This document shows positions 1 to 64,000 of a DNA stretch of 64,000 bases, in pieces. This DNA comes from Nodosilinea sp. E11 (GTDB taxonomy: Bacteria > Cyanobacteriota > Cyanobacteriia > Phormidesmidales > Phormidesmidaceae): positions 2,040,001-2,104,000 of the forward strand of contig NZ_CP136520.1 of the NCBI RefSeq assembly GCF_032813545.1, read 5' to 3'. Positions within the stretch are counted from its first letter, which is position 1, and each line of letters opens with the position of its first letter. Made by a program: the position numbers and the translations under genes. The notes beneath the pieces are model-generated. The model made no database searches and was not told where the DNA came from. It saw only the letters and a program-made list of their open reading frames with translations.

Positions 1-48
1 AGGGCCAAAGGTGAATACTGACCTGTCTGTGTGAAAGAAACGCTAACC

Positions 49-2004
49 CTAGAAAGACAGCTGGGCCTGCATATTGAAGATGACAATATCAGGGTTAGTG
101 CTGAAGTTGTTAGCGTTCATAATCCAGTAGACGGAGGGCATCAGCGCTATGTTTCGGTTGAGCGGGTAGCGGTAGACAACCTCTACCTCTTGTTGCCTCC
201 CCCCGTCGCCACCGCCGGACACCAGAAACTCGCGGCCGTTGATTACGCTAAAGGGAACCAGGTAGGAGATGGTGCCCTGCGCACCTTCTTTAAACAGGTT
301 GGGAAAGGCCACCCCAAACTGAATCGACTGGGCATCGACGTTGCCGATACCGGCCCCAGTAGCGGCTTCAGTCAGTCCGACACTGCCGTAGCTGTAGCGA
401 CCAAATAACCCCAACCAGTTCAGCGGTGTCCAGTCAAAGTTGACGAGAAAGGTATCGGCGGGGGCGTTGGTGAGTGCTCCCCCAGCGCCGTTATCGGCTA
501 GGCCGTAGAGGGGCTCACCAAAGGTGCCGCCGATCTGTCCGGCCGCGTTGGGCATGAGGTTAGAGCGGGTGTAGAGCAACCGCAGGTTGAAGTTGTTAAA
601 GGGCCGTAGCCCTAGCTGGCCGGTGAGGGTGCTGGTGCCACCAAAAAGCCCGACAGCTGGGTTGCTAGGGGCTTTGGGGCCACCGATAAACTCGGTATTT
701 TCGGCAAGATAACCAACTCGCACATCGAGCCAGTCGGCTACGTTCCACACAGCGATCGCCCCCGTGCCCCGATCGAGGGAGTTGACCTGGGTGCCACCGC
801 TGGAGTTGAAGCTGTTGCCCCCGGTCAAAAAGAAGGTGTAGCGGTTTTGGTCAAAGTAGCTGTACCAGTTGATGCGGGGGCCGATGTCGAGGGTGAGGTT
901 GCTACCCACTGGAAAGGCGTAGCTGAGTTCTCGCAGGTAAACGCTAAAGTCTTGGCCTGCCGGTACCCCAGTCTGAAACTGAATCGGCGTGCCAAAGGTG
1001 TTGAACAACCCTGCCGAAGCCCAGAAGTTGCCGGGGCCAGTGCCGCTGCCCGTCACCAGCTGGAGCTTGAGGCGATCGGCACCGCTAAAGGAGGTGTCAA
1101 AGTTCATCCACAGCAGGCTGCCCACATTGACCGCTGGGTCGCCCACCACTGTGGCTACAGGGGTAGCTCTATTATTAGTTTCTCGGAGGATGTCACCGCC
1201 AGAGAAACCGCCGCCGATGTTAAAGAAGGCTTGGCCTCGCAGCTTGGTTACGGTAGAAAATTGCTGGGCGCGCAGCTGAGCTGTGTCAGCCTCAAGCTGG
1301 TCAACTCGACCGCCTAGGGTGGCTAGCTCAGCGGCAAATTCTTCTTGCAGGCGCAGCAGTGTGATCAGGTCTTCTTCAGGCAGGCCAGCGCCTAGGGTGC
1401 TGGCAATCACATCTAGGCAGGCGTTGAGACCGGCGGCAAACTCAAAGCGGGTGAGGGTGCGCTGCCCCCGAAACGTGGTGTCGGGGTAGCCCTGAATACA
1501 GCCATAGTTCTCAACCAGGTTGTTCAGCGCCTGAAACGCCCAGTCGGACGGCGATACATCCGAAAAATCGGTAACCCGTGTCACCTGGGCCAGGCCTTCG
1601 AGGGTCTCAGGCTGCACGGTCGTATCGGCGGCCAGGCCAGCCTCTAGATCGCTGACCCGAAATCTGGTGGCCCGTTCAGCGTCGGTAGTGGACTGGGGTT
1701 CAGAGGCGATGAGCTGGGGTGTTGCTGCCTCAGTTGCCACCTCAGATCGTGCGCCGGGGGCAGCGATCGCATCGCCAGTCGCTTCCCCAAGCACCAGAGA
1801 GGTCAACCCTAAGGCTTCAGTTGGGGAGGGCGCGATCGCCAACTCCGAGCGATCTGAGCGATCGCTGGTGCTCTCGGTCGTGACCGAGGGGGCCGCTACC
1901 GTAGCGGTCGCCGACAACAGTAGTACCGACACCGCTAACAAACTGCGCTCACAGCCCTTCAAACCCAGGCGGGCTAAAGCGCTCAAACTTAAACCGTTCA
2001 CCAT
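49..2004 (-). CDS. SLH-domain outer-membrane porin (iron uptake porin / OprB-like)
   Basis: The 651-residue product is a cyanobacterial outer-membrane porin expected to let small solutes or inorganic ions into the periplasm. Residues about 20-38 form a hydrophobic signal peptide ending in TVAA. A low-complexity stretch follows to about 140. An S-layer homology domain at about 145-200 (motifs FSDVSPSDWAFQAL and TLTRFEFAAGL) should anchor it to peptidoglycan-linked polymer. A short coiled coil lies at 213-250, and from about 255 the chain is an OprB-type beta barrel ending in phenylalanine. The ATG at 2004 has a GAGGAA ribosome binding site that overlaps a possible small-RNA target (separate entry). 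The family is certain; the substrate is not visible. Confidence 0.93.
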   Translation of the reverse strand: MVNGLSLSALARLGLKGCERSLLAVSVLLLSATATVAAPSVTTESTSDRSDRSELAIAPSPTEALGLTSLVLGEATGDAIAAPGARSEVATEAATPQLIASEPQSTTDAERATRFRVSDLEAGLAADTTVQPETLEGLAQVTRVTDFSDVSPSDWAFQALNNLVENYGCIQGYPDTTFRGQRTLTRFEFAAGLNACLDVIASTLGAGLPEEDLITLLRLQEEFAAELATLGGRVDQLEADTAQLRAQQFSTVTKLRGQAFFNIGGGFSGGDILRETNNRATPVATVVGDPAVNVGSLLWMNFDTSFSGADRLKLQLVTGSGTGPGNFWASAGLFNTFGTPIQFQTGVPAGQDFSVYLRELSYAFPVGSNLTLDIGPRINWYSYFDQNRYTFFLTGGNSFNSSGGTQVNSLDRGTGAIAVWNVADWLDVRVGYLAENTEFIGGPKAPSNPAVGLFGGTSTLTGQLGLRPFNNFNLRLLYTRSNLMPNAAGQIGGTFGEPLYGLADNGAGGALTNAPADTFLVNFDWTPLNWLGLFGRYSYGSVGLTEAATGAGIGNVDAQSIQFGVAFPNLFKEGAQGTISYLVPFSVINGREFLVSGGGDGGRQQEVEVVYRYPLNRNIALMPSVYWIMNANNFSTNPDIVIFNMQAQLSF

Positions 2005-2307
2005 GATATTTCCTCACACCAAAACTGTTGGACGCTTGTGCCATCGGGAACTTGACCGTGCTAACACCGTCACTACCTACAGACTCAGCCTCAACGCCTG
2101 TAGGTCTAAAAACCAGCGACAACGCGTTTGCCTGACTCAAGCCGACGGGCCAATACCTGACTCCTCAAAGTGGCCCTCACCCAGCAAACCAAAGGCTGCT
2201 CTGCCTGCTTTGGGCTAGGCGAAATCAGGGCCTGAACCATACCAAGCCCTGCAAGAGGGCGGCAGCTCCATGAAGCCGCCCCAGCAATGCACTCACTCTC
2301 CAGCGAG
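2005..2307. other. Intergenic leader region of the porin gene
   Basis: This 303-base gap holds the porin promoter and 5' leader (minus strand) and the 3' end region of the permease gene. Apart from the Yfr1-like site next to the start codon, no gene, RNA or clear terminator was recognised. Confidence 0.5.
2010..2020 (-). promoter_or_regulatory. Ribosome binding site and possible Yfr1 pairing site of the porin mRNA
   Basis: On the minus strand the leader reads GGTGTGAGGAAATATC before the ATG. GTGTGAGGA (2019 down to 2011) is exactly complementary to nine bases of the conserved single-stranded core of the cyanobacterial small RNA Yfr1 (UCCUCACAC within ACUCCUCACAC). It includes the Shine-Dalgarno GAGGA. 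Yfr1 is known to repress outer-membrane porin mRNAs in Prochlorococcus by pairing of this kind. The pairing here is inferred from sequence alone, and a yfr1 gene was not found in this window. Confidence 0.5.
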
Positions 2308-3741
2308 TTATGCCTCAGACAGCTCCGGAACCGCCTCGACCTTCACCTTGGGTCTACCCGGCAAGACGATGTTCAATAGAATGGCCGTCAGACCACCGGT
2401 AGAAATCCCCGAAGAGAACACGTTCTTAATCAGCGCAGGCTTGTCGGCCAATACCTCAGGGGCGTAAACCACCCCCAGACCCAGGGCCAACGAAACCGCC
2501 ACGATTACGCTGGTGCGGCGATCGAGGCCGGTCGAGGCCACGATGTTGAGCCCCGCCACGGCGATGGAGCCAAACATGACCAGGGTTGCCCCGCCTAAAA
2601 CCGGCTGAGGAATCACCTGAAAGATGCCGCCTACGATGGGAATCAGCCCCAGGACGGCGAAAATACCGGCTACATAGAAGCCCACATAGCGGCTACCCAC
2701 CCCAGTCATTTGAATCACCCCGTTGTTTTGGCTAAAGGTGGTGTTGGGAAACGTGTTGAGCACAGCGGCAATGGCTGAGTTAATGCCGTCGCCTAACACG
2801 CCACCCTTAATGCGACGGAAGTAGGTAGAGCCTGAAACCGGCTCACCTGAAACCGCCGAGGTAGCCGTCAGGTCACCAATGGTCTCAATGGCGGTGATGA
2901 CATAGAGCAGAATGAAAGGAACAAAGGCGGTGAAGTTGAAGTCTAGGCCGTAGCGCAGCGGTATGGGCAGGCGAATCAGCGGCAGATTGCTGAGAGAGCT
3001 AAAGTTGACCAGTCCCAAGGCAATGGAGATGGCGTAGCCCACCACTAGGCCAATGGCGATCGCGCCCATTCTCAAAAAGCGGTTTTGCGACAGGGTCAAA
3101 CACACTACAATCGCCAGTACCAAGCCCCCCAGGGCCAGGTTTTGCGTGCTGCCGTAGGTCTCATTTTGAAGGGCTGCCGCCCCCCCGGATAGGCTAAAAA
3201 AGCCAGTTTTGATCAGGCTGAGGCCAATAATCATCACCACGGTGCCCGTAACTACGGGGGTGATCACCTGCTGGAGCAAGTGTAGAAACCGGCTCAAAAT
3301 AATTTCAACCGCAGAGCCAAAAAAGCACAGCCCAAAGATCAGCGCCAGGGCTTGTTCGGGGGTGCTGCCGCTGGCAATGGCCGCTGAGCCCACCCCAATG
3401 ACAGGGCCTAAAAATGCAAAGCTGGTACCCTGAAGACTCAGCAGCCCCGAGCCAACTGGCCCAAACTTGCGGCACTGAATAAAGGTGCAAATGCCGCTGG
3501 CCAATAGAGACATACTGACGATGATGCCAGTGTCTTCAGGACTAACGCCCAGGGCCGCACAAATGAGCAAACCAGGCGTAATGATGCCAACAAATGAGGC
3601 CAGTACGTGCTGTATGGCCACATAAAATGCTTCCCCCATCGGCGGTTTGTCGTTGAGGCCGTAGAGCAATTCAGACTGAAACGCAATTGTGTTTGCAGCT
3701 GCCTCTTGCTCTACGGTGCTATCGTAGTCTGCCTTTGCCAT
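2308..3741 (-). CDS. Uracil-xanthine permease, NCS2 family
   Basis: The 477-residue polytopic membrane protein belongs to the nucleobase:cation symporter-2 family (UraA/XanQ/PbuX), which imports uracil, xanthine or uric acid across the plasma membrane with protons. Visible family signatures are the QH motif in the first helix (AIQHVLASFVG), ETIGDLTA with its conserved acidic residues around residue 285, and the NNGVIQMTGVGSRYVG signature near 340. About twelve to fourteen hydrophobic segments cover the chain. Length is normal for the family. It stands alone on the minus strand, and a 15-bp palindrome lies about 215 bases upstream. Xanthine/urate and uracil specificity cannot be told apart by eye. 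Confidence 0.9.
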   Translation of the reverse strand: MAKADYDSTVEQEAAANTIAFQSELLYGLNDKPPMGEAFYVAIQHVLASFVGIITPGLLICAALGVSPEDTGIIVSMSLLASGICTFIQCRKFGPVGSGLLSLQGTSFAFLGPVIGVGSAAIASGSTPEQALALIFGLCFFGSAVEIILSRFLHLLQQVITPVVTGTVVMIIGLSLIKTGFFSLSGGAAALQNETYGSTQNLALGGLVLAIVVCLTLSQNRFLRMGAIAIGLVVGYAISIALGLVNFSSLSNLPLIRLPIPLRYGLDFNFTAFVPFILLYVITAIETIGDLTATSAVSGEPVSGSTYFRRIKGGVLGDGINSAIAAVLNTFPNTTFSQNNGVIQMTGVGSRYVGFYVAGIFAVLGLIPIVGGIFQVIPQPVLGGATLVMFGSIAVAGLNIVASTGLDRRTSVIVAVSLALGLGVVYAPEVLADKPALIKNVFSSGISTGGLTAILLNIVLPGRPKVKVEAVPELSEA

Positions 3742-4261
3742 GTCCCCTCCAAAAATGGTTTTTCATAACAGCACTTAGCTTTTGCGACCTCTTTGCTGGA
3801 CTTAAAGGATTACAACAACCAACAACAGGATTTTTTGTTCATTGAGATACAAACAAATTTGCTCTTGAGCTGCATCTAGCAGAATTTAAGCAAGTCCACT
3901 GATTTGTCTCTCGAAAACCGCTTTGACTATCAACGCTTAACAGCTGAGAGCTAGCTGTATACTGTATACACTTTCCCAAGGAGGTTATAGAAGGAAAAGG
4001 CAGCGTCGTTCTGTAGTCAAGCGCACAGGCCAAGGGAATATGTGCGGAAACAGTGACATAACCCACGACTAAAGCCCCAAAAGAACTAAAAATCTTTCTT
4101 TGGATAGGTGCGAACGTAACATTTACTCATTTGGGAATGGGAAATAACAGTATCGGAACTAACAAAATGGGGCTAGCCCTACCGCTAGGATGGGGCCTTG
4201 AGCCAGGGGTCGGGGTTGCTAAGCCCGCTTCACGCCACCACCTAAGAATTAGAGAAAACCT
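3742..4261. other. 520-base AT-richer intergenic region between divergent genes
   Basis: This region separates the divergently transcribed permease and ABM-like genes and should carry both promoters. It is more AT-rich than its surroundings. The only structure that stands out is a 15-bp palindrome at 3956-3970. No convincing small gene or structured RNA was recognised. Confidence 0.5.
3956..3970. promoter_or_regulatory. 15-bp palindrome, possible operator for the NCS2 permease
   Basis: TGTATACTGTATACA is a perfect palindrome around a central T. It lies about 215 bases upstream of the permease start and about 290 bases upstream of the divergent gene. Odd-length TGTATAC half-sites resemble operators of GntR-type dimers, but no regulator gene lies next to it, so the role is a guess. 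Confidence 0.3.
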
Positions 4262-5128
4262 ATGGTCAAGGGGCTAGGAAAAATCCTAGGAATCGGCTTA
4301 CTCAGCCTGTTACTACTGCTGCCGGGCCTGTCTGCCTGGGCTGACAAAGTCGTAGAACCGCTGGTATTCGATGCCGGCGGAGGGGCGATCGCAGTACTGT
4401 CGTTCTACGAAACCGAGCCCGCCACTCAGGCCGATGCCGTTAAGTCGTTTTACAAAAGCACCAAATCGTTTTACAAAACTATTCCTGGGTTCTTGGGCTG
4501 GGCGCTATTCTCTAGCACCGATGGCACCCGTGTGGCAGAGCTGAGCCAATGGCGCGATCAAGACAGCTATGACGCTTTTCAAATCTCCCTAGCCAGCGAT
4601 GGCGACGGCGAAGATTACACCAAATATTACGAGGCCTATGCCAGCGCTAAGGGCGGCAAAGGTAAGGGCAAAGCCAAAGAATCGGTAGAGTTGGGCGATC
4701 CTGTTTTGACGGTCTCTTTTGCCGTCGATCAGGTGGTTTCACCGCCGGGAATGGTTTCTGCCATCCCCGGTAATATGGCTCTGGTGCAAATTAGCGACAT
4801 CACTACCGATGCCGATCACCCCATCAACTTAGTGGCCGCAGCCCATGCTGCCCTAGCCGATTTAAGCCAGTTTTACCCCGCCCCTCGCACGGCAATTTTA
4901 CTCACAGGTCTGGAGGTCAACCACATTGCCCTACTGGCGAACTGGGGTAGCGTCGCAGAGTTTAGCGATTTAGACCAGGTGCCCCGCATTACCCTGCCAG
5001 ACGACATCGCCCTGGCAATAGACGATGTCCCCGACGACCCCGAAGATGTCTCCTTTACAGCCGATACTCACCTTTACCAAACGGTCAAGGTGATCACGCC
5101 TAAGGCTGAGACATCTAGCAAAGAATAA
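4262..5128 (+). CDS. Secreted protein with ABM-like dimeric alpha-beta barrel domain
   Basis: The 288-residue product begins with a clear signal peptide (hydrophobic residues about 10-26, cleavage after SAWA), so it is probably periplasmic or exported. The next 90 residues resemble the antibiotic biosynthesis monooxygenase/dimeric alpha-beta barrel fold: a beta strand (IAVLSFYETEP), a helix with a short internal duplication (SFYKSTKSFYKT), PGFLGWALFSS, then AELSQWRDQDSYDAFQ. A Gly-Lys linker (KGGKGKGKAKES) at about 130-142 precedes a second half that repeats the same layout (ALVQISDITT, HAALADLSQFYPAP, NHIALLANWGSVAEFSDLDQ). It is therefore probably a two-barrel fusion. No catalytic residues are known for this branch and the function is unknown. 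Confidence 0.7.
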   Translation: MVKGLGKILGIGLLSLLLLLPGLSAWADKVVEPLVFDAGGGAIAVLSFYETEPATQADAVKSFYKSTKSFYKTIPGFLGWALFSSTDGTRVAELSQWRDQDSYDAFQISLASDGDGEDYTKYYEAYASAKGGKGKGKAKESVELGDPVLTVSFAVDQVVSPPGMVSAIPGNMALVQISDITTDADHPINLVAAAHAALADLSQFYPAPRTAILLTGLEVNHIALLANWGSVAEFSDLDQVPRITLPDDIALAIDDVPDDPEDVSFTADTHLYQTVKVITPKAETSSKE

Positions 5129-5321
5129 TACCGTTAGCTTTGTTACCGACGACGGAGCAACGACCCTCGATGATGATCTACAGGTCGGCCCATCGCTAGC
5201 CTTGAGATGTTTAGATTTCCCCATGCTACTGTCGGCTTTTCTGAGCCTGAGGCTAGGCTTTGAGCGGTTTTTCCCGAGTTGGGTTTGCTCCATGTTAATT
5301 CTGCTTACTTAGATACTTTCC

Positions 5322-6113
5322 ATGGTTGCCAGTTCTCCTACAAAGCCTGGGTTTAGCCTGGGCAATTACCTCCTCAGCGATGGTCCAGCAGGGTTTATGT
5401 TGAGCTGGGTAGCGGGGTTTGTTGACACCTCTGCGTTTATCATTTTGTTCGGTATTTTTACCGCCCATGTCACCGGTAACATCGCCCTGGCGGGTTACGA
5501 GTTTGTGCAAGCTGACGAAGAATCGACCCTCATTCATCTGCTGATGTTTCCGGCTTTTATGGTGGCGGTGGCAGGCACCTCGCTGCTGGCCCGCTACGCT
5601 CGCAAAAAGCAGTGGCCAGTGTTTGCGGTACTGCTCACCGCCGAAGCGATCGCCCTCACCATCTTCCTGATTGTGGGAGTCAACCTTTCCCCCTCGCTAA
5701 TTTTCAATATTCAAGAAGAATATATTTTGCCGATTGGCATCGCTGGGGTGGTGGCTATGGCCATTCAAAACGCACTGATGAAAGAGGCCAAGGGTGTTTT
5801 CAAGAGCTACATACCCACTACGGTGATGACCGGAAACACCACTCAGCTCACCATTGATCTGGTGCAGATAGCGGTGTCTAAGTTTGCGCCACCAGGAGAT
5901 GAAAAAGCAGCCCTGGCGGCAGCAGAATCGGCCGAGCGAATGGGGCGAGTTTTGCCAATCATGCTAGGGTTTGCCTTCGGGGGGCTAGCGGCCACTTACT
6001 TTGTGCTAGTTTCAGAAACCTGGTGGAGCCTAGTTTTACCGGTGATCGTGATATCGTTCATGGCAGTTGTAGCCTTTTCAGAACATCTAAAGACTGCTGG
6101 CGATCAGCGTTAG
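5322..6113 (+). CDS. DUF1275 (YoaK-like) membrane protein
   Basis: The 263-residue product is a six- to seven-helix membrane protein of the DUF1275/YoaK family. The signatures are a hydrophobic N-terminus carrying AGFVDTSAFI, then the HVTGNIALAG motif, and the internal repeat IPTTVMTGNTTQLTID at about 165-180, which echoes the first TGN motif. A role in small-molecule transport has been suggested for the family, but none is established. It lies 193 bases downstream of the ABM-like gene on the same strand, and the gap has no obvious terminator. The ATG at 5322 is taken as the start because the hydrophobic segments follow it directly. Confidence 0.85.
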   Translation: MVASSPTKPGFSLGNYLLSDGPAGFMLSWVAGFVDTSAFIILFGIFTAHVTGNIALAGYEFVQADEESTLIHLLMFPAFMVAVAGTSLLARYARKKQWPVFAVLLTAEAIALTIFLIVGVNLSPSLIFNIQEEYILPIGIAGVVAMAIQNALMKEAKGVFKSYIPTTVMTGNTTQLTIDLVQIAVSKFAPPGDEKAALAAAESAERMGRVLPIMLGFAFGGLAATYFVLVSETWWSLVLPVIVISFMAVVAFSEHLKTAGDQR

Positions 6114-6201
6114 GTAACTTTGTTTAGGCCAAATAGTTTTTGCTAAGTCTGTTTTAGCAAGCGTTGAGATAGTTGTGTTGATATACGGAGACTTTCCAAG
6201 C

Positions 6202-6807
6202 ATGTTTCGTAAGTTTTTAGCCGTTGTGCTGTCCACCCTGGTGGCTCTTACTCTAGTAGTTAGCCCAGCTAATGCTGGCCCGCTTCCCTTCTCGATTCCG
6301 TTTTTTAATGACATTGATCTAACCGAAGGTCAAGCCGCTCTAATGGAAGAGCTAGAGTCGAAGTATGTACCCGAAATTGAGAGCATTCTCTTTCCTGAAC
6401 AGCGGGAGAAATTTGAGCAGGCCATTCAGGAGGGGTTGAGTTTACGCAAGGCTTTTAAGTCAATGGCGTTGACCACAGGACAAAAACTAGAGCTTTCTAA
6501 CACGATGAAGGCGATCCCTAAGGGTGAGCTGTTTGCCGCCCTGACCCCCGAACAAAAGAAGGAGGTCTTTATGAACAAGAAAGAAATGTTCATGCCTACT
6601 CCTGAAGAAATCGCCGAAAAAATCAAAATTGGCATGGAGAGCAAAGCGATGTATGCCCCCGATGCCCCTGATGCTGAAACCGCTCTCACCCCCGATGAGA
6701 TTGCCGAGAAGGTCAAACTAGGCTTTGAGAAGAAGAAAGAATTTATGCCCAGCATGGAGGAGATTAAGGAGAAAATTGCCGCCAAGATGGAGGCTATGGC
6801 CGAGTAG
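6202..6807 (+). CDS. Secreted helical protein with C-terminal PxxEEIxEKI repeats
   Basis: The start at 6202 is chosen because GGAG lies 11 bases upstream and an ideal signal peptide (MFRKFLAVVL to PANA, about 26 residues) begins there; an in-frame ATG at 6175 lacks this. The mature part, about 175 residues, is highly charged and almost all helical. A segment reading LTEGQAALMEELESKYVPEIESIL and LTPEQKKEVF resembles the helical repeats of Spy/CpxP-type periplasmic proteins. It is followed by three copies of a roughly 22-residue unit with consensus P-[TS]-x-EEI-x-EKI-x-x-[GK]-[MF]-E. Distinct paralogues of the unit suggest expansion by duplication. No function can be assigned; a periplasmic or thylakoid-lumen location is likely. 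Confidence 0.7.
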   Translation: MFRKFLAVVLSTLVALTLVVSPANAGPLPFSIPFFNDIDLTEGQAALMEELESKYVPEIESILFPEQREKFEQAIQEGLSLRKAFKSMALTTGQKLELSNTMKAIPKGELFAALTPEQKKEVFMNKKEMFMPTPEEIAEKIKIGMESKAMYAPDAPDAETALTPDEIAEKVKLGFEKKKEFMPSMEEIKEKIAAKMEAMAE

Positions 6808-6880
6808 GCTGGTGAGATAGCCTTGTGGAAGACGTTGCTGCCAATTGAGCATTGATGAATGGCAGTATGAACTTGGGTAC

Positions 6881-6900
6881 GGGCGCACAGCTGTGTGCCC
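6881..6900. terminator. Hairpin downstream of the helical repeat protein
   Basis: GGGCGCACAGCTGTGTGCCC folds into a 10-bp stem with one G-U pair and essentially no loop, 73 bases past the stop codon. There is no T-tract, so it may be an RNA 3' end or a DNA palindrome rather than a classical terminator. Confidence 0.35.
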
Positions 6901-6961
6901 CTGCGAGGGACATTGATGCTTGAATTCATCCCTGTGCTCAGCAACCCCGCTATTTGCATTG

Positions 6962-7013
6962 GGTATACGGTTCTGAGGTCTACCTTGAACCGTATACCTG
7001 AAACCGTATGCCC
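6962..7013. repeat. REP-like short inverted repeat (family 3), copy 1
   Basis: GGTATACGGTT (6962-6972) is repeated as its exact reverse complement at 6988-6998, around the core CTGAGGTCTACCTTG, and is followed by TGAAACCGTATGCCC. The core AGGTCTACCTTGAACC recurs near 49092, and a related layout is at 46158. It is non-coding and lies between convergent genes. Confidence 0.55.
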
Positions 7014-7045
7014 CTCTAACCCATGATCGTGAGCTGGGTCGTCTT

Positions 7046-8311
7046 CTAAACCTCTGCTTTTTTGTCGGGAGCCGACAGAGTAATGGTTTGGCGAGGCCGA
7101 GAAATACCTCGGCTTAACAACAGTGCTTCAATTTGCTGCAACAGCTCAAAATCGGCCTCCGGCAGAGTCTGCCCTGGCTCAAGGGATTCATCGGCCTGCA
7201 AAAAATCAAACGCCTGCAAAAACTGCTCAGGGGTGGCAGCAATAGGTGCGTCTAAATGGGCCGGAATAATGCGCTCAAACTGCCAAGTGGCGACTGCCTT
7301 GGCCCAGGCTAAGACCTCCTCTGGCCCTCGGTTAAAGATTAGCGTCTTGAGAATGGGGGCCACCTGGAGCCGCCCCCCGTTGTGCAGCGACGCAAAGGAC
7401 TGGGGCCAGTCAGGCCGCCAGCGGAAGGGGTAGAAGCCAAAGTAGTGCTGGCGCGATCGCACCGGAGCCTGCTTGGCCTCTTGCAACATTTCCCCTGTAG
7501 TGGCTACATCTAGGGTGCTGGGCCGAAAGTAAAAGGCAAACAGGGCAATGCGCTGCCACCCCTTGCGGCGGTTGGCCGGGGTGTCGGCGATCGCATCAGT
7601 ACCTGTGTCGCGGGCATGGAACAGCAGCGGAAACGGGTCAATCTGCACGATCGCTGGCGGCTCCGCCGGAATCGCCACGATCGCATCGGTGACCAGCAGC
7701 GTACGGCTGGCTCGGTGAAAGCAGGCGGTTTCGCCAAAGGGGCCTAGCCCAAGGTCGATGGGCGGCAGCAGGGCGTAGTCGACCTGGTCGGCAAAAGGGG
7801 CCTGGGCGCTGTCGGCAGGGAGAATGTGGGTGCGATCGCGCGGCAACCCCAGCCAGGGCAGCGGCAAATTCAGCGGAAAACTCCACTGGTTAGGCGTCAC
7901 ATACACCTGGGCCTGGGGAAATTTGCGGGCAAAGGGGCCAACAAACACCTTGTGCTCAATGCCTGTCACCGTCGACATGACGATGTACTTCACCGGGCCG
8001 TAGCGGTCTTCTAGCTCGCGCACCAGGGCAATACATTCAGGCGTCGGGGCCACGGGCGAATAGACCAGCAGCCCCGTCGGCTCTAGCCGCACCACCGTCA
8101 TGCGGATCGGCACCACCACGTAAAAAATGCCCTGGAACTGCTCAAAGGTCCAGACCTGGTCCTTGACCACCTCCACCCGCTGGGTGGGCCGCTGGCCATA
8201 GGGATAGAGGGGCACCAGGGGCCAAAAGGGCCAGGCCTGGTCGCGGCGACGCAGTGAGGGGGCAGAGGTGACGGCTGACATTAGGGCGCGGTAATAATCC
8301 CTGGAACTCAA
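7046..8311 (-). CDS. DUF4336 domain protein (metallo-beta-lactamase-fold-like)
   Basis: The product is up to 421 residues and matches the DUF4336 family, which is common in cyanobacteria and plants and has a fold related to metallo-beta-lactamases. Recognisable stretches are QVWTFEQFQGIFYVVVPIRMTVVRL near residue 50, LVYSPVAPTPE, YIVMSTVTGIEHKVFVGPFARKFP around 110-130, and TLLVTDAIVAIPAEPP. The metal-binding HxHxD motif of true hydrolases is not seen. It has no signal peptide. The start may instead be the Met at residue 11 (8281), as both lack a strong ribosome binding site. Function is unknown. Confidence 0.8.
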   Translation of the reverse strand: MSSRDYYRALMSAVTSAPSLRRRDQAWPFWPLVPLYPYGQRPTQRVEVVKDQVWTFEQFQGIFYVVVPIRMTVVRLEPTGLLVYSPVAPTPECIALVRELEDRYGPVKYIVMSTVTGIEHKVFVGPFARKFPQAQVYVTPNQWSFPLNLPLPWLGLPRDRTHILPADSAQAPFADQVDYALLPPIDLGLGPFGETACFHRASRTLLVTDAIVAIPAEPPAIVQIDPFPLLFHARDTGTDAIADTPANRRKGWQRIALFAFYFRPSTLDVATTGEMLQEAKQAPVRSRQHYFGFYPFRWRPDWPQSFASLHNGGRLQVAPILKTLIFNRGPEEVLAWAKAVATWQFERIIPAHLDAPIAATPEQFLQAFDFLQADESLEPGQTLPEADFELLQQIEALLLSRGISRPRQTITLSAPDKKAEV

Positions 8312-8473
8312 TCAATGGTAGTCATAGCCTACTAAAGAAAAGGGCTTCAGGGGAATCAAACCAAATTTTCAGAGGGTACTCAGCCTTGCCCAGGGCAGAT
8401 ACGTTAAGTTAAATAAAACGAGGGTTGGGCGATCGCCCGCCTCATCCATACCTACCGATGGTTTGATTCCGCC

Positions 8474-8989
8474 ATGAAGCGACGCAAGCTTTTAGAAGCC
8501 GGTACCGCCGTGGTTGGCGGCTCCTGGCTGTTGAATACCCTGACCGCTGAAGTTTTCTCCAACCAACTCGACACTATGGCTACGACCAACGAGCAATTTA
8601 CCGTCAACAAAACCGAGCAAGAATGGCGCGAGCAGCTCACCCCCGAGCAGTTTCGGGTGCTGCGCCAGCACGGCACCGAGCGGGCTGGCTCTAGCCCCCT
8701 CGACAAAGTCTACGAACCCGGCACCTTTAACTGCTCAGGCTGCGGCACGCCGCTGTTTACCTCCGACACCAAGTTCAACAGCGGCACCGGCTGGCCCAGC
8801 TTCTACGCGCCGATCGAGGGAGCGATTGCCACCACCACCGATCGCTCCTTCTTTATGACCCGCGTGGAGGTGCACTGCGCCACCTGCGGTGGCCACCTGG
8901 GCCACGTCTTTCCCGACGGCCCTGCCCCCACTGGTCAGCGCTACTGCATGAACGGCGTTTCCCTAGAGTTTGTGCCCGAGCAGGCCTAG
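8474..8989 (+). CDS. msrB: Peptide-methionine (R)-S-oxide reductase with Tat-like leader
   Basis: MsrB reduces methionine-R-sulfoxide in proteins and so repairs oxidative damage. The catalytic domain spans about residues 45-168. Two zinc-binding pairs, CSGCG and CATCGGHLGHVF, are present, and the catalytic cysteine is in RYCMNG. GTGWPSFY is the substrate-site signature. The N-terminus MKRRKLLEAG followed by a short hydrophobic stretch looks like a twin-arginine leader, which would send the enzyme to the periplasm or lumen. An internal ATG at residue 35 (MATTNEQ) begins a chain of typical cytosolic length, so two forms are possible. The stop codon lies in the first of two TAGCTACCGTAG direct repeats. 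Confidence 0.93.
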   Translation: MKRRKLLEAGTAVVGGSWLLNTLTAEVFSNQLDTMATTNEQFTVNKTEQEWREQLTPEQFRVLRQHGTERAGSSPLDKVYEPGTFNCSGCGTPLFTSDTKFNSGTGWPSFYAPIEGAIATTTDRSFFMTRVEVHCATCGGHLGHVFPDGPAPTGQRYCMNGVSLEFVPEQA

Positions 8990-9046
8990 CTACCGTAGGG
9001 TGAGCCGTGCTCACCATCGGGGAATAAGTGACTGTAGCTACCGTAG
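8987..9046. repeat. Direct repeat TAGCTACCGTAG flanking a hairpin
   Basis: TAGCTACCGTAG occurs at 8987-8998 (overlapping the msrB stop codon) and again at 9035-9046. Between them GGTGAGC-CGT-GCTCACC (8999-9015) is a perfect 7-bp hairpin that may end msrB transcription. The region lies between msrB and the IS110 transposase and may be near the element's boundary. Confidence 0.45.
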
Positions 9047-9155
9047 CGATTATCTTCTTTGTCAAGCTCATCCTGCTATGCGATTAGCCTCGGCGGGATG
9101 GCAGCGGAAATCAAGCCAGGAGCCCTGCCTGCATCAGACAGAGTCTTGCTGTTCC

Positions 9156-10432
<1,277 letters not shown>

Positions 10433-10483
10433 GTGGCCCTGAGCCTCCTTAAAATGGGGCAACAGTCTAAAAGAGAAATAGCC

Positions 10484-10918
10484 ATGATTACACAACAGAT
10501 TTTGCGACGCTGGGCTAGCCTGGCGTTGGGCGTTGGGGTCTTGATTGCCGGGGCAGCGTTGGCCCCACGAGTTACCCAGGCCGAGACCAACCCAGCGCCC
10601 GCAGAGACTACCCTGCCCGAAGTGTGGCAACCTGCCAGCCAAGCTGACCAGGCGCTGATCTGGCGCTTTGTGCTGCAAAGCCCTATGGGGGTAGCAGCGC
10701 TCAACCAGCTCGCGATCGAGGGCTTCATCAGCCCGGTGTGCGAGAAGACCCTTTACACCCATGAGGTTTACGAGTCGTTTCAGACCCTGCTGCGGGTGCA
10801 GTGCCCCACGCCAGGTGGGGTCTCCACCGCCCGCGCCTACGACGAAATGCGCGTCACCTTCAACCGTTTCGAAGACACCATTGAAGGTTTTGACGTAGAG
10901 CGCATCTACACCGACTGA
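10484..10918 (+). CDS. Small secreted protein of unknown function
   Basis: The 144-residue product starts at the ATG at 10484, which begins a typical signal peptide (MITQQILRRWASLALGVGVLIAGAALA, cut near TQAE). An in-frame codon at 10433 would add a charged N-terminal extension, which is less likely. The mature domain of about 110 residues contains a conserved-looking core WRFVLQSPMGVAALNQLAIEGF and ends with DTIEGFDVERIY. Two cysteines (SPVCEKTLY and RVQCPTPGG) could form a disulfide outside the cytoplasm. It resembles small exported proteins found in many cyanobacteria, and no function is known. Confidence 0.7.
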   Translation: MITQQILRRWASLALGVGVLIAGAALAPRVTQAETNPAPAETTLPEVWQPASQADQALIWRFVLQSPMGVAALNQLAIEGFISPVCEKTLYTHEVYESFQTLLRVQCPTPGGVSTARAYDEMRVTFNRFEDTIEGFDVERIYTD

Positions 10919-11094
10919 TTGCCCTCAAGCCTCGACATCGGCTAGGCAGTCTGACTCGGCTCGCTGGGCGGGCTCTTCCACTGAGCCTCTCGCAGAATGG
11001 AGAAGACCACGATGTCGTCGGGTTTACGGGCACCCCTATAAGGAGGGGATGCGGCCGACCTTTCCGTTGCGTGGGATTTCACCAAACTGACGGT

Positions 11095-11892
11095 TTACAA
11101 CAAGAGGTCAATCTCCCCCATACCGGGGCCACCGATCGCAGTCATATAGTGGAAATTTCCAGCTCCAACGCTGGCTTCTAGGGTCTTGACCACCTGGTCG
11201 ACATCGTCGTAGGGGCCGCTCATAAAGAAGGGCTGGCCGTCTTTGCCACACTCAATGGGCAGCAGCGTTTCAGGCCGCAGGCCCAGGTGAGTTTGGGCCT
11301 TGGGATTAAAGTCTTTGTGGGGCTCAAAACCTAGACTGCGGGCATAATCTACGGCACCAAAAACGATCGCCTGGGCCTGCTCAAGGGTGATGTCGACAAA
11401 GGGTTCGTCAAATCGCTCTTCGCAGAACCCGAGAAATTTCTCATACTCGCTGGTACCCATTTTCCGGGGGGGTATGGCATCTTTAACGCCCAGGCACCAG
11501 TAGTCGATCAGGTAGCTACCCACCAAAAGGCGGTTGTGCTCTTGACGAGCCACAATCACTTGGCCCATCCCCTCAACGCCCTGGCGGATCTGGGGACGAA
11601 GCTTAGTCAGGAGAGATTGTTTTTTTGGAAATAACTTTTGCACTGCACTCTGATTCACCAGACAGGCCTGCAGGGGTTGTAAATCGCCCGATCGCGCCTT
11701 TTCGAGATACAGATCTTCGGCGCGATCGCGAATAAAGGCACTCACTTCTGCAGGCCTCAGGTCCAACTGGCGGGCTATCTGCTTGGGGGCAACCTTAGCC
11801 TCTCTGAGGCGAAGAATTTCAGCGACTTGCTCAGGGGTCATTGGCATTCGGACTGTTCTACATGGCTTAAATTTTAGGCTAATCGTGAACAT
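11095..11892 (-). CDS. HTH-domain protein with an uncharacterised C-terminal domain
   Basis: The product is up to 265 residues. A helix-turn-helix near the N-terminus (MTPEQVAEILRLREAKVAPKQIARQL... AEVSAFI, residues about 18-55) resembles sigma-70 region 4 or resolvase HTHs and suggests nucleic-acid binding. The rest contains the block VGSYLIDYWCLGVKDA at about 125 and the block DITLEQAQAIVFGAVDYARSLGFEPHKDF at about 170-200. These look like a conserved bacterial domain that I cannot name. The first ATG overlaps the end of the pentapeptide gene by 14 bases. An ATG at 11847, closer to the HTH, is an alternative. The overlap suggests the two genes form a translationally coupled unit. Confidence 0.65.
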   Translation of the reverse strand: MFTISLKFKPCRTVRMPMTPEQVAEILRLREAKVAPKQIARQLDLRPAEVSAFIRDRAEDLYLEKARSGDLQPLQACLVNQSAVQKLFPKKQSLLTKLRPQIRQGVEGMGQVIVARQEHNRLLVGSYLIDYWCLGVKDAIPPRKMGTSEYEKFLGFCEERFDEPFVDITLEQAQAIVFGAVDYARSLGFEPHKDFNPKAQTHLGLRPETLLPIECGKDGQPFFMSGPYDDVDQVVKTLEASVGAGNFHYMTAIGGPGMGEIDLLL

Positions 11893-12490
11893 TGCCGGGT
11901 GGCATGGTTGTTCCAGTCAGAATGCATTCGCTGGTGTCGGTGGCCTCTAAATTAGCGCCGCACAGGTTGGCTTCGCAGAGATTGACATCAGATAGGTCGG
12001 CCCCCTGAAGGTTAGCTTCACAGAGATTGGCTTTCCACAGTCTGGCTCCGCCCATTTTAGCTCCGGTCAAATCGGACCCCTGGAGATTGGCTTCTGATAG
12101 GCAGGTTAAATGCATCAAAGTATCTTGCAAGTCGGCCTGAATGAGCAGAGCCCCACTCAGATCGGCCTCCGTCAAATTAGCCGATCTCAGTACTGTTTGA
12201 CTTAACTTTGCGCCGCTCAAAAAAGCACCAAATAAATTAGCTTGGGTCAAATTGGCCCCAGTTAAATTGGCCTCGCTGAGATTGGCATTTTGCAAAGTAG
12301 CGTGGGACAGATCCACCCCAGTCAGCTCAGCCCGACTGAGATCTATGCCCCCCAACGCAGTGCCCTGCAGATCAGCGCCAGCAAGACTGACCCCTTTAAA
12401 GTCTCGTTCGCCTGCGGCGTAGCGGGCTAACAACTCAGCGGTGGTTATTGGTTGGTTAGACGGGATAGCGATCGGCTTGTCTGTCGACAT
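11879..12490 (-). CDS. Pentapeptide-repeat protein
   Basis: The 203-residue product consists almost entirely of pentapeptide repeats A(D/N)LxX, from about residue 34 to 195, for example LSEANLTGANLTQANLFGAFL and LCEANLQGADLSDVNLCEANL. About thirty-two repeats would form a right-handed quadrilateral beta helix of roughly eight turns. The first 30 residues contain a short helix (TTAELLARYAAGERDF) that often precedes such domains in cyanobacteria. It has no signal peptide and is probably cytosolic. The gene ends 14 bases inside the start of the HTH gene. The family is certain, but such proteins have diverse or unknown roles. Confidence 0.92.
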   Translation of the reverse strand: MSTDKPIAIPSNQPITTAELLARYAAGERDFKGVSLAGADLQGTALGGIDLSRAELTGVDLSHATLQNANLSEANLTGANLTQANLFGAFLSGAKLSQTVLRSANLTEADLSGALLIQADLQDTLMHLTCLSEANLQGSDLTGAKMGGARLWKANLCEANLQGADLSDVNLCEANLCGANLEATDTSECILTGTTMPPGNVHD

Positions 12491-12523
12491 GAATTGACTC
12501 CTGGTTTTACTCTAAACCCAGCC

Positions 12524-12565
12524 TTAGAACTGAAGCATTCCCCTGGGGGAATGCTTCAGTTCTAA
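12524..12565. terminator. Perfect 20-bp inverted repeat, probable transcription terminator
   Basis: Positions 12524-12543 are the exact reverse complement of 12546-12565, with only TG between them. The GC-rich inner end and AT outer ends give a very stable hairpin, located between the unknown gene ending at 12590 and the pentapeptide gene start at 12490. No strong T-tract follows on either strand beyond the TTCTAA/TTAGAA arms. Confidence 0.6.
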
Positions 12566-12589
12566 CCTGAGTTAAGGTTGGCTGGTTCG

Positions 12590-12931
12590 CTAAATCAGCC
12601 CAGGCCCCTTGTGATGCCAATCGTGGGATTCAGCCATGGCTTTGCGGTCACTGGCCCGCTGCTCGGCGTTGGCTTTTTCCACCTCGGCTAAGTCACCTGG
12701 GTGCTTGATGTACATGGGCGGTTCAACGGCATAATTATTAATTAACCCTTCCCGGTCAACGGTGTAACCGTCGCGAGTATGAAGTTGTTCAGGGTTTTGC
12801 GGATCGTGATCGACATGGCCAAAGGCTTGACCTTCTCGCTGAGCCCGAGCAGCGGTTTCTGCCGGTATCAGGTGCCAGTCATAGTGAGATGGGGTTAAAT
12901 GGTGATCGCCAGCTGAGTTGTTAATAGCCAT
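12590..12931 (-). CDS. Hydrophilic protein of unknown function
   Basis: The 113-residue product starts at the ATG at 12931, which has AGAGGTG at good spacing; the upstream in-frame start has none. The chain is polar and His/Asp/Glu-rich, with no membrane segment. It contains SHYDWHLIPAETAARAQREGQAFGHVDHDP near the N-terminus and ends SHDWHHKGPGLI, so an (H)xDWH motif occurs at both ends (HYDWH and HDWHH). Repeated histidines could bind metal, but this is a guess. It is not a family I recognise. Confidence 0.6.
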   Translation of the reverse strand: MAINNSAGDHHLTPSHYDWHLIPAETAARAQREGQAFGHVDHDPQNPEQLHTRDGYTVDREGLINNYAVEPPMYIKHPGDLAEVEKANAEQRASDRKAMAESHDWHHKGPGLI

Positions 12932-13359
12932 TTTATTCACCTCTTGCAATAAATTGAAGCGTCCATTGCAGTGGGATTTGGCCCTTGCCAAGGTGGAAAT
13001 TACCCTCAGAAAATAACCTTCAGGTTGATTTCATTGTAAAGCCCAAATTAGAGCGCGAAATCTATGGGCAACTTAACGTTTTACTTCGTTGCATTTGTCG
13101 GTCAGGCCCTCGCGCAGGGACTAAAAATTCTGCCTTCGGCACCTTGCTTCTGACCACTGGGTAGGCACTGATGGGGGCGGTAGCCGCCTGGTGGCGTTGT
13201 ACCCGAGCAAAACTGGCAGCCAGGATGGGTAAATAGGACGGAGATTATTACAATAGGTAAACATGAGGCACCCGACCTGCCTTGCGCTGTAATGCCCTCT
13301 ACTGCAAAGTTGAGGGGTTTTTGTGCTTCTAATTTCCCCTTTTCCCTGTAGCGCGTCCT
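12932..13359. other. 428-base intergenic region before mfd
   Basis: No gene is supported here. A short stem CCCTC (13295-13299) with GAGGG (13312-13316) followed by TTTTTG lies 40 bases before the mfd start and has the form of a weak terminator, either of an unseen upstream transcript or an attenuator. The promoter of the unknown gene ending at 12590 also lies in this region. Confidence 0.4.
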
Positions 13360-16300
13360 ATGGCTTTCTCTTCGATTACCCGTGCCCTGCAACGCTCTCC
13401 CCTCACCGGCGAACTGTTGAGCAAGCTCAACCAGCAGGGCAAGCTGGTGCTTAACGGGGTCGCTCGGTTACCGAAAGGACTTGTCTCCTCTGCTCTGGCC
13501 CTGGCTCAGGGTCGCCCGCTACTGGTGATCACCGCCACCCTCGAAGAAGCCGGGCGCTGGGCCACCCAGCTCGAAGCCATGGGCTGGGACACGGTGCATT
13601 TTTATCCCACCTCCGAAGCGTCACCCTACGATCCCTTTGACCAAGAGTCGGAGATGACCTGGGGCCAGCTCCAGGTGCTGGCGGATTTGCTGGCGCTGCG
13701 GGCCTCTGGGGAAGATGGTTCGCGTAAGCTGGCGGTGGTGGCTACCGAACGCGCCCTGCAACCTCACCTACCGCCGGTTTCGGCGCTAGAGCCCTACTGC
13801 CTGCGGCTAGAGCTAAAGCAGGAGATTAACTTTAAAGCCCTGGGCCAGCGGCTAGCCACTTTGGGCTACGAGCGGGTGACGGTGGTTGAAACCGAGGGCC
13901 AGTGGGCGCAGCGGGGCGACATTATTGACGTATACCCGGTGGCCTCTGAATTGCCGGTGCGGCTAGAACTGTTTGGCGACGAGCTAGAGCGGCTACGAGA
14001 GTTTGACCCCGCCACCCAGCGATCGCTAGACGCCATTGACTACCTGGTGCTCACCCCCACCCAGTACGGCCCAGTGATTCTTGAGCAACTCAGAGAGCAG
14101 GGGCTATTGGATGACCTGCTTTCCGACGCTGCCCGAGAAGGCTTGGAAAGCGGCATTCTCCCCGAAGGCACCCGCCGCTGGCTGGGCTTGGCCTTCTCAA
14201 ACCCAGCCTCGCTGCTAGATTATTTGCCCGAGAATAGCCTGATGGCGGTGGATGAGGTCGATCAGTGCCAGGCCCACAGCGATCGCTGGTTAGAGCATGT
14301 GGAGGATCACTGGCAGGAGGTGAGTGAAACAGTCGGAACCCACCCCTCCCCCTCCCCGGAGGAGATAGATGCAGAGCCATCCACCCATCCACCCATCCAC
14401 CCATCCACCCCCCACCCTCTTCCCAAGATCCACCGCTCGTTTCTCGATGCCCTCAGCGATGCCGAGGTATTTCCGCGCATTGACCTGTCAGAAATTGCTG
14501 AGGCCAACAATGGCCTAAACCTGGCTAGCCGTCCAGTGCAGGCGATTCCGCACCAGTTTGGCAAGCTGGCGGAGACGATCAGAAAGGAGTGCGATCGCAA
14601 ATATTCGGTCTGGCTCGCCTCGGCCCAGCCCTCCCGCTCCGTATCGCTGCTGCAAGAGCACGACTGCCCGGCCCAGTTCATCCCCAACCCCAAAGATTTC
14701 AATGCGATCGACAAGCTGCACATCCAGCATGTGCCGGTTGCCGTGAAGTACTCCGGCCTGGCGGAGCTGGAGGGGTTTGTGCTGCCCACCTTCCGCATTG
14801 TGGTGGTGACCGACCGCGAATTCTTTGGCCAGCACACCCTGGCCACCGGGGGCTACGTGCGCAAGCGCCGCCGCGCCGCCTCCAAACAGGTTGACCCCAA
14901 CAAAATGAAGCCGGGGGATTTTGTCGTCCACCGCAGCCACGGCATCGGCAAATTTATCAAGCTCGAAAGCCTGGTGCTCAACCACGAAACCCGCGACTAC
15001 CTTGTGATTCAGTACGCCGATGGGCTACTGCGGGTGGCAGCAGATTCGGTCGGGTCGCTGTCGCGCTACCGGGCCGCCAGCGGCCAGGCCCCGGTGCTCA
15101 ACAAAATGACCAGCACCGCCTGGGAAAAAACCAAGGGCCGGGCCAAAAAAGCGATCCAAAAAGTGGCGGTCGATCTGCTCAAGCTCTATGCCCAACGGGC
15201 CAAGATGGAGGGCTTTTCTTACCCTGCCGACATGCCCTGGCAGCAGGAACTCGAAGACTCTTTCCCCTACCAGGCCACCCCCGACCAGCTCAAGGCGGTG
15301 CAGGACGTGAAGCGCGACATGGAGAGCGATCGCCCCATGGATCGCCTAGTCTGCGGCGATGTGGGCTTTGGCAAAACCGAGGTCGCCCTGCGGGCGATCT
15401 TCAAAGCCGTCACCGCCGGGCAGCAGGTGGCTCTGCTGGCCCCCACCACCATTCTCACCCAGCAGCATTACCACACCCTGAAAGAACGCTTCGCCCCCTA
15501 CCCGATCCAGGTGGGCCTGCTCAACCGCTTCCGCAGCCAGAACGAGAAAAAAGACATTCTGCAGCGGCTGAAGACTGGCGAACTCGACGTGGTCGTCGGT
15601 ACCCACCAGCTGCTCGGCAAAGGGGTGAGCTTCAAATCCCTCGGCCTGCTGGTGGTAGACGAAGAACAGCGCTTTGGCGTCAACCAAAAAGAGCGGATCA
15701 AATCCCTCAAAACCCAGGTGGATGTGCTCACCCTCAGCGCCACCCCCATTCCCCGCACCCTCTACATGGCCCTGTCTGGGGTGCGCGAGATGAGCCTGAT
15801 CACCACGCCACCCCCCTCCCGCCGCCCAATCAAAACCCACCTGTCGCCCCACGACCCCGAGGCGATCCGCACCGCCATTCGCCAAGAGCTCGATCGCGGT
15901 GGGCAAGTGTTCTACGTGGTGCCCAGGGTCGAGGGCATCGAAGAAACCTCCGCCAAAATTCGCGAGATGGTGCCCACGGCCAGAATTGCGATCGCCCACG
16001 GCCAGATGGACGAAGGCGAGCTAGAGTCGACCATGCTCACCTTCAGCAACGGCGAGGCCGAAGTGTTGCTCTGCACCACGATCATCGAGTCGGGGCTCGA
16101 TATCCCCCGCGTTAACACCATTTTGATCGAAGACGCCCACCGCTTTGGCCTCTCCCAGCTCTACCAGCTGCGGGGCAGAGTGGGTCGGGCGGGCATTCAG
16201 GCCCACGCCTGGCTGTTCTACCCGAAAAAATCCCTCACCGACAAAGCCCGCCAGCGCCTCCGCGCCATCCAAGAATTTACCCAGCTCGGCTCCGGCTACC

Positions 16301-16917
16301 AGCTGGCCATGCGCGATATGGAAATTCGCGGCGTCGGCAATTTGCTGGGGGCCGAGCAGTCGGGCCAGATGGATGCGATCGGCTTCGACCTCTATATGGA
16401 CATGCTCGAAGAAGAGATCGCCGAAATTCGCGGCCAGGATATTCCCAAAGTCGAAGACACCCAGGTCGATCTCAACGTCACCGCCTTTGTGCCCAACGAC
16501 TATATTCCCGATCTGGAGCAAAAGATGGGGGCCTACCGCAGCCTCGCGGCAGCCAACAGCAAGGTGGAGCTGATGCAGATTGCCGCAGATTTGAGCGATC
16601 GCTTCGGCCCCATCCCCCACGCTACGGCCCAACTGGTGCGAATGCTAGAACTGAAGCTGGTGGCTAAGCAGACAGGGTTCTCGCGCATCAAACCCGAGGG
16701 CAAGCAGCACGTGGTGATGGAAACTCCAATGGAAGAACCCGCCTGGAAGAAGATCAGCGAGAATCTGCCCAGCCACCTGAAAACGCGGTTTGTCTACAGC
16801 GGCGGCAAGGTAGTGGTGCGCGGCCTAGGGGTACTCAAGCCCGAGAAGCAGCTGGAGAGCTTGACGGAATGGCTGGGGTATTTGCAGGGTGCGATCGCAG
16901 AGCCGATGTTGGGGTAG
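13360..16917 (+). CDS. mfd: Transcription-repair coupling factor
   Basis: Mfd is an ATP-driven translocase that removes stalled RNA polymerase at DNA lesions and recruits the UvrABC repair system. The 1185-residue chain shows the family order: a UvrB-like N-terminal module, an RNA polymerase-interacting CarD-like domain near 525 ([16 protein letters not shown]), and the RecG-like helicase with Walker [15 protein letters not shown] (about 660) and DEEQ box VVDEEQRFG (about 765). Next come motif [18 protein letters not shown], motif [15 protein letters not shown], and a C-terminal TRCF domain. Residues about 328-357 are a Pro/Ser/His-rich insert encoded by four exact 8-bp repeats (separate entry), sitting in an interdomain linker. 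Otherwise the length and motifs are normal. Confidence 0.97.
14379..14410 (+). repeat. Four tandem copies of ATCCACCC inside mfd
   Basis: Four exact copies of the octamer ATCCACCC run head to tail within the mfd coding region and encode part of a Pro/His/Ser/Thr-rich linker. Because eight is not a multiple of three, loss or gain of one copy would shift the reading frame. A related degenerate tract lies at 39374-39412 in a non-coding region. Confidence 0.85.
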
Positions 16918-17017
16918 AGTTTGTAGCGGCTCTAGTTGATTGAGGTATTGCGGCACCATCGGTAATACTGACGTGCCAACTACCTTTATGACCATGCCAC
17001 GCCAGTGGAAACGCTTC

Positions 17018-17118
17018 TATAGCTGTAGCCAGTCTGGTTAAGACATTTTCCCTAAAAATGTTTGAACGTTCAAACGTTTCTAAGGTATCTGGATGTCCTA
17101 ACCCAAGGGTCTGATAGC
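17018..17118. repeat. MITE-like repeat, family 1, copy A (short form)
   Basis: This roughly 100-bp element begins TATAGCTGTAGCCAGT and GGTTAAGACATTT and ends with ATGTCCTAACCCAAG, so its ends are imperfect inverted repeats. The centre is the palindrome AACGTTCAAACGTT region with TTTGAACGTTCAAA. The right tip is degraded (TGATAGC instead of GGCTATA), where it abuts a family 2 repeat. Related copies lie at 30550 and 47019. Confidence 0.7.
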
Positions 17119-17215
17119 AAATCCGCATCCCCTAACCCCGATGCCCAACAGGCGGATTGCGTAGGGGCAAATGGTGTTTGCCCAGCCCAATCGGGGCTAG
17201 CCAAACCGGATTTAG
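17119..17215. repeat. Family 2 inverted-end repeat, copy 1
   Basis: This element of about 97 bp starts AAATCCGCATCCCC and ends CGGATTTAGG, with inner CCCCGAT / ATCGGGG arms and the shared core GCGTAGGGGCAAA-GGTGTTTG. It directly follows the family 1 repeat. Related elements are at 30821, 37691 and 62955. Confidence 0.6.
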
Positions 17216-17351
17216 GATGAGTTGTAGAACGGATGGATCACGATCCCACGAGAGTCTACATTTCGTGAATCTAAAGTTTTGAACCTAGAACACTCAGTTA
17301 CGCTTTAGAGTCTGCACTGCCAGTCTAGATGGGGTATCGCTCAGGGCGTCT

Positions 17352-19175
17352 ATGAACAACCTTCCCTTCAGTATTCAAAAATTTGTCTTTCAACAAGAAA
17401 GTCTCGCCACCATTGTAGAAATGGACGACACTACAGGCGTTGAGGGTAAAAATCCGGGCTACTTTGTCATGAGTAGCGCCCCGCCTAACATCGAAGAAGC
17501 CGTGGAAGATAGCGAGGCGACGCAGCAGCAGGCGGCTCAGGGGGTTGAGGCGATCGCCCACCACCTCCACCAAATGATGGCCACCGCTGCCGACGGAAGC
17601 GCTGAGTTAGTGATCACAGTGCATGGCTATAACACTAGCCTCAGCGGCGTAAAAGCCTGGTACAAGAATATTTTCACCTACATTAACCGTCACGATTCGG
17701 CGATTGCCGCCGCCCCAAATCGAGTGTTTATTGGTTACCGCTGGCCCTCTGAAAATGTCGCCCTGGGCAAGCCCGAAAAGATGATTCAAGCCCTGGCGGC
17801 GCTGCCACCGCTACCCCGAGATTTGCTAGTAACGGGGGGAGTATGTGCCCTGGCACTGCTGATTTTTGAGCTGACCGCCTGGGGCACATCGATTTGGGGG
17901 TTTGTGCTCAGCCTGATTTTCGCCCTACTGTTTGTGCTAGGGACGCTGATGTTAGCCCTGGTAGTGCTGCGGTTGGTCGTTTACTTTCGCGATAGCTACC
18001 GAGCCGACAACTTTGGAGTACTCGATCTAGTCGAACTGCTGCGCCAGATTGATATGGCGATCCTCAAACGCACCGCTGCCGAAATGTTTCCCAATACGGT
18101 GGGGGAGGCCAATCATCTCCAAGCTATGGCCCAGGCGCGGGGCTACTGGCAAAGGCGATCGCGAAATAAGGTGAGACTGAGCTTTATTGGCCACAGCATG
18201 GGTGGGTTTGTCGTCACCAACGTAGTGCGGATTTTGTCAGATGTGTTTGACACAGCATCGGTGCACAAGCAGCCTGACTCCTGCATTGGCGACGTATTTA
18301 GCCTGGGTCGATTAATTCTAGCCTCACCCGATATTCCAGTACTAACAATTGTCTCTAGTCGGGCCAACTTTTTAGCCTCTTCTCTGCGGCGTTTTTCAGA
18401 ATCTTATCTGTTTAGCAGCGAGGGAGATATTGCCCTACGCATCGCGTCTACCACCGCCAATTATATTGCCTTTCCCAGTCGCACCCAGGCGCGGGGCTAT
18501 CGGCTAGGTAATGTGGCCCTGCAAAATCACCATGGCGGAATCGATGACTATGGGCTGATTAATTTGGCTTCGCTAGATCAAGATTTTTCACCGTCCTTGC
18601 CCATTGGTGAAGCCATTGCTCAGTCTCACAACAATGTGATGGAGCAGCTGTTTTTAACCTACCGGCGTTCTCATAAACGGGGCGTGGTTACCCTGGCCGA
18701 TCTGTTTAAAGTGCAAGCCTCCCAGGACAGCAACCGGGCTACGGTAGCCGACTTTTTCACCTACTTTGACTGCACCGACTATATCGATATTAAGTACGAT
18801 CCCAGCAACAATACCTGCTCAGCCAAACCCACTGGCATTTTGACCCGCGCCCTGGGTCATGCCACGCTTAAGCCCTGGCACTACTTTTTGCTCACCCTCG
18901 ACTACGCTACCGGCAAGCGAGATGTGCACGGCGGCTACTTTGAGGGGCAGTTTAGCCAGCAGTTGCTCTACGGACTGGCGTTTCTAGGCTTTGAGGGCTA
19001 TCTGCAAACCTTCGATGCCGATCATCAAGTCGCTCTCAGCCAGCTCCATCTGGCTTGCCAAAACAAGCAGATTCAGGGGCACCTGTCGCCGATTTGCTAC
19101 CGCGTGGGCATTCAGAGCGGCACCATAGAGGGTACGAAGGCTGAGATGCTTAAGGCCATTGATAACGATGCCTAG
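17352..19175 (+). CDS. Alpha/beta hydrolase (DUF900-like) with internal membrane segments
   Basis: The 607-residue product has an alpha/beta-hydrolase core interrupted by membrane helices. VITVHGYNTSLSGVKAWYKNI (about 78-98) is the oxyanion strand and HG motif typical of DUF900-like hydrolases, and RVFIGYRWPSE follows. Two or three hydrophobic helices at about 157-215 interrupt the fold. The nucleophile elbow GHSMGG with Ser at about 284 lies in LSFIGHSMGGFVVTNVVR. A possible acid and histidine are in the region LQNHHGGIDDYG. The protein may be a membrane-bound lipase, esterase or cutinase-like enzyme, and substrate is unknown. Its last four bases overlap the convergent ferredoxin gene. Confidence 0.75.
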   Translation: MNNLPFSIQKFVFQQESLATIVEMDDTTGVEGKNPGYFVMSSAPPNIEEAVEDSEATQQQAAQGVEAIAHHLHQMMATAADGSAELVITVHGYNTSLSGVKAWYKNIFTYINRHDSAIAAAPNRVFIGYRWPSENVALGKPEKMIQALAALPPLPRDLLVTGGVCALALLIFELTAWGTSIWGFVLSLIFALLFVLGTLMLALVVLRLVVYFRDSYRADNFGVLDLVELLRQIDMAILKRTAAEMFPNTVGEANHLQAMAQARGYWQRRSRNKVRLSFIGHSMGGFVVTNVVRILSDVFDTASVHKQPDSCIGDVFSLGRLILASPDIPVLTIVSSRANFLASSLRRFSESYLFSSEGDIALRIASTTANYIAFPSRTQARGYRLGNVALQNHHGGIDDYGLINLASLDQDFSPSLPIGEAIAQSHNNVMEQLFLTYRRSHKRGVVTLADLFKVQASQDSNRATVADFFTYFDCTDYIDIKYDPSNNTCSAKPTGILTRALGHATLKPWHYFLLTLDYATGKRDVHGGYFEGQFSQQLLYGLAFLGFEGYLQTFDADHQVALSQLHLACQNKQIQGHLSPICYRVGIQSGTIEGTKAEMLKAIDNDA

Positions 19176-19519
19176 GTGAGGCTGGGGTGAGGCGACCAAA
19201 CCGAGCGATCGCCCTGTCCCCAAAAGCCGTCGTACTTGGTGACGGTGATATCGCCGAGCACCTGGGTTTGGCAGGCCAATCTCAGATCGCGTTTAGGGTC
19301 GTGGGGCGGTAGCGACCGACGGGCCTTGTCTCGCCAAGTAACGGCTGACACCTCACCCTGGATCTCTACCGCGCAGGTGCCGCAGGTGCCAAGGGCGCGA
19401 CAGTTGATCACTTTCGCCTGACCGTTGTAGAGATCGACGCCATTGGCCAGCAAAACCTGACGCAGATTAGCCCCGACCTCGCACTGAATGGTCTTTCCCT
19501 GAGCGGTGACGGTAGGCAT
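19172..19519 (-). CDS. 2Fe-2S ferredoxin-type electron carrier
   Basis: The 115-residue product has a single plant/adrenodoxin-like 2Fe-2S domain. The cluster ligands are Cys in INCRALGTCGTCAVEI (C-x5-C-x2-C) plus Cys in RLACQTQV, about 30 residues on. The remaining chain has a C-terminal extension ending in WGQGDRSVW. The spacing resembles cyanobacterial ferredoxins that have unknown partners rather than the main photosynthetic PetF (C-x4-C-x2-C-x29-C). The start ATG at 19519 is close to a GGAAATC sequence. It is convergent with the hydrolase and divergent from cimA. Confidence 0.85.
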   Translation of the reverse strand: MPTVTAQGKTIQCEVGANLRQVLLANGVDLYNGQAKVINCRALGTCGTCAVEIQGEVSAVTWRDKARRSLPPHDPKRDLRLACQTQVLGDITVTKYDGFWGQGDRSVWSPHPSLT

Positions 19520-19638
19520 AGCGATTTCCTTTTGGGGCAGAATATCTACGTTTTATAACGCGATCGCCCCTGTCGGCTCAAGCAGTTTCAACCCAGGGCT
19601 TACTCTAGATCATTGGGACCTTTAGAGCACCACTGGCA

Positions 19639-21309
<1,671 letters not shown>

Positions 21310-21374
21310 CCCTGACTCATACCCCTTGCCCCCTCGGGGGAGGGATAGGGTTGGGCCAAACTAAAGTTAAAAAG

Positions 21375-21405
21375 AACCCTGCCGAATCTTAAATTCAGCA
21401 GGGTT
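21375..21405. terminator. Terminator between cimA and a small minus-strand gene
   Basis: AACCCTGC (21375-21382) pairs with GCAGGGTT (21398-21405), and GAAT pairs with ATTC inside. It lies between convergent genes and could serve both. The flanks are A-rich on the left (TTAAAAAG read on the minus strand as CTTTTTAA), giving a T-tract for the minus-strand gene. Confidence 0.75.
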
Positions 21406-21431
21406 GATGCTCAGCGAATCATCAGGAGAAC

Positions 21432-21632
21432 TTAGCGCTTTTCAATGCCTTGGTTGGGGGCACCCTCTACGCCGGTGTTAGCACTGCCGCCTTCGGGCTG
21501 CGCTTCATCTTTGCCATCACCCTTCTCATACATACCGGTATGGCGCTGCATTGGGTCGATGGGGGTGTTGTAGCCATCTTTGGCTTGAGCATCTTGCTCT
21601 TGCGTACGATCGCTTTCGTTTTGGTTAGCCAT
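21432..21632 (-). CDS. Small hydrophilic protein of unknown function
   Basis: The 66-residue product has no hydrophobic segment and is very rich in Gln, Glu, Asp, Gly and Asn (start MANQNESDRTQEQDAQAKDG, centre PMQRHTGMYEKGDG, end GAPNQGIEKR). It is likely disordered. The ATG has an excellent AGGAG about 9 bases upstream (CTAGGAGACGTTAGTT) and the gene has a terminator at its 3' side, so it is very probably expressed. Small proteins of this composition in cyanobacteria are often stress related, but this is only a composition argument. Confidence 0.65.
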   Translation of the reverse strand: MANQNESDRTQEQDAQAKDGYNTPIDPMQRHTGMYEKGDGKDEAQPEGGSANTGVEGAPNQGIEKR

Positions 21633-21870
21633 AACTAACGTCTCCTAGATGAGTTATACGCTCATCATAGAAAGCTCTTAAACTTAATCACCCTACCCCA
21701 GGGCACACCTGAGCTGGGTGGACGGGGAGAGATTGGCAGGCGAGAAGATCAACCCCAAGGCAGAGCGTTGAAGGACCACGGCCTTCCTGATAGCGAATGG
21801 GTAGGCGCGAATGACGTTCGCGCCTACCCATGACCGAGATAAACCTGGGATCGATGACAGTTGGGCTAGG

Positions 21871-22980
21871 TTAAGCCGCTTGCAGCAGCGCCTGAATCGA
21901 TGTTTTCTCTAACAAACCCGCCAGTGAGCCATCTTGACGCACCACCGCCAACGCCTGGAGTTTTTGAGTTTCTAGGGTTTGCACCACCTCTAGCAGAGGG
22001 CGATCGGCAACCACCGTAGCAATGTCAGCGGCAGAGGTCATCACGGCAGACACAGAGGTGTTAGCCCACTGGTCGCGGGGCACCTGCTTGAGTGCATCGA
22101 CCAACACGGTGCCCACCAGAGCACCACTGTCATCGGCCACCAAAAACTTGCGCCAGGCCGAAGGGGCCGCCAGCAGGGCATCGTCAGCAAAGTCGCGCAG
22201 CGACAAAGAGGCGCGAATCACCGGGCTATCTTGCACCACGGCATCGGCGGCAGTCAAACCGGTCAGACGGCCCTGAACTTCGCCAAACTGAGCGGTGCGG
22301 TTGGCGTTTTGTAGCATGAACAGACCAATCAACAGCGTCCAAATGCTGCCAACGGGGCTCAGACCGACAATGGAAGCGGCCCCGAGGGCGATCGCCGTCC
22401 AGCCAATTACCTGGCCCACTCGGCTAGCAAACACCAGGCCTTTGTAGGGCTGGCCAGTAATTTGCCACACCAGCGCCTTCAGCACGTTGCCACCGTCTAG
22501 GGGCAACCCCGGAATCAGGTTAAAGGCACCCAAGGCCAAATTGATGTAGGCCAACAGCGCCACGATACCGGCGATTGGGCCAGCCAGCGGTAGCACCTGC
22601 CCAGCGGTGAAGAACAGCCCAAACAGCGCAAAGCTGACCAGGGGACCAGCGATCGCCACCCAAAACGCCCCCTTAGGCGTTGCCGACTCTTTTTCTAAAG
22701 CCGCCAAGCCACCAAACAGAAACAGGGTAATCGAATTGACCCCAATGCCTTGGCGCAGGGCTGCAAAGCCGTGTCCCAACTCGTGGGCCAGCACCGAGGC
22801 AAACAGCATCAGCGCTGAAGCCAACCCCAACACCCAGGGCAACGACCCACCCAACTGGGGAAACGCCGCCGCCAAGCCACTGCCATACTGCCAGGTAACT
22901 AGCAGCAGCACCAAAAACCAAGACACATTCACATAAAAGGGAATCCCAAACAGGTTCCCCACTCGTAAGTTGCCGTTCAT
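21871..22980 (-). CDS. Site-2 protease (M50) with C-terminal CBS domains
   Basis: The 369-residue product is an intramembrane zinc protease of the S2P/M50 family, which cleaves membrane anchors of regulators. The ATG at 22980 is chosen because AAGAGGT precedes it; an upstream in-frame GTG/ATG would add 30 unusual residues. The catalytic HELGH (in LAHELGHGFAALRQGIGV) is at about residue 66, and the third ligand Asp is in NLIPGLPLDGGNVLKAL around 165. Five to six membrane helices cover 10-220. Two CBS modules (about 245-365, including DAVVQDSPVIRASLSL and TVLVDALKQVPRDQW) make the C-terminus a nucleotide-sensing tail. This domain order is that of cyanobacterial and chloroplast Rip1-like proteases. 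The target is unknown. Confidence 0.9.
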   Translation of the reverse strand: MNGNLRVGNLFGIPFYVNVSWFLVLLLVTWQYGSGLAAAFPQLGGSLPWVLGLASALMLFASVLAHELGHGFAALRQGIGVNSITLFLFGGLAALEKESATPKGAFWVAIAGPLVSFALFGLFFTAGQVLPLAGPIAGIVALLAYINLALGAFNLIPGLPLDGGNVLKALVWQITGQPYKGLVFASRVGQVIGWTAIALGAASIVGLSPVGSIWTLLIGLFMLQNANRTAQFGEVQGRLTGLTAADAVVQDSPVIRASLSLRDFADDALLAAPSAWRKFLVADDSGALVGTVLVDALKQVPRDQWANTSVSAVMTSAADIATVVADRPLLEVVQTLETQKLQALAVVRQDGSLAGLLEKTSIQALLQAA

Positions 22981-23167
22981 TGGGCACCTCTTGTTAAAAC
23001 CTAAAGACCAGGGATGCCAGTTTCGACAGGCTGCTTTCACCAGGCCGTCTTGAGGCGCTACCCCGCCCATGACCTCATTGTAACGAATTGTTAACGAGGC
23101 TCTAATCCATCCAGGGGGGTGAGAACCGAAGCATTGGGGGCGGGTTGACGCAGAAAACCGTCACAAT

Positions 23168-23782
23168 TCACTCGCTGAGCTGTGCCCCATAGGCCAAAAT
23201 TTCCCTGCCGATTGCCCCATAGTCTTGCCAACCCAGCTCAGCTTTAGGATCGTTGACATCGTAGACAGCGGTACCGGCCAAAGCCGCTTTTTGAAACACA
23301 GCGTAGCGGCGAATGCCACCGGCAAACAGCGGCAGCCCGGTCGAAGTCAGCATGGCCCGCACCTCGGCCCCAGCCCGACTGGGGTGAGGCGGAATCATGG
23401 TCAGCAGTATGCGGTAGGGGGCAATGGGCAGACCGGCCAGGTGTTCTACCATCAGCGTTAGGGCATCGAGAGCAAGGATGTCGGGGGTGGTGGGCAGCAC
23501 CAGCAGATCGCAGGCAGACACCAGCAAGGCCAGATCATCGGCGATCGGGCGAGCCTGGGTATCGATCACGACGTGGCCGTGGGGGGTGGGCATGTCTTTA
23601 GCCTGCCACTGGTCAACCACTAAGAAAGGGAGCCCGCCCCGGCTAGCCCAGGCCAAAGCCGAGCGGTTGGGGTCAGCGTCAATCAGCAGAGTCTCGGCGT
23701 GGCCCTGCAAAAAAGCAGCCACGTGAATGGCAGTGGTAGTTTTGCCCACGCCTCCTTTAAAGCTGGCTACGGTCACAATCAT
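23168..23782 (-). CDS. Solitary ParA-like ATPase
   Basis: The 204-residue protein is a small ParA/MinD-type P-loop ATPase. The deviant Walker A box is in SFKGGVGKTTTAIHVAAF (about residue 6-22). LLIDADPNRSALAWA (switch I with Walker A') and HVVIDTQARP (Walker B) follow, and LVLPTTPDILALDAL is the next signature. The ATG at 23782 fits the beta strand leading into Walker A. No ParB gene or parS-like site was seen nearby, so it is an orphan that may position a protein complex or plasmid-type cargo. Such orphans are frequent in cyanobacteria (carboxysome-positioning McdA is one), but no carboxysome gene is close. Confidence 0.88.
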   Translation of the reverse strand: MIVTVASFKGGVGKTTTAIHVAAFLQGHAETLLIDADPNRSALAWASRGGLPFLVVDQWQAKDMPTPHGHVVIDTQARPIADDLALLVSACDLLVLPTTPDILALDALTLMVEHLAGLPIAPYRILLTMIPPHPSRAGAEVRAMLTSTGLPLFAGGIRRYAVFQKAALAGTAVYDVNDPKAELGWQDYGAIGREILAYGAQLSE

Positions 23783-23914
23783 GGAACACAATCATGAAAT
23801 AAAAGCACTTGCGGAACTAATCGCGGAGCCTGGGGCAGAGACAAACTCACCAGCCGGGATGGACTGTCTAGCCACTATCACCGCCGCCTACCCACCAGGG
23901 CAATTTTCTGGGCG

Positions 23915-24280
23915 CTACCGAGCCGCCACTAGCACCACCCCAGCCATAATCAGCCCCATCCCCACCAGGCGAGCGAGGGACAGATCTTCTTTAAAAACGA
24001 ATACCCCAATTATGACCGAGGCCACGTATATCAACGACGCTGAGGGCGCAGCCACGCTCAGATTCACCCGCGTCAGCAGCAGAATATAGACAATTGCCCC
24101 CAGGCCATAGGCCAAGAGCCCGACAATCAGCGTTGGCGTAGTAGCCATGCTCACAATTAGGCTCAGGGCATTGGCACTGGTCACCTGACCGAGCTGCAAA
24201 GCGCCTAGTTTTAGAAATAGCTGACCAAAGGCACTGGCTGCCACCGCCACTAACAGCAGGCCAAATTCTTGAATTGTCAT
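23915..24280 (-). CDS. Small drug/metabolite transporter-type membrane protein
   Basis: The 121-residue protein has four predicted membrane helices and resembles a half-size EamA/SMR domain (as in EmrE or the undecaprenyl-arabinose flippase pair ArnE/ArnF). QLFLKLGALQLGQ at about 22-34 and the final FKEDLSLARLVGMGLIMAGVVLVA are typical of the DMT superfamily. ATG at 24280 is preferred over an upstream start, which adds an odd six residues. It should work as a homo- or heterodimer. Substrate is unknown and no partner half lies next to it. Confidence 0.8.
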   Translation of the reverse strand: MTIQEFGLLLVAVAASAFGQLFLKLGALQLGQVTSANALSLIVSMATTPTLIVGLLAYGLGAIVYILLLTRVNLSVAAPSASLIYVASVIIGVFVFKEDLSLARLVGMGLIMAGVVLVAAR

Positions 24281-24434
24281 GGCGGTTCCTTGGGGCAAAC
24301 GACCGGGGGCAAACGACCAGGGCTAGGGGCGTATCTTACCGAACATTGGGGCCAGGGAAAACCTAAGCAGCGGCGGAGCCCGTTTACCCAAGCTAGGATA
24401 GAAGACACTCACTAGCCTCTCTAGTCCCTGAATT

Positions 24435-25301
24435 ATGACTGGTAAAACTCTCCTGATCGGGCTGCGAGCCGACCAGTTTCGCCATCCCCTCGACCTAGAA
24501 GCGACCCGCGCCCTCAAGCAGCTACCGGGGCTAGATATGATGGTGCGCATGGCCCTTGCCCCCCTGGCAGAACGGTTCTTTCACCTCGACCATTTGGCCT
24601 CTAGTGTGCAGGTGAGCGATCGCCAGCTGCCCGATCTACACCAGTCGCTGGTCGAGGCCTGCCGCATTCTCGATCTTGAGGTGCCGCAGCTCTACGTGCG
24701 CCAAAACCCGGTGCCCAACGCCTACACCTTTGCCATGCGCGGCGAGCAGCCCTTCATCGTCATCCACACGGCGCTGATCGAACTGCTCACCCCCGCCGAA
24801 ACCCAGGCAGTCATCGCCCACGAGCTGGGCCATCTCAAGTGTGAGCACAGCGTCTATCTCACCCTGGCCAACCTCATTACGATGGCGGCTAGCCAGTTGC
24901 CCCTAGGCGAAGTGCTGGCCCAAAATCTGCAAAACCAGCTAATGGAGTGGGTGCGCTGTGCCGAGTTTACCTGCGATCGCGCTGCTCTGCTGGTGGCCCA
25001 AGACCCCCGCACCGTGGCCTCACTGCTGATGAAACTCTGCGGCGGTTCTCCATCGTTGGTCAACCAACTCAATGTCGATGCCTTTATTGAGCAGGCCCGT
25101 GCCTACGATCATCTCAGCGGCGATGCCCTCGGCGATGCCCTCAAGCAAATTCGCACCCAGGGGCTGACTCACCCGGTCCCCGTACTGCGGGCTAGAGAAA
25201 TCGATCGCTGGGCAAGCACTCAAGACTATTATGATCTAGTTAAACGGCCACCAGTTGAGTATAATGGAGCTGCATCCAAGGGCGGATGGCGGAATTGGTA
25301 G
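24435..25301 (+). CDS. M48-family zinc metallopeptidase
   Basis: The 288-residue product is an M48 peptidase (HtpX/Ste24-like) without the usual N-terminal membrane helices. The zinc site is HELGHLKCEHS at about 131-141, and the third ligand is the acidic residue in VRCAEFTCDRAALLVAQDP. Family features VRQNPVPNAYTF and FIVIHTALIELL lie before it. The final four residues (WRNW) and the stop are read from bases that also form the start of tRNA-Leu(CAA), with which the gene overlaps by 22 bases. It is soluble or peripheral; cyanobacterial homologues of this size are common and their substrates are unknown. Confidence 0.9.
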   Translation: MTGKTLLIGLRADQFRHPLDLEATRALKQLPGLDMMVRMALAPLAERFFHLDHLASSVQVSDRQLPDLHQSLVEACRILDLEVPQLYVRQNPVPNAYTFAMRGEQPFIVIHTALIELLTPAETQAVIAHELGHLKCEHSVYLTLANLITMAASQLPLGEVLAQNLQNQLMEWVRCAEFTCDRAALLVAQDPRTVASLLMKLCGGSPSLVNQLNVDAFIEQARAYDHLSGDALGDALKQIRTQGLTHPVPVLRAREIDRWASTQDYYDLVKRPPVEYNGAASKGGWRNW

Positions 25302-25361
25302 ACGCACCACACTCAAAATGTGGCGACTTCGGTTGTGCGAGTTCGAGTCTCGCTCCGCCCA
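25280..25361 (+). tRNA. tRNA-Leu (anticodon CAA)
   Basis: The cloverleaf is complete: acceptor GGGCGGA pairs with TCCGCCC, and the D-loop is GGAATTGGTAGAC. The anticodon stem CCACA/TGTGG encloses CTCAAAA, giving anticodon CAA. A long class II variable arm with CGACTTCGGTTGTGC follows, and the T-arm is GCGAG TTCGAGT CTCGC. The discriminator is A at 25361 and CCA is not encoded. The 5' 22 bases overlap the end of the M48 peptidase gene. Confidence 0.97.
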
Positions 25362-25471
25362 TTAATTAAGCGATCGCAGCTTTAGCATTAGCACCCTAGG
25401 GTGATGAGCGCTCGATTGCTAGCGAGGTGCCGCAGCAGCAGCACCAGATTCAGCCGACGCAACCCAGCCCA

Positions 25472-26425
25472 TCACCAGGGTCCTGTGTCACGCCAGTAGG
25501 GTGACTCGGGGGGTGACCAGCCGAGGGGCAAGCTGCCAGTGACCAACAATCCCTCAGATAAGTAAAAGCGCAACAGGCGCTCTGCACCGGGGTAAGCGGC
25601 AACGTCATCCCCCTGCCAAATCACCTTGGCAGTGCCGGTGAGGTAGAGCAGGTTGCCCCGCTCAAAATCAATGAATATCAGCCCGGCACGGGGGTTAAGC
25701 TCTAAGTTGCCAAAAGTGTTGAAGTGTAAATTGCCCGAAAAGTCGGGGATCATCAGCGTTTGGGAGCTATCAATACGCACAAAACCTGGCTGCCCACCCC
25801 GATGGGATACATCGACGCCGCTAGCGATCGTTGCTGCCTGATAGGCAGTGGCAATAAAAAAGGTATCAGCCGCCGCGATCATCGCCCGTTCTACATCGGT
25901 TAGAGCGGTTAGCGATCGCACAGAGGTCGCGATCGCCGCACCCGTCGATCGCGGCTCAAACCGCCGCATCTGAATATATTGAGGACAGTTGCCAAAGCTC
26001 TGCCCTACCGCTACGGTCATCCCCTCAGAACTCACCGCTGTCAGGGTGCCATTGATGCGGTTGCGGCGGCGGGTGTGCAGCTCAATGCCCAGCAGGCCAA
26101 TGTCGTTCCCTTCGGCTAGGGTCTGGGCCAACGGGTCACCCACCAGGGGCTGCGCCGCCAGATGCAGGGTGCGCGCATCGGGAGTATGAATAAACCCCGG
26201 TTTTCCGACCAAGATAGAAGCCCAGGGTTGGCCACGCCGATCGACTGTGCCGACCAACACGTAGGCCAACTGGGCAAAAAACTCACGGTGCTGATCAGGC
26301 AGGTAATCGCGAATAATCTGCCGTCCCTGACGTTCAAGGCGATCGCGCACCCCCAGCCGCGTCTGAATCGCCCGTTCTCCGGCATGAAAAGGCGATTCAG
26401 CGTGAGACCAACCAGAATTTGCCAT
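25472..26425 (-). CDS. Pyridoxamine 5'-phosphate oxidase-like flavin protein
   Basis: The 317-residue protein has the split-barrel FMN-binding fold of the PNPOx family. The first half shows FFAQLAYVLVGTVDRRGQPWASILVGKPGF (about 52-80) and the core is repeated as HRGGQPGFVRIDSSQTLMIPDFSGNLHFNTFGNLELNPRAGLIFIDFERGNLLYLTGTA near the C-terminus. The N-terminal WSHAESPFHAGE is typical of the oxidoreductase branch found with ferredoxin-like domains; here no iron-sulfur domain follows. It lies 5 bases after the GST gene's stop, so the two are likely cotranscribed and probably part of the TetR-controlled detoxification cluster. The substrate is unknown. Confidence 0.85.
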   Translation of the reverse strand: MANSGWSHAESPFHAGERAIQTRLGVRDRLERQGRQIIRDYLPDQHREFFAQLAYVLVGTVDRRGQPWASILVGKPGFIHTPDARTLHLAAQPLVGDPLAQTLAEGNDIGLLGIELHTRRRNRINGTLTAVSSEGMTVAVGQSFGNCPQYIQMRRFEPRSTGAAIATSVRSLTALTDVERAMIAAADTFFIATAYQAATIASGVDVSHRGGQPGFVRIDSSQTLMIPDFSGNLHFNTFGNLELNPRAGLIFIDFERGNLLYLTGTAKVIWQGDDVAAYPGAERLLRFYLSEGLLVTGSLPLGWSPPESPYWRDTGPW

Positions 26426-26430
26426 GGTGG

Positions 26431-27030
26431 TTACAGCCCTGCCATCGAGATAAACCCCGGGAGCTGCTTAATCCGCTCAATCCAGGCCAGCAGATGGGGG
26501 TAGGCATCGAGATCTAGGTTGCCGTCGCGGGCTAGAGCCACGTAGGGAAACACCGCCACATCGGCGATGGTGGGGCGGTCAAACTCTAGCCACGCTTGGC
26601 GACTCAGGTGTTGGTCGAGACTGGTAAGAATGTGAGCGGCCTTGTGGTGCGATCGCTCAATATTGATGTCACCCATCTTAAACAGATGGTAAAGCCTTGC
26701 TGCTTCAGGCCCCTGGCGCACTTCGCCAGCGGCCGTCGAGAGCCAGCGCACCACCTGCGCCAGCGGCAGAGCCTCGGTGGGCAGCCAGGCATCACCGCCA
26801 TACTGACGCGCCAGGTAAACCAAAATAGCCTGGGCATCGGCCAAGACAATGTCGCCATCCACCAGCAAGGGCACCTGGCCAAAGGGGTTGAGGGCGAGAA
26901 AATCGGGAGCTTTGTGAGCCCCCTGCATCAGGTCAACCTTGACCCATTCGTAGTCGAGGCCCAACAGCTCTAGAAAAAGACGCACCTTGTAGCTGTTGCC
27001 CGAAAGTTCGTGACCGTAGAGCTGAATCAT
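26431..27030 (-). CDS. Glutathione S-transferase
   Basis: The 199-residue protein has the thioredoxin-like N-domain starting IQLYGHELSGNSYKVRLFLELLGL, in which the catalytic Ser is in the LSGNSYKV segment. NPFGQVPLLVDGDIVLADAQAILVYLA is the glutathione-binding cis-Pro and SNAIL-like motif. The helical C-domain contains RPTIADVAVFPYVALA, the N-capping motif of the fold. Length is normal. It lies between the alpha/beta hydrolase gene and the PNPOx-like gene, in the same orientation, and may conjugate or reduce xenobiotics with them. Confidence 0.92.
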   Translation of the reverse strand: MIQLYGHELSGNSYKVRLFLELLGLDYEWVKVDLMQGAHKAPDFLALNPFGQVPLLVDGDIVLADAQAILVYLARQYGGDAWLPTEALPLAQVVRWLSTAAGEVRQGPEAARLYHLFKMGDINIERSHHKAAHILTSLDQHLSRQAWLEFDRPTIADVAVFPYVALARDGNLDLDAYPHLLAWIERIKQLPGFISMAGL

Positions 27031-27203
27031 GGTTTGCGTCTCACTTGGTTAAAGGGTTAGTCAAAGGAACTGGGGTGCATCTCGAATTTGCCAATTCATG
27101 GCAATGACGGGCAGATCGCCTGTCATTGCTCTGAAACGGGAATCCATTCGAGAGCCATGATGGGCTAGTGGATTACAGGTTCATGAACAAGGCTGGCTAA
27201 GGC

Positions 27204-28121
27204 CTAAGTCTGGGCAAAAAAATCGAGTAGCGCCGTTGAAAACTGGTCTGGGGCATCTTGCTGTATCCAGTGAGATGCACCTGCTATTGGCTGAAATTGG
27301 GCACCAGGAATTTCGCGGGCTAGCTGTTGGCCATCCGCTGCTTTTTGCCAGGGGTCATCCATGCCCCACAGCACTAGGGTGGGGGCGGCGATCGCACCAT
27401 GGCGGTCAACCAACGCCATAGTCTGGTTAGCGTTGAGGGCCGACGCATTGCGCAGCAGGCTTAACTTGCCTTCCTCGCTGGCCCAGGGGGCGATCATGCC
27501 AGAGCGAAACTCTGGGGTGAGCCGCTGGGGGTTAGAGAGCCCTGCCGCCAGGCTGTCTTCTAGGGCTTGCACCAGATCGGCCACCGAGCGAGGCTGCCAC
27601 CGCAGCGGATGGCCAAAGTCGAGCATGTCGTCATCAAAGCGGTCGTAGCAGACTGAGTTAGTAACAACCAGACGGTTCACCACCTGGGGATGCTCAATCG
27701 CCAAAATCAGCGCCACCGCCCCGCCCGTGTCGTGGCCTACCACCTCGACCCGCCCTAGGCCCAGGGCCGACAGCAAGGCCACAATCATGTGCGCCTGGGT
27801 CTGAAACGATCGATCAAAGCGATCGCGGCGATCGGACCAGCCGTGGCCGAGCAAGTCTGGGGCCAACACCCGATAGCCAGCCGCAACCAGGGGCGGTATG
27901 ACCCGGTGGTAGAGATAGCCCCAGGTGGGAATACCGTGCATCAACAAAATAGTGCCGCATCGGGCCATGCCTACATCCACATACCGAATGGTGACGGGAA
28001 TATGGGCGACGGCACCAGCCGGCAATACGATTTCCTGCTGGCTCGCCTTAAACGCTTGCCAAGTGCTCCAATCCTGAGGGGCTAAGGGCAAGTCAGCTTG
28101 AGAGGATAAATCATGAGACAT
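27204..28121 (-). CDS. Alpha/beta hydrolase (haloalkane dehalogenase/epoxide hydrolase-like)
   Basis: The 305-residue enzyme has the HGIPTWGYLYHRVIP oxyanion-hole segment (about 62-76), the nucleophile elbow VVGHDTGGAVAL with Asp at about 131, and a C-terminal WGMDDPWQ with catalytic acid candidate and GASHWIQQDAP with catalytic His. An Asp nucleophile with HGIPTW resembles haloalkane dehalogenases and epoxide hydrolases, but the Trp next to the Asp in true dehalogenases (HDWG) is Thr here, so the reaction may differ. It is divergent from a TetR regulator and has a good promoter with operator palindromes at 28143-28195. It is thus likely induced by the regulator's ligand. Confidence 0.88.
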   Translation of the reverse strand: MSHDLSSQADLPLAPQDWSTWQAFKASQQEIVLPAGAVAHIPVTIRYVDVGMARCGTILLMHGIPTWGYLYHRVIPPLVAAGYRVLAPDLLGHGWSDRRDRFDRSFQTQAHMIVALLSALGLGRVEVVGHDTGGAVALILAIEHPQVVNRLVVTNSVCYDRFDDDMLDFGHPLRWQPRSVADLVQALEDSLAAGLSNPQRLTPEFRSGMIAPWASEEGKLSLLRNASALNANQTMALVDRHGAIAAPTLVLWGMDDPWQKAADGQQLAREIPGAQFQPIAGASHWIQQDAPDQFSTALLDFFAQT

Positions 28122-28142
28122 CAGAACACACCTCCGCAGAAA

Positions 28143-28195
28143 GTACCGAACGTTCGGTACACAGCTATTGTACTGATCGTTCGGTATAATGTCAA
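28143..28195. promoter_or_regulatory. Divergent promoter region with TetR operators
   Basis: GTACCGAACGTTCGGTAC (28143-28160) is a perfect 18-bp palindrome and TACTGATCGTTCGGTA (28171-28186) is a second, imperfect copy, with centres 27 bp apart. On the minus strand TTGACA (28195-28190) and TACAAT (28172-28167) are spaced by 17 bp, an ideal promoter for the hydrolase gene, with the second palindrome in its spacer and the first over the start region. A TATAAT at 28185-28190 on the plus strand may drive the TetR gene. The layout implies autorepression. Confidence 0.8.
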
Positions 28196-28228
28196 CAGGC
28201 GAAACTATTTTCTTGGAGACGCGCGGTA

Positions 28229-28786
28229 ATGCCTAAGCCAACTGTGGCTAAGCAAACCTACGTGCCGCCCCTGCTCGACTTGTTTCGGCAGTACGGCTAC
28301 GACGGGGTAAGCCTATCAAAAATTGCCCGGGCAACGGGTTTGGGTAAGGCCAGTCTCTACCACCACTTCCCCGGCGGCAAAGACGACATGGTCGAAACGG
28401 TGCTCACCACGCTAGATCAATGGCTACAGGAAACATCACTGGATGCTTTAGAGGGCGAAGGAGATGCGCTGGCTCGGCTGACGCGCATGGGCGATCGCAT
28501 CAGTACCGCCTATAGCCACGGCGAAAAACCCTGCATGCTAGCGGCGCTGATGCTGGGTTCGGCCAAAGACGTCTTTCAGCCCCAGGTGAAAGGGATGCTA
28601 GAGCGGTGGATGGGGGCGATCGCCGCCGTTCTCACTGCAGGAGGTATGGAGGGAACCATGGCCCAGGCGCGCAGTGAAGAAGCATTAGTGGCCATTCAGG
28701 GAGCGCTGGTTATGGCGCGGGCGTTAGACGATGCGGCGGTGTTTGAGCGCACCATGCAGCGCCTGCCCGAGCAGCTTTGTCGCTAA
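28229..28786 (+). CDS. TetR/AcrR-family transcriptional repressor
   Basis: The 185-residue protein begins with a TetR helix-turn-helix at about residues 11-55 (LDLFRQYGYDGVSLSKIARATGLGKASLYHHFPGGKDDM), followed by an all-helical ligand and dimer domain. The ligand domain has a TRMGDRISTAYSHGEKPCMLAALMLG segment typical of the YxaF/LmrA-like group. GGAG at 28215-28218 is a good ribosome binding site for the ATG at 28229. The gene is divergent from the hydrolase-GST-PNPOx cluster and the operators lie between them, so it very likely represses both. The inducer is unknown. Confidence 0.93.
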   Translation: MPKPTVAKQTYVPPLLDLFRQYGYDGVSLSKIARATGLGKASLYHHFPGGKDDMVETVLTTLDQWLQETSLDALEGEGDALARLTRMGDRISTAYSHGEKPCMLAALMLGSAKDVFQPQVKGMLERWMGAIAAVLTAGGMEGTMAQARSEEALVAIQGALVMARALDDAAVFERTMQRLPEQLCR

Positions 28787-28803
28787 TTGCCCCCGATTTG
28801 GTA

Positions 28804-30402
28804 TCAGGCATTTGCCCGCTGCAAGCGAGCAATGAAGCGCAATAGGTTGCTGGCGCTGTGGTTAAAGTAATGTTCGGTAAGCGTATCTTCGCCGCCCCAA
28901 ATGGGTATCCATCCGCCAATGCGAGTAAAGATGTCATACACAATAAAGCCTGCCACCTTGCCCCGTTTGCCGGTGGCGGAGTACAGCATTTGGCAAGGAT
29001 AAGCAATATTGCCTATCATTAAGGGAATCATGCCAACAAAAAACGCCAGCCAAGGAATTTCTTTGCCCTTGGCAGTAGCTTGAACCATTCGAAAGCTTGT
29101 GTAGACGGTTCTAGAAACAGCCCCACCCAGTAGAATAACTAGCCCCAAGGTCAATTCGTCAATGTACCCTGCCAGATAGATCAGCGGAAATATTCCATAC
29201 TCCACGATCTTGACGAAGACCTTCATCCCCAAGTGAACACCAAAATCACTGAGGTAATCAGTACCACTCTCTTGATCTAGGCGAGTGAACAAAAGTTCAC
29301 ATTCTTCGGCAGTTAGCTGTTGGCGATCGCGCCAAGCCTCAATGCGATCAGTGACATAATTGTGGGCGATTTGGGTGCGATACCGTCTTGAGAAAATTAG
29401 CTTAAATAGATTGCGAGCTAACCTTAAATAGGGAATTTTAAGGATTTTTTTAAGTATAGCTCGGGGCACATCCAGCAGCTTTTGGCTGCCTTTGACAATG
29501 AGCTGCTTGATAATGTGAAAAAACCAAAGTACAGGATGCTTCAGATACCGATCTGCCGCCGAGGAACTAATTTTTCCCTGCTGAACTTGAGCGAAAACAC
29601 CTCGCTGCAAGCGATTGAGCGATCGCCACTGCTGCTGATGGTAGCCCAGCGCCTTGATATCATTCCAAAGCTGCTGATAAGCTTCAGCACCAAAGGTCTT
29701 TTCCATCTCAGGACCATGGCCATGGACGTAGCACGACAGAGTTTTAATGTCGGTATCATCAAATAGAAAAGTGCGGTATTGAATACATTTAGGCAAATAA
29801 AAGGTAAACAGAGTCAGCACATTTAAGGGAAACAGGGCAGGAACACCCGATTCCATATCAATCCAGACAACGGTGCGATCGCCGGTATCGCCATCGACAA
29901 TTAAAAAGTTATTCAACGCTACGGGGTTTCCCTTACCGGCTTGCCACACCAGCCCGTCTAGCCCGGCCTCTACTAACCGCTGCTGGAGCGGTTTCATAAT
30001 TTTGTCGGTGAGTTCTTTCACCTCTCGACTGCGCTCCACATCTAGGGAATGACGCAGGGCGGGGCTACGCCCAGGGATAAAGGCTGCATCCAGTTGATTC
30101 TGGCGCAGTTCCCGGTTGCGCTCAGCCCCGATTGCATTGGCAATTTTCAGCTTTTCTCCAAACCAATACTCCACCAAGCGCTCTAAAATTTTGCGGCGAT
30201 AATAGGCACATTGAAGGACATCTTCATTCCAAATGTAGGGATTGTCGGCACCAAACAAAACGTAGTGAACAGCCGCCGCCAACGTATCCCCGGAAAATAC
30301 CTTGCGGGCCACCGGTTGATTGTCGATCTCGATTAGAAAGACCTGCCCCGATCGGCCTGCCCCCAAAGATTTTGAATCGGATTGCTGATCTACGTGGGTC
30401 AT
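28804..30402 (-). CDS. Protein-kinase-like membrane protein of unknown function
   Basis: The 532-residue product begins with features of a kinase-like fold: a glycine-rich loop LGAGRSGQVF (13-22), then VARKVF with a Lys at 34 as in VAIK motifs. At 164-186 it reads NNFLIV and VWIDMESG, where Asp 182 corresponds to DFG-like magnesium binding. The HRD loop is not evident. A Lys/Arg-rich middle (about 290-370) follows and the last 130 residues carry three to four hydrophobic segments (FPLIYLAGYIDELTLGLVILLGG, WLAFFVGMIPLMIGNIAYP). This may be a membrane-tethered, atypical kinase related to ABC1/RIO or lipopolysaccharide kinases. The function is unknown; it stands alone on the minus strand next to a repeat-rich gap. 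Confidence 0.65.
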   Translation of the reverse strand: MTHVDQQSDSKSLGAGRSGQVFLIEIDNQPVARKVFSGDTLAAAVHYVLFGADNPYIWNEDVLQCAYYRRKILERLVEYWFGEKLKIANAIGAERNRELRQNQLDAAFIPGRSPALRHSLDVERSREVKELTDKIMKPLQQRLVEAGLDGLVWQAGKGNPVALNNFLIVDGDTGDRTVVWIDMESGVPALFPLNVLTLFTFYLPKCIQYRTFLFDDTDIKTLSCYVHGHGPEMEKTFGAEAYQQLWNDIKALGYHQQQWRSLNRLQRGVFAQVQQGKISSSAADRYLKHPVLWFFHIIKQLIVKGSQKLLDVPRAILKKILKIPYLRLARNLFKLIFSRRYRTQIAHNYVTDRIEAWRDRQQLTAEECELLFTRLDQESGTDYLSDFGVHLGMKVFVKIVEYGIFPLIYLAGYIDELTLGLVILLGGAVSRTVYTSFRMVQATAKGKEIPWLAFFVGMIPLMIGNIAYPCQMLYSATGKRGKVAGFIVYDIFTRIGGWIPIWGGEDTLTEHYFNHSASNLLRFIARLQRANA

Positions 30403-30550
30403 GGAATCAGTTATAAAATCTGGGCCTAGTCTGGCCAGAGCTATCTAAAGCCAAAGTTCTTTAAAGCTAGCGTTTTCTCTATAGCCTACCCGAGTGCAGA
30501 GGCATCGCGTGCCCGACAGAATCGCTGTTTCGGCTTAAGGAAAGCACAGT
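30403..30550. other. Gap upstream of the kinase-like gene
   Basis: No gene or RNA is recognised between the kinase-like gene start and the first repeat. It presumably holds its promoter. Together with the repeats below, the whole gap to 30922 is about 520 bases. Confidence 0.4.
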
Positions 30551-30646
30551 TATAGCCATAGTCACTTGGGTTAGGACATCCAGAAACCCTAGAAACGTTC
30601 GAACGTTCTTAGGAGAAATGTCTTAACCGGACTGACTACGGCTATA
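30550..30646. repeat. MITE-like repeat, family 1, copy B (both ends intact)
   Basis: The 96-bp element has imperfect terminal inverted repeats of 29 bases (24 of 29 identical): left TATAGCCATAGTCA, then GGTTAGGACAT; right ATGTCTTAACCGG, then TGACTACGGCTATA. The centre AACGTTCGAACGTT is palindromic. It is non-coding and best defines the family; copies A and C share ends and core. Confidence 0.8.
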
Positions 30647-30820
30647 AAACAACCAAATTCCCAAACCCCATCTTTCAAAAGGCCAACTCGGAGGGGCGCG
30701 TAGCATGCACCCTGCCAAATCAGGAGTTAGCAGGCAAAATTTGGTGTTAAGCAGCCGACAAATATCTTCCCCATAGTACTTAATTTGACCGCTAACCGCG
30801 TCCCACCCCAGATAGAGGAC

Positions 30821-30920
30821 TGATACCCAAGCCGAATCCCATAACCCCGATTCCAAACCAGTGGCTTGCGTAGGGGCAAACGGTGTTTGACTAGCCCCCA
30901 AAAGGGCTTAGCCCCAAAAT
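30821..30920. repeat. Family 2 inverted-end repeat, copy 2
   Basis: TGATACCCAAGCCGAATCCC, then CCCCGATTCC, GCGTAGGGGCAAACGGTGTTTG and a GGGCTTAGCCCC-like end mark this copy. Its core matches copy 1 (17119), and its left tip matches copy 3 (37691). It ends against the OsmC gene's stop region. Confidence 0.55.
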
Positions 30921-30922
30921 CG

Positions 30923-31558
30923 CTAGTCTTTGGCGTACCGCATCGGCTGGCCGTCTACCGAAATTAAGCAATCGAGCCGGATCTCAGTACCATCTTTGAG
31001 CCGCAGAAACTCGGCTCTGCCCCTCGTGAAAACATCAACAATTTGGCCCTCAACGGTGACCTCTGCCCCGGCTTCTGTTCGGTAGTGGATGGTGCAGGGG
31101 CGGCGACGGGTAGCCAACGCCTCTAGCTCGTCATGAAAGCTACAGCTCACCACCCGGTAGGCAGAGCTGGCTGGCACTAACACCGTTGTAATGTCGGTCG
31201 TGCCACTGAGCAAGCGGTGAACCGGGCAGCGATCGCCAATGTCGAGCAGCCGCTGGCGCTGCTCATCGGCCAGATTGCCCTCTAGGGTAAGGTGAGCCAC
31301 AATCGCCGTTCGGTGCTCAACGGTCTGCGAGGCCACCGTCACCTGAACGCGATCGACCGGCCAGCCCTTGCGCTCGGCGTACATTTTGATAGTGATCGCC
31401 TTACAGCTGCCCAGCCCCGCCAACAGCAGCTCGGTGGGGGTTGGCCCCTGGTCGTCGCCGCCCAGATGGGTGGGCTCATCGGCAACGAGCTGAAACTGGC
31501 GGATAGTCACGGCTTGGCCGTAGCGCGATCCTTGGGATGAAACCTGAACTGAGGCCAT
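30923..31558 (-). CDS. OsmC-family protein with C-terminal Rof-like domain
   Basis: The 211-residue protein has an OsmC domain at 1-130. GPTPTELLLAGLGSCKAITIKMYAERKGWPVD is the family signature, and the two peroxidatic cysteines are C52 (LGSCKA) and C111 (DRCPVH). Residues 133-207 form a separate small domain (YRVVSCSFHDELEALA, IHYRTEAG, VDVFTRGRAEFLRLKDGTEIRLDCLISVDG) that resembles the Rho-binding antiterminator Rof/YaeO. This combination is unusual. The start is the ATG at 31558; a TTG two codons earlier is less likely. It lies 21 bases after glgP's stop on the same strand, so the two are probably cotranscribed. Likely role: thiol-dependent hydroperoxide reduction; the extra domain is inferred. 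Confidence 0.85.
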   Translation of the reverse strand: MASVQVSSQGSRYGQAVTIRQFQLVADEPTHLGGDDQGPTPTELLLAGLGSCKAITIKMYAERKGWPVDRVQVTVASQTVEHRTAIVAHLTLEGNLADEQRQRLLDIGDRCPVHRLLSGTTDITTVLVPASSAYRVVSCSFHDELEALATRRRPCTIHYRTEAGAEVTVEGQIVDVFTRGRAEFLRLKDGTEIRLDCLISVDGQPMRYAKD

Positions 31559-31578
31559 AACCAACCTGTAAACCAGTG

Positions 31579-34212
31579 CTAGTGAGCGATCGCAGGTGAT
31601 ACAACCCGCGAGACGATCCGCACAGAGTCGGGATCAGCCCAAAGCACCAGTTTGGGGTCGTAGGGGCTGTTGAGGGAGGGGTGCTTGGGCAACATGCGTA
31701 GGGAAAGCCCCTGCAAGCCACTGGCGGTGTACTCCAGCTCTAGGGCGTAGATGCTGCGATCGCTCTCGTCTTGCCCCTGGTAAGCCATCGGCAGGGCCAT
31801 TCCAGCATGAATTTCACCATCGACAGAGACCGTGCCCCGATACAGCTCGACCTGCACATCATCGGGGGTGAGGGCACCCAGACGCAGGGCAGCGGTTACT
31901 TTAAAGGGTTGGTTGACCTGGAGATCAGCGGTTTCGGAGATCGCCACTTCTTCAAACCGTGCATCGTACCAGTGGTCGATGAGTCGGGCCTGCCAGACGG
32001 CCAGTGCTTTGCCGGGGCCGTAGTCTTGGGAGACTAGGGTATGGGCGCGATCGCTGGCCGCAAAATAGCCCAGGTTGGCGTAGTCTTTCACCATGCGGGC
32101 GGTGTTGAACTGGGGCGTGTTGAAGTAGATCGCCTCCTTCATCTTGGCCACCCAGCCCCGGGGAATTTCGTCTTTGTCGCGATCGTAAAACAGCGGCACC
32201 ACCTCTTTTTCGAGAATGTCGTAGAGGGCATCGGCCTCCACGTCGTCTTGGTAGTCGGGGTCATCGTAGTCTTCGCCGTGGCCAATGGGCCAGCCCGTGC
32301 GAATGTAGTCGGCCTCATCCCACCAGCCATCGAGCACGCTGAGGTTGGGCAAGCCGTTCATCGCCGCCTTCATGCCGCTGGTGCCAGAGGCTTCGCGGGG
32401 GCGGCGGGGGTTGTTGAGCCACACATCGCAGCCCGCCACCATATCCCGCGACAGGTGAATGTCGTAGTTGGGCACAAACACAATCGAGCGGCTCAAGCCC
32501 TGATCGCGGGTGAAGTGGATGATGCTGCGAATTAGTTCTTTGCCGGGAATGTCTTTGGGGTGGGCTTTGCCCGCAATCACAAACTGCACCCGCCGACCGC
32601 TGCCGTTGCCGCTGATGATCTGGCGAATGCGCTCTAGATCGTGCAAGAAGAGGGTGGCCCGCTTGTAGGTGGCAAACCGGCGCGCAAAACCAATGGTGAG
32701 CACAAAGGGATCGAGGCATTCTTGAGCTTCGGTGAGTTCGCGGGCCGAGCCGCCGCGATCGCGCGTACTCTTGGCCAGGCGATCGCGCACGGTCACCACC
32801 AGGTGCGACCGACACTGCTCGTGGTTGCGCCACAGCTCGTCGTCGGGGATGGCATGCACCCGCTCCCACAGCGCCGCGTCGGGGCTAGCCTGAGCCCAGC
32901 TAGGGCCAAGGTAGCGATCGTAGAGCGTCTGGGTCGATTTGGCCACACAACTGCGGGCATGTACGCCGTTGGTAATGGCGTAGATCGGCACCTCGCCCTG
33001 GGGCAACCCAGTCCACAGTTCGCCAAACATATCTCGCGATACCTCGGCATGGAGCTTGCTCACCCCATTGATAAACGTAGCCGTCTTAATCGCCAGCACC
33101 GCCATGCTGAAAGGGGCAGAGAAGTCGCCCGTATCGGTGCGGCCCAGGGCCAGAAACTCGGCATCCCCCAAGCCAAAGCGCTCGCGGTAGTGGCCCAGAT
33201 AGTGCAACACCTTCTCCGGCGGAAACAGGTCGATACCCGCCGGTACAGGGGTGTGGGTGGTAAACATCTGGCTGGCTTGGGCCACCTGCAGCGCCTCGGC
33301 AAAGCTCAGGCTATGTTCATCCATCAGCACCTGCATGCGCTCTAGGGCCATAAAGGCCGAGTGGCCCTCATTCATGTGGTAGGCGGTCGGCGTCAGCCCC
33401 AGGGCCTTGAGCATGCGAATGCCGCCAATCCCCAGCATGATCTCCTGGTGAATGCGCATGTCGATATCGCCACCGTAGAGGCGATCGCAAATATCCTGGT
33501 CGTACTGGCTGTTGGGTTCGATATTGGTGTCTAACAAATACAGCGGCACCGTGCCCACCTGCACCCGCCATACCCGCGCGTAGACCATGCGATCGGGATA
33601 CTGCACCTCAATTCTGAGTTCATGGCCCTGGCTGTCGCGCTCCAGGTGCAGGGGCATATTGTAGAAATCGTTGATCGGGTAGCGTTCTTGCTGCCAACCG
33701 TCGGCATTTAGATACTGGGCAAAGTAGCCCTCTTGGTAGAGCAGCCCCACCGCCACCAGGGGCAGGCCCAGGTCACTGGCCGACTTGAGGTGGTCGCCCG
33801 CCAGCACCCCCAGCCCACCCGAGTACACCGGCATGCAGGTGGTGAGGCCAAATTCCATTGAAAAGTAGGCGTAGCATTCCCCTGGAACAGCGGTTTTGCG
33901 GTGCTTTTTATACCAGTCGCGATCGCGCAAATAATCCTCTAACCGCTGGGCGGCGCGATCCATCTGGGCCAAAAAGCCAGCATCTTCGGCAATCTCATTC
34001 AGCCGCGCCTGGCTAATCGTGCCCAGCATCAATACCGGATTGTAACGGCTCGACTCCCACAGGTCGCTGTCTAGTCGTTTAAACAAATCCACCATCTCTA
34101 CATCCCAATCCCAGTGGAGGTTGTAGGCCAGGGTGCGTAGCGCCTCTAGCCGCTGGGGCAGAGCCGGAGTAACGTTAAACGTGCGAATTGGGCGCATAGG
34201 AGCAGCAACCAT
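31579..34212 (-). CDS. glgP: Alpha-glucan (glycogen) phosphorylase, GT35 family
   Basis: The enzyme releases glucose-1-phosphate from glycogen and similar alpha-1,4-glucans, using pyridoxal phosphate. The chain shows the short-type alpha-glucan phosphorylase layout: NLHWDWDVEMVDLFKRLDSDLWESSRYNP near the start, AYFSMEFGLTTCMPVYSGGLGVLAGDHLKSASDLG with the GGLG loop, and the catalytic domain to about 740. The PLP-lysine region is EASGTSGMKAAMNGLPNLSVLDGWWDE. In-frame codons run upstream to 34347, but the ATG at 34212 (MVAAPMRPIRTF) or 34197 fits the family start. No strong ribosome binding site was seen, so the start is uncertain. The OsmC-Rof gene follows directly. Confidence 0.94.
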   Translation of the reverse strand: MVAAPMRPIRTFNVTPALPQRLEALRTLAYNLHWDWDVEMVDLFKRLDSDLWESSRYNPVLMLGTISQARLNEIAEDAGFLAQMDRAAQRLEDYLRDRDWYKKHRKTAVPGECYAYFSMEFGLTTCMPVYSGGLGVLAGDHLKSASDLGLPLVAVGLLYQEGYFAQYLNADGWQQERYPINDFYNMPLHLERDSQGHELRIEVQYPDRMVYARVWRVQVGTVPLYLLDTNIEPNSQYDQDICDRLYGGDIDMRIHQEIMLGIGGIRMLKALGLTPTAYHMNEGHSAFMALERMQVLMDEHSLSFAEALQVAQASQMFTTHTPVPAGIDLFPPEKVLHYLGHYRERFGLGDAEFLALGRTDTGDFSAPFSMAVLAIKTATFINGVSKLHAEVSRDMFGELWTGLPQGEVPIYAITNGVHARSCVAKSTQTLYDRYLGPSWAQASPDAALWERVHAIPDDELWRNHEQCRSHLVVTVRDRLAKSTRDRGGSARELTEAQECLDPFVLTIGFARRFATYKRATLFLHDLERIRQIISGNGSGRRVQFVIAGKAHPKDIPGKELIRSIIHFTRDQGLSRSIVFVPNYDIHLSRDMVAGCDVWLNNPRRPREASGTSGMKAAMNGLPNLSVLDGWWDEADYIRTGWPIGHGEDYDDPDYQDDVEADALYDILEKEVVPLFYDRDKDEIPRGWVAKMKEAIYFNTPQFNTARMVKDYANLGYFAASDRAHTLVSQDYGPGKALAVWQARLIDHWYDARFEEVAISETADLQVNQPFKVTAALRLGALTPDDVQVELYRGTVSVDGEIHAGMALPMAYQGQDESDRSIYALELEYTASGLQGLSLRMLPKHPSLNSPYDPKLVLWADPDSVRIVSRVVSPAIAH

Positions 34213-34451
34213 AACGGCGGTTTTATATAGAGCCATTCTGCCGTCAATCGGGCCAGGTGGCCTCGCTTTTAACACTCTCTTTGGCGGAATGGCTGGGTCA
34301 AAGGGCGATCGCCGCCCCGTTGACCTGGCCCTAGTCGAGTTCTGCACCAGCGCCAGGTTATGAGATCCCTACCTTGAAGCGTAGCTGAGAGCGATCCGGT
34401 GGGGGAATAATAAATAGGTAAGGAGAATTATCTAACCGCTGTATTAAGGAC

Positions 34452-34595
34452 ATGACCATGACGCAGGATAGGAACGCCCAAGGGCGCGGCAGTACCCTCG
34501 ATCCAGACATTCGCCCCGATGTTGAGTTTGATCAGTGGGCGAGAGCCGTACGCCAACAAATGGTCGACGCCCTCAAGCGCCGCGGTAATCGCTAG
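34452..34595 (+). CDS. Small 47-residue protein of unknown function
   Basis: A short open frame runs from an ATG with AAGGA 7 bases upstream (TTAAGGACATG) to a TAG. The protein begins MTMTQDRNAQGRGSTLDPD and contains PDVEFDQWARAVRQQMVDALKRRGNR. The basic and amphipathic C-terminal half looks like a helix, and there is no hydrophobic segment. Good ribosome binding site and codon use with amphipathic content argue for a real gene; it was not recognised as a named family. A second in-frame ATG lies 6 bases further on. Confidence 0.5.
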   Translation: MTMTQDRNAQGRGSTLDPDIRPDVEFDQWARAVRQQMVDALKRRGNR

Positions 34596-34734
34596 CCCAG
34601 GGGCAAGCAAAGGGCCGGGTTTCAGAGGGCCAACCATTCCCTCAAAACCCCGGCCCAACTCACCGCCTGACTCTTGGTAAACTACGGGGGCATCTGCCCA
34701 CATAAGCAACCGTACCCCTCAAATTGCCAAACCA

Positions 34735-35037
34735 GTGGCCCCTAAACAACCAACCGGCAAAAGTAGCGGTAAATCCACAGACGGCCCCCTCTCCACCCCA
34801 GCCAGTTCTGGTCGGGGCTTCAAGGTACAGGTGTTTTATCTAGCGGCTAGCAGCAATAACCCCAAGGCCCCCCTCAAAGATGCCCTGTGGTTCGCCACCT
34901 ACCCCATTATTCCGCGCATTGGTGACTGCGTTTTTAGAGATGGCGTGTACTACCGGGTAGAGCGCGTTTTTTTGTACGAAAATCTAGCGGCTGGATGGTG
35001 TGCTGACGTCGAAGTTTCCTTCTACGGCAGACGCTAG
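34735..35037 (+). CDS. Conserved-looking small protein of unknown function
   Basis: The 100-residue product starts from a GTG at 34735 or a later codon; no good ribosome binding site is seen. After a polar N-terminus (GKSSGKSTDGPLSTPASSGRG) the chain has FKVQVFYLAASSNNPKAPLKDALWFATYPIIPRIGDCVFRDGVYYRVERVFLYENLAAGWCADVEVSFYG. This looks like a compact beta-rich domain with Cys at two positions. It resembles small cyanobacterial hypothetical proteins. Role unknown; it is on the same strand as the preceding 47-residue gene and as rbp, but the gaps are larger than 130 bases. Confidence 0.6.
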   Translation: MAPKQPTGKSSGKSTDGPLSTPASSGRGFKVQVFYLAASSNNPKAPLKDALWFATYPIIPRIGDCVFRDGVYYRVERVFLYENLAAGWCADVEVSFYGRR

Positions 35038-35309
35038 CATCGCTCCGATATTGACCTCAGCGATCGCGGCCAAAACCGTGTTACAAATCTTATGAACTGC
35101 CCCAGGGCTAAGGCTTGTAGCGACCACCGTCACAGTGCTATACAACGATTAATCTTCAGAAACCTTATGCTAAAGTAGGCGGGTAACATGTTTTGCTTTC
35201 GGTAGGCTGGTTAATCACAGTCTGATCTCAGTTTTCGGGTAATCGGTGTGTACCACTCCGAATCGAACTTGTCTACATCACATGTCTAATTTGGATTTGG
35301 AGTTGTGCC

Positions 35310-35639
35310 ATGTCGATTTATGTAGGAAACCTCGCCTACAATGCTACGGAAGGAGACATCACCGAAGTCTTCTCCGAGTACGGAGCCGTTAGCCGAGTAA
35401 CGGTACCCACCGATCGCGAAACCGGGCGTCCTCGCGGTTTTGCTTTCGTAGAGATGGAAAAAGAAGCTGACGAAGACGCGGCCATCGAAGCCCTCGATGG
35501 GGCTGAGTGGATGGGTCGTGAACTGCGGGTCAACAAAGCTCGTCCCAAAGAAAAGCGGGCTGGCGGCGGCGGTCCTCGCGGCAACTTTGGCGGCGGCGGC
35601 GGCAGAGATGGCGGCAACCGAGAATTTTCTCGCTGGTAA
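35310..35639 (+). CDS. RRM-type RNA-binding protein (cold-inducible Rbp family)
   Basis: The 109-residue protein carries one RNA recognition motif at about 1-80, with RNP2 IYVGNLAYN at 3-11 and RNP1 RPRGFAFVEM at about 43-52, followed by a Gly-rich tail with RGNFGGGGGRDGG. Cyanobacterial Rbp proteins of this type bind RNA, are often cold induced and have long 5' leaders. The 272-base gap upstream (35038-35309) fits a long leader, although no specific structure was identified. The transcript ends at a strong terminator (35665-35702). Confidence 0.92.
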   Translation: MSIYVGNLAYNATEGDITEVFSEYGAVSRVTVPTDRETGRPRGFAFVEMEKEADEDAAIEALDGAEWMGRELRVNKARPKEKRAGGGGPRGNFGGGGGRDGGNREFSRW

Positions 35640-35664
35640 CGCTCCGAGCTATTCCCTTATTTAG

Positions 35665-35706
35665 CAACAGTGGCCGAAGATGTCTATCTTCGGCCACTGT
35701 TGTTAT
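35665..35706 (+). terminator. Terminator of the RNA-binding protein gene
   Basis: Positions 35665-35681 pair perfectly with 35686-35702 around the 4-base loop GTCT, and TTAT follows. The 17-bp stem contains GGCCGAAGAT. It lies 26 bases past the stop codon and could also serve the convergent gene on the other strand. Confidence 0.88.
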
Positions 35707-35770
35707 AGGCCATGGTCATAGGTCGCAGAATCCCACTTTCTATCGCATCTGCCGCTGCTCTGGTGTCACC

Positions 35771-36694
35771 CTAACGTTTTACCAGCGGTGATGTTTGCTG
35801 CCACACCACGTCTTGAGAACGGTTGAGCCCAAAGAAAGCAAGGCTGCTGACATCGTACAGCCCCATAGAAGCCAACATATCCTGGGTTAGGAGAGACTGA
35901 ACCTGGCTAGCCGCCTCTTCAGGGTTAATCACCCGCACCGCCAGCCAGGCAATGGAGAGTTGGCTACCCTGAAGGCTGACCTGAGCCGAAACCCCTCGTT
36001 CCTTCAAAAGCGCTGCAATTCGCTCTAGGGCTGTGAGCGACTCATCCTGGGAGGCCAAAACAGGAGCTTCCACCAAGCTAGAAGCGGCTTCGGTGGCGGG
36101 AGGATGTTCTATATAGTCTTTGAGTTGATAAAAGGCCTGCTTTAGCTGCTCTACATGGGCGCGATCGCCTTCGCGCAAGGCTTGGGCTTTGAGCTTAAAA
36201 TAAGCACTCTCAACCGATTTCAGCGGATCATTCGGCGCTAATCCCAACAAAGCGTAGGCGTAGGGAATTGTCCCCGGCGTTAATTCAGGTGATGCCGAGG
36301 GAGAAGCCGGGGCAGGCTCTTCCGAGGGCTGGGCCTGGGCGGCGGCCTCAGCATCTGGGGCAGCGTTCTCTAGCACTAACGGTCTAACTTCACCGGACGC
36401 TGCCCCCAGGGCGATTTCCACTCCCCAGCCTGGCTCTTGGCGATCGGCCTGTTCGCCGTAGAAGTGCAGCACGGTGGTAGGACTTAGCTGCAACCGGTCT
36501 AGCCCCCGGCGCACGTAGTTTACGGTGGCGGTTTGAGGGGGGAGGGTTTGGCCGGTGAGCCAGAGCTGTAGGCAATCTCCCTGGCGATCGCCGCGCACTA
36601 CAATGCCCTTAGCCTGCAAAGCCTGGTTCATGAGCATGGCGATCGCAGCGGCATCGCCACCTTTAGCCTGCTCAAGCAGCGAAATCGGTACCAT
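35771..36694 (-). CDS. Cyanobacterial protein with a DnaJ-like central segment
   Basis: The 307-residue product has three parts. The N-terminus (about 5-95) and C-terminus (about 215-300) are related: EQAKGGDAAAIAMLMNQALQAKGIVVRGDRQGDCLQLWL and ERIAALLKERGVSAQVSLQGSQLSIAWL share the pattern of a helix followed by GV or IV strands and CLQLWL/LSIAWL. Both end with a strand and FYG or FFG. Between them, a Pro/Ala/Glu-rich linker leads into GTIPYAYALLGLAPNDPLKSVESAYFKLKAQALREGD, a degenerate J-domain-like helical hairpin lacking the HPD motif. No signal peptide. The role is unknown. The duplication suggests an internal symmetry. Confidence 0.7.
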   Translation of the reverse strand: MVPISLLEQAKGGDAAAIAMLMNQALQAKGIVVRGDRQGDCLQLWLTGQTLPPQTATVNYVRRGLDRLQLSPTTVLHFYGEQADRQEPGWGVEIALGAASGEVRPLVLENAAPDAEAAAQAQPSEEPAPASPSASPELTPGTIPYAYALLGLAPNDPLKSVESAYFKLKAQALREGDRAHVEQLKQAFYQLKDYIEHPPATEAASSLVEAPVLASQDESLTALERIAALLKERGVSAQVSLQGSQLSIAWLAVRVINPEEAASQVQSLLTQDMLASMGLYDVSSLAFFGLNRSQDVVWQQTSPLVKR

Positions 36695-36760
36695 AGGACA
36701 CCTCCAAACGACCTTCCTTGGACAAGACTAACCCAATTTTTGTTTGGCGACCCAAAAACG

Positions 36761-37633
36761 CTATGCTTCCCCCGCCGGAGGCCACTCCAGCACCCATTGA
36801 CCCAGCATTCCAGTCCGAAAGTCATTGAGAATGCGCTTAGCAGTGCGTTCAGTATTGTCCTGAAATTTTTGGGCCGCCACCTGGGCTACAAAGCTCTCGC
36901 CAGTATAGTCATCCAAGGCTACGCCGTAGCGGGCTTGCAAAATGTCTTGGTAGTCACCAGGCGCATTGGTCTGCTGTAACCCTTTGAGCACATCTAAAAA
37001 AGCTGCCGCTGTGCGTTGGGTATCGTAGGCGGCTTCGCCAATATCGTCACAGATAGAGAGCTTCAGGGCCGCGTCTTGATCGTCCATGCGGGATGGAATT
37101 ACCCCTGGAGCATCGAGCAGATCTAGATCACCCGAGATACGAATCCACCGCAGTTGGCGGGTGATACCGGCGCGGCGAGCGCTAGCCACCACCTTGCGGT
37201 TCAGCAGGCGGTTAATCAACGCTGACTTACCTACGTTAGGGAAGCCAATCACCACGGCCCGAATGGGGCGGGGTTTCATGCCTCGGGCCTGACGGCGCTG
37301 GTTGACGGCATCACCCGCTGTTTGGGCGGCTTTGGCGATCGCCTTCACCCCCTTTCCCTGTTGCCCATCGGTGAAGTAAGGCACTTCTCCCTGCTGCCGA
37401 AACCAGGTCTCCCAGGCGGTGCGGGCCTCCGACGAAATCATATCGACCCGGTTGATCACCAGCACTCGAGGTTTGTCGCCCACCCAGACATCAACTTTAG
37501 GATGCCGGGTCGATAGGGGAATGCGGGCATCTCGCACCTCTAGCACCACATCCACGCGGTTGAGCTGATCGACTAAGGCCTTTTCTGCCTTGGCGATATG
37601 GCCGGGGTACCAGTGAATTTCGGGGGTGGACAT
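36761..37633 (-). CDS. ylqF: Ribosome biogenesis GTPase (YlqF/RbgA-like)
   Basis: The 290-residue protein is a circularly permuted GTPase that acts late in assembly of the 50S ribosomal subunit. In permuted order the motifs are G4 NRVDM, then G1 GFPNVGKSALINRL (P-loop), G2/G3 with DAPGVIPSR, and the N-terminal HWYPGHIAKAEKAL segment typical of YlqF. Length is normal. The protein is encoded after the DnaJ-like gene, and the start at 37633 is preceded by no strong Shine-Dalgarno. A family 2 repeat lies in the gap to the next gene. Confidence 0.92.
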   Translation of the reverse strand: MSTPEIHWYPGHIAKAEKALVDQLNRVDVVLEVRDARIPLSTRHPKVDVWVGDKPRVLVINRVDMISSEARTAWETWFRQQGEVPYFTDGQQGKGVKAIAKAAQTAGDAVNQRRQARGMKPRPIRAVVIGFPNVGKSALINRLLNRKVVASARRAGITRQLRWIRISGDLDLLDAPGVIPSRMDDQDAALKLSICDDIGEAAYDTQRTAAAFLDVLKGLQQTNAPGDYQDILQARYGVALDDYTGESFVAQVAAQKFQDNTERTAKRILNDFRTGMLGQWVLEWPPAGEA

Positions 37634-37690
37634 GGGTAGGGGAGAGGTAAGTGAGTAGGTCGCAAGGTGCGGGATGGGGAAGATGGGCCT

Positions 37691-37797
37691 GATACCAAAT
37701 CCGACCTACAAAACCCCGATTCGTAACCGGTACCGCGTAGGGGCATTGCAGTGCAATGCCCCTACAGATCGGGGATAGACAGATAAAAGTTGGTATG
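37691..37797. repeat. Family 2 inverted-end repeat, copy 3
   Basis: This 107-bp copy starts GATACCAAATCC and ends TTGGTAT, so ATACCAA/TTGGTAT are inverted tips. Inside are ACCCCGATTCG and AGATCGGGG, and a core hairpin TAGGGGCATTGCA/TGCAATGCCCCTA (perfect). Copy 4 at 62955 has the same plan, with a different core palindrome. Confidence 0.7.
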
Positions 37798-37856
37798 AGT
37801 ACATTGCCGTGCCACCCACCCATCAATCCTAGGGTGGATAAGGTCAAAAGGCGAGG

Positions 37857-38420
37857 TTATATTGACGCGCCGCCCTCTTCAACGGGCACATTACCAAGCG
37901 TCACCAGCGTTTCGTCGCACCAGGCGAGCCAGCTCGTCTCGTAATAAATACCGTTGCGCAGGGTGATGTATTGAAACTGCGCCGTCAGGGACATGGCTTC
38001 GGGATTGGCGAAATAGGTCCGCTCAATGTCTCGATAGGCCTCCAATGTCGCCTGATGCTGAGCACGCTCGTGCTCAAGGGTAGCCGCCATGGTAGCAGGG
38101 GGCACCAGGTAGCCCACAAATAGCTTCACCAGCAGGTCGTCTTTGGTCGGCGTGCATTTCGCCGGTTGAGCAATCCACTCTTTAAGGTAGGTCTGGCCCG
38201 CTGCGGTCAGGCGATAGAGCTTTTTATCCGGTTTGCCCGCCTGGGCGATCGCTTCAGCGGTCACCAGCCCTTGGTCTTCAAGCTTGGTGAGTTCTCGGTA
38301 GATCTGCTGGTGACTGGCGTGCCAGAAGAAGCCCACCGAACCGTCGAACTGCTTGGCCAGATCGTAACCGCTACAGGAGCGATCGGTTAGGGCAGAGAGA
38401 ATCGCGTGGGAGAGGGCCAT
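37857..38420 (-). CDS. PadR-family transcriptional regulator
   Basis: The 187-residue protein has a PadR winged HTH at about 5-80: ILSALTDRSCSGYDLAKQFDGSVGFFWHASHQQIYRELTKLEDQGLV, with LYRLTAAGQTYLKEWI as the wing. A long C-terminal dimer helix region follows (YFANPEAMSLTAQFQYITLRNGIYYETSWLAWCDE). It is divergent from a Coq4-like gene with ATGCA/TGCAT palindromes between them, so it probably represses both in response to an unknown small molecule. Length is typical of the PadR subfamily with an extended C-domain. Confidence 0.92.
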   Translation of the reverse strand: MALSHAILSALTDRSCSGYDLAKQFDGSVGFFWHASHQQIYRELTKLEDQGLVTAEAIAQAGKPDKKLYRLTAAGQTYLKEWIAQPAKCTPTKDDLLVKLFVGYLVPPATMAATLEHERAQHQATLEAYRDIERTYFANPEAMSLTAQFQYITLRNGIYYETSWLAWCDETLVTLGNVPVEEGGASI

Positions 38421-38460
38421 GGGGTTAAGTCACAAAACTAAATATACAAGCAGTTGACTA

Positions 38461-38525
38461 TGCACAAAGGTGCACATAGGATGAAATTATTAAATGCACT
38501 AAGTTGCATATTCACTCAGTTGCAT
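38461..38525. promoter_or_regulatory. Cluster of PadR-type operator palindromes
   Basis: Three sites lie in the divergent gap. TGCACAAAGGTGCA (38461-38474) and ATGCACTAAGTTGCAT (38494-38509) are inverted repeats. CACTMAGTTGCAT also occurs as a direct repeat at 38497-38509 and 38513-38525, spaced 16 bp. ATGC-8N-GCAT resembles the ATGT-8N-ACAT sites of PadR proteins. Confidence 0.65.
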
Positions 38526-38604
38526 TTCCATTGTGCCAGCTTTGGGTGGCTGCCCCTGTCCGCGATCGCATTTGTTCACGTCCTTTTCTGACTGGAGAAA
38601 CATC

Positions 38605-39261
38605 ATGATCAGCCGCATTCGGCCCTGCGCCAAGCCGCGTCAGCGACTGCCCCTGAACGGCATCAACTGGCCAGAACTCAGGGCGGCCTATCGCACCTTT
38701 TTGGGCAACCCTGCCGCAGGTATTCTGCATATTCTCGCTGCCGGACGCCACAGCCAGTGGCAGCGCTGGGTTGAAAACCGCCTAGAGCGGCAGGCCGCTC
38801 ATCTAGCCCATCGCCCGATTGCCGTCGATCTCGATACCCTGGTGCAGCTTCCCCCTGATACCCTGGGCGGAGCCTATGCCCGCCACATGCTCCGCTACGG
38901 GTTTAATCCGCAAGTCTTTACGACCGATGCGGCCCCTGGCGAAGGGCTGCGCCAGCGCACCGCCATCAGCCACGATATCTATCACATCTACACTGGCTTC
39001 GATGCCTCACCGATAGGTGAGTTTGGCGTGGCAGCCTACACGTTGGTACAGTATCGCGATCTGCTGAATGTGTTTGTGCTGTCGTTTGTGCCCCTCAGCC
39101 TGACCAACCCGTTGTGGACGGTGCCGCTGCTGCGAGCGCTGGGGCGCGGTTTTCGCATGGGAATGAAGGGCAGGGCTGCGATCGCCTACCCACCCGAACT
39201 TAACTGGGAGAAGCCATTGGCGATCGTTCGTCAGGAACTGGGGCTGGGGGAATTTTTCTAA
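38605..39261 (+). CDS. Coq4-like protein
   Basis: The 218-residue product belongs to the Coq4 family (known in eukaryotes for coenzyme Q biosynthesis, where it oxidatively decarboxylates the ring at C1). The metal motif HDIYHIYTGFDASPIGE fits HDxxH-x11-E exactly, at about residues 130-146. Other matching parts are LPPDTLGGAYARHMLRYGFNPQVF and EFGVAAYTLVQYRDLLNVFVLSF. ATG at 38605 is chosen for GGAG 9 bases upstream; an upstream in-frame ATG at 38533 lies in the operator region. Cyanobacteria lack ubiquinone, so the substrate may be a plastoquinone precursor or another ring. A Nostoc homologue has a solved structure, from memory. Confidence 0.88.
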   Translation: MISRIRPCAKPRQRLPLNGINWPELRAAYRTFLGNPAAGILHILAAGRHSQWQRWVENRLERQAAHLAHRPIAVDLDTLVQLPPDTLGGAYARHMLRYGFNPQVFTTDAAPGEGLRQRTAISHDIYHIYTGFDASPIGEFGVAAYTLVQYRDLLNVFVLSFVPLSLTNPLWTVPLLRALGRGFRMGMKGRAAIAYPPELNWEKPLAIVRQELGLGEFF

Positions 39262-39349
39262 AGTCTATGCCCACCCTACGGGCTACTTTTGAAGGCTGCG
39301 ACGATAAATGGGGCAGGGTGATCTGAGTGAGGCTGGAGATTTTGGTGGG

Positions 39350-39412
39350 CAGTGCCCACCCTACCCGCGCCCCATGTACTCACCCACTCATCCACCCACC
39401 TACCCATCCATC
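39350..39412. repeat. GTGGGCAGTGCCCAC palindrome and CCAYCCACC-rich tract
   Basis: GGTGGGCAGTGCCCACC (about 39353-39369) is a palindrome that also occurs within repeats at 47087 and 55028 and in variant form at 10307. A degenerate tract of CCACYCA/CCATCC units (about 39374-39412) resembles the octamers in mfd. Neither codes for protein here. Confidence 0.5.
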
Positions 39413-39419
39413 TCTTTCC

Positions 39420-39824
39420 CTAGGGAATAATCAGCACGGGGCAGGGCGACAGGTTAATCACCCGCATGGTCACGCTCTCATTCTGCACGTCTTCGATCAG
39501 ACCTACGCCCCGACAACCCATGACAATCAGGTCAGCGTTGAGTTCATCGGCCACATCGCAGATCACAAAGGCGGGCTGTCCTTCCCGCTCAACCACTTCA
39601 GTATCAATACTTTGGGCCGCAAACAGGGCCTTGGCCTGCCCCAGCAGCTTAGCCACGGCCTCGGGAGATGACTGGGCCGAAGGCTGACTCGCCTCGTCGC
39701 GAGGCTCTACCACCGACAGCAAAACTAGCCGACTCCGGTGAGTGTTGACCAGTTCGGCCACCTTAGGAGCCGCCTGCTGCGCCTCAGAACTCATATCGAT
39801 GGGAAATAAAACCGTCTTGAACAT
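39420..39824 (-). CDS. Universal stress protein (UspA family)
   Basis: The 134-residue protein has the UspA fold. MFKTVLFPIDMSSEAQQAAPKVAELV begins the first strand (ATG at 39824; a longer in-frame start would add a non-family N-terminus). LIVMGCRGVGLIEDVQNESVTMRVINLSPCPVLIIP is the C-terminal signature and includes the nucleotide-binding G-x2-G pattern (GCRGVG). It probably binds ATP and acts in the cytoplasm under stress. It is divergent from pgk, 183 bases away. Confidence 0.92.
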   Translation of the reverse strand: MFKTVLFPIDMSSEAQQAAPKVAELVNTHRSRLVLLSVVEPRDEASQPSAQSSPEAVAKLLGQAKALFAAQSIDTEVVEREGQPAFVICDVADELNADLIVMGCRGVGLIEDVQNESVTMRVINLSPCPVLIIP

Positions 39825-40007
39825 GGCGTATCGAAGGGAACTCACACTCCGGTAAAATGAGGTCGGCCTTAGGTAATTATTACGACAGACAGAGTCGCTG
39901 GGCCGTTTCCCCAAATCTACCTTAGTCAAGGTTGGGGCCGCTGCCATCGGTGCGCTGCATAACGTAATAAATACAGAGACTTAAACCAGTTTTAGGAGGT
40001 ATATACA

Positions 40008-41213
40008 GTGGTTAAAAAATCGGTGGCGAGCCTGACGGCAGCCGACCTTTCGGGGAAGCGGGTATTGGTGCGGGCTGACTTCAACGTGCCCCTTGACGAC
40101 CAGGGTGCCATTACCGACGACACCCGGATCCGGGCTGCCCTGCCCACCATTCAAGACCTGACTGGTAAAGGGGCCAAGGTCATTCTCACCAGCCACTTTG
40201 GCCGGCCTAAGGCCCAGGTGGTCGAGAGCATGCGCCTGACGCCTGTAGCCCAGCGCCTCAGCGAGTTGCTTGGCCAAGAGGTGATCAAGTGCGACGACTG
40301 CATTGGTGATGAGGTCGCCGCTGCCGTGGGTGCAATGGAAAATGGCCAGGTGGCTCTGCTCGAAAACGTGCGGTTCTACGCCGGTGAAGAGGCCAACGAC
40401 CCCGAATTTGCCAAGGCTCTAGCCGCCAACGCCGATCTGTATGTCAACGATGCCTTTGGCACGGCTCACCGCGCCCACGCCTCTACCGAGGGGGTGACCA
40501 AATACCTCAGCCCCTCCGTGGCGGGCTACCTGATTGAGAAAGAGCTTCAGTATCTACAGGCGGCGATCGAGAATCCCCAGAAGCCCCTAGCGGCGATCAT
40601 CGGCGGCTCTAAGGTCTCTAGCAAAATTGGCGTGATCGAGACCCTGCTCGACAAAGTTGACAAACTGCTGATCGGCGGCGGCATGATCTTCACCTTCTAC
40701 AAGGCACGCGGTCTAGCGGTGGGCAAGTCACTGGTGGAAGAAGACAAGCTGGAGTTGGCCAAGTCGCTCGAAGCCAAGGCCAAGGAAAAAGGCGTTGACC
40801 TGCTGCTGCCCACCGATGTGGTGCTAGCTGACAACTTTGCCCCCGACGCCAACAGCCAAACCGTCAGCGTCGAAGCGATCCCTGACGGCTGGATGGGCCT
40901 CGACATTGGCCCCGACTCGATCAAGGTGTTCCAAGATGCGCTGAAGCAGTGCAAGTCGGTGATTTGGAACGGCCCCATGGGCGTATTTGAGTTTGACAAG
41001 TTTGCAGCCGGTACCGAGGCGATCGCCCACACCCTGGCCGATCTCACTGGTCAGGGCGTCACCACCATCATTGGCGGCGGCGACTCGGTGGCAGCAGTCG
41101 AGAAAGTGGGCGTGGCTGAGAAAATGAGCCACATTTCTACTGGCGGCGGCGCTAGCCTAGAGCTGCTCGAAGGCAAGGAGCTACCCGGCATCGCTGCTCT
41201 AGATGAAGCCTAG
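40008..41213 (+). CDS. pgk: Phosphoglycerate kinase
   Basis: PGK makes ATP and 3-phosphoglycerate from 1,3-bisphosphoglycerate in glycolysis, and the reverse in the Calvin cycle. The 401-residue product shows [21 protein letters not shown] at the N-terminal signature, [32 protein letters not shown], and the C-terminal nucleotide site [15 protein letters not shown] and [10 protein letters not shown] with [11 protein letters not shown]. The start is a GTG at 40008 with AGGAGGT at optimal distance. A strong bidirectional hairpin follows at 41285. The gene is single-copy in the window. Confidence 0.97.
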
Positions 41214-41284
41214 AGCCAGCGGGACGCTGAATCGATTCGGGTAGGAATACTGTCTCTACCCGGTGCTTCACCCAATTCAAGGCC

Positions 41285-41333
41285 AAGCCAAGCTGTGAAA
41301 GTTTTCCAGTGGAAAACCTTTACAGCTTGGCTT
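41285..41333. terminator. Bidirectional terminator between pgk and a glycosyltransferase gene
   Basis: AAGCCAAGCTGT (41285-41296) pairs with ACAGCTTGGCTT (41322-41333), and inner segments TTTTCC/GGAAAA extend the stem. It lies between convergent genes, with TTTGGTTTA on one side. It probably ends both transcripts. Confidence 0.8.
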
Positions 41334-41337
41334 TGGT

Positions 41338-42573
41338 TTAGATTGGCTCGGTAAAAGATGGATTTTGGGGAGCTGGATCTGAGCCTTTCTGCCCCCAGAA
41401 CAGCAAAAAGTGATCTACCTGATCAATGGATTTTAAATACCAAAACACTACCACCATCGGCAATACGTAGCGATCCCAGGGATGAGCTTTGACCATAATG
41501 ACAGCGTTGAACAGGATCAAAAGGCCCGTTAAATTGGGCCTGGCGAACCGCACACAGGTCAGCAGAGACAGGATGTAGTAAAACCCCCAGCTTAGGACGC
41601 TATAAGGTAGCATTTCTGCCAGTTTCTTGACATTGCCGCTGGCCAATTCTTGGGGTGGAAAGACCAGCATAAATAATAGTAGGCCCAAGGCAAGGATGCC
41701 AACTCTATACTTTTGCTGATCCCATTGATGACTTAAAGCGCGCAGGTGAGCGCGGGGATTGAACAAGATAAATTCTGGAATAACAATATAAAGACCGATG
41801 AAGGAGAGGTAGTGAATTGCTCCCCCTAGCTCTACTCCCCAGATAGTTTGTTGCACATCAGGGGCAGACCTGATCTCCAAAGCCATTTCGGGGGCCAGCC
41901 CCTGGAAGAGATAAAACCAGAAAAATAGGGAACAAGACGCCACTAAGGGCAAAATCCAGTGCCTTTGGGCAGGCCAATCAATGCGATTAGTCTGCCTTAC
42001 TCTAGAGGTGGCCCTGATCAATTCGTAGGTTGCGATCGCCGCTGGAAAGGCAACCATATATTGCCGAGTCGCAATCGCCAAAATAAAGGCTAAACAGCTC
42101 CAGCCAGACCGATTGCGAACATAGCCCATCGTACCCAGTAGAACCCAAAAGCAGGCGAGCATCTCGGTGTAAAGTCGCCCGCTTAGCCATAGATAGTAGG
42201 GACAGAGGAAGAGACCAATCAGGCATACAATGGCTCGCCCACCTTTGTCTTTAGTCGGCCAACCAATGATAAATACCATCGCGATCGATAGCACCAGGTT
42301 GAATAACCGACCAGCCCAGATTCCTTGACCGAACAAGTATTCTAATAAACCGAAAAGTATAAAGGGTAACGGAGTATTAAGCTCCTTATAATCCCTCAGA
42401 TCACTCAAGCTAGGCAGAAGGCGATCGCTAAAAGATAGGCTGGTGTCCCAGAAGGTTTCTTCATCCCACCAGTAAGGCCCTCTGAGCCCATCTAGCCAGG
42501 CTATTAGAGCTAAATAGAGGACCGTGATACTAAGCAAAAATAAGAATTTTTGTTGAGTATGAGTGAGTTGCAT
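41338..42573 (-). CDS. Membrane glycosyltransferase, GT-C type
   Basis: The 411-residue protein has about ten hydrophobic helices. The first periplasmic loop carries GPYWWDEETFWDTSLSF, where the acidic WWDEE cluster resembles the Asp/Glu motif of GT-C enzymes (PMT, ArnT, ALG10-like) that use lipid-linked sugars. LNTPLPFILFGLLEYLFGQGIWAGRLFNLV and LWLSGRLYTEMLACFWVLLGTMG fit further GT-C helices. It may add a sugar to an exported polysaccharide or lipid. No other cell-wall gene cluster is nearby except the GT2 gene 230 bases away. The exact family and substrate are uncertain. Confidence 0.7.
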   Translation of the reverse strand: MQLTHTQQKFLFLLSITVLYLALIAWLDGLRGPYWWDEETFWDTSLSFSDRLLPSLSDLRDYKELNTPLPFILFGLLEYLFGQGIWAGRLFNLVLSIAMVFIIGWPTKDKGGRAIVCLIGLFLCPYYLWLSGRLYTEMLACFWVLLGTMGYVRNRSGWSCLAFILAIATRQYMVAFPAAIATYELIRATSRVRQTNRIDWPAQRHWILPLVASCSLFFWFYLFQGLAPEMALEIRSAPDVQQTIWGVELGGAIHYLSFIGLYIVIPEFILFNPRAHLRALSHQWDQQKYRVGILALGLLLFMLVFPPQELASGNVKKLAEMLPYSVLSWGFYYILSLLTCVRFARPNLTGLLILFNAVIMVKAHPWDRYVLPMVVVFWYLKSIDQVDHFLLFWGQKGSDPAPQNPSFTEPI

Positions 42574-42804
42574 GGCTGTAGAACTCGGCTAATCTTAGGG
42601 AAGTACAAATATGCGATATGCGAAATACAAATGCCCCTGATACCGAAGCTAGGTAGAAGGTATAGACGTTGGGGTAACAGGCCGTTGCTGACAATATTTT
42701 TGAGAAGCAGTAAAGTTTAAGTTCTGGGAAGCAGTCTGTCGATAGATAGCCATAAAACAGGTACGCAATTTTTTCTACAGGTCAACACTGGTCTAAACCA
42801 GTTT

Positions 42805-43746
42805 TTAATCTCGACAGGCCGTGCCGCCCAGTTTTAACCTCACAATTTCAACCGCGCTAACATAGCGCACTAGCACCATCACTAACGTCACTTTCAGCTT
42901 TTGCCCTAGGCCCTGCAACCGGCGGTCAAACAGAGCATTCACCGCAAAGGCAACCGGCGGTATCAAGTTTTGCCCTAGCGCCTTGAGAAACACTACCTGG
43001 CGCTGCCCCAGGGTTTCAGCCTGCCTGAGATGAAGGGCGTAGCGTCCCCCGGTCAGACGCTGCGTCCGTTTAATTAGCTCTCTAAACGACGATCGGGTGG
43101 GGTGCAGCACCACCGCTGCCTCGGCATAGCACTGGGGATACCCCTGGCTATACACCCGCTGCCCCCATTCCAGATCTCCGTGGGACTTGAGCTGTGCGTT
43201 AAACAGACCCACCCGGTCAAACACACATCGCCAGGTCAACATATTGGCTGTAGCCCCGCCATGAAACTGTTGCAGCAGCAGTTCTTGGGGAAACGCTGTA
43301 ATACTTTCGTATAAATCCACTGGGGTTAGGTAGGCGGGGTTGGCAAAAAACACCTCTACTCTGCCCACCACCTGACCAGGCTGGGGCATGTGCTGCAACT
43401 GTTCTACCCCACGCTGGAGCCAATCGTCAGCCGGAATACAATCGGCATCGGTAAACGCAATCACGTCGCCCACCGCTACCGCCAACCCCCGGTTTCGAGC
43501 CGCGTAGGATCCGGGTGTGGCTTCAAAAGCTAGGGTGGCGTTGCGGTAAGGGGCGATCGCAGCCTTGACCCCATCGACCTGATCAGAGCCATTATCGACC
43601 ACAACAATTTCGTAACGAGTCACCGGATAGGTTTGACGGGCCAGAGCCGCCAGACAATCTTTCAGCCGATCGCCGTCGTTAAACACCGGAATAACGACCG
43701 ACACCATGGGATTCAACGTATCATCCACTCTGCTCACTGGACGCAA
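42805..43746 (-). CDS. Family 2 glycosyltransferase
   Basis: The 313-residue protein has a GT-A fold. MVSVVIPVFNDGDRLKDCLAALARQTYP, EIVVVDNGSDQV (donor binding) and AFTDADCIPADDWLQRGVEQL with the DAD (DxD) metal motif at about residue 100 are typical of GT2 enzymes, and GDLEWGQRVYSQGYP provides the catalytic-base/acceptor ED-like region. The C-terminus has basic amphipathic helices. The best start may be the Met before VSVVIPVF (residue 14, 43707). It probably uses a nucleotide sugar in the cytoplasm; the acceptor is unknown. Confidence 0.9.
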   Translation of the reverse strand: MRPVSRVDDTLNPMVSVVIPVFNDGDRLKDCLAALARQTYPVTRYEIVVVDNGSDQVDGVKAAIAPYRNATLAFEATPGSYAARNRGLAVAVGDVIAFTDADCIPADDWLQRGVEQLQHMPQPGQVVGRVEVFFANPAYLTPVDLYESITAFPQELLLQQFHGGATANMLTWRCVFDRVGLFNAQLKSHGDLEWGQRVYSQGYPQCYAEAAVVLHPTRSSFRELIKRTQRLTGGRYALHLRQAETLGQRQVVFLKALGQNLIPPVAFAVNALFDRRLQGLGQKLKVTLVMVLVRYVSAVEIVRLKLGGTACRD

Positions 43747-44161
43747 CCTCAGGCAACCATACAGTTTTCATAGTACGACCGCTCCACATTCACATCCCTT
43801 AGGCCGGCCCCCAGGCAAACAGTACCTGCACCCCGAGATTTCTGTCACCTGCCATGAGCCGTCGCGATCGCCGTCGGCCACCACAAGCATTTCATCCGAC
43901 AGGCAGGCACTATGAGCCAATGGATGTTCCGATTTCATAGGTCACGTGCAGTTACTTACAAACTGTAGGCAGTCAGCAGAAGTAATGACTAGCAATGGCT
44001 CGGGATTTTCACAGGAAATTTATGAAGCCCGCGCCCAGTCACCGTGAGCAGTACGGGCCTGAGCTAGCGTAGAACTGACGCCAAACAGGATGAGATTCTA
44101 AACCTTTAACTGTCCCGTCGCCTGCCCTGGAAAGCAGCGGTACCTGTGGCTCAAGCCGCCC
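43747..44161. other. 415-base intergenic region with no recognised gene
   Basis: The gap separates the GT2 gene start from the AI-2E transporter's stop; both genes are on the minus strand. The sequence lacks a strong terminator, repeat or conserved RNA that I could see. It should contain the GT2 promoter. Confidence 0.4.
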
Positions 44162-45271
44162 TCAGGATTCACTCTGCGATAACTCATAATCTGGGGGCAT
44201 TACCGTCTCAGTCTCAACATCAAGGCTGAGCTGATAGTCGGTCGGTTTATCTAACACATCAACAATCCAAGCTTCTTCAATCCAGGTTTTGCAGACTACA
44301 GCCAGAGGCAGGGCCAGCACTAGCCCCAGTGGCCCTAGAAACGTGGCAAAAAAGATCTGAGAAATCAGCGTAGCAGCAGGCAACAGCGCCACCTGCTTCT
44401 GCATCACCATGGGCGCAAACCAGTAGCTCTCTACGTTTTGAATCAACACGTAGAGCACAATTACCGCCAAGGCCGTGCCCGGCGACTGCAATAGCGCCAC
44501 AAACACCGGAAACACCGCACTCAGGGCCGGCCCCAGGTTAGGAATGAAGTTAAACAACCCCGCCAGCACAGCATGGGCAAAGGCGTAGGGCACCTTCAGC
44601 AAAACCAGCCCAGTAAAGCTAATCATCGCCACAAACATCGAGTTTAAGGCAACTCCCCCCAGCCAAAACATCAGCGATCGTTCGCACTTAGTCAAAATTT
44701 CGTCGGCCCGACGGCGGTAGCTCGATGGAAACATCCTCAGCAGCAACTGTCGGTAGGCCGTGGGGTTGGCCAGCATCATCAGGGTGAGCACCAGCAGCAG
44801 CAACAGCTGCAATAAAATGGCCACCGAGCTTGAAAAGAAAGTTAGAAAATTGCCAAATACCGTAGAGCCAATCGACGTGGCCTGACGCAGTAGGTCGGGC
44901 AGGGCCGGCAACAGCCGCAAATCTTGATCGGGAAACCAATCGGGGGGGCTGGCTTGAAACGCGTCGAACCATTCTCCTAGGCGGTCAAACCCTTTGGGGG
45001 TCAACAGCAGCAGTTGCTGAAACTGACTGACAAACAGCGGCAGCACCAACCCCAGAAAGATGACTCCCCCTAAAAGCACCAAGGCCGCCGTAACCAACAC
45101 CGATCGCTGCCGAGGCCAGCCATAGACCCGTGAGAAAAATCGCACTAGGCTATTGAGGGCAATGGTAATCACCACCGCCGCAAAAATTAGCAACACAATC
45201 TGGCGAAATTGCCACAGGATAACGAGGGCAATGCCCAGGGCAGCCAGGTTGAGCCAGTCGGTTAGCTTCAC
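44162..45271 (-). CDS. AI-2E family transporter (PerM/TqsA-like)
   Basis: The 369-residue protein is a membrane permease of the AI-2E family with about seven to eight helices: two at the N-terminus, a large soluble loop (about 75-190) and a cluster from 205 to 330. SLMFWLGGVALNSMFVAMISFTGLVLLKVPYAFAHAVLAGLFNFIPNLGPALSAVFPVFVALLQSP is the signature segment. ATFLGPLGLVLALPLAVVCKTWIEEAW follows. The C-terminal tail is acidic. Family members export small molecules or act as Na+/H+ antiporters; the substrate cannot be predicted. It is divergent from pcyA. Confidence 0.9.
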   Translation of the reverse strand: MKLTDWLNLAALGIALVILWQFRQIVLLIFAAVVITIALNSLVRFFSRVYGWPRQRSVLVTAALVLLGGVIFLGLVLPLFVSQFQQLLLLTPKGFDRLGEWFDAFQASPPDWFPDQDLRLLPALPDLLRQATSIGSTVFGNFLTFFSSSVAILLQLLLLLVLTLMMLANPTAYRQLLLRMFPSSYRRRADEILTKCERSLMFWLGGVALNSMFVAMISFTGLVLLKVPYAFAHAVLAGLFNFIPNLGPALSAVFPVFVALLQSPGTALAVIVLYVLIQNVESYWFAPMVMQKQVALLPAATLISQIFFATFLGPLGLVLALPLAVVCKTWIEEAWIVDVLDKPTDYQLSLDVETETVMPPDYELSQSES

Positions 45272-45398
45272 AGCGGTGACACCTTAAAAACAGTTGATTA
45301 CCCTTACAACAAATTGTAGCCGGGTGAACCCTAGAGAAGTCTAGTACGCCCGCTGAGGCTGGTATGCTGGGAGTCTAATTTTTATTACTTTGGGTGTC

Positions 45399-46130
45399 AT
45401 GGCAACCCCAGTTCCTACCTCCCTCCGCGAGCAGCAACACCCGATGATTCGGGGTCTTGCCGATCGGATCGAAGCTACTTGGCAACAGTACCTAGACCTG
45501 TCGCCCTACAGCCTGCCAGACGACCTGGGCTACATTGAGGGTCGCCTAGAGGGCGAACGCCTCACCATTGAGAACCAGTGCTACCAGACCCCCCAGTTTC
45601 GCAAGCTGCACCTAGAACTGGCGCGGGTAGGAGCTAACCTCGACATTCTGCACTGTGTGATGTTTCCCCGCCCCGAGTACGACTTACCCATGTTTGGCTG
45701 CGACCTGGTGGGGGGACGCGGGCAAATTAGCGCGGCCATTATTGACCTGTCGCCGGTAACAGGAGCACTGCCCGAGGGCTATAGTGAGGCCCTAGAGGCT
45801 TTGCCATCCCAGAGCTTTGCCGAAGAACGCGATCTACCCGGTTGGGGAACGATATTTTCGCCTTACTGCCGGTTTATTCGCCCCACCAGCCCTGAAGAGG
45901 AGGAGGCCTTTGTAGGGCTGATTGTTACCTACCTAGCGCTGCACTGCCAACAGGCGATCGCCACCCCGGCTACCCCAGGCCAGAGAGAGCACATTCTGGC
46001 GGGCCAGCGCCACTACTGCGAACAACAGCAAAAAAACGATAAAACCCGCCGGGTGCTCGAAAAAGCCTTTGGCCAAGCCTGGGCCGATCGCTACATGACC
46101 ACGGTGCTATTTGACCTCGCCGAGGCTTAA
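45399..46130 (+). CDS. pcyA: Phycocyanobilin:ferredoxin oxidoreductase
   Basis: PcyA reduces biliverdin IXalpha with ferredoxin electrons in two steps to phycocyanobilin, the chromophore of phycobilisomes and of phytochromes. The 243-residue protein has the FDBR fold: [77 protein letters not shown], containing the key catalytic residues (Glu of IENQ region, His of ILHC, Asp of GCDLV). The C-terminus is [17 protein letters not shown] at 45399 is preferred over a TTG three codons upstream. The gene shows the host can make phycobilisomes. Confidence 0.96.
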
Positions 46131-46157
46131 GGCCTAGTACGTGACCAAACTGAGGGA

Positions 46158-46212
46158 GTCAGGTTCCAGGTTTCAGGTCTGCCATGAACCTGAAACCTGA
46201 AACCTGTCACCT
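46158..46212. repeat. REP-like short inverted repeat (family 3), copy 2
   Basis: AGGTTTCAGGT (46168-46178) is repeated as its exact reverse complement at 46188-46198 around CTGCCATGA, followed by GAAACCTGTCACC. The layout matches copies at 6962 and 49083. It is a possible transcript end for pcyA. Confidence 0.5.
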
Positions 46213-46330
46213 TTGACTTGGCAGACTACTCGTTGGTTAGTGCTTAAGCGTAGATTCTGTGGCACAGGTGGAGTAGGCGTGTAGGGTTAATTAGAATAGA
46301 GAATCTTTGTTGTACACCTGCGCCGCCGCC

Positions 46331-46951
46331 ATGACCGTCAGTTCTCCTACCCCGCTAGACACGCTTACCCTCGACACTGAGGCTGAGCTGGCCTCACCTC
46401 GCCTCGGCCGCGTGATCGTGTTTACCGGCCCTAGTGGAGTGGGCAAGGGTACGCTGCTACAGGCCCTGCGCCATCGCTACCCGGCCCTCAAGCTGTCGGT
46501 GTCGGCTACCACGCGATCGCCCCGCCCCGGCGAAGTCGATGGCCAAGACTACTTTTTTGTTAGCCGCGACGCCTTTAAGTCGATGGTTGAGCAGGGCGAA
46601 CTGCTCGAATGGGCTGAGTTTGCTGGCAACCTCTACGGCACCCCTAAGACCCCCGTGCTCAGAGACATCGAAGCCGGGTATTGGGTGATTTTAGAAATTG
46701 AACTAGAGGGAGCCCGCCAGGTGCGAGAAACCTTCCCCCACGCGCTTCAGTTGTTTGTCTTGCCCCCTTCGCTGGAAGAGCTAGAAAGCCGCATTCGTCT
46801 GCGGGGTAAAGATGCCGACGATGCGATCGCACGACGACTCCAGCGTGCCCGAGTCGAAATTGACGCCGCCGCCGAGTTTGACCGGCAGATTGTCAACGAC
46901 GATTTAGACGTCGCCCTTCAACAACTCGAAACCGCCATCTTTACCGATTGA
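46331..46951 (+). CDS. gmk: Guanylate kinase
   Basis: Gmk phosphorylates GMP to GDP with ATP. The 206-residue protein has a short N-terminal extension (residues 1-25), then [24 protein letters not shown] (P-loop), the GMP-binding region [50 protein letters not shown], and [35 protein letters not shown]. The start at 46331 (MTVSSPTPL) is preferred to an upstream in-frame ATG. A nested repeat and a terminator follow. Confidence 0.95.
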
Positions 46952-47018
46952 GCGTGAAGGAATCTTTCTGTGGGCAGAGCATTCTATAAATCACCCTCGC
47001 GATCGGCCCTTACTGATT

Positions 47019-47210
47019 TATAGCTGTAGCCAGTCCGGTTAAGACATTTTCCCTAAGGCGATTTCTGGACAACTTTCTCCCTAATGGTGGGCAGTGCCCA
47101 ACCTACGGTGGCTACAGTCGCCAGATACAGCGGGGATCTGCTTTTCTAGAAATCTCCTAAGAACGTTTCTAAGGTTTCTGGATGTCCTAACCCAAGTGAC
47201 TACGGCTATA
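47019..47210. repeat. MITE-like repeat, family 1, copy C (long form with internal block)
   Basis: The tips TATAGCTGTAGCCAGTCCGG and AGTGACTACGGCTATA match copy B. Between CCCTAA and CTAAGAACGTTTCTAAGG there is an extra ~105-bp block (about 47053-47160) absent from copies A and B. The block contains a GTGGGCAGTGCCCA palindrome. The same block occurs alone at 54972-55080. Copy C is therefore either the full-length form or an element with a nested insertion. Confidence 0.75.
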
Positions 47211-47220
47211 AATCCTTTTG

Positions 47221-47257
47221 CAAAGAACCAGACGCCTCAACGGCGTCTGGTTCTTTG
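47221..47257 (+). terminator. Terminator downstream of gmk
   Basis: CAAAGAACCAGACGCC (47221-47236) pairs with GGCGTCTGGTTCTTTG (47242-47257) around a 5-base loop. The perfect 16-bp stem ends in AAAG/CTTT, giving T-rich 3' sequence (TTCTTTGC) for the plus strand. It lies 270 bases after gmk and 72 bases before tRNA-Leu. Confidence 0.75.
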
Positions 47258-47328
47258 CTATTCACCAACCCAAGACAAGGACCAACTTGCCTAAAGGCCA
47301 TTAACTCGATCTAGCCGACTTAAAACAA

Positions 47329-47410
47329 TGCGGATGGCGAGACTCGAACTCGCACAGCGTAAGCCACACGCCCCTCAAGCGTGCGTGTCTACCAATTCCA
47401 CCACATCCGC
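47329..47410 (-). tRNA. tRNA-Leu (anticodon GAG)
   Basis: On the minus strand, acceptor GCGGATG pairs with CATCCGC and the D-loop has GGAATTGGTAGACAC. The anticodon stem CACGC/GCGTG encloses TTGAGGG, giving anticodon GAG. The class II variable arm TGGCTTACGCTGT and T-arm GCGAG TTCGAGT CTCGC complete the structure. The discriminator base is A (complement of 47329) and CCA is not encoded. Confidence 0.97.
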
Positions 47411-47672
47411 TGGTGTGTTCTGAACCGTACTAACATTAGGCGCAGCTGAGGGAAGCTCACCGTCATGCACAAGCTCAGATATATAAGAGTAAACCATAAT
47501 GGTGCAATTGTCAGAACCAACTCGGCAATATTTATCACTCCACCACCGTGATACGATCAGCAACCGTCGTATGATGCTGGTTATGGTCGGTTGCGGCAGT
47601 GGGCTGGGGTTGCTTAGCTAGACTGCTAAACCCCAAACCCCTCAATGGTCTGTTGCTATTTGCCCTACGTAC

Positions 47673-49022
47673 ATGCGCTTTTCTAAGATTTTGATTGCTA
47701 ACCGGGGAGAAATTGCGCTGCGCATCCTCCGTACCTGCGAAGAAATGGGCATAGCCACCGTTGCGGTTCACTCCACCGTCGATCGTCACGCCCTCCACGT
47801 GCAGTTGGCCGACGAAGCGGTGTGCATTGGCGAAGCCCCCAGCCAAAAAAGCTACCTCAACATTCCCAATATCATCGCCGCCGCGCTCACCCGCAACGCC
47901 AGCGCCATTCACCCCGGCTACGGGTTCTTAGCTGAAAACGCCCGCTTTGCCGAGATCTGTGCCGACCACCAGATCGTCTTTGTCGGCCCCTCCCCCGACT
48001 CGATTCGGAGAATGGGTGACAAATCGACGGCGAAAGACACGATGCAGAAGGTGGGCGTGCCCACAGTGCCCGGTAGCGGCGGCCTGCTCAACGACGAGAC
48101 CGAAGCCTATAAGGTGGCCAGCGAAATCGGCTACCCCGTGATGATCAAAGCCACCGCCGGGGGCGGCGGACGCGGCATGCGTCTGGTCAACAGCGAGGTC
48201 GAGCTAATCAAAGCCTTTATGGCGGCCCAGGGCGAGGCCCAGGCCGCCTTTGGCAACGGTGGCGTCTACATGGAGAAGTTTATCGATCGCCCCCGCCATA
48301 TCGAGTTTCAGATCTTGGCCGACAGCCACGGTAACGTGGTGCACCTGGGCGAGCGCGACTGCTCGATTCAGCGCCGCCACCAAAAGCTTTTAGAGGAAGC
48401 TCCCAGCCCCCGGCTGACCGCAGAGCAACGGGAGAAAATGGGCGCGGCAGCGGTGCTGGCGGCCCAGTCCATTAACTACGTAGGCGCAGGCACCGTAGAG
48501 TTTCTGGTCGATGGCCAGGGCAACTTCTACTTCATGGAGATGAACACTCGCATTCAGGTCGAGCACCCGGTCACCGAAATGATCACCGGTATCGACCTGA
48601 TTGCGGCCCAGCTGCTCATTGCCCAGGGCGAAAAGCTGCCCTTTACCCAGTCTGAGATTCAAATTCGTGGTCACGCCATTGAGTGCCGCATCAACGCCGA
48701 AGACCCCGATCACAACTTTCGCCCCAACCCTGGCCGCATTAGCGGCTACCTAGCCCCCGGCGGCATGGGCGTGCGAATGGATTCCCACGTCTATACCGAC
48801 TACGAAATTCCGCCCTACTACGACTCGCTGGTGGGCAAGCTGATTGTCTGGGGGCCAGACCGCCCTACCGCCATTCGCCGCATGCGCCGCGCCCTGCGGG
48901 AGTGCGCTATCACCGGGTTGCCCACCACCATTGGCTTTCACCAAAAGGTGTTAGAAAACGCCAACTTTCTCAGCGGCGATGTCTACACCAACTTTGTCGC
49001 TGAGATGATGGCGACGCCCTGA
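47673..49022 (+). CDS. accC: Acetyl-CoA carboxylase, biotin carboxylase subunit
   Basis: AccC uses ATP and bicarbonate to carboxylate biotin on the carrier protein AccB, the first step of fatty acid synthesis. The 449-residue protein has [46 protein letters not shown], the ATP-grasp [53 protein letters not shown] and [14 protein letters not shown]. Length and motifs are standard. The biotin carrier accB is not beside it, as is common in cyanobacteria. The hairpin ACCGCCA/TGGCGGT after the stop (49025-49045) may end the transcript. Confidence 0.97.
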
Positions 49023-49024
49023 AA

Positions 49025-49045
49025 ACCGCCATCCTAGTTGGCGGT
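49025..49045 (+). terminator. Possible terminator of accC
   Basis: ACCGCCA (49025-49031) pairs with TGGCGGT (49039-49045) across a 7-base loop TCCTAGT, immediately after the accC stop. No T-tract follows, so termination may be weak. Confidence 0.45.
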
Positions 49046-49082
49046 CAGGCAAAGGGGATAGGTGAGGAACGAGTTATGGGCT

Positions 49083-49142
49083 ATCAGGCATCAGGTCTAC
49101 CTTGAACCCGATCCCTGATACCCGAAACCTAAGACCGTATAG
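49083..49142. repeat. REP-like short inverted repeat (family 3), copy 3
   Basis: ATCAGGCATCAGGTCTACCTTG, then AACCCGATCCCTGATACCCG and AAACCT share the TCAGGTCTACCTTGAACC core with copy 1 (6962). TATCAGGCATCAGG and CCTGATA form imperfect arms. It lies between accC and the convergent YggT gene. Confidence 0.45.
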
Positions 49143-49156
49143 CCTGGCGAGTACGG

Positions 49157-49441
49157 CTAACCCAGCATTCGCAATAGGCCCTGCTGGCCTACCAAAATCT
49201 CGCGCAGCAGGGTGACAATGCCCACCCAGATCACCGGGGCGATATCGACGCCACCAATCGGGGGGACCAGCTTACGCACGGGCACCAGCAACGGCTCAGT
49301 CGGCCAGGCTATCAAAGCAAACGGCAGCTTAGAGAGGTTGGCCTGGGGGTACCAGCTGAGCACAATGCGAAAGATAAATAATAGGGTCATCAACCCCAGC
49401 AGCAGGCCCACGCCTAGATTCAGCACTTGAGTGGTGGCCAT
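49157..49441 (-). CDS. YggT-family membrane protein
   Basis: The 94-residue protein has two predicted membrane helices (LNLGVGLLLGLMTLLFIFRIVLSWY at about 5-30, and PVIWVGIVTLLREILVG near the C-terminus) and the YggT signature around SKLPFALIAWPTEPLLVPVRKLVPPIGGVDIAPVIWV, with conserved PTEP and RKxxPPxGxxDxSP-like pattern. ATG at 49441 has GGAGG upstream; an earlier in-frame ATG at 49495 is less likely. Cyanobacterial and chloroplast relatives (YCF19/CCB3-like) help cytochrome b6f or cell division; here the role is unassigned. Confidence 0.88.
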   Translation of the reverse strand: MATTQVLNLGVGLLLGLMTLLFIFRIVLSWYPQANLSKLPFALIAWPTEPLLVPVRKLVPPIGGVDIAPVIWVGIVTLLREILVGQQGLLRMLG

Positions 49442-49651
49442 GGGTTCCTCCAAAATACGCCGTTGCAGTAGATACAATTCTAAAGCTTTCCCCACCGCAT
49501 TCTCTATGCTCTGGTGGCTTTACCCCAACGATTGAGGGGGTTCGATGGCAAAAATCTTGGGGCAGCGAGGTTTGGCTGTGGTGCAGCAGGCGTAACTTGA
49601 TCAATAATGATCAGTAACAATCGGTTTCAATCGTTATCAGGATCAAAGGAT

Positions 49652-49771
49652 ATGACACCGTCTTTAACTAACTTCTTGCTGAGCCTGCTTGCCGGGGCTG
49701 TGATCATCGTCGTCCCCGCCACCGTCTTCTTGGTGTTTGTGAGCCAGCGCGACAAAATTCAGCGCCAGTAG
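49652..49771 (+). CDS. psbX: Photosystem II reaction centre protein X
   Basis: PsbX is a single-helix subunit of photosystem II near cytochrome b559 and PsbA, and it helps bind plastoquinone. The 39-residue frame begins [18 protein letters not shown] with a hydrophobic helix of about 20 residues, ends SQRDKIQRQ, and matches known PsbX proteins in size and sequence. AAGGA 6 bases before the ATG supports translation. A terminator (49828-49858) follows, and ycf66 lies 150 bases downstream, a neighbourhood seen in other cyanobacteria. Confidence 0.9.
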
Positions 49772-49827
49772 GCCAAGGGTTGTGCCCATTGGCCTAGGTC
49801 GGGGGGCACAACCTAGCAACTTTGCAG

Positions 49828-49858
49828 TCGGGAGCGCCCAGTGGGTTCCCGATTTTTT
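49828..49858 (+). terminator. Terminator of psbX
   Basis: TCGGGA (49828-49833) pairs with TCCCGA (49847-49852), with inner CCCA/TGGG, and TTTTTT follows at 49853-49858. It is a textbook rho-independent terminator, 57 bases past psbX. Confidence 0.88.
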
Positions 49859-49921
49859 CGTTAAGTCGGCTAGAATTAACGTGTTCGGTTGGCAGAGGCG
49901 ATCGCCTAAGAGGAATTTGCC

Positions 49922-50689
49922 GTGAATTTTGGTACCCCCGTCCCCCTGCTGCTGGGCATCTTTATGGTGATTTGCGGCGTGGCCCTGTTCTTTCTAGATC
50001 GGCTCAAGCCGGGCTACGAGCGCGACTCCGATAAGGTTTACGCCATTCTGTTTTTGCTGTCAGGGGTGTTTTTGCTCGGCAACCTGACGATGGACATCAT
50101 CCCCTCATTTCAGCAGATGCTGATGGTGGGCATGCTGGTGTCGCTGATGATTCAAAACATCAACTCCAGAACACCGTTGGCAGCGCGCCCTGGCCCGCTC
50201 GATGGCGGTGACTACGGCGGCGGCGGTTATCGTCCCCCCAGTCGGGGTGTGCGCCCCCCTGCCTACGGCCCCGATCGCACTAACCTACGCGCTGAGCTCG
50301 ACCGCCGCGACTACGGCCCCGACGATCGCTACAACCGGCCCCGCCCCATGCTGGGAGGTCGTGAAGAGCCCGGTGGTCGCCCCCCCTACAACGCCGATGT
50401 CTATGGCGATGGTCGGCCAATGCGCCGCGATGACGGCCCGATGGATCGCCCTCTAGACGGTCGCCCCTTAGACAGCCGCCCTATGGACAATCGTCCTCCC
50501 GACGGTCGCCCGCCCATGGATGGCCCTGACGGCCCTCCCTACTACGGCAGTGGCCCTCGCCCCGGCGACGATCGCGTTCGTCGCCGTCGCCCCCCCAAAA
50601 GCCGCAGCGAATACAACGATCGCTACCGCCTCGACCCCGGTCCGCCGCCGCCTCGGCCTGACTACCGCCCCGATCGCGACCCCCTCTAG
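49922..50689 (+). CDS. ycf66: Ycf66-family protein with long proline/arginine/aspartate-rich tail
   Basis: The 255-residue protein begins with the Ycf66 membrane domain (about 1-90): a helix PVPLLLGIFMVICGVALFFLDRLKPGYERDSDKVYAILFLLSGVFLLGNLTMDIIPSFQQMLMVGMLVSLMIQNINSR with two to three hydrophobic segments. From 95 on it is a low-complexity tail with repeats of DGRP, DNRP, RPMD and PPDGRPP, rich in Arg, Asp, Pro and Gly and probably disordered. It starts at a GTG with AAGAGGAA upstream. The domain is conserved in cyanobacteria and algal plastids; the function is not established. Residue repeat number may vary between strains. Confidence 0.9.
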   Translation: MNFGTPVPLLLGIFMVICGVALFFLDRLKPGYERDSDKVYAILFLLSGVFLLGNLTMDIIPSFQQMLMVGMLVSLMIQNINSRTPLAARPGPLDGGDYGGGGYRPPSRGVRPPAYGPDRTNLRAELDRRDYGPDDRYNRPRPMLGGREEPGGRPPYNADVYGDGRPMRRDDGPMDRPLDGRPLDSRPMDNRPPDGRPPMDGPDGPPYYGSGPRPGDDRVRRRRPPKSRSEYNDRYRLDPGPPPPRPDYRPDRDPL

Positions 50690-50738
50690 GCGCAGGCTAT
50701 AGTTTGGCGATTTTTGTGGCCTGATTTCGGTAATTATC

Positions 50739-51047
50739 TTGTCATCTTTGCCCGTTGATTTTGATACGGCCACGATTGCTGGCAGCGCTCTATGGGCGAT
50801 CGCGTTTTACTGGGGTTTTTCACCCTTGAGCGATCGGCTCATTTCAGCTCTAGAAGGCTGGCTGGGAGCAGATTCTCCAGCGGCATCACTCTTGAGCGTA
50901 GTGCCGTTTTTAGGGTTTGGGGGCCTAACTCACTACGGCCTGACTCTGTCACTGGGGGGCAGCTGGGCCGTCAGCCTGGGTGTCATTTCTGCAATCGGCT
51001 GTGGCGTGTATGAGTTGGGTCGGCGCGACGGTCAGGCATCTGAATAA
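50739..51047 (+). CDS. Small membrane protein of unknown function
   Basis: The 102-residue frame has no ATG and would start with TTG at 50739 (MSSLPVDF). It encodes about three hydrophobic segments (IAGSALWAIAFYWGFSPLS, SLLSVVPFLGFGGLTHYGL, WAVSLGVISAIGCGVYELG) and ends in RRDGQASE. It lies 49 bases after ycf66 on the same strand and may be transcribed with it. The weak start lowers confidence. Confidence 0.5.
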   Translation: MSSLPVDFDTATIAGSALWAIAFYWGFSPLSDRLISALEGWLGADSPAASLLSVVPFLGFGGLTHYGLTLSLGGSWAVSLGVISAIGCGVYELGRRDGQASE

Positions 51048-51186
51048 CACCGGCCCTAGAGCCCATGGCGGTAGCTTTGCCAGGGGTGTTTGTAACAGTG
51101 CAGACGCGATCGCACCCAGCTAATAGGCATAGGCAAAGCCCTTTGCTATCCTACCCACATACAGTGGGAGCAGGTAGTGCCGTTCT

Positions 51187-52077
51187 ATGAAGCCTAAGCA
51201 ACTGATCCTTTTAGGGCTGCCTGGGGTGGGGGTAAACACCCAGGCAGCGGCCCTCGCAAACCAGTGGCAGGTGCCCCATGTGGTTATGGGAGATCTCGTG
51301 CGTGGGGCGATCGCCGCCGAGACAGCCATCGGCCTTGAGGCCCGCACCTATGTAGACTCAGGCGAGCTGGTACCCGATGTATTGGCCATGAAGCTAATCC
51401 GCAAGCGGTTTGAGCAGCCTGACACCATGCTCAAAGGCTGGGTGCTAGAGGGGTTTCCGCGCACGCTGGCCCAGGCTCAGGCGTTTGATCAGTGGTGGGC
51501 AGCGGTGGGGCAGCCACCAGCGACGGTGGCCTATCTCAAAGCACCAACGGAGTTTTTGATCATCCGAGTCTTAAACGAAAGCAGCGAAAAGCCGCCAATT
51601 TCGGCCATCCGAGACCGCTTAGAGAGCTCTCAGCAGTCGTTAGAGCCGTTGATTGAGTACTATCAGCAGCGATCGCAGCTCGCCACGATCAACGCCAGCC
51701 TGTCGTTTGCGGAGGTCGCCAGCGCCTTGGCCCAGCTGGGCGAAGAAGACACCGGTGCCGCTAAATTGATTCGTGATGAGGCCGAACTCGATGCGTTGCT
51801 AGCCAGTGAACCTTTGCTGGTGGTCGATTGTATGGCGTCTTGGTGCGGCTCTTGCAAACAGGTGATGCCGTCGATCAATAAACTAGCTGAGGCCTATGAC
51901 GATTCGGTCATGGTTAGAAAGATTGACTTTGATGCCAATCGGCAAATTACCAAACGATTTGGGCTGAAGGGCATTCCGGCGGTAATGTTCTTTAAAGACG
52001 GTGAACGGTGTGAGACCCTAACCGGCATCAAGTCTTACCAGGAATACAACGATGCGGTAAATCGCCTGTTGGCCTGA
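51187..52077 (+). CDS. Adenylate kinase-like/thioredoxin fusion protein
   Basis: The 296-residue protein joins two domains. Residues 1-185 resemble adenylate kinase: a P-loop-like GLPGVGVNTQAA (10-21), GDLVRGAIAAETAIGLEARTYVDSGELVPDVLAMKLI, LEGFPRTLAQAQAFD (88-101) and RLESSQQSLEPLIEYYQQ. The P-loop is abnormal: GKGT is GVNT, so the catalytic Lys is absent, and the LID domain seems short. Residues about 205-296 are a thioredoxin with active site WCGSC (219-223) and cis-Pro at 264 in GLKGIPAVMFF. The kinase half probably binds nucleotides without standard catalysis, or is a regulator, while the thioredoxin half reduces disulfides. It starts at the ATG at 51187 and stands alone. Confidence 0.9.
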   Translation: MKPKQLILLGLPGVGVNTQAAALANQWQVPHVVMGDLVRGAIAAETAIGLEARTYVDSGELVPDVLAMKLIRKRFEQPDTMLKGWVLEGFPRTLAQAQAFDQWWAAVGQPPATVAYLKAPTEFLIIRVLNESSEKPPISAIRDRLESSQQSLEPLIEYYQQRSQLATINASLSFAEVASALAQLGEEDTGAAKLIRDEAELDALLASEPLLVVDCMASWCGSCKQVMPSINKLAEAYDDSVMVRKIDFDANRQITKRFGLKGIPAVMFFKDGERCETLTGIKSYQEYNDAVNRLLA

Positions 52078-52166
52078 TGCCTATGCAAAAGCACCAGAGG
52101 TCTCTGGGGACCAGAATTGGGCGAGGGAAACCTACCATTGAGGTTGCCATAGGTTTGGCAGCTGAC

Positions 52167-53411
52167 CTAGAGCGAGGTTGATGATTCCTGTTCTGTGGTT
52201 TCGGCGACGATCGCTGGCTCAACAGCGGGCGGGTGGGTGGGCAAAATCACCGTAAAGGTTGAACCTTGCCCAGGTTGCGATGACACGGCAATTTCGCCCT
52301 GCATCAAATTGACAAGCTGAGCCACGATCGCTAGGCCTAGGCCGGTGCCCTGATCGGTCTCAGCGGTAGAACTAGAGCTGACCCGATAGTAGGGCTCAAA
52401 AATATAGTTCTGCTCGGCCTGAGCCATGCCAATGCCGCTGTCGCGCACCGTAATGGACCAGCGATTATCGCTGAGGGTCTCTGCTGCGATCGCCACATAG
52501 CCGCTCTCGGTGTAGCGAATCGCATTGCTCAGCAGGTTAGTAAGGATTTGCTGGAGGCGCAAGGGATCGGTTTGCACGGTGGGGGGAATGCGATCGCACG
52601 CTACCCTTAACTCCAATCCCTTATTTCGCGCTAGGGGTTCAACAATTTCAATCACCGACCGAATCAGCTCTTGCGGCTCAATCGTCCCGATTTTGAGCTT
52701 AATTTGGCCATCGCTCTTTTGCAGTTGGAGCGTGTCGTTAATCAGCCGCAGCAATAGCCGCCCACTGCGCAACACCCGCTCAATACTTTCGAGATGGACA
52801 TAGGAATCTTTAATTTCGGCCTGCTGCTGCTGGCGCAGAAACAGGTCGGCATAGCCAATAATCGACGTTAGCGGCGTTTTGAGCTCGTGGGTTAGCTTTG
52901 ACATATTGTCGTGGCTAGCCCGCACCAAACGGGTGAGTTCTTGGTTGGTCAGCTGCATTTGGGCTCTGAGCTGGTCTAGCTCTTCCATGCGACTTTGGGT
53001 ATAGCTGTCAAAGCAACGGGCGATCGCCTCGTCAATCACCGTATCAATTAACCGAATGGCCCACAGCACATCCTTGGGCGCGGCCTGCACCAGGTCGGCC
53101 TCTAGCTCTGAGAAAACAACCGATCGCAGCAGACGATATTCCCGCGCAATTTCTGCCGGTTCAAACCCCTGCTCAGCCCGAATTAGACCATGCTCCAGGC
53201 TAGCCTCATCAATGATTTCAAAGTTTTCGAGCTCACTATCGGCCAACATGGCAGCCAGCGACTCTAGCACCCTGGGCAAGCTATCGCGCACCGCTTTGAA
53301 GGTGAGTTCGTTGGTGGCCTCAATCTGCTGATCGTCAAAGACGGCATTAATCCATAGCTCAATAATTCTGTCGCGCTTTTGATCCAAAATGGTGCTGAAA
53401 TCCATTTTCAT
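52167..53411 (-). CDS. Sensor histidine kinase with RsbRD-type N-terminal domain
   Basis: The 414-residue kinase has no membrane helix. Residues about 5-145 resemble the RsbRD N-terminal (RsbR/globin-like helical) sensor domain (ILDQKRDRIIELWI, AEIAREYRLLRSVVF, DTVIDEAIARCFDSYT). A short coiled coil follows (142-170). The HisKA domain has the phospho-acceptor His 175 in KLTHELKTPLTSIIGYADL. The HATPase domain has N-box TNLLSNAIRYTESG, G1 VRDSGIGMAQ and G2 GTGLGLAIVAQL. No response regulator gene is near, so its partner is unknown. The signal sensed by the N-domain is also unknown. Confidence 0.93.
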   Translation of the reverse strand: MKMDFSTILDQKRDRIIELWINAVFDDQQIEATNELTFKAVRDSLPRVLESLAAMLADSELENFEIIDEASLEHGLIRAEQGFEPAEIAREYRLLRSVVFSELEADLVQAAPKDVLWAIRLIDTVIDEAIARCFDSYTQSRMEELDQLRAQMQLTNQELTRLVRASHDNMSKLTHELKTPLTSIIGYADLFLRQQQQAEIKDSYVHLESIERVLRSGRLLLRLINDTLQLQKSDGQIKLKIGTIEPQELIRSVIEIVEPLARNKGLELRVACDRIPPTVQTDPLRLQQILTNLLSNAIRYTESGYVAIAAETLSDNRWSITVRDSGIGMAQAEQNYIFEPYYRVSSSSTAETDQGTGLGLAIVAQLVNLMQGEIAVSSQPGQGSTFTVILPTHPPAVEPAIVAETTEQESSTSL

Positions 53412-53416
53412 AGCGC

Positions 53417-54925
53417 TTACCGGCTATAGAGTTGGGTGAGCTCGCGCAGGCGATCGCTCAGGGCCTGGGTGAGTAGGTCAGAACTGCGATAGCGCCAGCG
53501 CCAGTTGCCATCATTGCGGCTGGGGTCGTTCATGCGCGATCGCCCGTCTAAATCTAAGAGATCTTGCAGCGGAATTACCGCCAGATCGGCTACTGAGGCC
53601 AGCGCTGCCCGAATCAGCAGCCAGTTGATATCGGTGATTTCTGCTGGCGAGTCGTAGCCAAAATAACGGGCCAAAAATTGTTTCTCGGTATCGCTGGCCT
53701 GCTGCCACCAGCCAATAGCCGTGTCGTTGTCGTGGGTGCCGGGGTAAACCACGGTGTTGCTCGTGTAGTTGTGGGGTAGATAGGCGTTGTTGGGGTCGTC
53801 GCCAAAGGCAAACATCAAAATTCGCATGCCTGGAAAGTCGAACTGCTGGCGCAAAGCGTCCACTTCGGGGGTAATAATTCCTAGATCTTCGGCCATAATC
53901 GGCAGCGTTCCCAGCGCTTGTTCGAGCGCCTTAAAGAACGTTTCACCAGGGGCAGCAATCCATTCGCCATTGATGGCGGTCTCTTCTCCCGCTGGCACCT
54001 GCCAGTAGGCCTCAAAGCCTCGAAAGTGGTCAACCCGCACAATATCGACGTACTGCAAGGTCACCTGAAAGCGCTTAATCCACCAGGCAAAGCCCGTTTT
54101 TTCGGCCTGTTCCCAGTTGTAAACCGGGTTACCCCACAGCTGGCCCGTGGCGCTAAAGTAATCGGGCGGCACCCCAGCAATAAAGGCCGGCTCAAAGGTG
54201 TTGGCATCGAGCTTAAACAATTCTGGGTCGGCCCACACGTCTGAGCTGTTGTGGCATACATAGATAGAAATATCGCCAACAATTTTGATGTTTTTCTCGT
54301 TGGCATAGTGACGCAGTCGCTGCCACTGCTCAAAAAATTTGAACTGGACAAATTGGTGATACTGAATCTGAGCATTTAGCCGATCGCGCTGAGCTTGCAG
54401 AGCCTCTGGCTCGCGGCGGGCGATCGCCGGTTCCCAAAAATTCCAGCTTTTGCCGTCGTTAGCCTCCAGCAGGGCCATAAACAGCACAAAGTCGTCGAGC
54501 CATGAGGCCTGCTCTTGACAAAACCGGGCAAATTTAGCCTGGGGTTCGGCCTGAGGCGCGGCAAAAAATCGTTCGTGAGCCCGCTTAAGGAACTGGGTTT
54601 TGTGAGCAATGACTTGCTCAAAATCGACCTGCTCGGGGTTCCCATCGTTCAAGGGGGTAAGGTCACTGGCCTCAAGCCAGCCTTCCTTTGCCAACTGCTC
54701 TAGATCGATCAGCAGCGGGTTGCCGGCAAAGGTGCTGAAATTCATGATGTAGGGCGAATGCTCGTAGCCAGTGGGGCCGAGGGGCAAAACCTGCCACAGC
54801 GTTTGACCACTCTTGGCCAAAAAATCGACAAAGGCGTAGGCAGCCTGCCCCAGATCGCCAATGCCAAAGCGGCTGGGTAAAGAAGTGGGATGCAGCAAAA
54901 CGCCGCTGGCACGTTGAAAGCTCAT
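53417..54925 (-). CDS. malQ: 4-alpha-glucanotransferase (amylomaltase)
   Basis: MalQ transfers alpha-1,4-glucan chains between malto-oligosaccharides, forming longer glucans and glucose, and so helps recycle glycogen breakdown products. The 502-residue protein has the GH77 motifs: SGVLLHPTSLPSRFGIGDLG at the N-terminus, DIVRVDHFRGFEAYW with the nucleophile Asp, IMAEDLGIITPEV with the acid/base Glu, and VVYPGTHDNDTAIGWW with the third Asp. Length is standard for GH77. No strong ribosome binding site was seen before the ATG at 54925. A possible downstream role with glgP and treS-mak in glycogen use is inferred. Confidence 0.95.
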   Translation of the reverse strand: MSFQRASGVLLHPTSLPSRFGIGDLGQAAYAFVDFLAKSGQTLWQVLPLGPTGYEHSPYIMNFSTFAGNPLLIDLEQLAKEGWLEASDLTPLNDGNPEQVDFEQVIAHKTQFLKRAHERFFAAPQAEPQAKFARFCQEQASWLDDFVLFMALLEANDGKSWNFWEPAIARREPEALQAQRDRLNAQIQYHQFVQFKFFEQWQRLRHYANEKNIKIVGDISIYVCHNSSDVWADPELFKLDANTFEPAFIAGVPPDYFSATGQLWGNPVYNWEQAEKTGFAWWIKRFQVTLQYVDIVRVDHFRGFEAYWQVPAGEETAINGEWIAAPGETFFKALEQALGTLPIMAEDLGIITPEVDALRQQFDFPGMRILMFAFGDDPNNAYLPHNYTSNTVVYPGTHDNDTAIGWWQQASDTEKQFLARYFGYDSPAEITDINWLLIRAALASVADLAVIPLQDLLDLDGRSRMNDPSRNDGNWRWRYRSSDLLTQALSDRLRELTQLYSR

Positions 54926-55333
54926 AGGAGGTGGTTAATCGAGATTGATTTAATCAGTCTGGCCGATCGAGCTTAGGAGCTTTCTAGAAAAGAAGCTTCC
55001 CGCAATATCCGGAGACTGTAGCCACCGTAGGTGGGCACTGCCCACCATGAGGGAGAAAGTTTTCCAAAAATCGCCCTAGTAGGCCCGCTTTAATTAAGAA
55101 CTGCATTTGTAGACAATCGGCACTGCCATTCATAAAAGAAAAGGTTGCCGATCTGCATCCCTCTAAGGGGTAGGAGATAGCCAGACAGTAGCCTATCCAA
55201 CCAGCCAGGCAGCAGAATAGGCCCTACAAACGAGGCTTTGAGCAGATCTTAAGCCCGCGATCGCACCGCCGCTCTTACCTTAGGACGATGATGAAGTAGA
55301 CAATTTTCGCTAGCGTGATGGCGGACATTGCGT
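54926..55333. other. Repeat-bearing gap between malQ and the TreS fusion gene
   Basis: The 408-base divergent gap contains the repeat block described at 54972-55080 and then about 250 bases without recognised elements. The promoters of both genes should be here. A GCGATCGCACC HIP1-like site is at 55258. Confidence 0.4.
54972..55080 (-). repeat. Isolated copy of the family 1 internal block (copy D)
   Basis: Read on the minus strand this ~109-bp region (CTAGGGCGATTTTTGG, ACTTTCTCCCTCATGG, GTGGGCAGTGCCCACC, TACGGTGGCTACAGTC, TTTCTAGAAAGCTCCTAAG) matches the interior of repeat copy C, but lacks that element's TATAGCC ends. It shows the block can exist independently of the outer element. Confidence 0.75.
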
Positions 55334-58300
55334 ATGGCTGGACGAGTGATTTTGAAGAATGATCCCCTGTGGTTTAAGAATGCCATCATCTACGAAGTGC
55401 CAGTGCGGGCCTTTGCCGACAGCAACAGCGATGGCATTGGCGACTTCCGTGGGCTCACCGGCAAACTGGATTATCTTCAAGACCTTGGGGTAACGGCGAT
55501 TTGGCTGCTGCCCTTTTTTCCGTCACCCCTGCGCGACGATGGCTACGACATTGCCGACTATATGGATGTCAACCCCATCTATGGAACATTAGACGACTTC
55601 AAAGAGCTGCTGACTGCGGCCCACCAGCGGGGAATTCGCGTCATCATCGAGCTGATTGTCAACCACACATCCGATCAGCACCCCTGGTTTCAACGCGCCC
55701 GGCGATCGCCCAAGGGCAGTCCCGAGCGCGATTTTTATGTCTGGAGCGACACCTACGAAAAATACCAGGAAGCTCGGATCATTTTCCAAGATTTTGAAAC
55801 CTCCAACTGGACCTGGGATTCGGTAGCCAATGCCTACTTTTGGCACCGCTTTTACTCTCACCAGCCCGATTTAAACTACGACAATCCGGCGGTGCAGCAG
55901 GCGGTGTTTGACGTTCTAGACTTTTGGCTGGAGATGGGGGTCGATGGCCTGCGCATGGATGCCGTGCCCTACCTGTATGAGCGCGAGGGCACCAACTGCG
56001 AAAACTTGCCCGAAACCCACGCATTTCTAAAACGGCTGCGCAAGCATGTAGACGAAAAGTTTCCCAACCGCATGCTGCTGGCCGAGGCCAACCAGTGGCC
56101 CGAGGATGCCGCCGCCTACTACGGTGATGGCGACGAATGCCACATGAATTTTCACTTTCCCCTCATGCCCCGGCTGTTCATGGCCCTGCGCATGGAGGAT
56201 AGCTTTCCGATCGCAGACATCTTGCAGCAAACCCCAGCAATTCCTGACAACTGCCAGTGGGGTCTGTTTTTGCGCAACCACGACGAGCTAACGCTAGAAA
56301 TGGTCACCGATGAAGACCGCGATTTTATGTATCGGGTCTATGCCCAAGACCCCGAAATGCGGGTGAACTTGGGCATTCGGCGGCGGTTAGCGCCACTGCT
56401 GGGCAACGATCGCCGCCAGATTGAGCTGCTCAACAGTCTGCTGCTGTCGCTGCCCGGCACCCCTGTGCTCTACTACGGCGACGAAATCGGCATGGGCGAC
56501 AACGTCTACGTGGGCGATCGCAATGGGGTGCGCACCCCCATGCAATGGAGCTTTGACCGCAATGCGGGCTTTAGCAACGCCAGCCCCCAGCGGCTCTACT
56601 TGCCTTTAATTGTCGATGCCGAATACCACTACGCCACGGTCAACGTTGAGGCCCAGCGGGCCAACCCCAGCTCACTGCTCAACGCTACCAAGCGGTTGAT
56701 TGCCGTACGCAACCATTTCCCGGCCCTGGGCCTGGGCGACTTTCAAATTTTGCATCCCGACAATCGTAAGGTACTGGCCTTTACCCGGACCTACGAAGAC
56801 GAGCACATTCTGGTGGTCGCCAACTTGTCGCGCTTTGTGCAGACCGTCGAGCTAGAGCTATCGGCGCTGAAGGGCTGGGTGCCGGTAGAAATTTTTGGTC
56901 GCACCGAGTTTCCGCCCATTGACGAGGAGCCCTACTTCCTCAGCATTGGAGCCTACGCGGTGTATTGGTTTATGCTGAAGCCGCAGACGGTGTCGGTCGC
57001 AGCAGCGCAACCCCAAGCCGATCTGCCTACCCTGGCCCTCGATGGGGCCTTGTCTGAGGCCTTTACGACCTCGCAGCTGACCCAGCGGCGCAGTTTTGTG
57101 CAGAGTCTAGAGAACCTGCTTCCCCTTTACCTAACTCGCCACCGCTGGTTTGGCGGCAGAACGCGAACGGTGCAAACCACTCGCCTAATTGAGGCGATCG
57201 CCATTCCCTACGGTGATAGGCAGGCCCAGATGGTGGAACTGCACGTCGATTACATTGAGGGCAACCCGCATACCTATGTGATGTTCTTGGCGGTAGCCGA
57301 GGGTGAGCGGGCGCTGCACCTGCTGTCTGAAGCGCCGCAGTCGGTGGTGGCCCGGCTCAAGCAGGTGAATAGCGACGGGGTAGCGGTACTGTTTGATGCG
57401 ATCGCCGACAAAGCCTTCCTCAGCACTCTGCTAGCGGGCATGGCCCAAAACCGAGTTTTCCAGAATGCCGCTGGCACTCTGGCAGCCAGCACTACGGCCC
57501 TATTTAGCGAGCTGATCAGCAGTGACACTGCCGACTCGCTCAACTACGGGAGCAACGGCGATCTGCCGCTTGAGCCGTCGTTGCTGCGCGGGTCCCACAA
57601 CAACATGTCGATCGCCTACGCCCAACCCGGCAGTGTCGCCGCTGAAAACCGCTTAATTCTCAAGCTGTTTCAAAAAGTCGAGGAAGGCCAGCATCCTGAC
57701 ATTGAAGTGCGTCGCTTTTTAGATCAGCACCAAAAATTTGCCAATGTGCCTTCGATCGCAGGCACACTGACCTACCATCGTGCCTCGGCAGAACCGATTA
57801 CCATTGGCCTGCTGCAAGAGTTTATTCCCGATACCCGCATTGCCTGGGACTACACCCTCGACCATTTGCGCGACTACTTCGACCTCGTCGTGATGGACCA
57901 GTCGAACATTGCCGAAGCGCCCATGCCCAGTGGTTCACCCGTCGCGCTCAAGCCAGCCGAGGCCAGCCCCGACGGCGATACTCTGACCGAGGCATTTTTC
58001 CCAATTCCCTCCTGCCCACTGCCCTCGGTGCCGTCGCAAATTCCGGCCTGTAAGGCCATTAACAGCTATCTGGCCAACATGCAGCTCTTGGGGCAGCGCA
58101 CCGCTGAATTTCACATTGCCCTGGCGGTTGATGTCGACACGCCATCCTTTGCCCCAGAACCATTTACCTCGCTTTACCAGCGATCGATCTACCAGCACAG
58201 CCGCAACCTAACTGGGCAGGTGTTTCTGCTGTTAAAAAATCGTCTGGGTGCGTTTCCCCCCGAGACGCGATCGCTGGCGACGGCGGTGTTAGACCAGCAA

Positions 58301-58834
58301 GAGGCCTGCTTGCAGCGATTTCAGCTCGTGCTCAACCAAAAAATTACGGCGCGACGCATTCGCTGCCACGGCGATTACCATCTGGGGCAGGTGCTCTACA
58401 CCGGCAAAGACTTTTTTATCATCGACTTGGAGGGTGACCCCGCCCGCAGTCTCAACGAGCGCCGCATGAAGCGATCGCCCCTGCGCGATGTGGCGGGCAT
58501 GCTGCAATCGTTTTACTACGCGCTTCACACAGCCCTAGATAGCGAAATGGAAGCCGGCATGAGCCAGCCTGAGCAGCGGCAGCAAATGCAGCAATGGGCC
58601 GAGTTTTGGTATCGCTGGGTCAGCACCACCTTTATTCAGGCCTATCTGTTCACCGCTACCCGCGACAGCTTTCTGCCCCAGAGTCAGCAGGAGCTAGAGG
58701 TACTGCTGAACAACTACATGATCGAGCGTGCCATTCACGACCTGGGCCGCAAGCTCAACAATCAGTCTTCAAAGGTCACGATTCCGCTGCGCCGCATTCT
58801 TCAGCTTTTGGAGGAAAACGCGCCTAGCGATTGA
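55334..58834 (+). CDS. treS: Trehalose synthase-maltokinase fusion (TreS-Mak)
   Basis: The bifunctional protein of about 1166 residues interconverts maltose and trehalose and phosphorylates maltose. The first half (about 1-555) is the GH13 trehalose synthase: [19 protein letters not shown], the nucleophile in [18 protein letters not shown], the acid/base in [11 protein letters not shown] and the third acid in [12 protein letters not shown]. The second half is maltokinase: [20 protein letters not shown], then the kinase motifs [14 protein letters not shown] and [31 protein letters not shown]. Near 860-900 a Pro/Ser-rich linker ([19 protein letters not shown]) interrupts the maltokinase. The ATG at 55334 is used; a TTG two codons earlier is possible. 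Maltose-1-phosphate feeds the GlgE route, but no glgE lies in the window. Confidence 0.94.
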
Positions 58835-58880
58835 CGCTGACCGTAGATGTCAACCGTTGGTATGGGCAAGGCAGCCCTGG

Positions 58881-59468
58881 CTAGGGTCGCCTTGCCTTGG
58901 GGTAGAGCCAAAATTCTAGCCCCTTGCTTAGCCAAGGCATGACGGGGTACGTCAGCAAAGCCGACACAAAAATCACCGAAATAAACAAGCTCACCAGGGG
59001 ATGTAGCCCTCCCAACAGGGAGCCTAGCAGCCCATTGGCCAGCAAAATTAGAGGGTAGACTGCCAATACTCCCAAGATCACCTGTTTGTAGTAAGGCGGT
59101 GATGACAGAGGCGATCGCAAATCGGTATGGCTGTTGGGTAGCGTGAACCAAATCTCAAGGCCGCTGGGCAGGTGCTGTTGCGATCGCGCCGCAATCAGCC
59201 CGTGCGACTGAGCCATCCAGGCTCGGTAGGTGGGTGATCTAATCCAACGGCGCAAGTGCTCATAGGTGTCGAACTTGACGATCACCACATACTCTGGATA
59301 GTCGTGGTCGCGAGGCCGAATGATATCAACTCCCAAAAACCCGTCAAACTGTCGGGCCTCGCGGTTGATGCCTTTGGTCCAGGCTTCGTAGGTAGCCGCT
59401 TGGCTGGGATCAATCACCTCTGAAATTACCAGAGTAACGGGGCCAGCGGGCGACTGTGTCTCTTCCAT
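58881..59468 (-). CDS. ABM-domain protein with C-terminal membrane helices
   Basis: The 195-residue protein joins an antibiotic biosynthesis monooxygenase-type domain (about 10-105: VTLVISEVIDPSQAATYEAWTKGINREARQFDGFLGVDIIRPRDHDYPEYVVIVKFDTYEHLRRWIRSPTYRAWMAQS) with two to three hydrophobic helices (about 128-185). The ABM domain ends before LEIWFTLPN. This family (ABM with a membrane tail) is found in many bacteria; heme degradation, quinone oxidation and decarboxylation are known ABM roles, but none can be assigned here. It lies 7 bases after the GHL10 gene stop and likely shares its transcript. Confidence 0.85.
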   Translation of the reverse strand: MEETQSPAGPVTLVISEVIDPSQAATYEAWTKGINREARQFDGFLGVDIIRPRDHDYPEYVVIVKFDTYEHLRRWIRSPTYRAWMAQSHGLIAARSQQHLPSGLEIWFTLPNSHTDLRSPLSSPPYYKQVILGVLAVYPLILLANGLLGSLLGGLHPLVSLFISVIFVSALLTYPVMPWLSKGLEFWLYPKARRP

Positions 59469-59474
59469 TGGGGG

Positions 59475-61028
59475 TTATAGCGAGCAGAACTTTCTCACTC
59501 GGTCAAACTCGGGGTCTTGCCAGGAGTAGGCAAAGTGGCTAACTGAGGTGATTTCCGGGTTGGAGCGCCGCAGCGCTTCCATCTGGGTTTCTAGGGCAGG
59601 GCGATTGTAAGTCGCCTGGCCCCAAATGCCCGCCAACGCTGGGGTCACCGTGGGCGACGTGCCAGCCGGAACCATGCTCTGCACTCGGCGCACCCCGTCT
59701 AAAATACAGCCCGTATTGCCACACACGGCGTAGGCCATGGGGTGCCAGGTCATCCAGGTGGGGAAGCGCTCCCAGTATTGCAGGCGCGAGTCGTAGCCGC
59801 CAGTGCCCACGGTCTGGTTGCCCTCTGGGAAAAATACCGCCCCCGACTGAATACCAGCACGCTGTACCTGTTCGCCAGCTACCTTGACAAAATCAATCAC
59901 TCCCTGCACGGCATGGGCCACACTCAGCTGCCACAGCTCGGCCTGCAGTCGGGGGCGCAGACTGGCAGGAGAGGGTGGAGCCTGTCCGTTTTGCAAGGCC
60001 GGCGCGGGGGTGCGGCTCTGCCACAGAGGCTCGGGTTCGTTGGGAAAGAGATCGCGCACCTCTTGAATGTCGCGGTCGACTAGGTGCCCACGGCTAATGT
60101 AGCGGCGGATCAGCTCCAGCCCCTGCTGGTTAAACGCTCGGCGAAATAGGGCATCGCGAGAGGCCTGGCCGTAGATCCACAGGTCATCAACGCTATCGGC
60201 CACCGAGTTTGGCCCCACCCCACGGGGGTAGCGGACATAGTCAAACAGCACCCCATCGGGCTGCCGCCGCGTCACAGCCCCGAGCAGGCGGCTATAGTCG
60301 GCCTGGGCCTGGGGGTGATAGGGGTCGACAAACACCTCGTCAGGGTTGCTAGAAGCGCCCGACTTGGCGAAGCTATAGGTGGTCTGGCCGCGCCCGTTGA
60401 GAGCCAGCACCTGCTCGCGATCGGTTCTTAACCCGTAGGAATAGCCAAAGTTGAGCGCAAACAGCCAGGCATCGACCCGCATGCCTCGCTGGCGGCCCTT
60501 GGCTAAGGCTTCAGCAAACAGGTCGCGGCGCTCATAACCGGCGGTTCGTACGACGGAGGGCCACACCGTCGGGTTGTCGGCCTGGGGCAGCAGCACTTGG
60601 CCACCGTAGAATACTTCGACATAGACTTCGTTGTAGCCCAGGTTGACGATGCGATCGAAGAGGGCATCTAAAATACCCGGTTGCAAATCACAGGGATACA
60701 GGCGCACCCACACCGCCTGCCGCTGAGGCCAGTTGCGGCTGCGGCACTGGCGCAGAGCTTCGGTGTGCTGACGCACCATCGCCTCATACTGCTGTTGAGC
60801 TGCCGCATCACCCGTGAGGGCGGCCTTGCGCAGGTTTTCTTTAGTTTGGGCCGCCTCTTGGGTGACCTGACAGTAGGCATTGAGGGCGATCGCCTGCCCC
60901 ATGCTCCCCAGTGGCACTACCCCTAAAGTCATCAGCCCAGCAGCTAGGGCCAAGCCTGGCACCAGCCATGGCTGGACTAATCGCTGTACCGACGCACGAA
61001 ACCTGGCGTTCAACAAATGACTGGCCAT
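59475..61028 (-). CDS. Secreted family 10 glycosylhydrolase (GHL10-like)
   Basis: The 517-residue protein begins with a hydrophobic signal-anchor (about 17-45, ending SMGQA). A helical charged stretch (about 50-95) leads to the GHL10/DUF187 catalytic barrel: AVWVRLYPCDLQPGILDALFDRIVNLGYNEVYVEVFYGG, GRQRGMRVDAWLFALNFGYSYGLR, and FVDPYHPQAQADYSRLLGAVTRRQPDGVLFDYVRYPRG (candidate acid residues in DYVRYP). AGIWGQATYN and FAYSWQDPEFDRVRKFC end the barrel. The enzyme probably hydrolyses polysaccharide outside the cell; the substrate is unknown. The ABM-membrane gene follows it directly. Confidence 0.85.
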   Translation of the reverse strand: MASHLLNARFRASVQRLVQPWLVPGLALAAGLMTLGVVPLGSMGQAIALNAYCQVTQEAAQTKENLRKAALTGDAAAQQQYEAMVRQHTEALRQCRSRNWPQRQAVWVRLYPCDLQPGILDALFDRIVNLGYNEVYVEVFYGGQVLLPQADNPTVWPSVVRTAGYERRDLFAEALAKGRQRGMRVDAWLFALNFGYSYGLRTDREQVLALNGRGQTTYSFAKSGASSNPDEVFVDPYHPQAQADYSRLLGAVTRRQPDGVLFDYVRYPRGVGPNSVADSVDDLWIYGQASRDALFRRAFNQQGLELIRRYISRGHLVDRDIQEVRDLFPNEPEPLWQSRTPAPALQNGQAPPSPASLRPRLQAELWQLSVAHAVQGVIDFVKVAGEQVQRAGIQSGAVFFPEGNQTVGTGGYDSRLQYWERFPTWMTWHPMAYAVCGNTGCILDGVRRVQSMVPAGTSPTVTPALAGIWGQATYNRPALETQMEALRRSNPEITSVSHFAYSWQDPEFDRVRKFCSL

Positions 61029-61261
61029 AGATTGAAATGGTGTAGCGTACCGACGTTTAAGCTAGCGTTTGGGGTCTAAAAATAGACTGGGGTAGTTGGC
61101 AGTATTTAGCGTTGGCTCCATCTGGTACCCTGAGGCCAGACATCATAGCGAAACTGGCTTAACTTATCACGGTTATTGATTTCAGCCAGGGCTCAGCCAG
61201 AGTTCAGCCAATAATCAGTCGCTGAAGAAATTACCGCCGGCTAGCGAAGACAGCTCAGGGG

Positions 61262-61630
61262 TTACTTACTTTCACCAAGAAAATCATCGTCTTCCAACGG
61301 TGCCACAGGGAGGGTGAACAGGTTATCTACATCTAAGTCGGGCAGGTTCGCCAGCAGCGCTTGCAGCTTCATGCGCTGAATGTAGGGCCAGCCGCCGTTG
61401 ATTTCGATATCCCTGAGCATGGCGTATAGGTGCTGACGGTTGTCGGGCAGGGCATCGTAGAACAGCGTTTCACAAATATCGCGGTGGTGCTGTTCTAGCA
61501 GACGTAGCAGCGCTAATAAATCGGTACTGGCTGCCTTGCGCTTGATCGCCGCCTGGTCAATGAGCTGAGATATCTGATCTAAATCCTCCGGTAGGTTAGT
61601 GGTGCGATCGGTGGGAGGGTAGTCGGCCAT
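61262..61630 (-). CDS. Small conserved cyanobacterial protein of unknown function
   Basis: The 122-residue product is soluble and mostly helical: EDLDQISQLIDQAAIKRKAASTDLLALLRLLEQHHRDICETLFYDALPDNRQHLYAMLRDIEINGGWPYIQRMKLQALLANL, then an acidic C-terminus EDDDFLGESK. The phrase PYIQRMKLQ with preceding GGWP suggests a compact domain. I do not recognise the family; cyanobacterial proteins of this size and pattern are common. It is 377 bases upstream of psbO on the opposite strand. Confidence 0.65.
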   Translation of the reverse strand: MADYPPTDRTTNLPEDLDQISQLIDQAAIKRKAASTDLLALLRLLEQHHRDICETLFYDALPDNRQHLYAMLRDIEINGGWPYIQRMKLQALLANLPDLDVDNLFTLPVAPLEDDDFLGESK

Positions 61631-62007
61631 GGGGTAGGTATGGAATTTGTTAAATAGCTTAATGCTAGCTGCCTATTAATAAAGGCATTTCCAAGAATTT
61701 GTAAAGCTCCGGTACGGTAACAGCCCCAGGCTAATTCTGCGATCGCCTCTGTCTAAGACGGCTTCCTCTGCTCTGCACCTTGGAGATTCTAGGAAAGAGG
61801 CCCAGAGCCATGTAGAATGCTTACTTGAGGCTCTACTGGCTGAGGGCAAGCCCAGCGTCGCTGCCGGGCTAACGAGCAGATTACTCCGATCGCTCACGAT
61901 CGTGCCAGGGCTATTCTGGCCAGCGCCATAGCAGTCCAGAGCCACCGGCTGTCGCATTATTTGAGTAGTCTGACAGCATCTTTTACATATTAATTTTGAG
62001 GTAGACC
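61631..62007. other. 377-base divergent gap upstream of psbO
   Basis: This contains the psbO promoter and leader. CGATCGCTCACGATCGTG at about 61889-61906 is an imperfect palindrome (GATCG/CGATC), and the last bases give GAGGTAGACC as a ribosome binding site for psbO. No gene is supported. Confidence 0.45.
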
Positions 62008-62832
62008 ATGAGGTATCGCGCCCTCTTAGTTGCGTTCTTGGCCATCTGCCTGAGTGTACTGACAGCCTGTAGCGAAGCGCCCAGTGCCACCAGTAGTGTG
62101 CCTTTGACCTACGACCAGATTCGAAACACTGGTCTGGCCAACAAATGTCCCCAGCTTTCTGAAATGACTCGGGGCAGCATTGCCCTAGAAGATGGCAAGA
62201 CCTATCAGCTGGTAGGTATGTGCATCGAACCTACGGCTTACTTCGTCAAAGAAGAAGCCTCTAAGCGCCAAGAGGCCAGCTATGTGCCTGGTAAGGTGCT
62301 AACCCGTTACACCTCCAGCCTAGATCAGGTGCGCGGCGACTTGTCCCTCAACTCCGATGGTAGCCTGCTCTTCTCTGAGACCGGCGGCATGGATTTTCAG
62401 GCTATCACCGTACAGCTGCCCGGTGGCCAGCAGGAGCCTTTCCTGTTTACGGTCAAGGGCTTGCAGGCGACTTCTCAGCCAGGGCAAAACGCTCTGACCA
62501 CCTCCACCGACTTTGAGGGAGACTACAAGGTACCGTCCTACCGGACCTCTAACTTCCTTGACCCCAAAGGTCGCGGTTTGGCCACCGGCTACGATACGGC
62601 TGTGGCTCTGCCCGGCAGTGGCGATAGCGAAGAGTACGCCAAGGAAAACATGAAAGCGTTTGACATTGGCCAAGGCCATATCTCGTTGCGCGTGTCTAAA
62701 ATCGATGGCGTTACCGGTGAGATTGGCGGCACCTTTGAAGCTGAGCAGCCTTCTGACACCGACATGGGTACTGCTGAGCCAGTCGATATCAAGGTGCAGG
62801 GCGTGTTCTACGCTCGCCTTGAAGAAGCCTAA
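62008..62832 (+). CDS. psbO: Photosystem II manganese-stabilising protein
   Basis: PsbO caps the water-oxidising manganese cluster on the lumenal side of photosystem II. The 274-residue precursor has a 20-residue signal followed by LTACSEAP, a lipobox-like Cys, so the mature N-terminus may be lipid-anchored. Landmarks are LTYDQIRNTGLANKCPQLSE, LVGMCIEPTAYFVKEE (with the preceding Cys forming the conserved disulfide), KRQEASYVPGKVLTRYT, SLDQVRGDL and YRTSNFLDPKGRGLATGYDTAVALP, then EAEQPSDTDMGTAEPVDIKVQGVFYARLEEA. GAGGT precedes the ATG. A clean terminator follows at 62873-62900. Confidence 0.97.
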   Translation: MRYRALLVAFLAICLSVLTACSEAPSATSSVPLTYDQIRNTGLANKCPQLSEMTRGSIALEDGKTYQLVGMCIEPTAYFVKEEASKRQEASYVPGKVLTRYTSSLDQVRGDLSLNSDGSLLFSETGGMDFQAITVQLPGGQQEPFLFTVKGLQATSQPGQNALTTSTDFEGDYKVPSYRTSNFLDPKGRGLATGYDTAVALPGSGDSEEYAKENMKAFDIGQGHISLRVSKIDGVTGEIGGTFEAEQPSDTDMGTAEPVDIKVQGVFYARLEEA

Positions 62833-62872
62833 GATCGGCTTTGATCTGTCCCCTTAATTGGGTTGAACCCTA

Positions 62873-62900
62873 GGAAGGAGCATGGCTCCTTCCTTTTTTT
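62873..62900 (+). terminator. Terminator of psbO
   Basis: GGAAGGAGC (62873-62881) pairs with GCTCCTTCC (62885-62893) around ATG, and seven T follow at 62894-62900. It is a textbook rho-independent terminator 41 bases past the psbO stop. Confidence 0.93.
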
Positions 62901-62954
62901 ATGTTCATTGGTTTATAGCTGTCGCGCCATAGCTACCCCTGGGCTGGTGGTGTT

Positions 62955-63063
62955 TATACTGAATCCTGAACGAATACCCCCGATTTGTAGGGGCGTAGCA
63001 TGCTACGCCCCTACGGGGTTCCTGGATTATGAATCGGGGTTGTCTGACTTGGATTTGGTATTA
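62955..63063. repeat. Family 2 inverted-end repeat, copy 4
   Basis: Starting TATACTGAATCC and ending GGATTTGGTATTA, this copy has a perfect core palindrome TAGGGGCGTAGCA/TGCTACGCCCCTA and inner CCCCGATT/AATCGGGG. It is 109 bp, in the gap between psbO and the convergent phosphatase gene. The plan is the same as copy 3 (37691). Confidence 0.7.
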
Positions 63064-63091
63064 GATCGGTTTAAGCCGCAAACTTTGGCCT

Positions 63092-63802
63092 TCACTCCCC
63101 CGCTTCCAACAGACCCACCTGAGCCAGATTGCCGCCTTCATCAAGGGTCACCACGACGGCTTGCCCAGAGCCCGGTACTACACCCGTCAAGGCAGTGATG
63201 TTGACCTGGTGAGTCACCATGACGATTACCCCTCGGTTGGGTTGACGGCGCAGGTAGTCTTGTACCTGGGCGGTCTGCTGGGCTTCGGTGCCGCGATCGC
63301 GAAAAAACGAGTCGATGGGCGCAAAGGGTTCTACTGGCCCTAGATCCATGAGTCTGGCCGTGTCTAGCGATCGACACCAGCTGCTAGACAGCACCTGCAC
63401 AACTGAAATTTGTCGCTGGCGAAAGGCGGCCCCAATGCGGCGGGCCTGGTCTTGCCCCGCCGCCGATAGATTGCGCTGGGTGGCACAGTCACCGAGACGA
63501 AAACCCACCGGATCGCCCGTGCCAGGAGCGATCGCGTGGCGCAGTAGCACGACGTAGAGTTGCTCATCGGCCTGCTGTAGATGCTCCCAAACTGTAACGG
63601 GCTCGGGCCGAGGTATCTGCGGCGGCAAGGCCAGGTCTTGGGGGGTTACCTGGCTCAGCCCAGCCACTGTCAGGCCCGGCTCTAGGGGACTCAGGGCTCT
63701 AGTGGCTAAGTCAGGTTGACAGCCTCCTAGACTTAGCGCTAGCAGCCCTATTCCCCATACCCATTGCCGGGCCAGCGGCAGATGTTTTAAAGCCCTGAGC
63801 AT
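63092..63802 (-). CDS. Histidine phosphatase family lipoprotein
   Basis: The 236-residue protein has a signal with lipobox LSLGGC (Cys at about 28), so it is probably an envelope lipoprotein. The phosphatase domain carries the RHG motif variant LLRHAIAPGTGDP at about 85-97, and downstream the catalytic acid in the region RSLDTARLMDLG and the second His in VMVTHQVNITALTGV. The layout matches phosphoglycerate mutase-like histidine phosphatases with small extensions. Substrate is unknown. The start at 63802 gives a good signal peptide (LKHLPLARQWVWGIGLLALSLGG). Confidence 0.87.
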   Translation of the reverse strand: MLRALKHLPLARQWVWGIGLLALSLGGCQPDLATRALSPLEPGLTVAGLSQVTPQDLALPPQIPRPEPVTVWEHLQQADEQLYVVLLRHAIAPGTGDPVGFRLGDCATQRNLSAAGQDQARRIGAAFRQRQISVVQVLSSSWCRSLDTARLMDLGPVEPFAPIDSFFRDRGTEAQQTAQVQDYLRRQPNRGVIVMVTHQVNITALTGVVPGSGQAVVVTLDEGGNLAQVGLLEAGE

Positions 63803-63940
63803 TGCGTTAAGGCTGACTTGGGCATAAACCTGATCTAGATCACAGCTTCACCTTACCAACGTCACCCTGGCCTTAGGTAGCCATCACCACGCGCATCATT
63901 CCTTCGGGGGATATTAATGAGGTCGCGTGAAATCCCTGCC

Positions 63941-64000
63941 ATGGCCAACTCTCTCCCTATTTCTGCCTCGATCGCAGCACCGGCCTCCTGGGGCAATCGC
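63941..64000 (+). CDS. Possible start of a gene cut by the window end
   Basis: From an ATG at 63941 the frame stays open to the window's end: MANSLPISASIAAPASWGNR. There is no strong ribosome binding site, and 20 codons are too few to judge. It may be the N-terminus of a protein encoded further along. Confidence 0.3.
   Translation, partial: MANSLPISASIAAPASWGNR

Follow-up and report, generated by a model that had tools for sequence, protein, structure and literature searches.

A question of current interest is how, in cyanobacteria, the light-driven redox signal carried by thioredoxins is integrated with the energy signal given by AMP, ADP and ATP. Thioredoxins are proteins that switch other proteins through reduction, and a thioredoxin joined to a catalytically dead adenylate kinase (Adk) fold would constitute a directly testable redox-energy link. 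The nearest conceptual precedent, by analogy, comes from animals: NME8 and NME9 (TXNDC3/TXNDC6) are thioredoxin-NDP kinase fusions whose kinase domains lack crucial residues (PMC2777172). In plants, CBSX1 and CBSX2 were proposed as adenylate-binding regulators of thioredoxin, but in a later study three target enzymes were unaffected in the presence of AMP, and the effect on thioredoxin is disputed (PMC7921703). Cyanobacteria also possess a thioredoxin found only in this group, TrxC, which has an altered active site (WCGLC) and showed no activity when assayed with insulin or FBPase (PMC6262485).

We analyzed a stretch of 64,000 nucleotides (the window) from the genome of Nodosilinea sp. E11 (NZ_CP136520.1, positions 2,040,001 to 2,104,000). 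An intact open reading frame of 296 amino acids with an ATG start occupies positions 51187–52077 on the forward strand, and the opposite strand carries no open frame through this interval. The product comprises a short adenylate kinase domain without a long LID (residues 1–184; 51187–51738), a short conserved linker (residues 185–199; 51739–51783) and a thioredoxin domain (residues 200–296; 51784–52074). The Pfam ADK profile matched residues 8–163 (E-value of 4e-35; 121.5 bits against a gathering score of 26.8), and the Pfam Thioredoxin profile matched residues 201–287 (E-value of 8e-21; 74.5 bits). The protein falls below the NCBIfam equivalog cut-offs, with a PRK02496 score of 162.8 against a cut-off of 262. 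The reading frame and the Pfam matches thus agree exactly with the initial annotation, which had described a kinase fold with GLPGVGVNT and GFPRT motifs followed by a WCGSC thioredoxin. The fusion differs from NME8/NME9 in carrying an adenylate kinase instead of an NDP kinase, in the reverse domain order and in its occurrence outside animals, and from CBSX1/CBSX2 in having an Adk fold instead of CBS domains.

An AlphaFold2 model built from a 25-row alignment reached a mean pLDDT of 87.5 and a pTM of 0.67. Both domains were mostly confident (the kinase domain mostly above 85), with a dip around residues 181–190 near the linker; the relative placement of the two domains is uncertain because of the pTM value. 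A Foldseek search with the model ranked adenylate kinases first, with TM-scores, calculated by target, of about 0.6–0.8, and the matches listed were adenylate kinases and UMP-CMP kinases. The N-terminal half is thus predicted to fold as an adenylate kinase, in agreement with the Pfam match.

To describe the kinase half, we built an alignment of 51 distinct fusion proteins and 32 stand-alone cyanobacterial Adks. Residue retention was counted on 49 fusions, two sequences without a readable P-loop being left out. E. coli residue numbers were assigned from motif order (in RGRxDD, the first arginine was taken as R123 and the second as R156), and the functional roles of the numbered residues are those established for adenylate kinases. 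The P-loop lysine was present in all 32 stand-alone enzymes and in none of the 49 fusions, where Lys13 is replaced by Val (39), Leu (6), Ala (2) or Gly (2); in the degenerate P-loop of the window protein (GLPGVGVNT, residues 10–18; 51214–51240), Val16 occupies this position. The neighboring Gly14 and Thr15 were retained in only 2% and 4% of the fusions, respectively. The loss of the catalytic lysine that the initial annotation had seen in a single protein therefore extends to the whole family, and no orthologue retained the GKGT motif that would have marked this copy as a simple mutation; the particular GVNT sequence, however, varies among the fusions, so that the conserved trait is the lysine loss alone. 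The residue directly after the lost lysine (residue 17 in the window protein) is Lys or Arg in 29 of the 49 fusions (GVKA, GVRA), and the other 20, including the window protein with Asn17, have no basic residue there.

The LID was similarly affected, with R123 retained in 4%, R156 in 0%, D158 in 12% and D159 in 0% of the fusions. The collapsed LID segment of the window protein (residues 127–144; 51565–51618), recognized by the motif order R...RGRxDD...R, retains R127 and R144 as equivalents of R119 and R167 and has lost the equivalents of R123, R156, D158 and D159. Across the family, Arg119 was kept in 100% and Arg167 in 84% of the fusions. On the NMP side, retention was 96% for Gly85, 100% for Phe86 and Pro87, 88% for Arg88 and 98% for Gln92, while the average across the 51 positions invariant in the stand-alone enzymes was 68%. 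In the window protein, the corresponding GFPRT motif spans residues 89–93 (51451–51465), with R92 equivalent to Arg88 and Q96 to Gln92. Six residues (R74, D79, F90, P91, R127 and Y159) were invariant in all 49 fusions. The AMP site has nevertheless not been left untouched, judging from the alignment: Thr31 was lost in 96% (retained in 4%) and Arg36 in 37% (retained in 63%) of the fusions. Three fusions (L025, L111 and L113) have deletions in the kinase half or lack the P-loop strand.

Compared with the bacterial and cyanobacterial Adk (PF00406, PRK02496-like), the fusion thus shares the fold, GFPRT and the equivalents of Q92, R119 and R167, but lacks the Lys, Gly and Thr of the P-loop and the Arg and Asp residues of the LID, and is joined to a thioredoxin. 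This pattern indicates that the phosphate-transfer side has been dismantled while the NMP side is mostly, though not fully, kept, and it supports the view that the kinase half cannot perform normal Lys-dependent phosphoryl transfer. It is compatible with nucleotide sensing and energy-redox coupling, as the initial annotation had proposed, without constituting proof, and the retention of GFP and Q92 may serve folding alone.

In the thioredoxin half, D214 (the buried Asp), W219, C220, C223, P228 and P264 (the cis-Pro) were invariant among the fusions. The active site of the window protein (residues 219–223; 51841–51855) conforms to WCxxC and reads WCGSC, differing both from the canonical WCGPC and from the WCGL/V/IC signature of TrxC. 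A TrxC-like WCGLC gene (L067) is present in the same genome as a separate, unfused and distant sequence, and an origin of the fusion from TrxC was therefore rejected. Among the 51 fusions, the motif was WCGSC in 40, WCGPC in 9 and WCGAC in 2. WCGPC was found in five early-branching fusions, and WCGSC replaced it later; WCGPC also occurs in L018, L019 and L090. The WCGSC reported by the initial annotation is thus prevalent without being ancestral. In Staphylococcus aureus, the substitutions P31S and P31T of the active-site proline yield a more oxidizing thioredoxin, as cited in PMC6262485, and by analogy the redox potential of most family members may be shifted by the Pro-to-Ser change. The thioredoxin half most likely still performs thiol-disulfide exchange.

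A scan of named genomes recovered 25 relatives of the complete fusion, with identities of 52–87%, in Nodosilinea, Leptolyngbya, Adonisia, Phormidesmis, Halomicronema and similar filamentous cyanobacteria. Whole-genome searches detected fusion genes in 39 of the 65 genomes from the family/order to which the window belongs and in 2 genomes of one other family, and nowhere else in a class-wide sample of ~390 genomes. The fusion is conserved among these relatives, a check suggested by the initial annotation. Of the 46 family genomes with a completeness of 95% or more, 33 carried it and 13 lacked it, and its distribution is patchy even within the genus (18 of 28), which indicates that the gene is dispensable rather than essential. 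Nearly every copy had an open reading frame. Median dN/dS values (NG86), calculated from nine close relatives, were 0.115 in the kinase half, 0.070 in the thioredoxin half, 0.080 in a neighboring-gene control and, in a small sample, 0.043 in the 15-residue linker. Purifying selection thus acts on the kinase half, which is maintained less strictly than the thioredoxin. The same genome encodes a canonical Adk with GPPGAGKGT (G000:C7:4388136) as well as several ordinary thioredoxins, so the fusion represents an extra, specialized copy. Our search of the open-access literature found no description of a cyanobacterial Adk-Trx fusion, in line with the earlier remark that a fusion of this kind with an inactive kinase was not known as characterized. 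The family represents a real, conserved and apparently undescribed pseudoenzyme-thioredoxin fusion.

Adk-Trx fusions with the same domain order were also encountered in Gammaproteobacteria (L027, a Legionellaceae MAG, 1235–2149; L032, 5001–5915). These proteins differ in having an intact GKGT, a long LID and a WCAPC active site, share about 28% identity with the cyanobacterial family and belong to a different Adk clade, and we infer an independent fusion event. In Legionella adelaidensis (L150, 2998–4030), an adk and a thioredoxin gene are adjacent but unfused, with 10 bp between them. The joining of Adk and Trx thus probably happened at least twice.

Besides the fusion, four family genomes (G060, G012, G007 and G006) contain a separate cluster (L099, L100, L101 and L102), in which adk2, with its GKGT intact, is accompanied by genes for a 2Fe-2S ferredoxin, a thioredoxin with WCGPC, a small protein resembling a Zn ribbon and proteins with CBS domains. 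Single CBS-pair proteins adjoin trx in the cluster, and a small recombinase-like gene adjoins most of its copies. A rearranged version was found in G364 (L103), an adk2-ferredoxin-trx-CBS arrangement in a Crocosphaera MAG (L026), and an adk-like gene (GKST) with trx and CBS genes but no ferredoxin, among transposases, on the Nodularia spumigena plasmid pUHCC0039a (L149). The cluster thus recurs among scattered cyanobacteria, in one case on a plasmid, and may be a mobile energy-redox module. The initial annotation had considered that separate adjacent genes with no functional link would undermine its reading; separate genes do exist, but as members of a conserved cluster that also includes ferredoxin and CBS genes, an arrangement that favors a functional link.

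In phylogenetic trees, all fusions formed one clade (support 100/100). The kinase half, whose stem is long (0.88 changes per site), grouped with the cluster Adk2 (99/92; 96/88 in a reduced set), and its grouping with the main Adk of the genome (Adk1, L061) was rejected (AU p of 0.031); an origin of the kinase half from cluster adk2 is thus well supported by the trees. The thioredoxin half grouped with the cluster thioredoxin (94/93). Its solo relatives, including one in the same genome (G000:C7:2245350), share 53–55% identity with it, and a grouping with solo thioredoxins was not rejected (AU p of 0.083), so that the cluster trx is the favored, though not decisive, source. Relative to the WCGPC thioredoxins of both kinds, the fusion carries an N-terminal pseudo-Adk and mostly WCGSC. 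Given the long kinase stem and the absence of the lysine from every fusion, the loss of this residue most simply preceded the diversification of the family. The ferredoxin that lies between adk2 and trx in the cluster is absent from the fusion; it was either deleted, or the fusion arose from a different arrangement. The family also offers a clean example of how a pseudoenzyme arises, with intact neighboring genes, the fused state and the lost residues all visible in living relatives.

The explanation that we prefer as a whole, while giving it slightly less than an even chance, is that adk2 and a thioredoxin of the cluster type fused once, in the ancestor of the cyanobacterial family, and that the kinase half then became a pseudoenzyme, losing phosphate transfer with the P-loop Lys and the LID Arg and Asp. 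The thioredoxin half would most likely have kept thiol-disulfide exchange, its potential being shifted in most members by the Pro-to-Ser change. The kinase half would serve as a regulatory and docking module, probably binding AMP or another NMP in the retained pocket, and this binding would alter how accessible the thioredoxin is or which targets it selects. The sequences show the fusion, its conservation, the lost catalytic residues, the retention of most NMP-side residues and the purifying selection, and the trees favor the origin from the cluster genes; the binding of an NMP, the activity of the thioredoxin and a coupling of the two are inferred. A narrower and tentative version, which we consider rather unlikely as stated, is an energy-charge-gated thioredoxin, in which the pseudo-kinase would bind AMP but not turn it over and would control, by allostery, how active its own thioredoxin is or which targets it acts on; if true, a single cyanobacterial protein would connect adenylate status with thiol redox regulation.

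The closest competitor, perhaps half as probable as its negation, treats the kinase half purely as a scaffold that binds proteins and has no nucleotide ligand, and that docks the thioredoxin on targets or dimerizes. Many pseudoenzymes act as scaffolds, the ATP side is clearly gone, T31 and R36 are eroded, and the purifying selection on the kinase half would suit such a role. The AMP-contact residues R88 and Q92 nevertheless remain at 88–98% while the average invariant position drops to 68%, and the related cluster carries genes for CBS domains, a family known to bind adenylates; both points speak for the coupling idea. A decaying kinase passenger attached to a thioredoxin that alone matters is improbable: the faster evolution of the kinase half, its long stem and the damaged members described above would fit decay, but a dN/dS far below 1, the six invariant residues and the open frame in nearly all copies speak against it. 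Still less probable is a kinase half that remains enzymatic by other means, for example with a P-loop Lys or Arg one position on replacing Lys13. Position 14 is basic in 29 of the 49 fusions, which would permit this, but 20 fusions, including the window protein, lack it, and the LID Arg and Asp are lost as well. A sequencing error, chance or a local mutation of an ordinary Adk in a single strain is ruled out by conservation across the 51 distinct homologues, the lysine being missing from 49 of 49 proteins and a separate canonical Adk with GKGT being present in the same genome.

Near the fusion gene, we found no Rfam match to an RNA element or riboswitch and no match to a sigma-70-like promoter. 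The genes for ycf66, a small membrane protein, yggT and accC were considered as partners and rejected, this neighborhood being kept in close relatives only and lost in all deeper orthologues. Directly downstream, a histidine kinase with an RsbRD N-terminal domain is encoded on the reverse strand (52167–53411) and is not a conserved neighbor. Further along the window, positions 55328–58834 encode a 1168-aa protein in which a trehalose synthase-like amylase is fused to a maltokinase-like C-terminal part.
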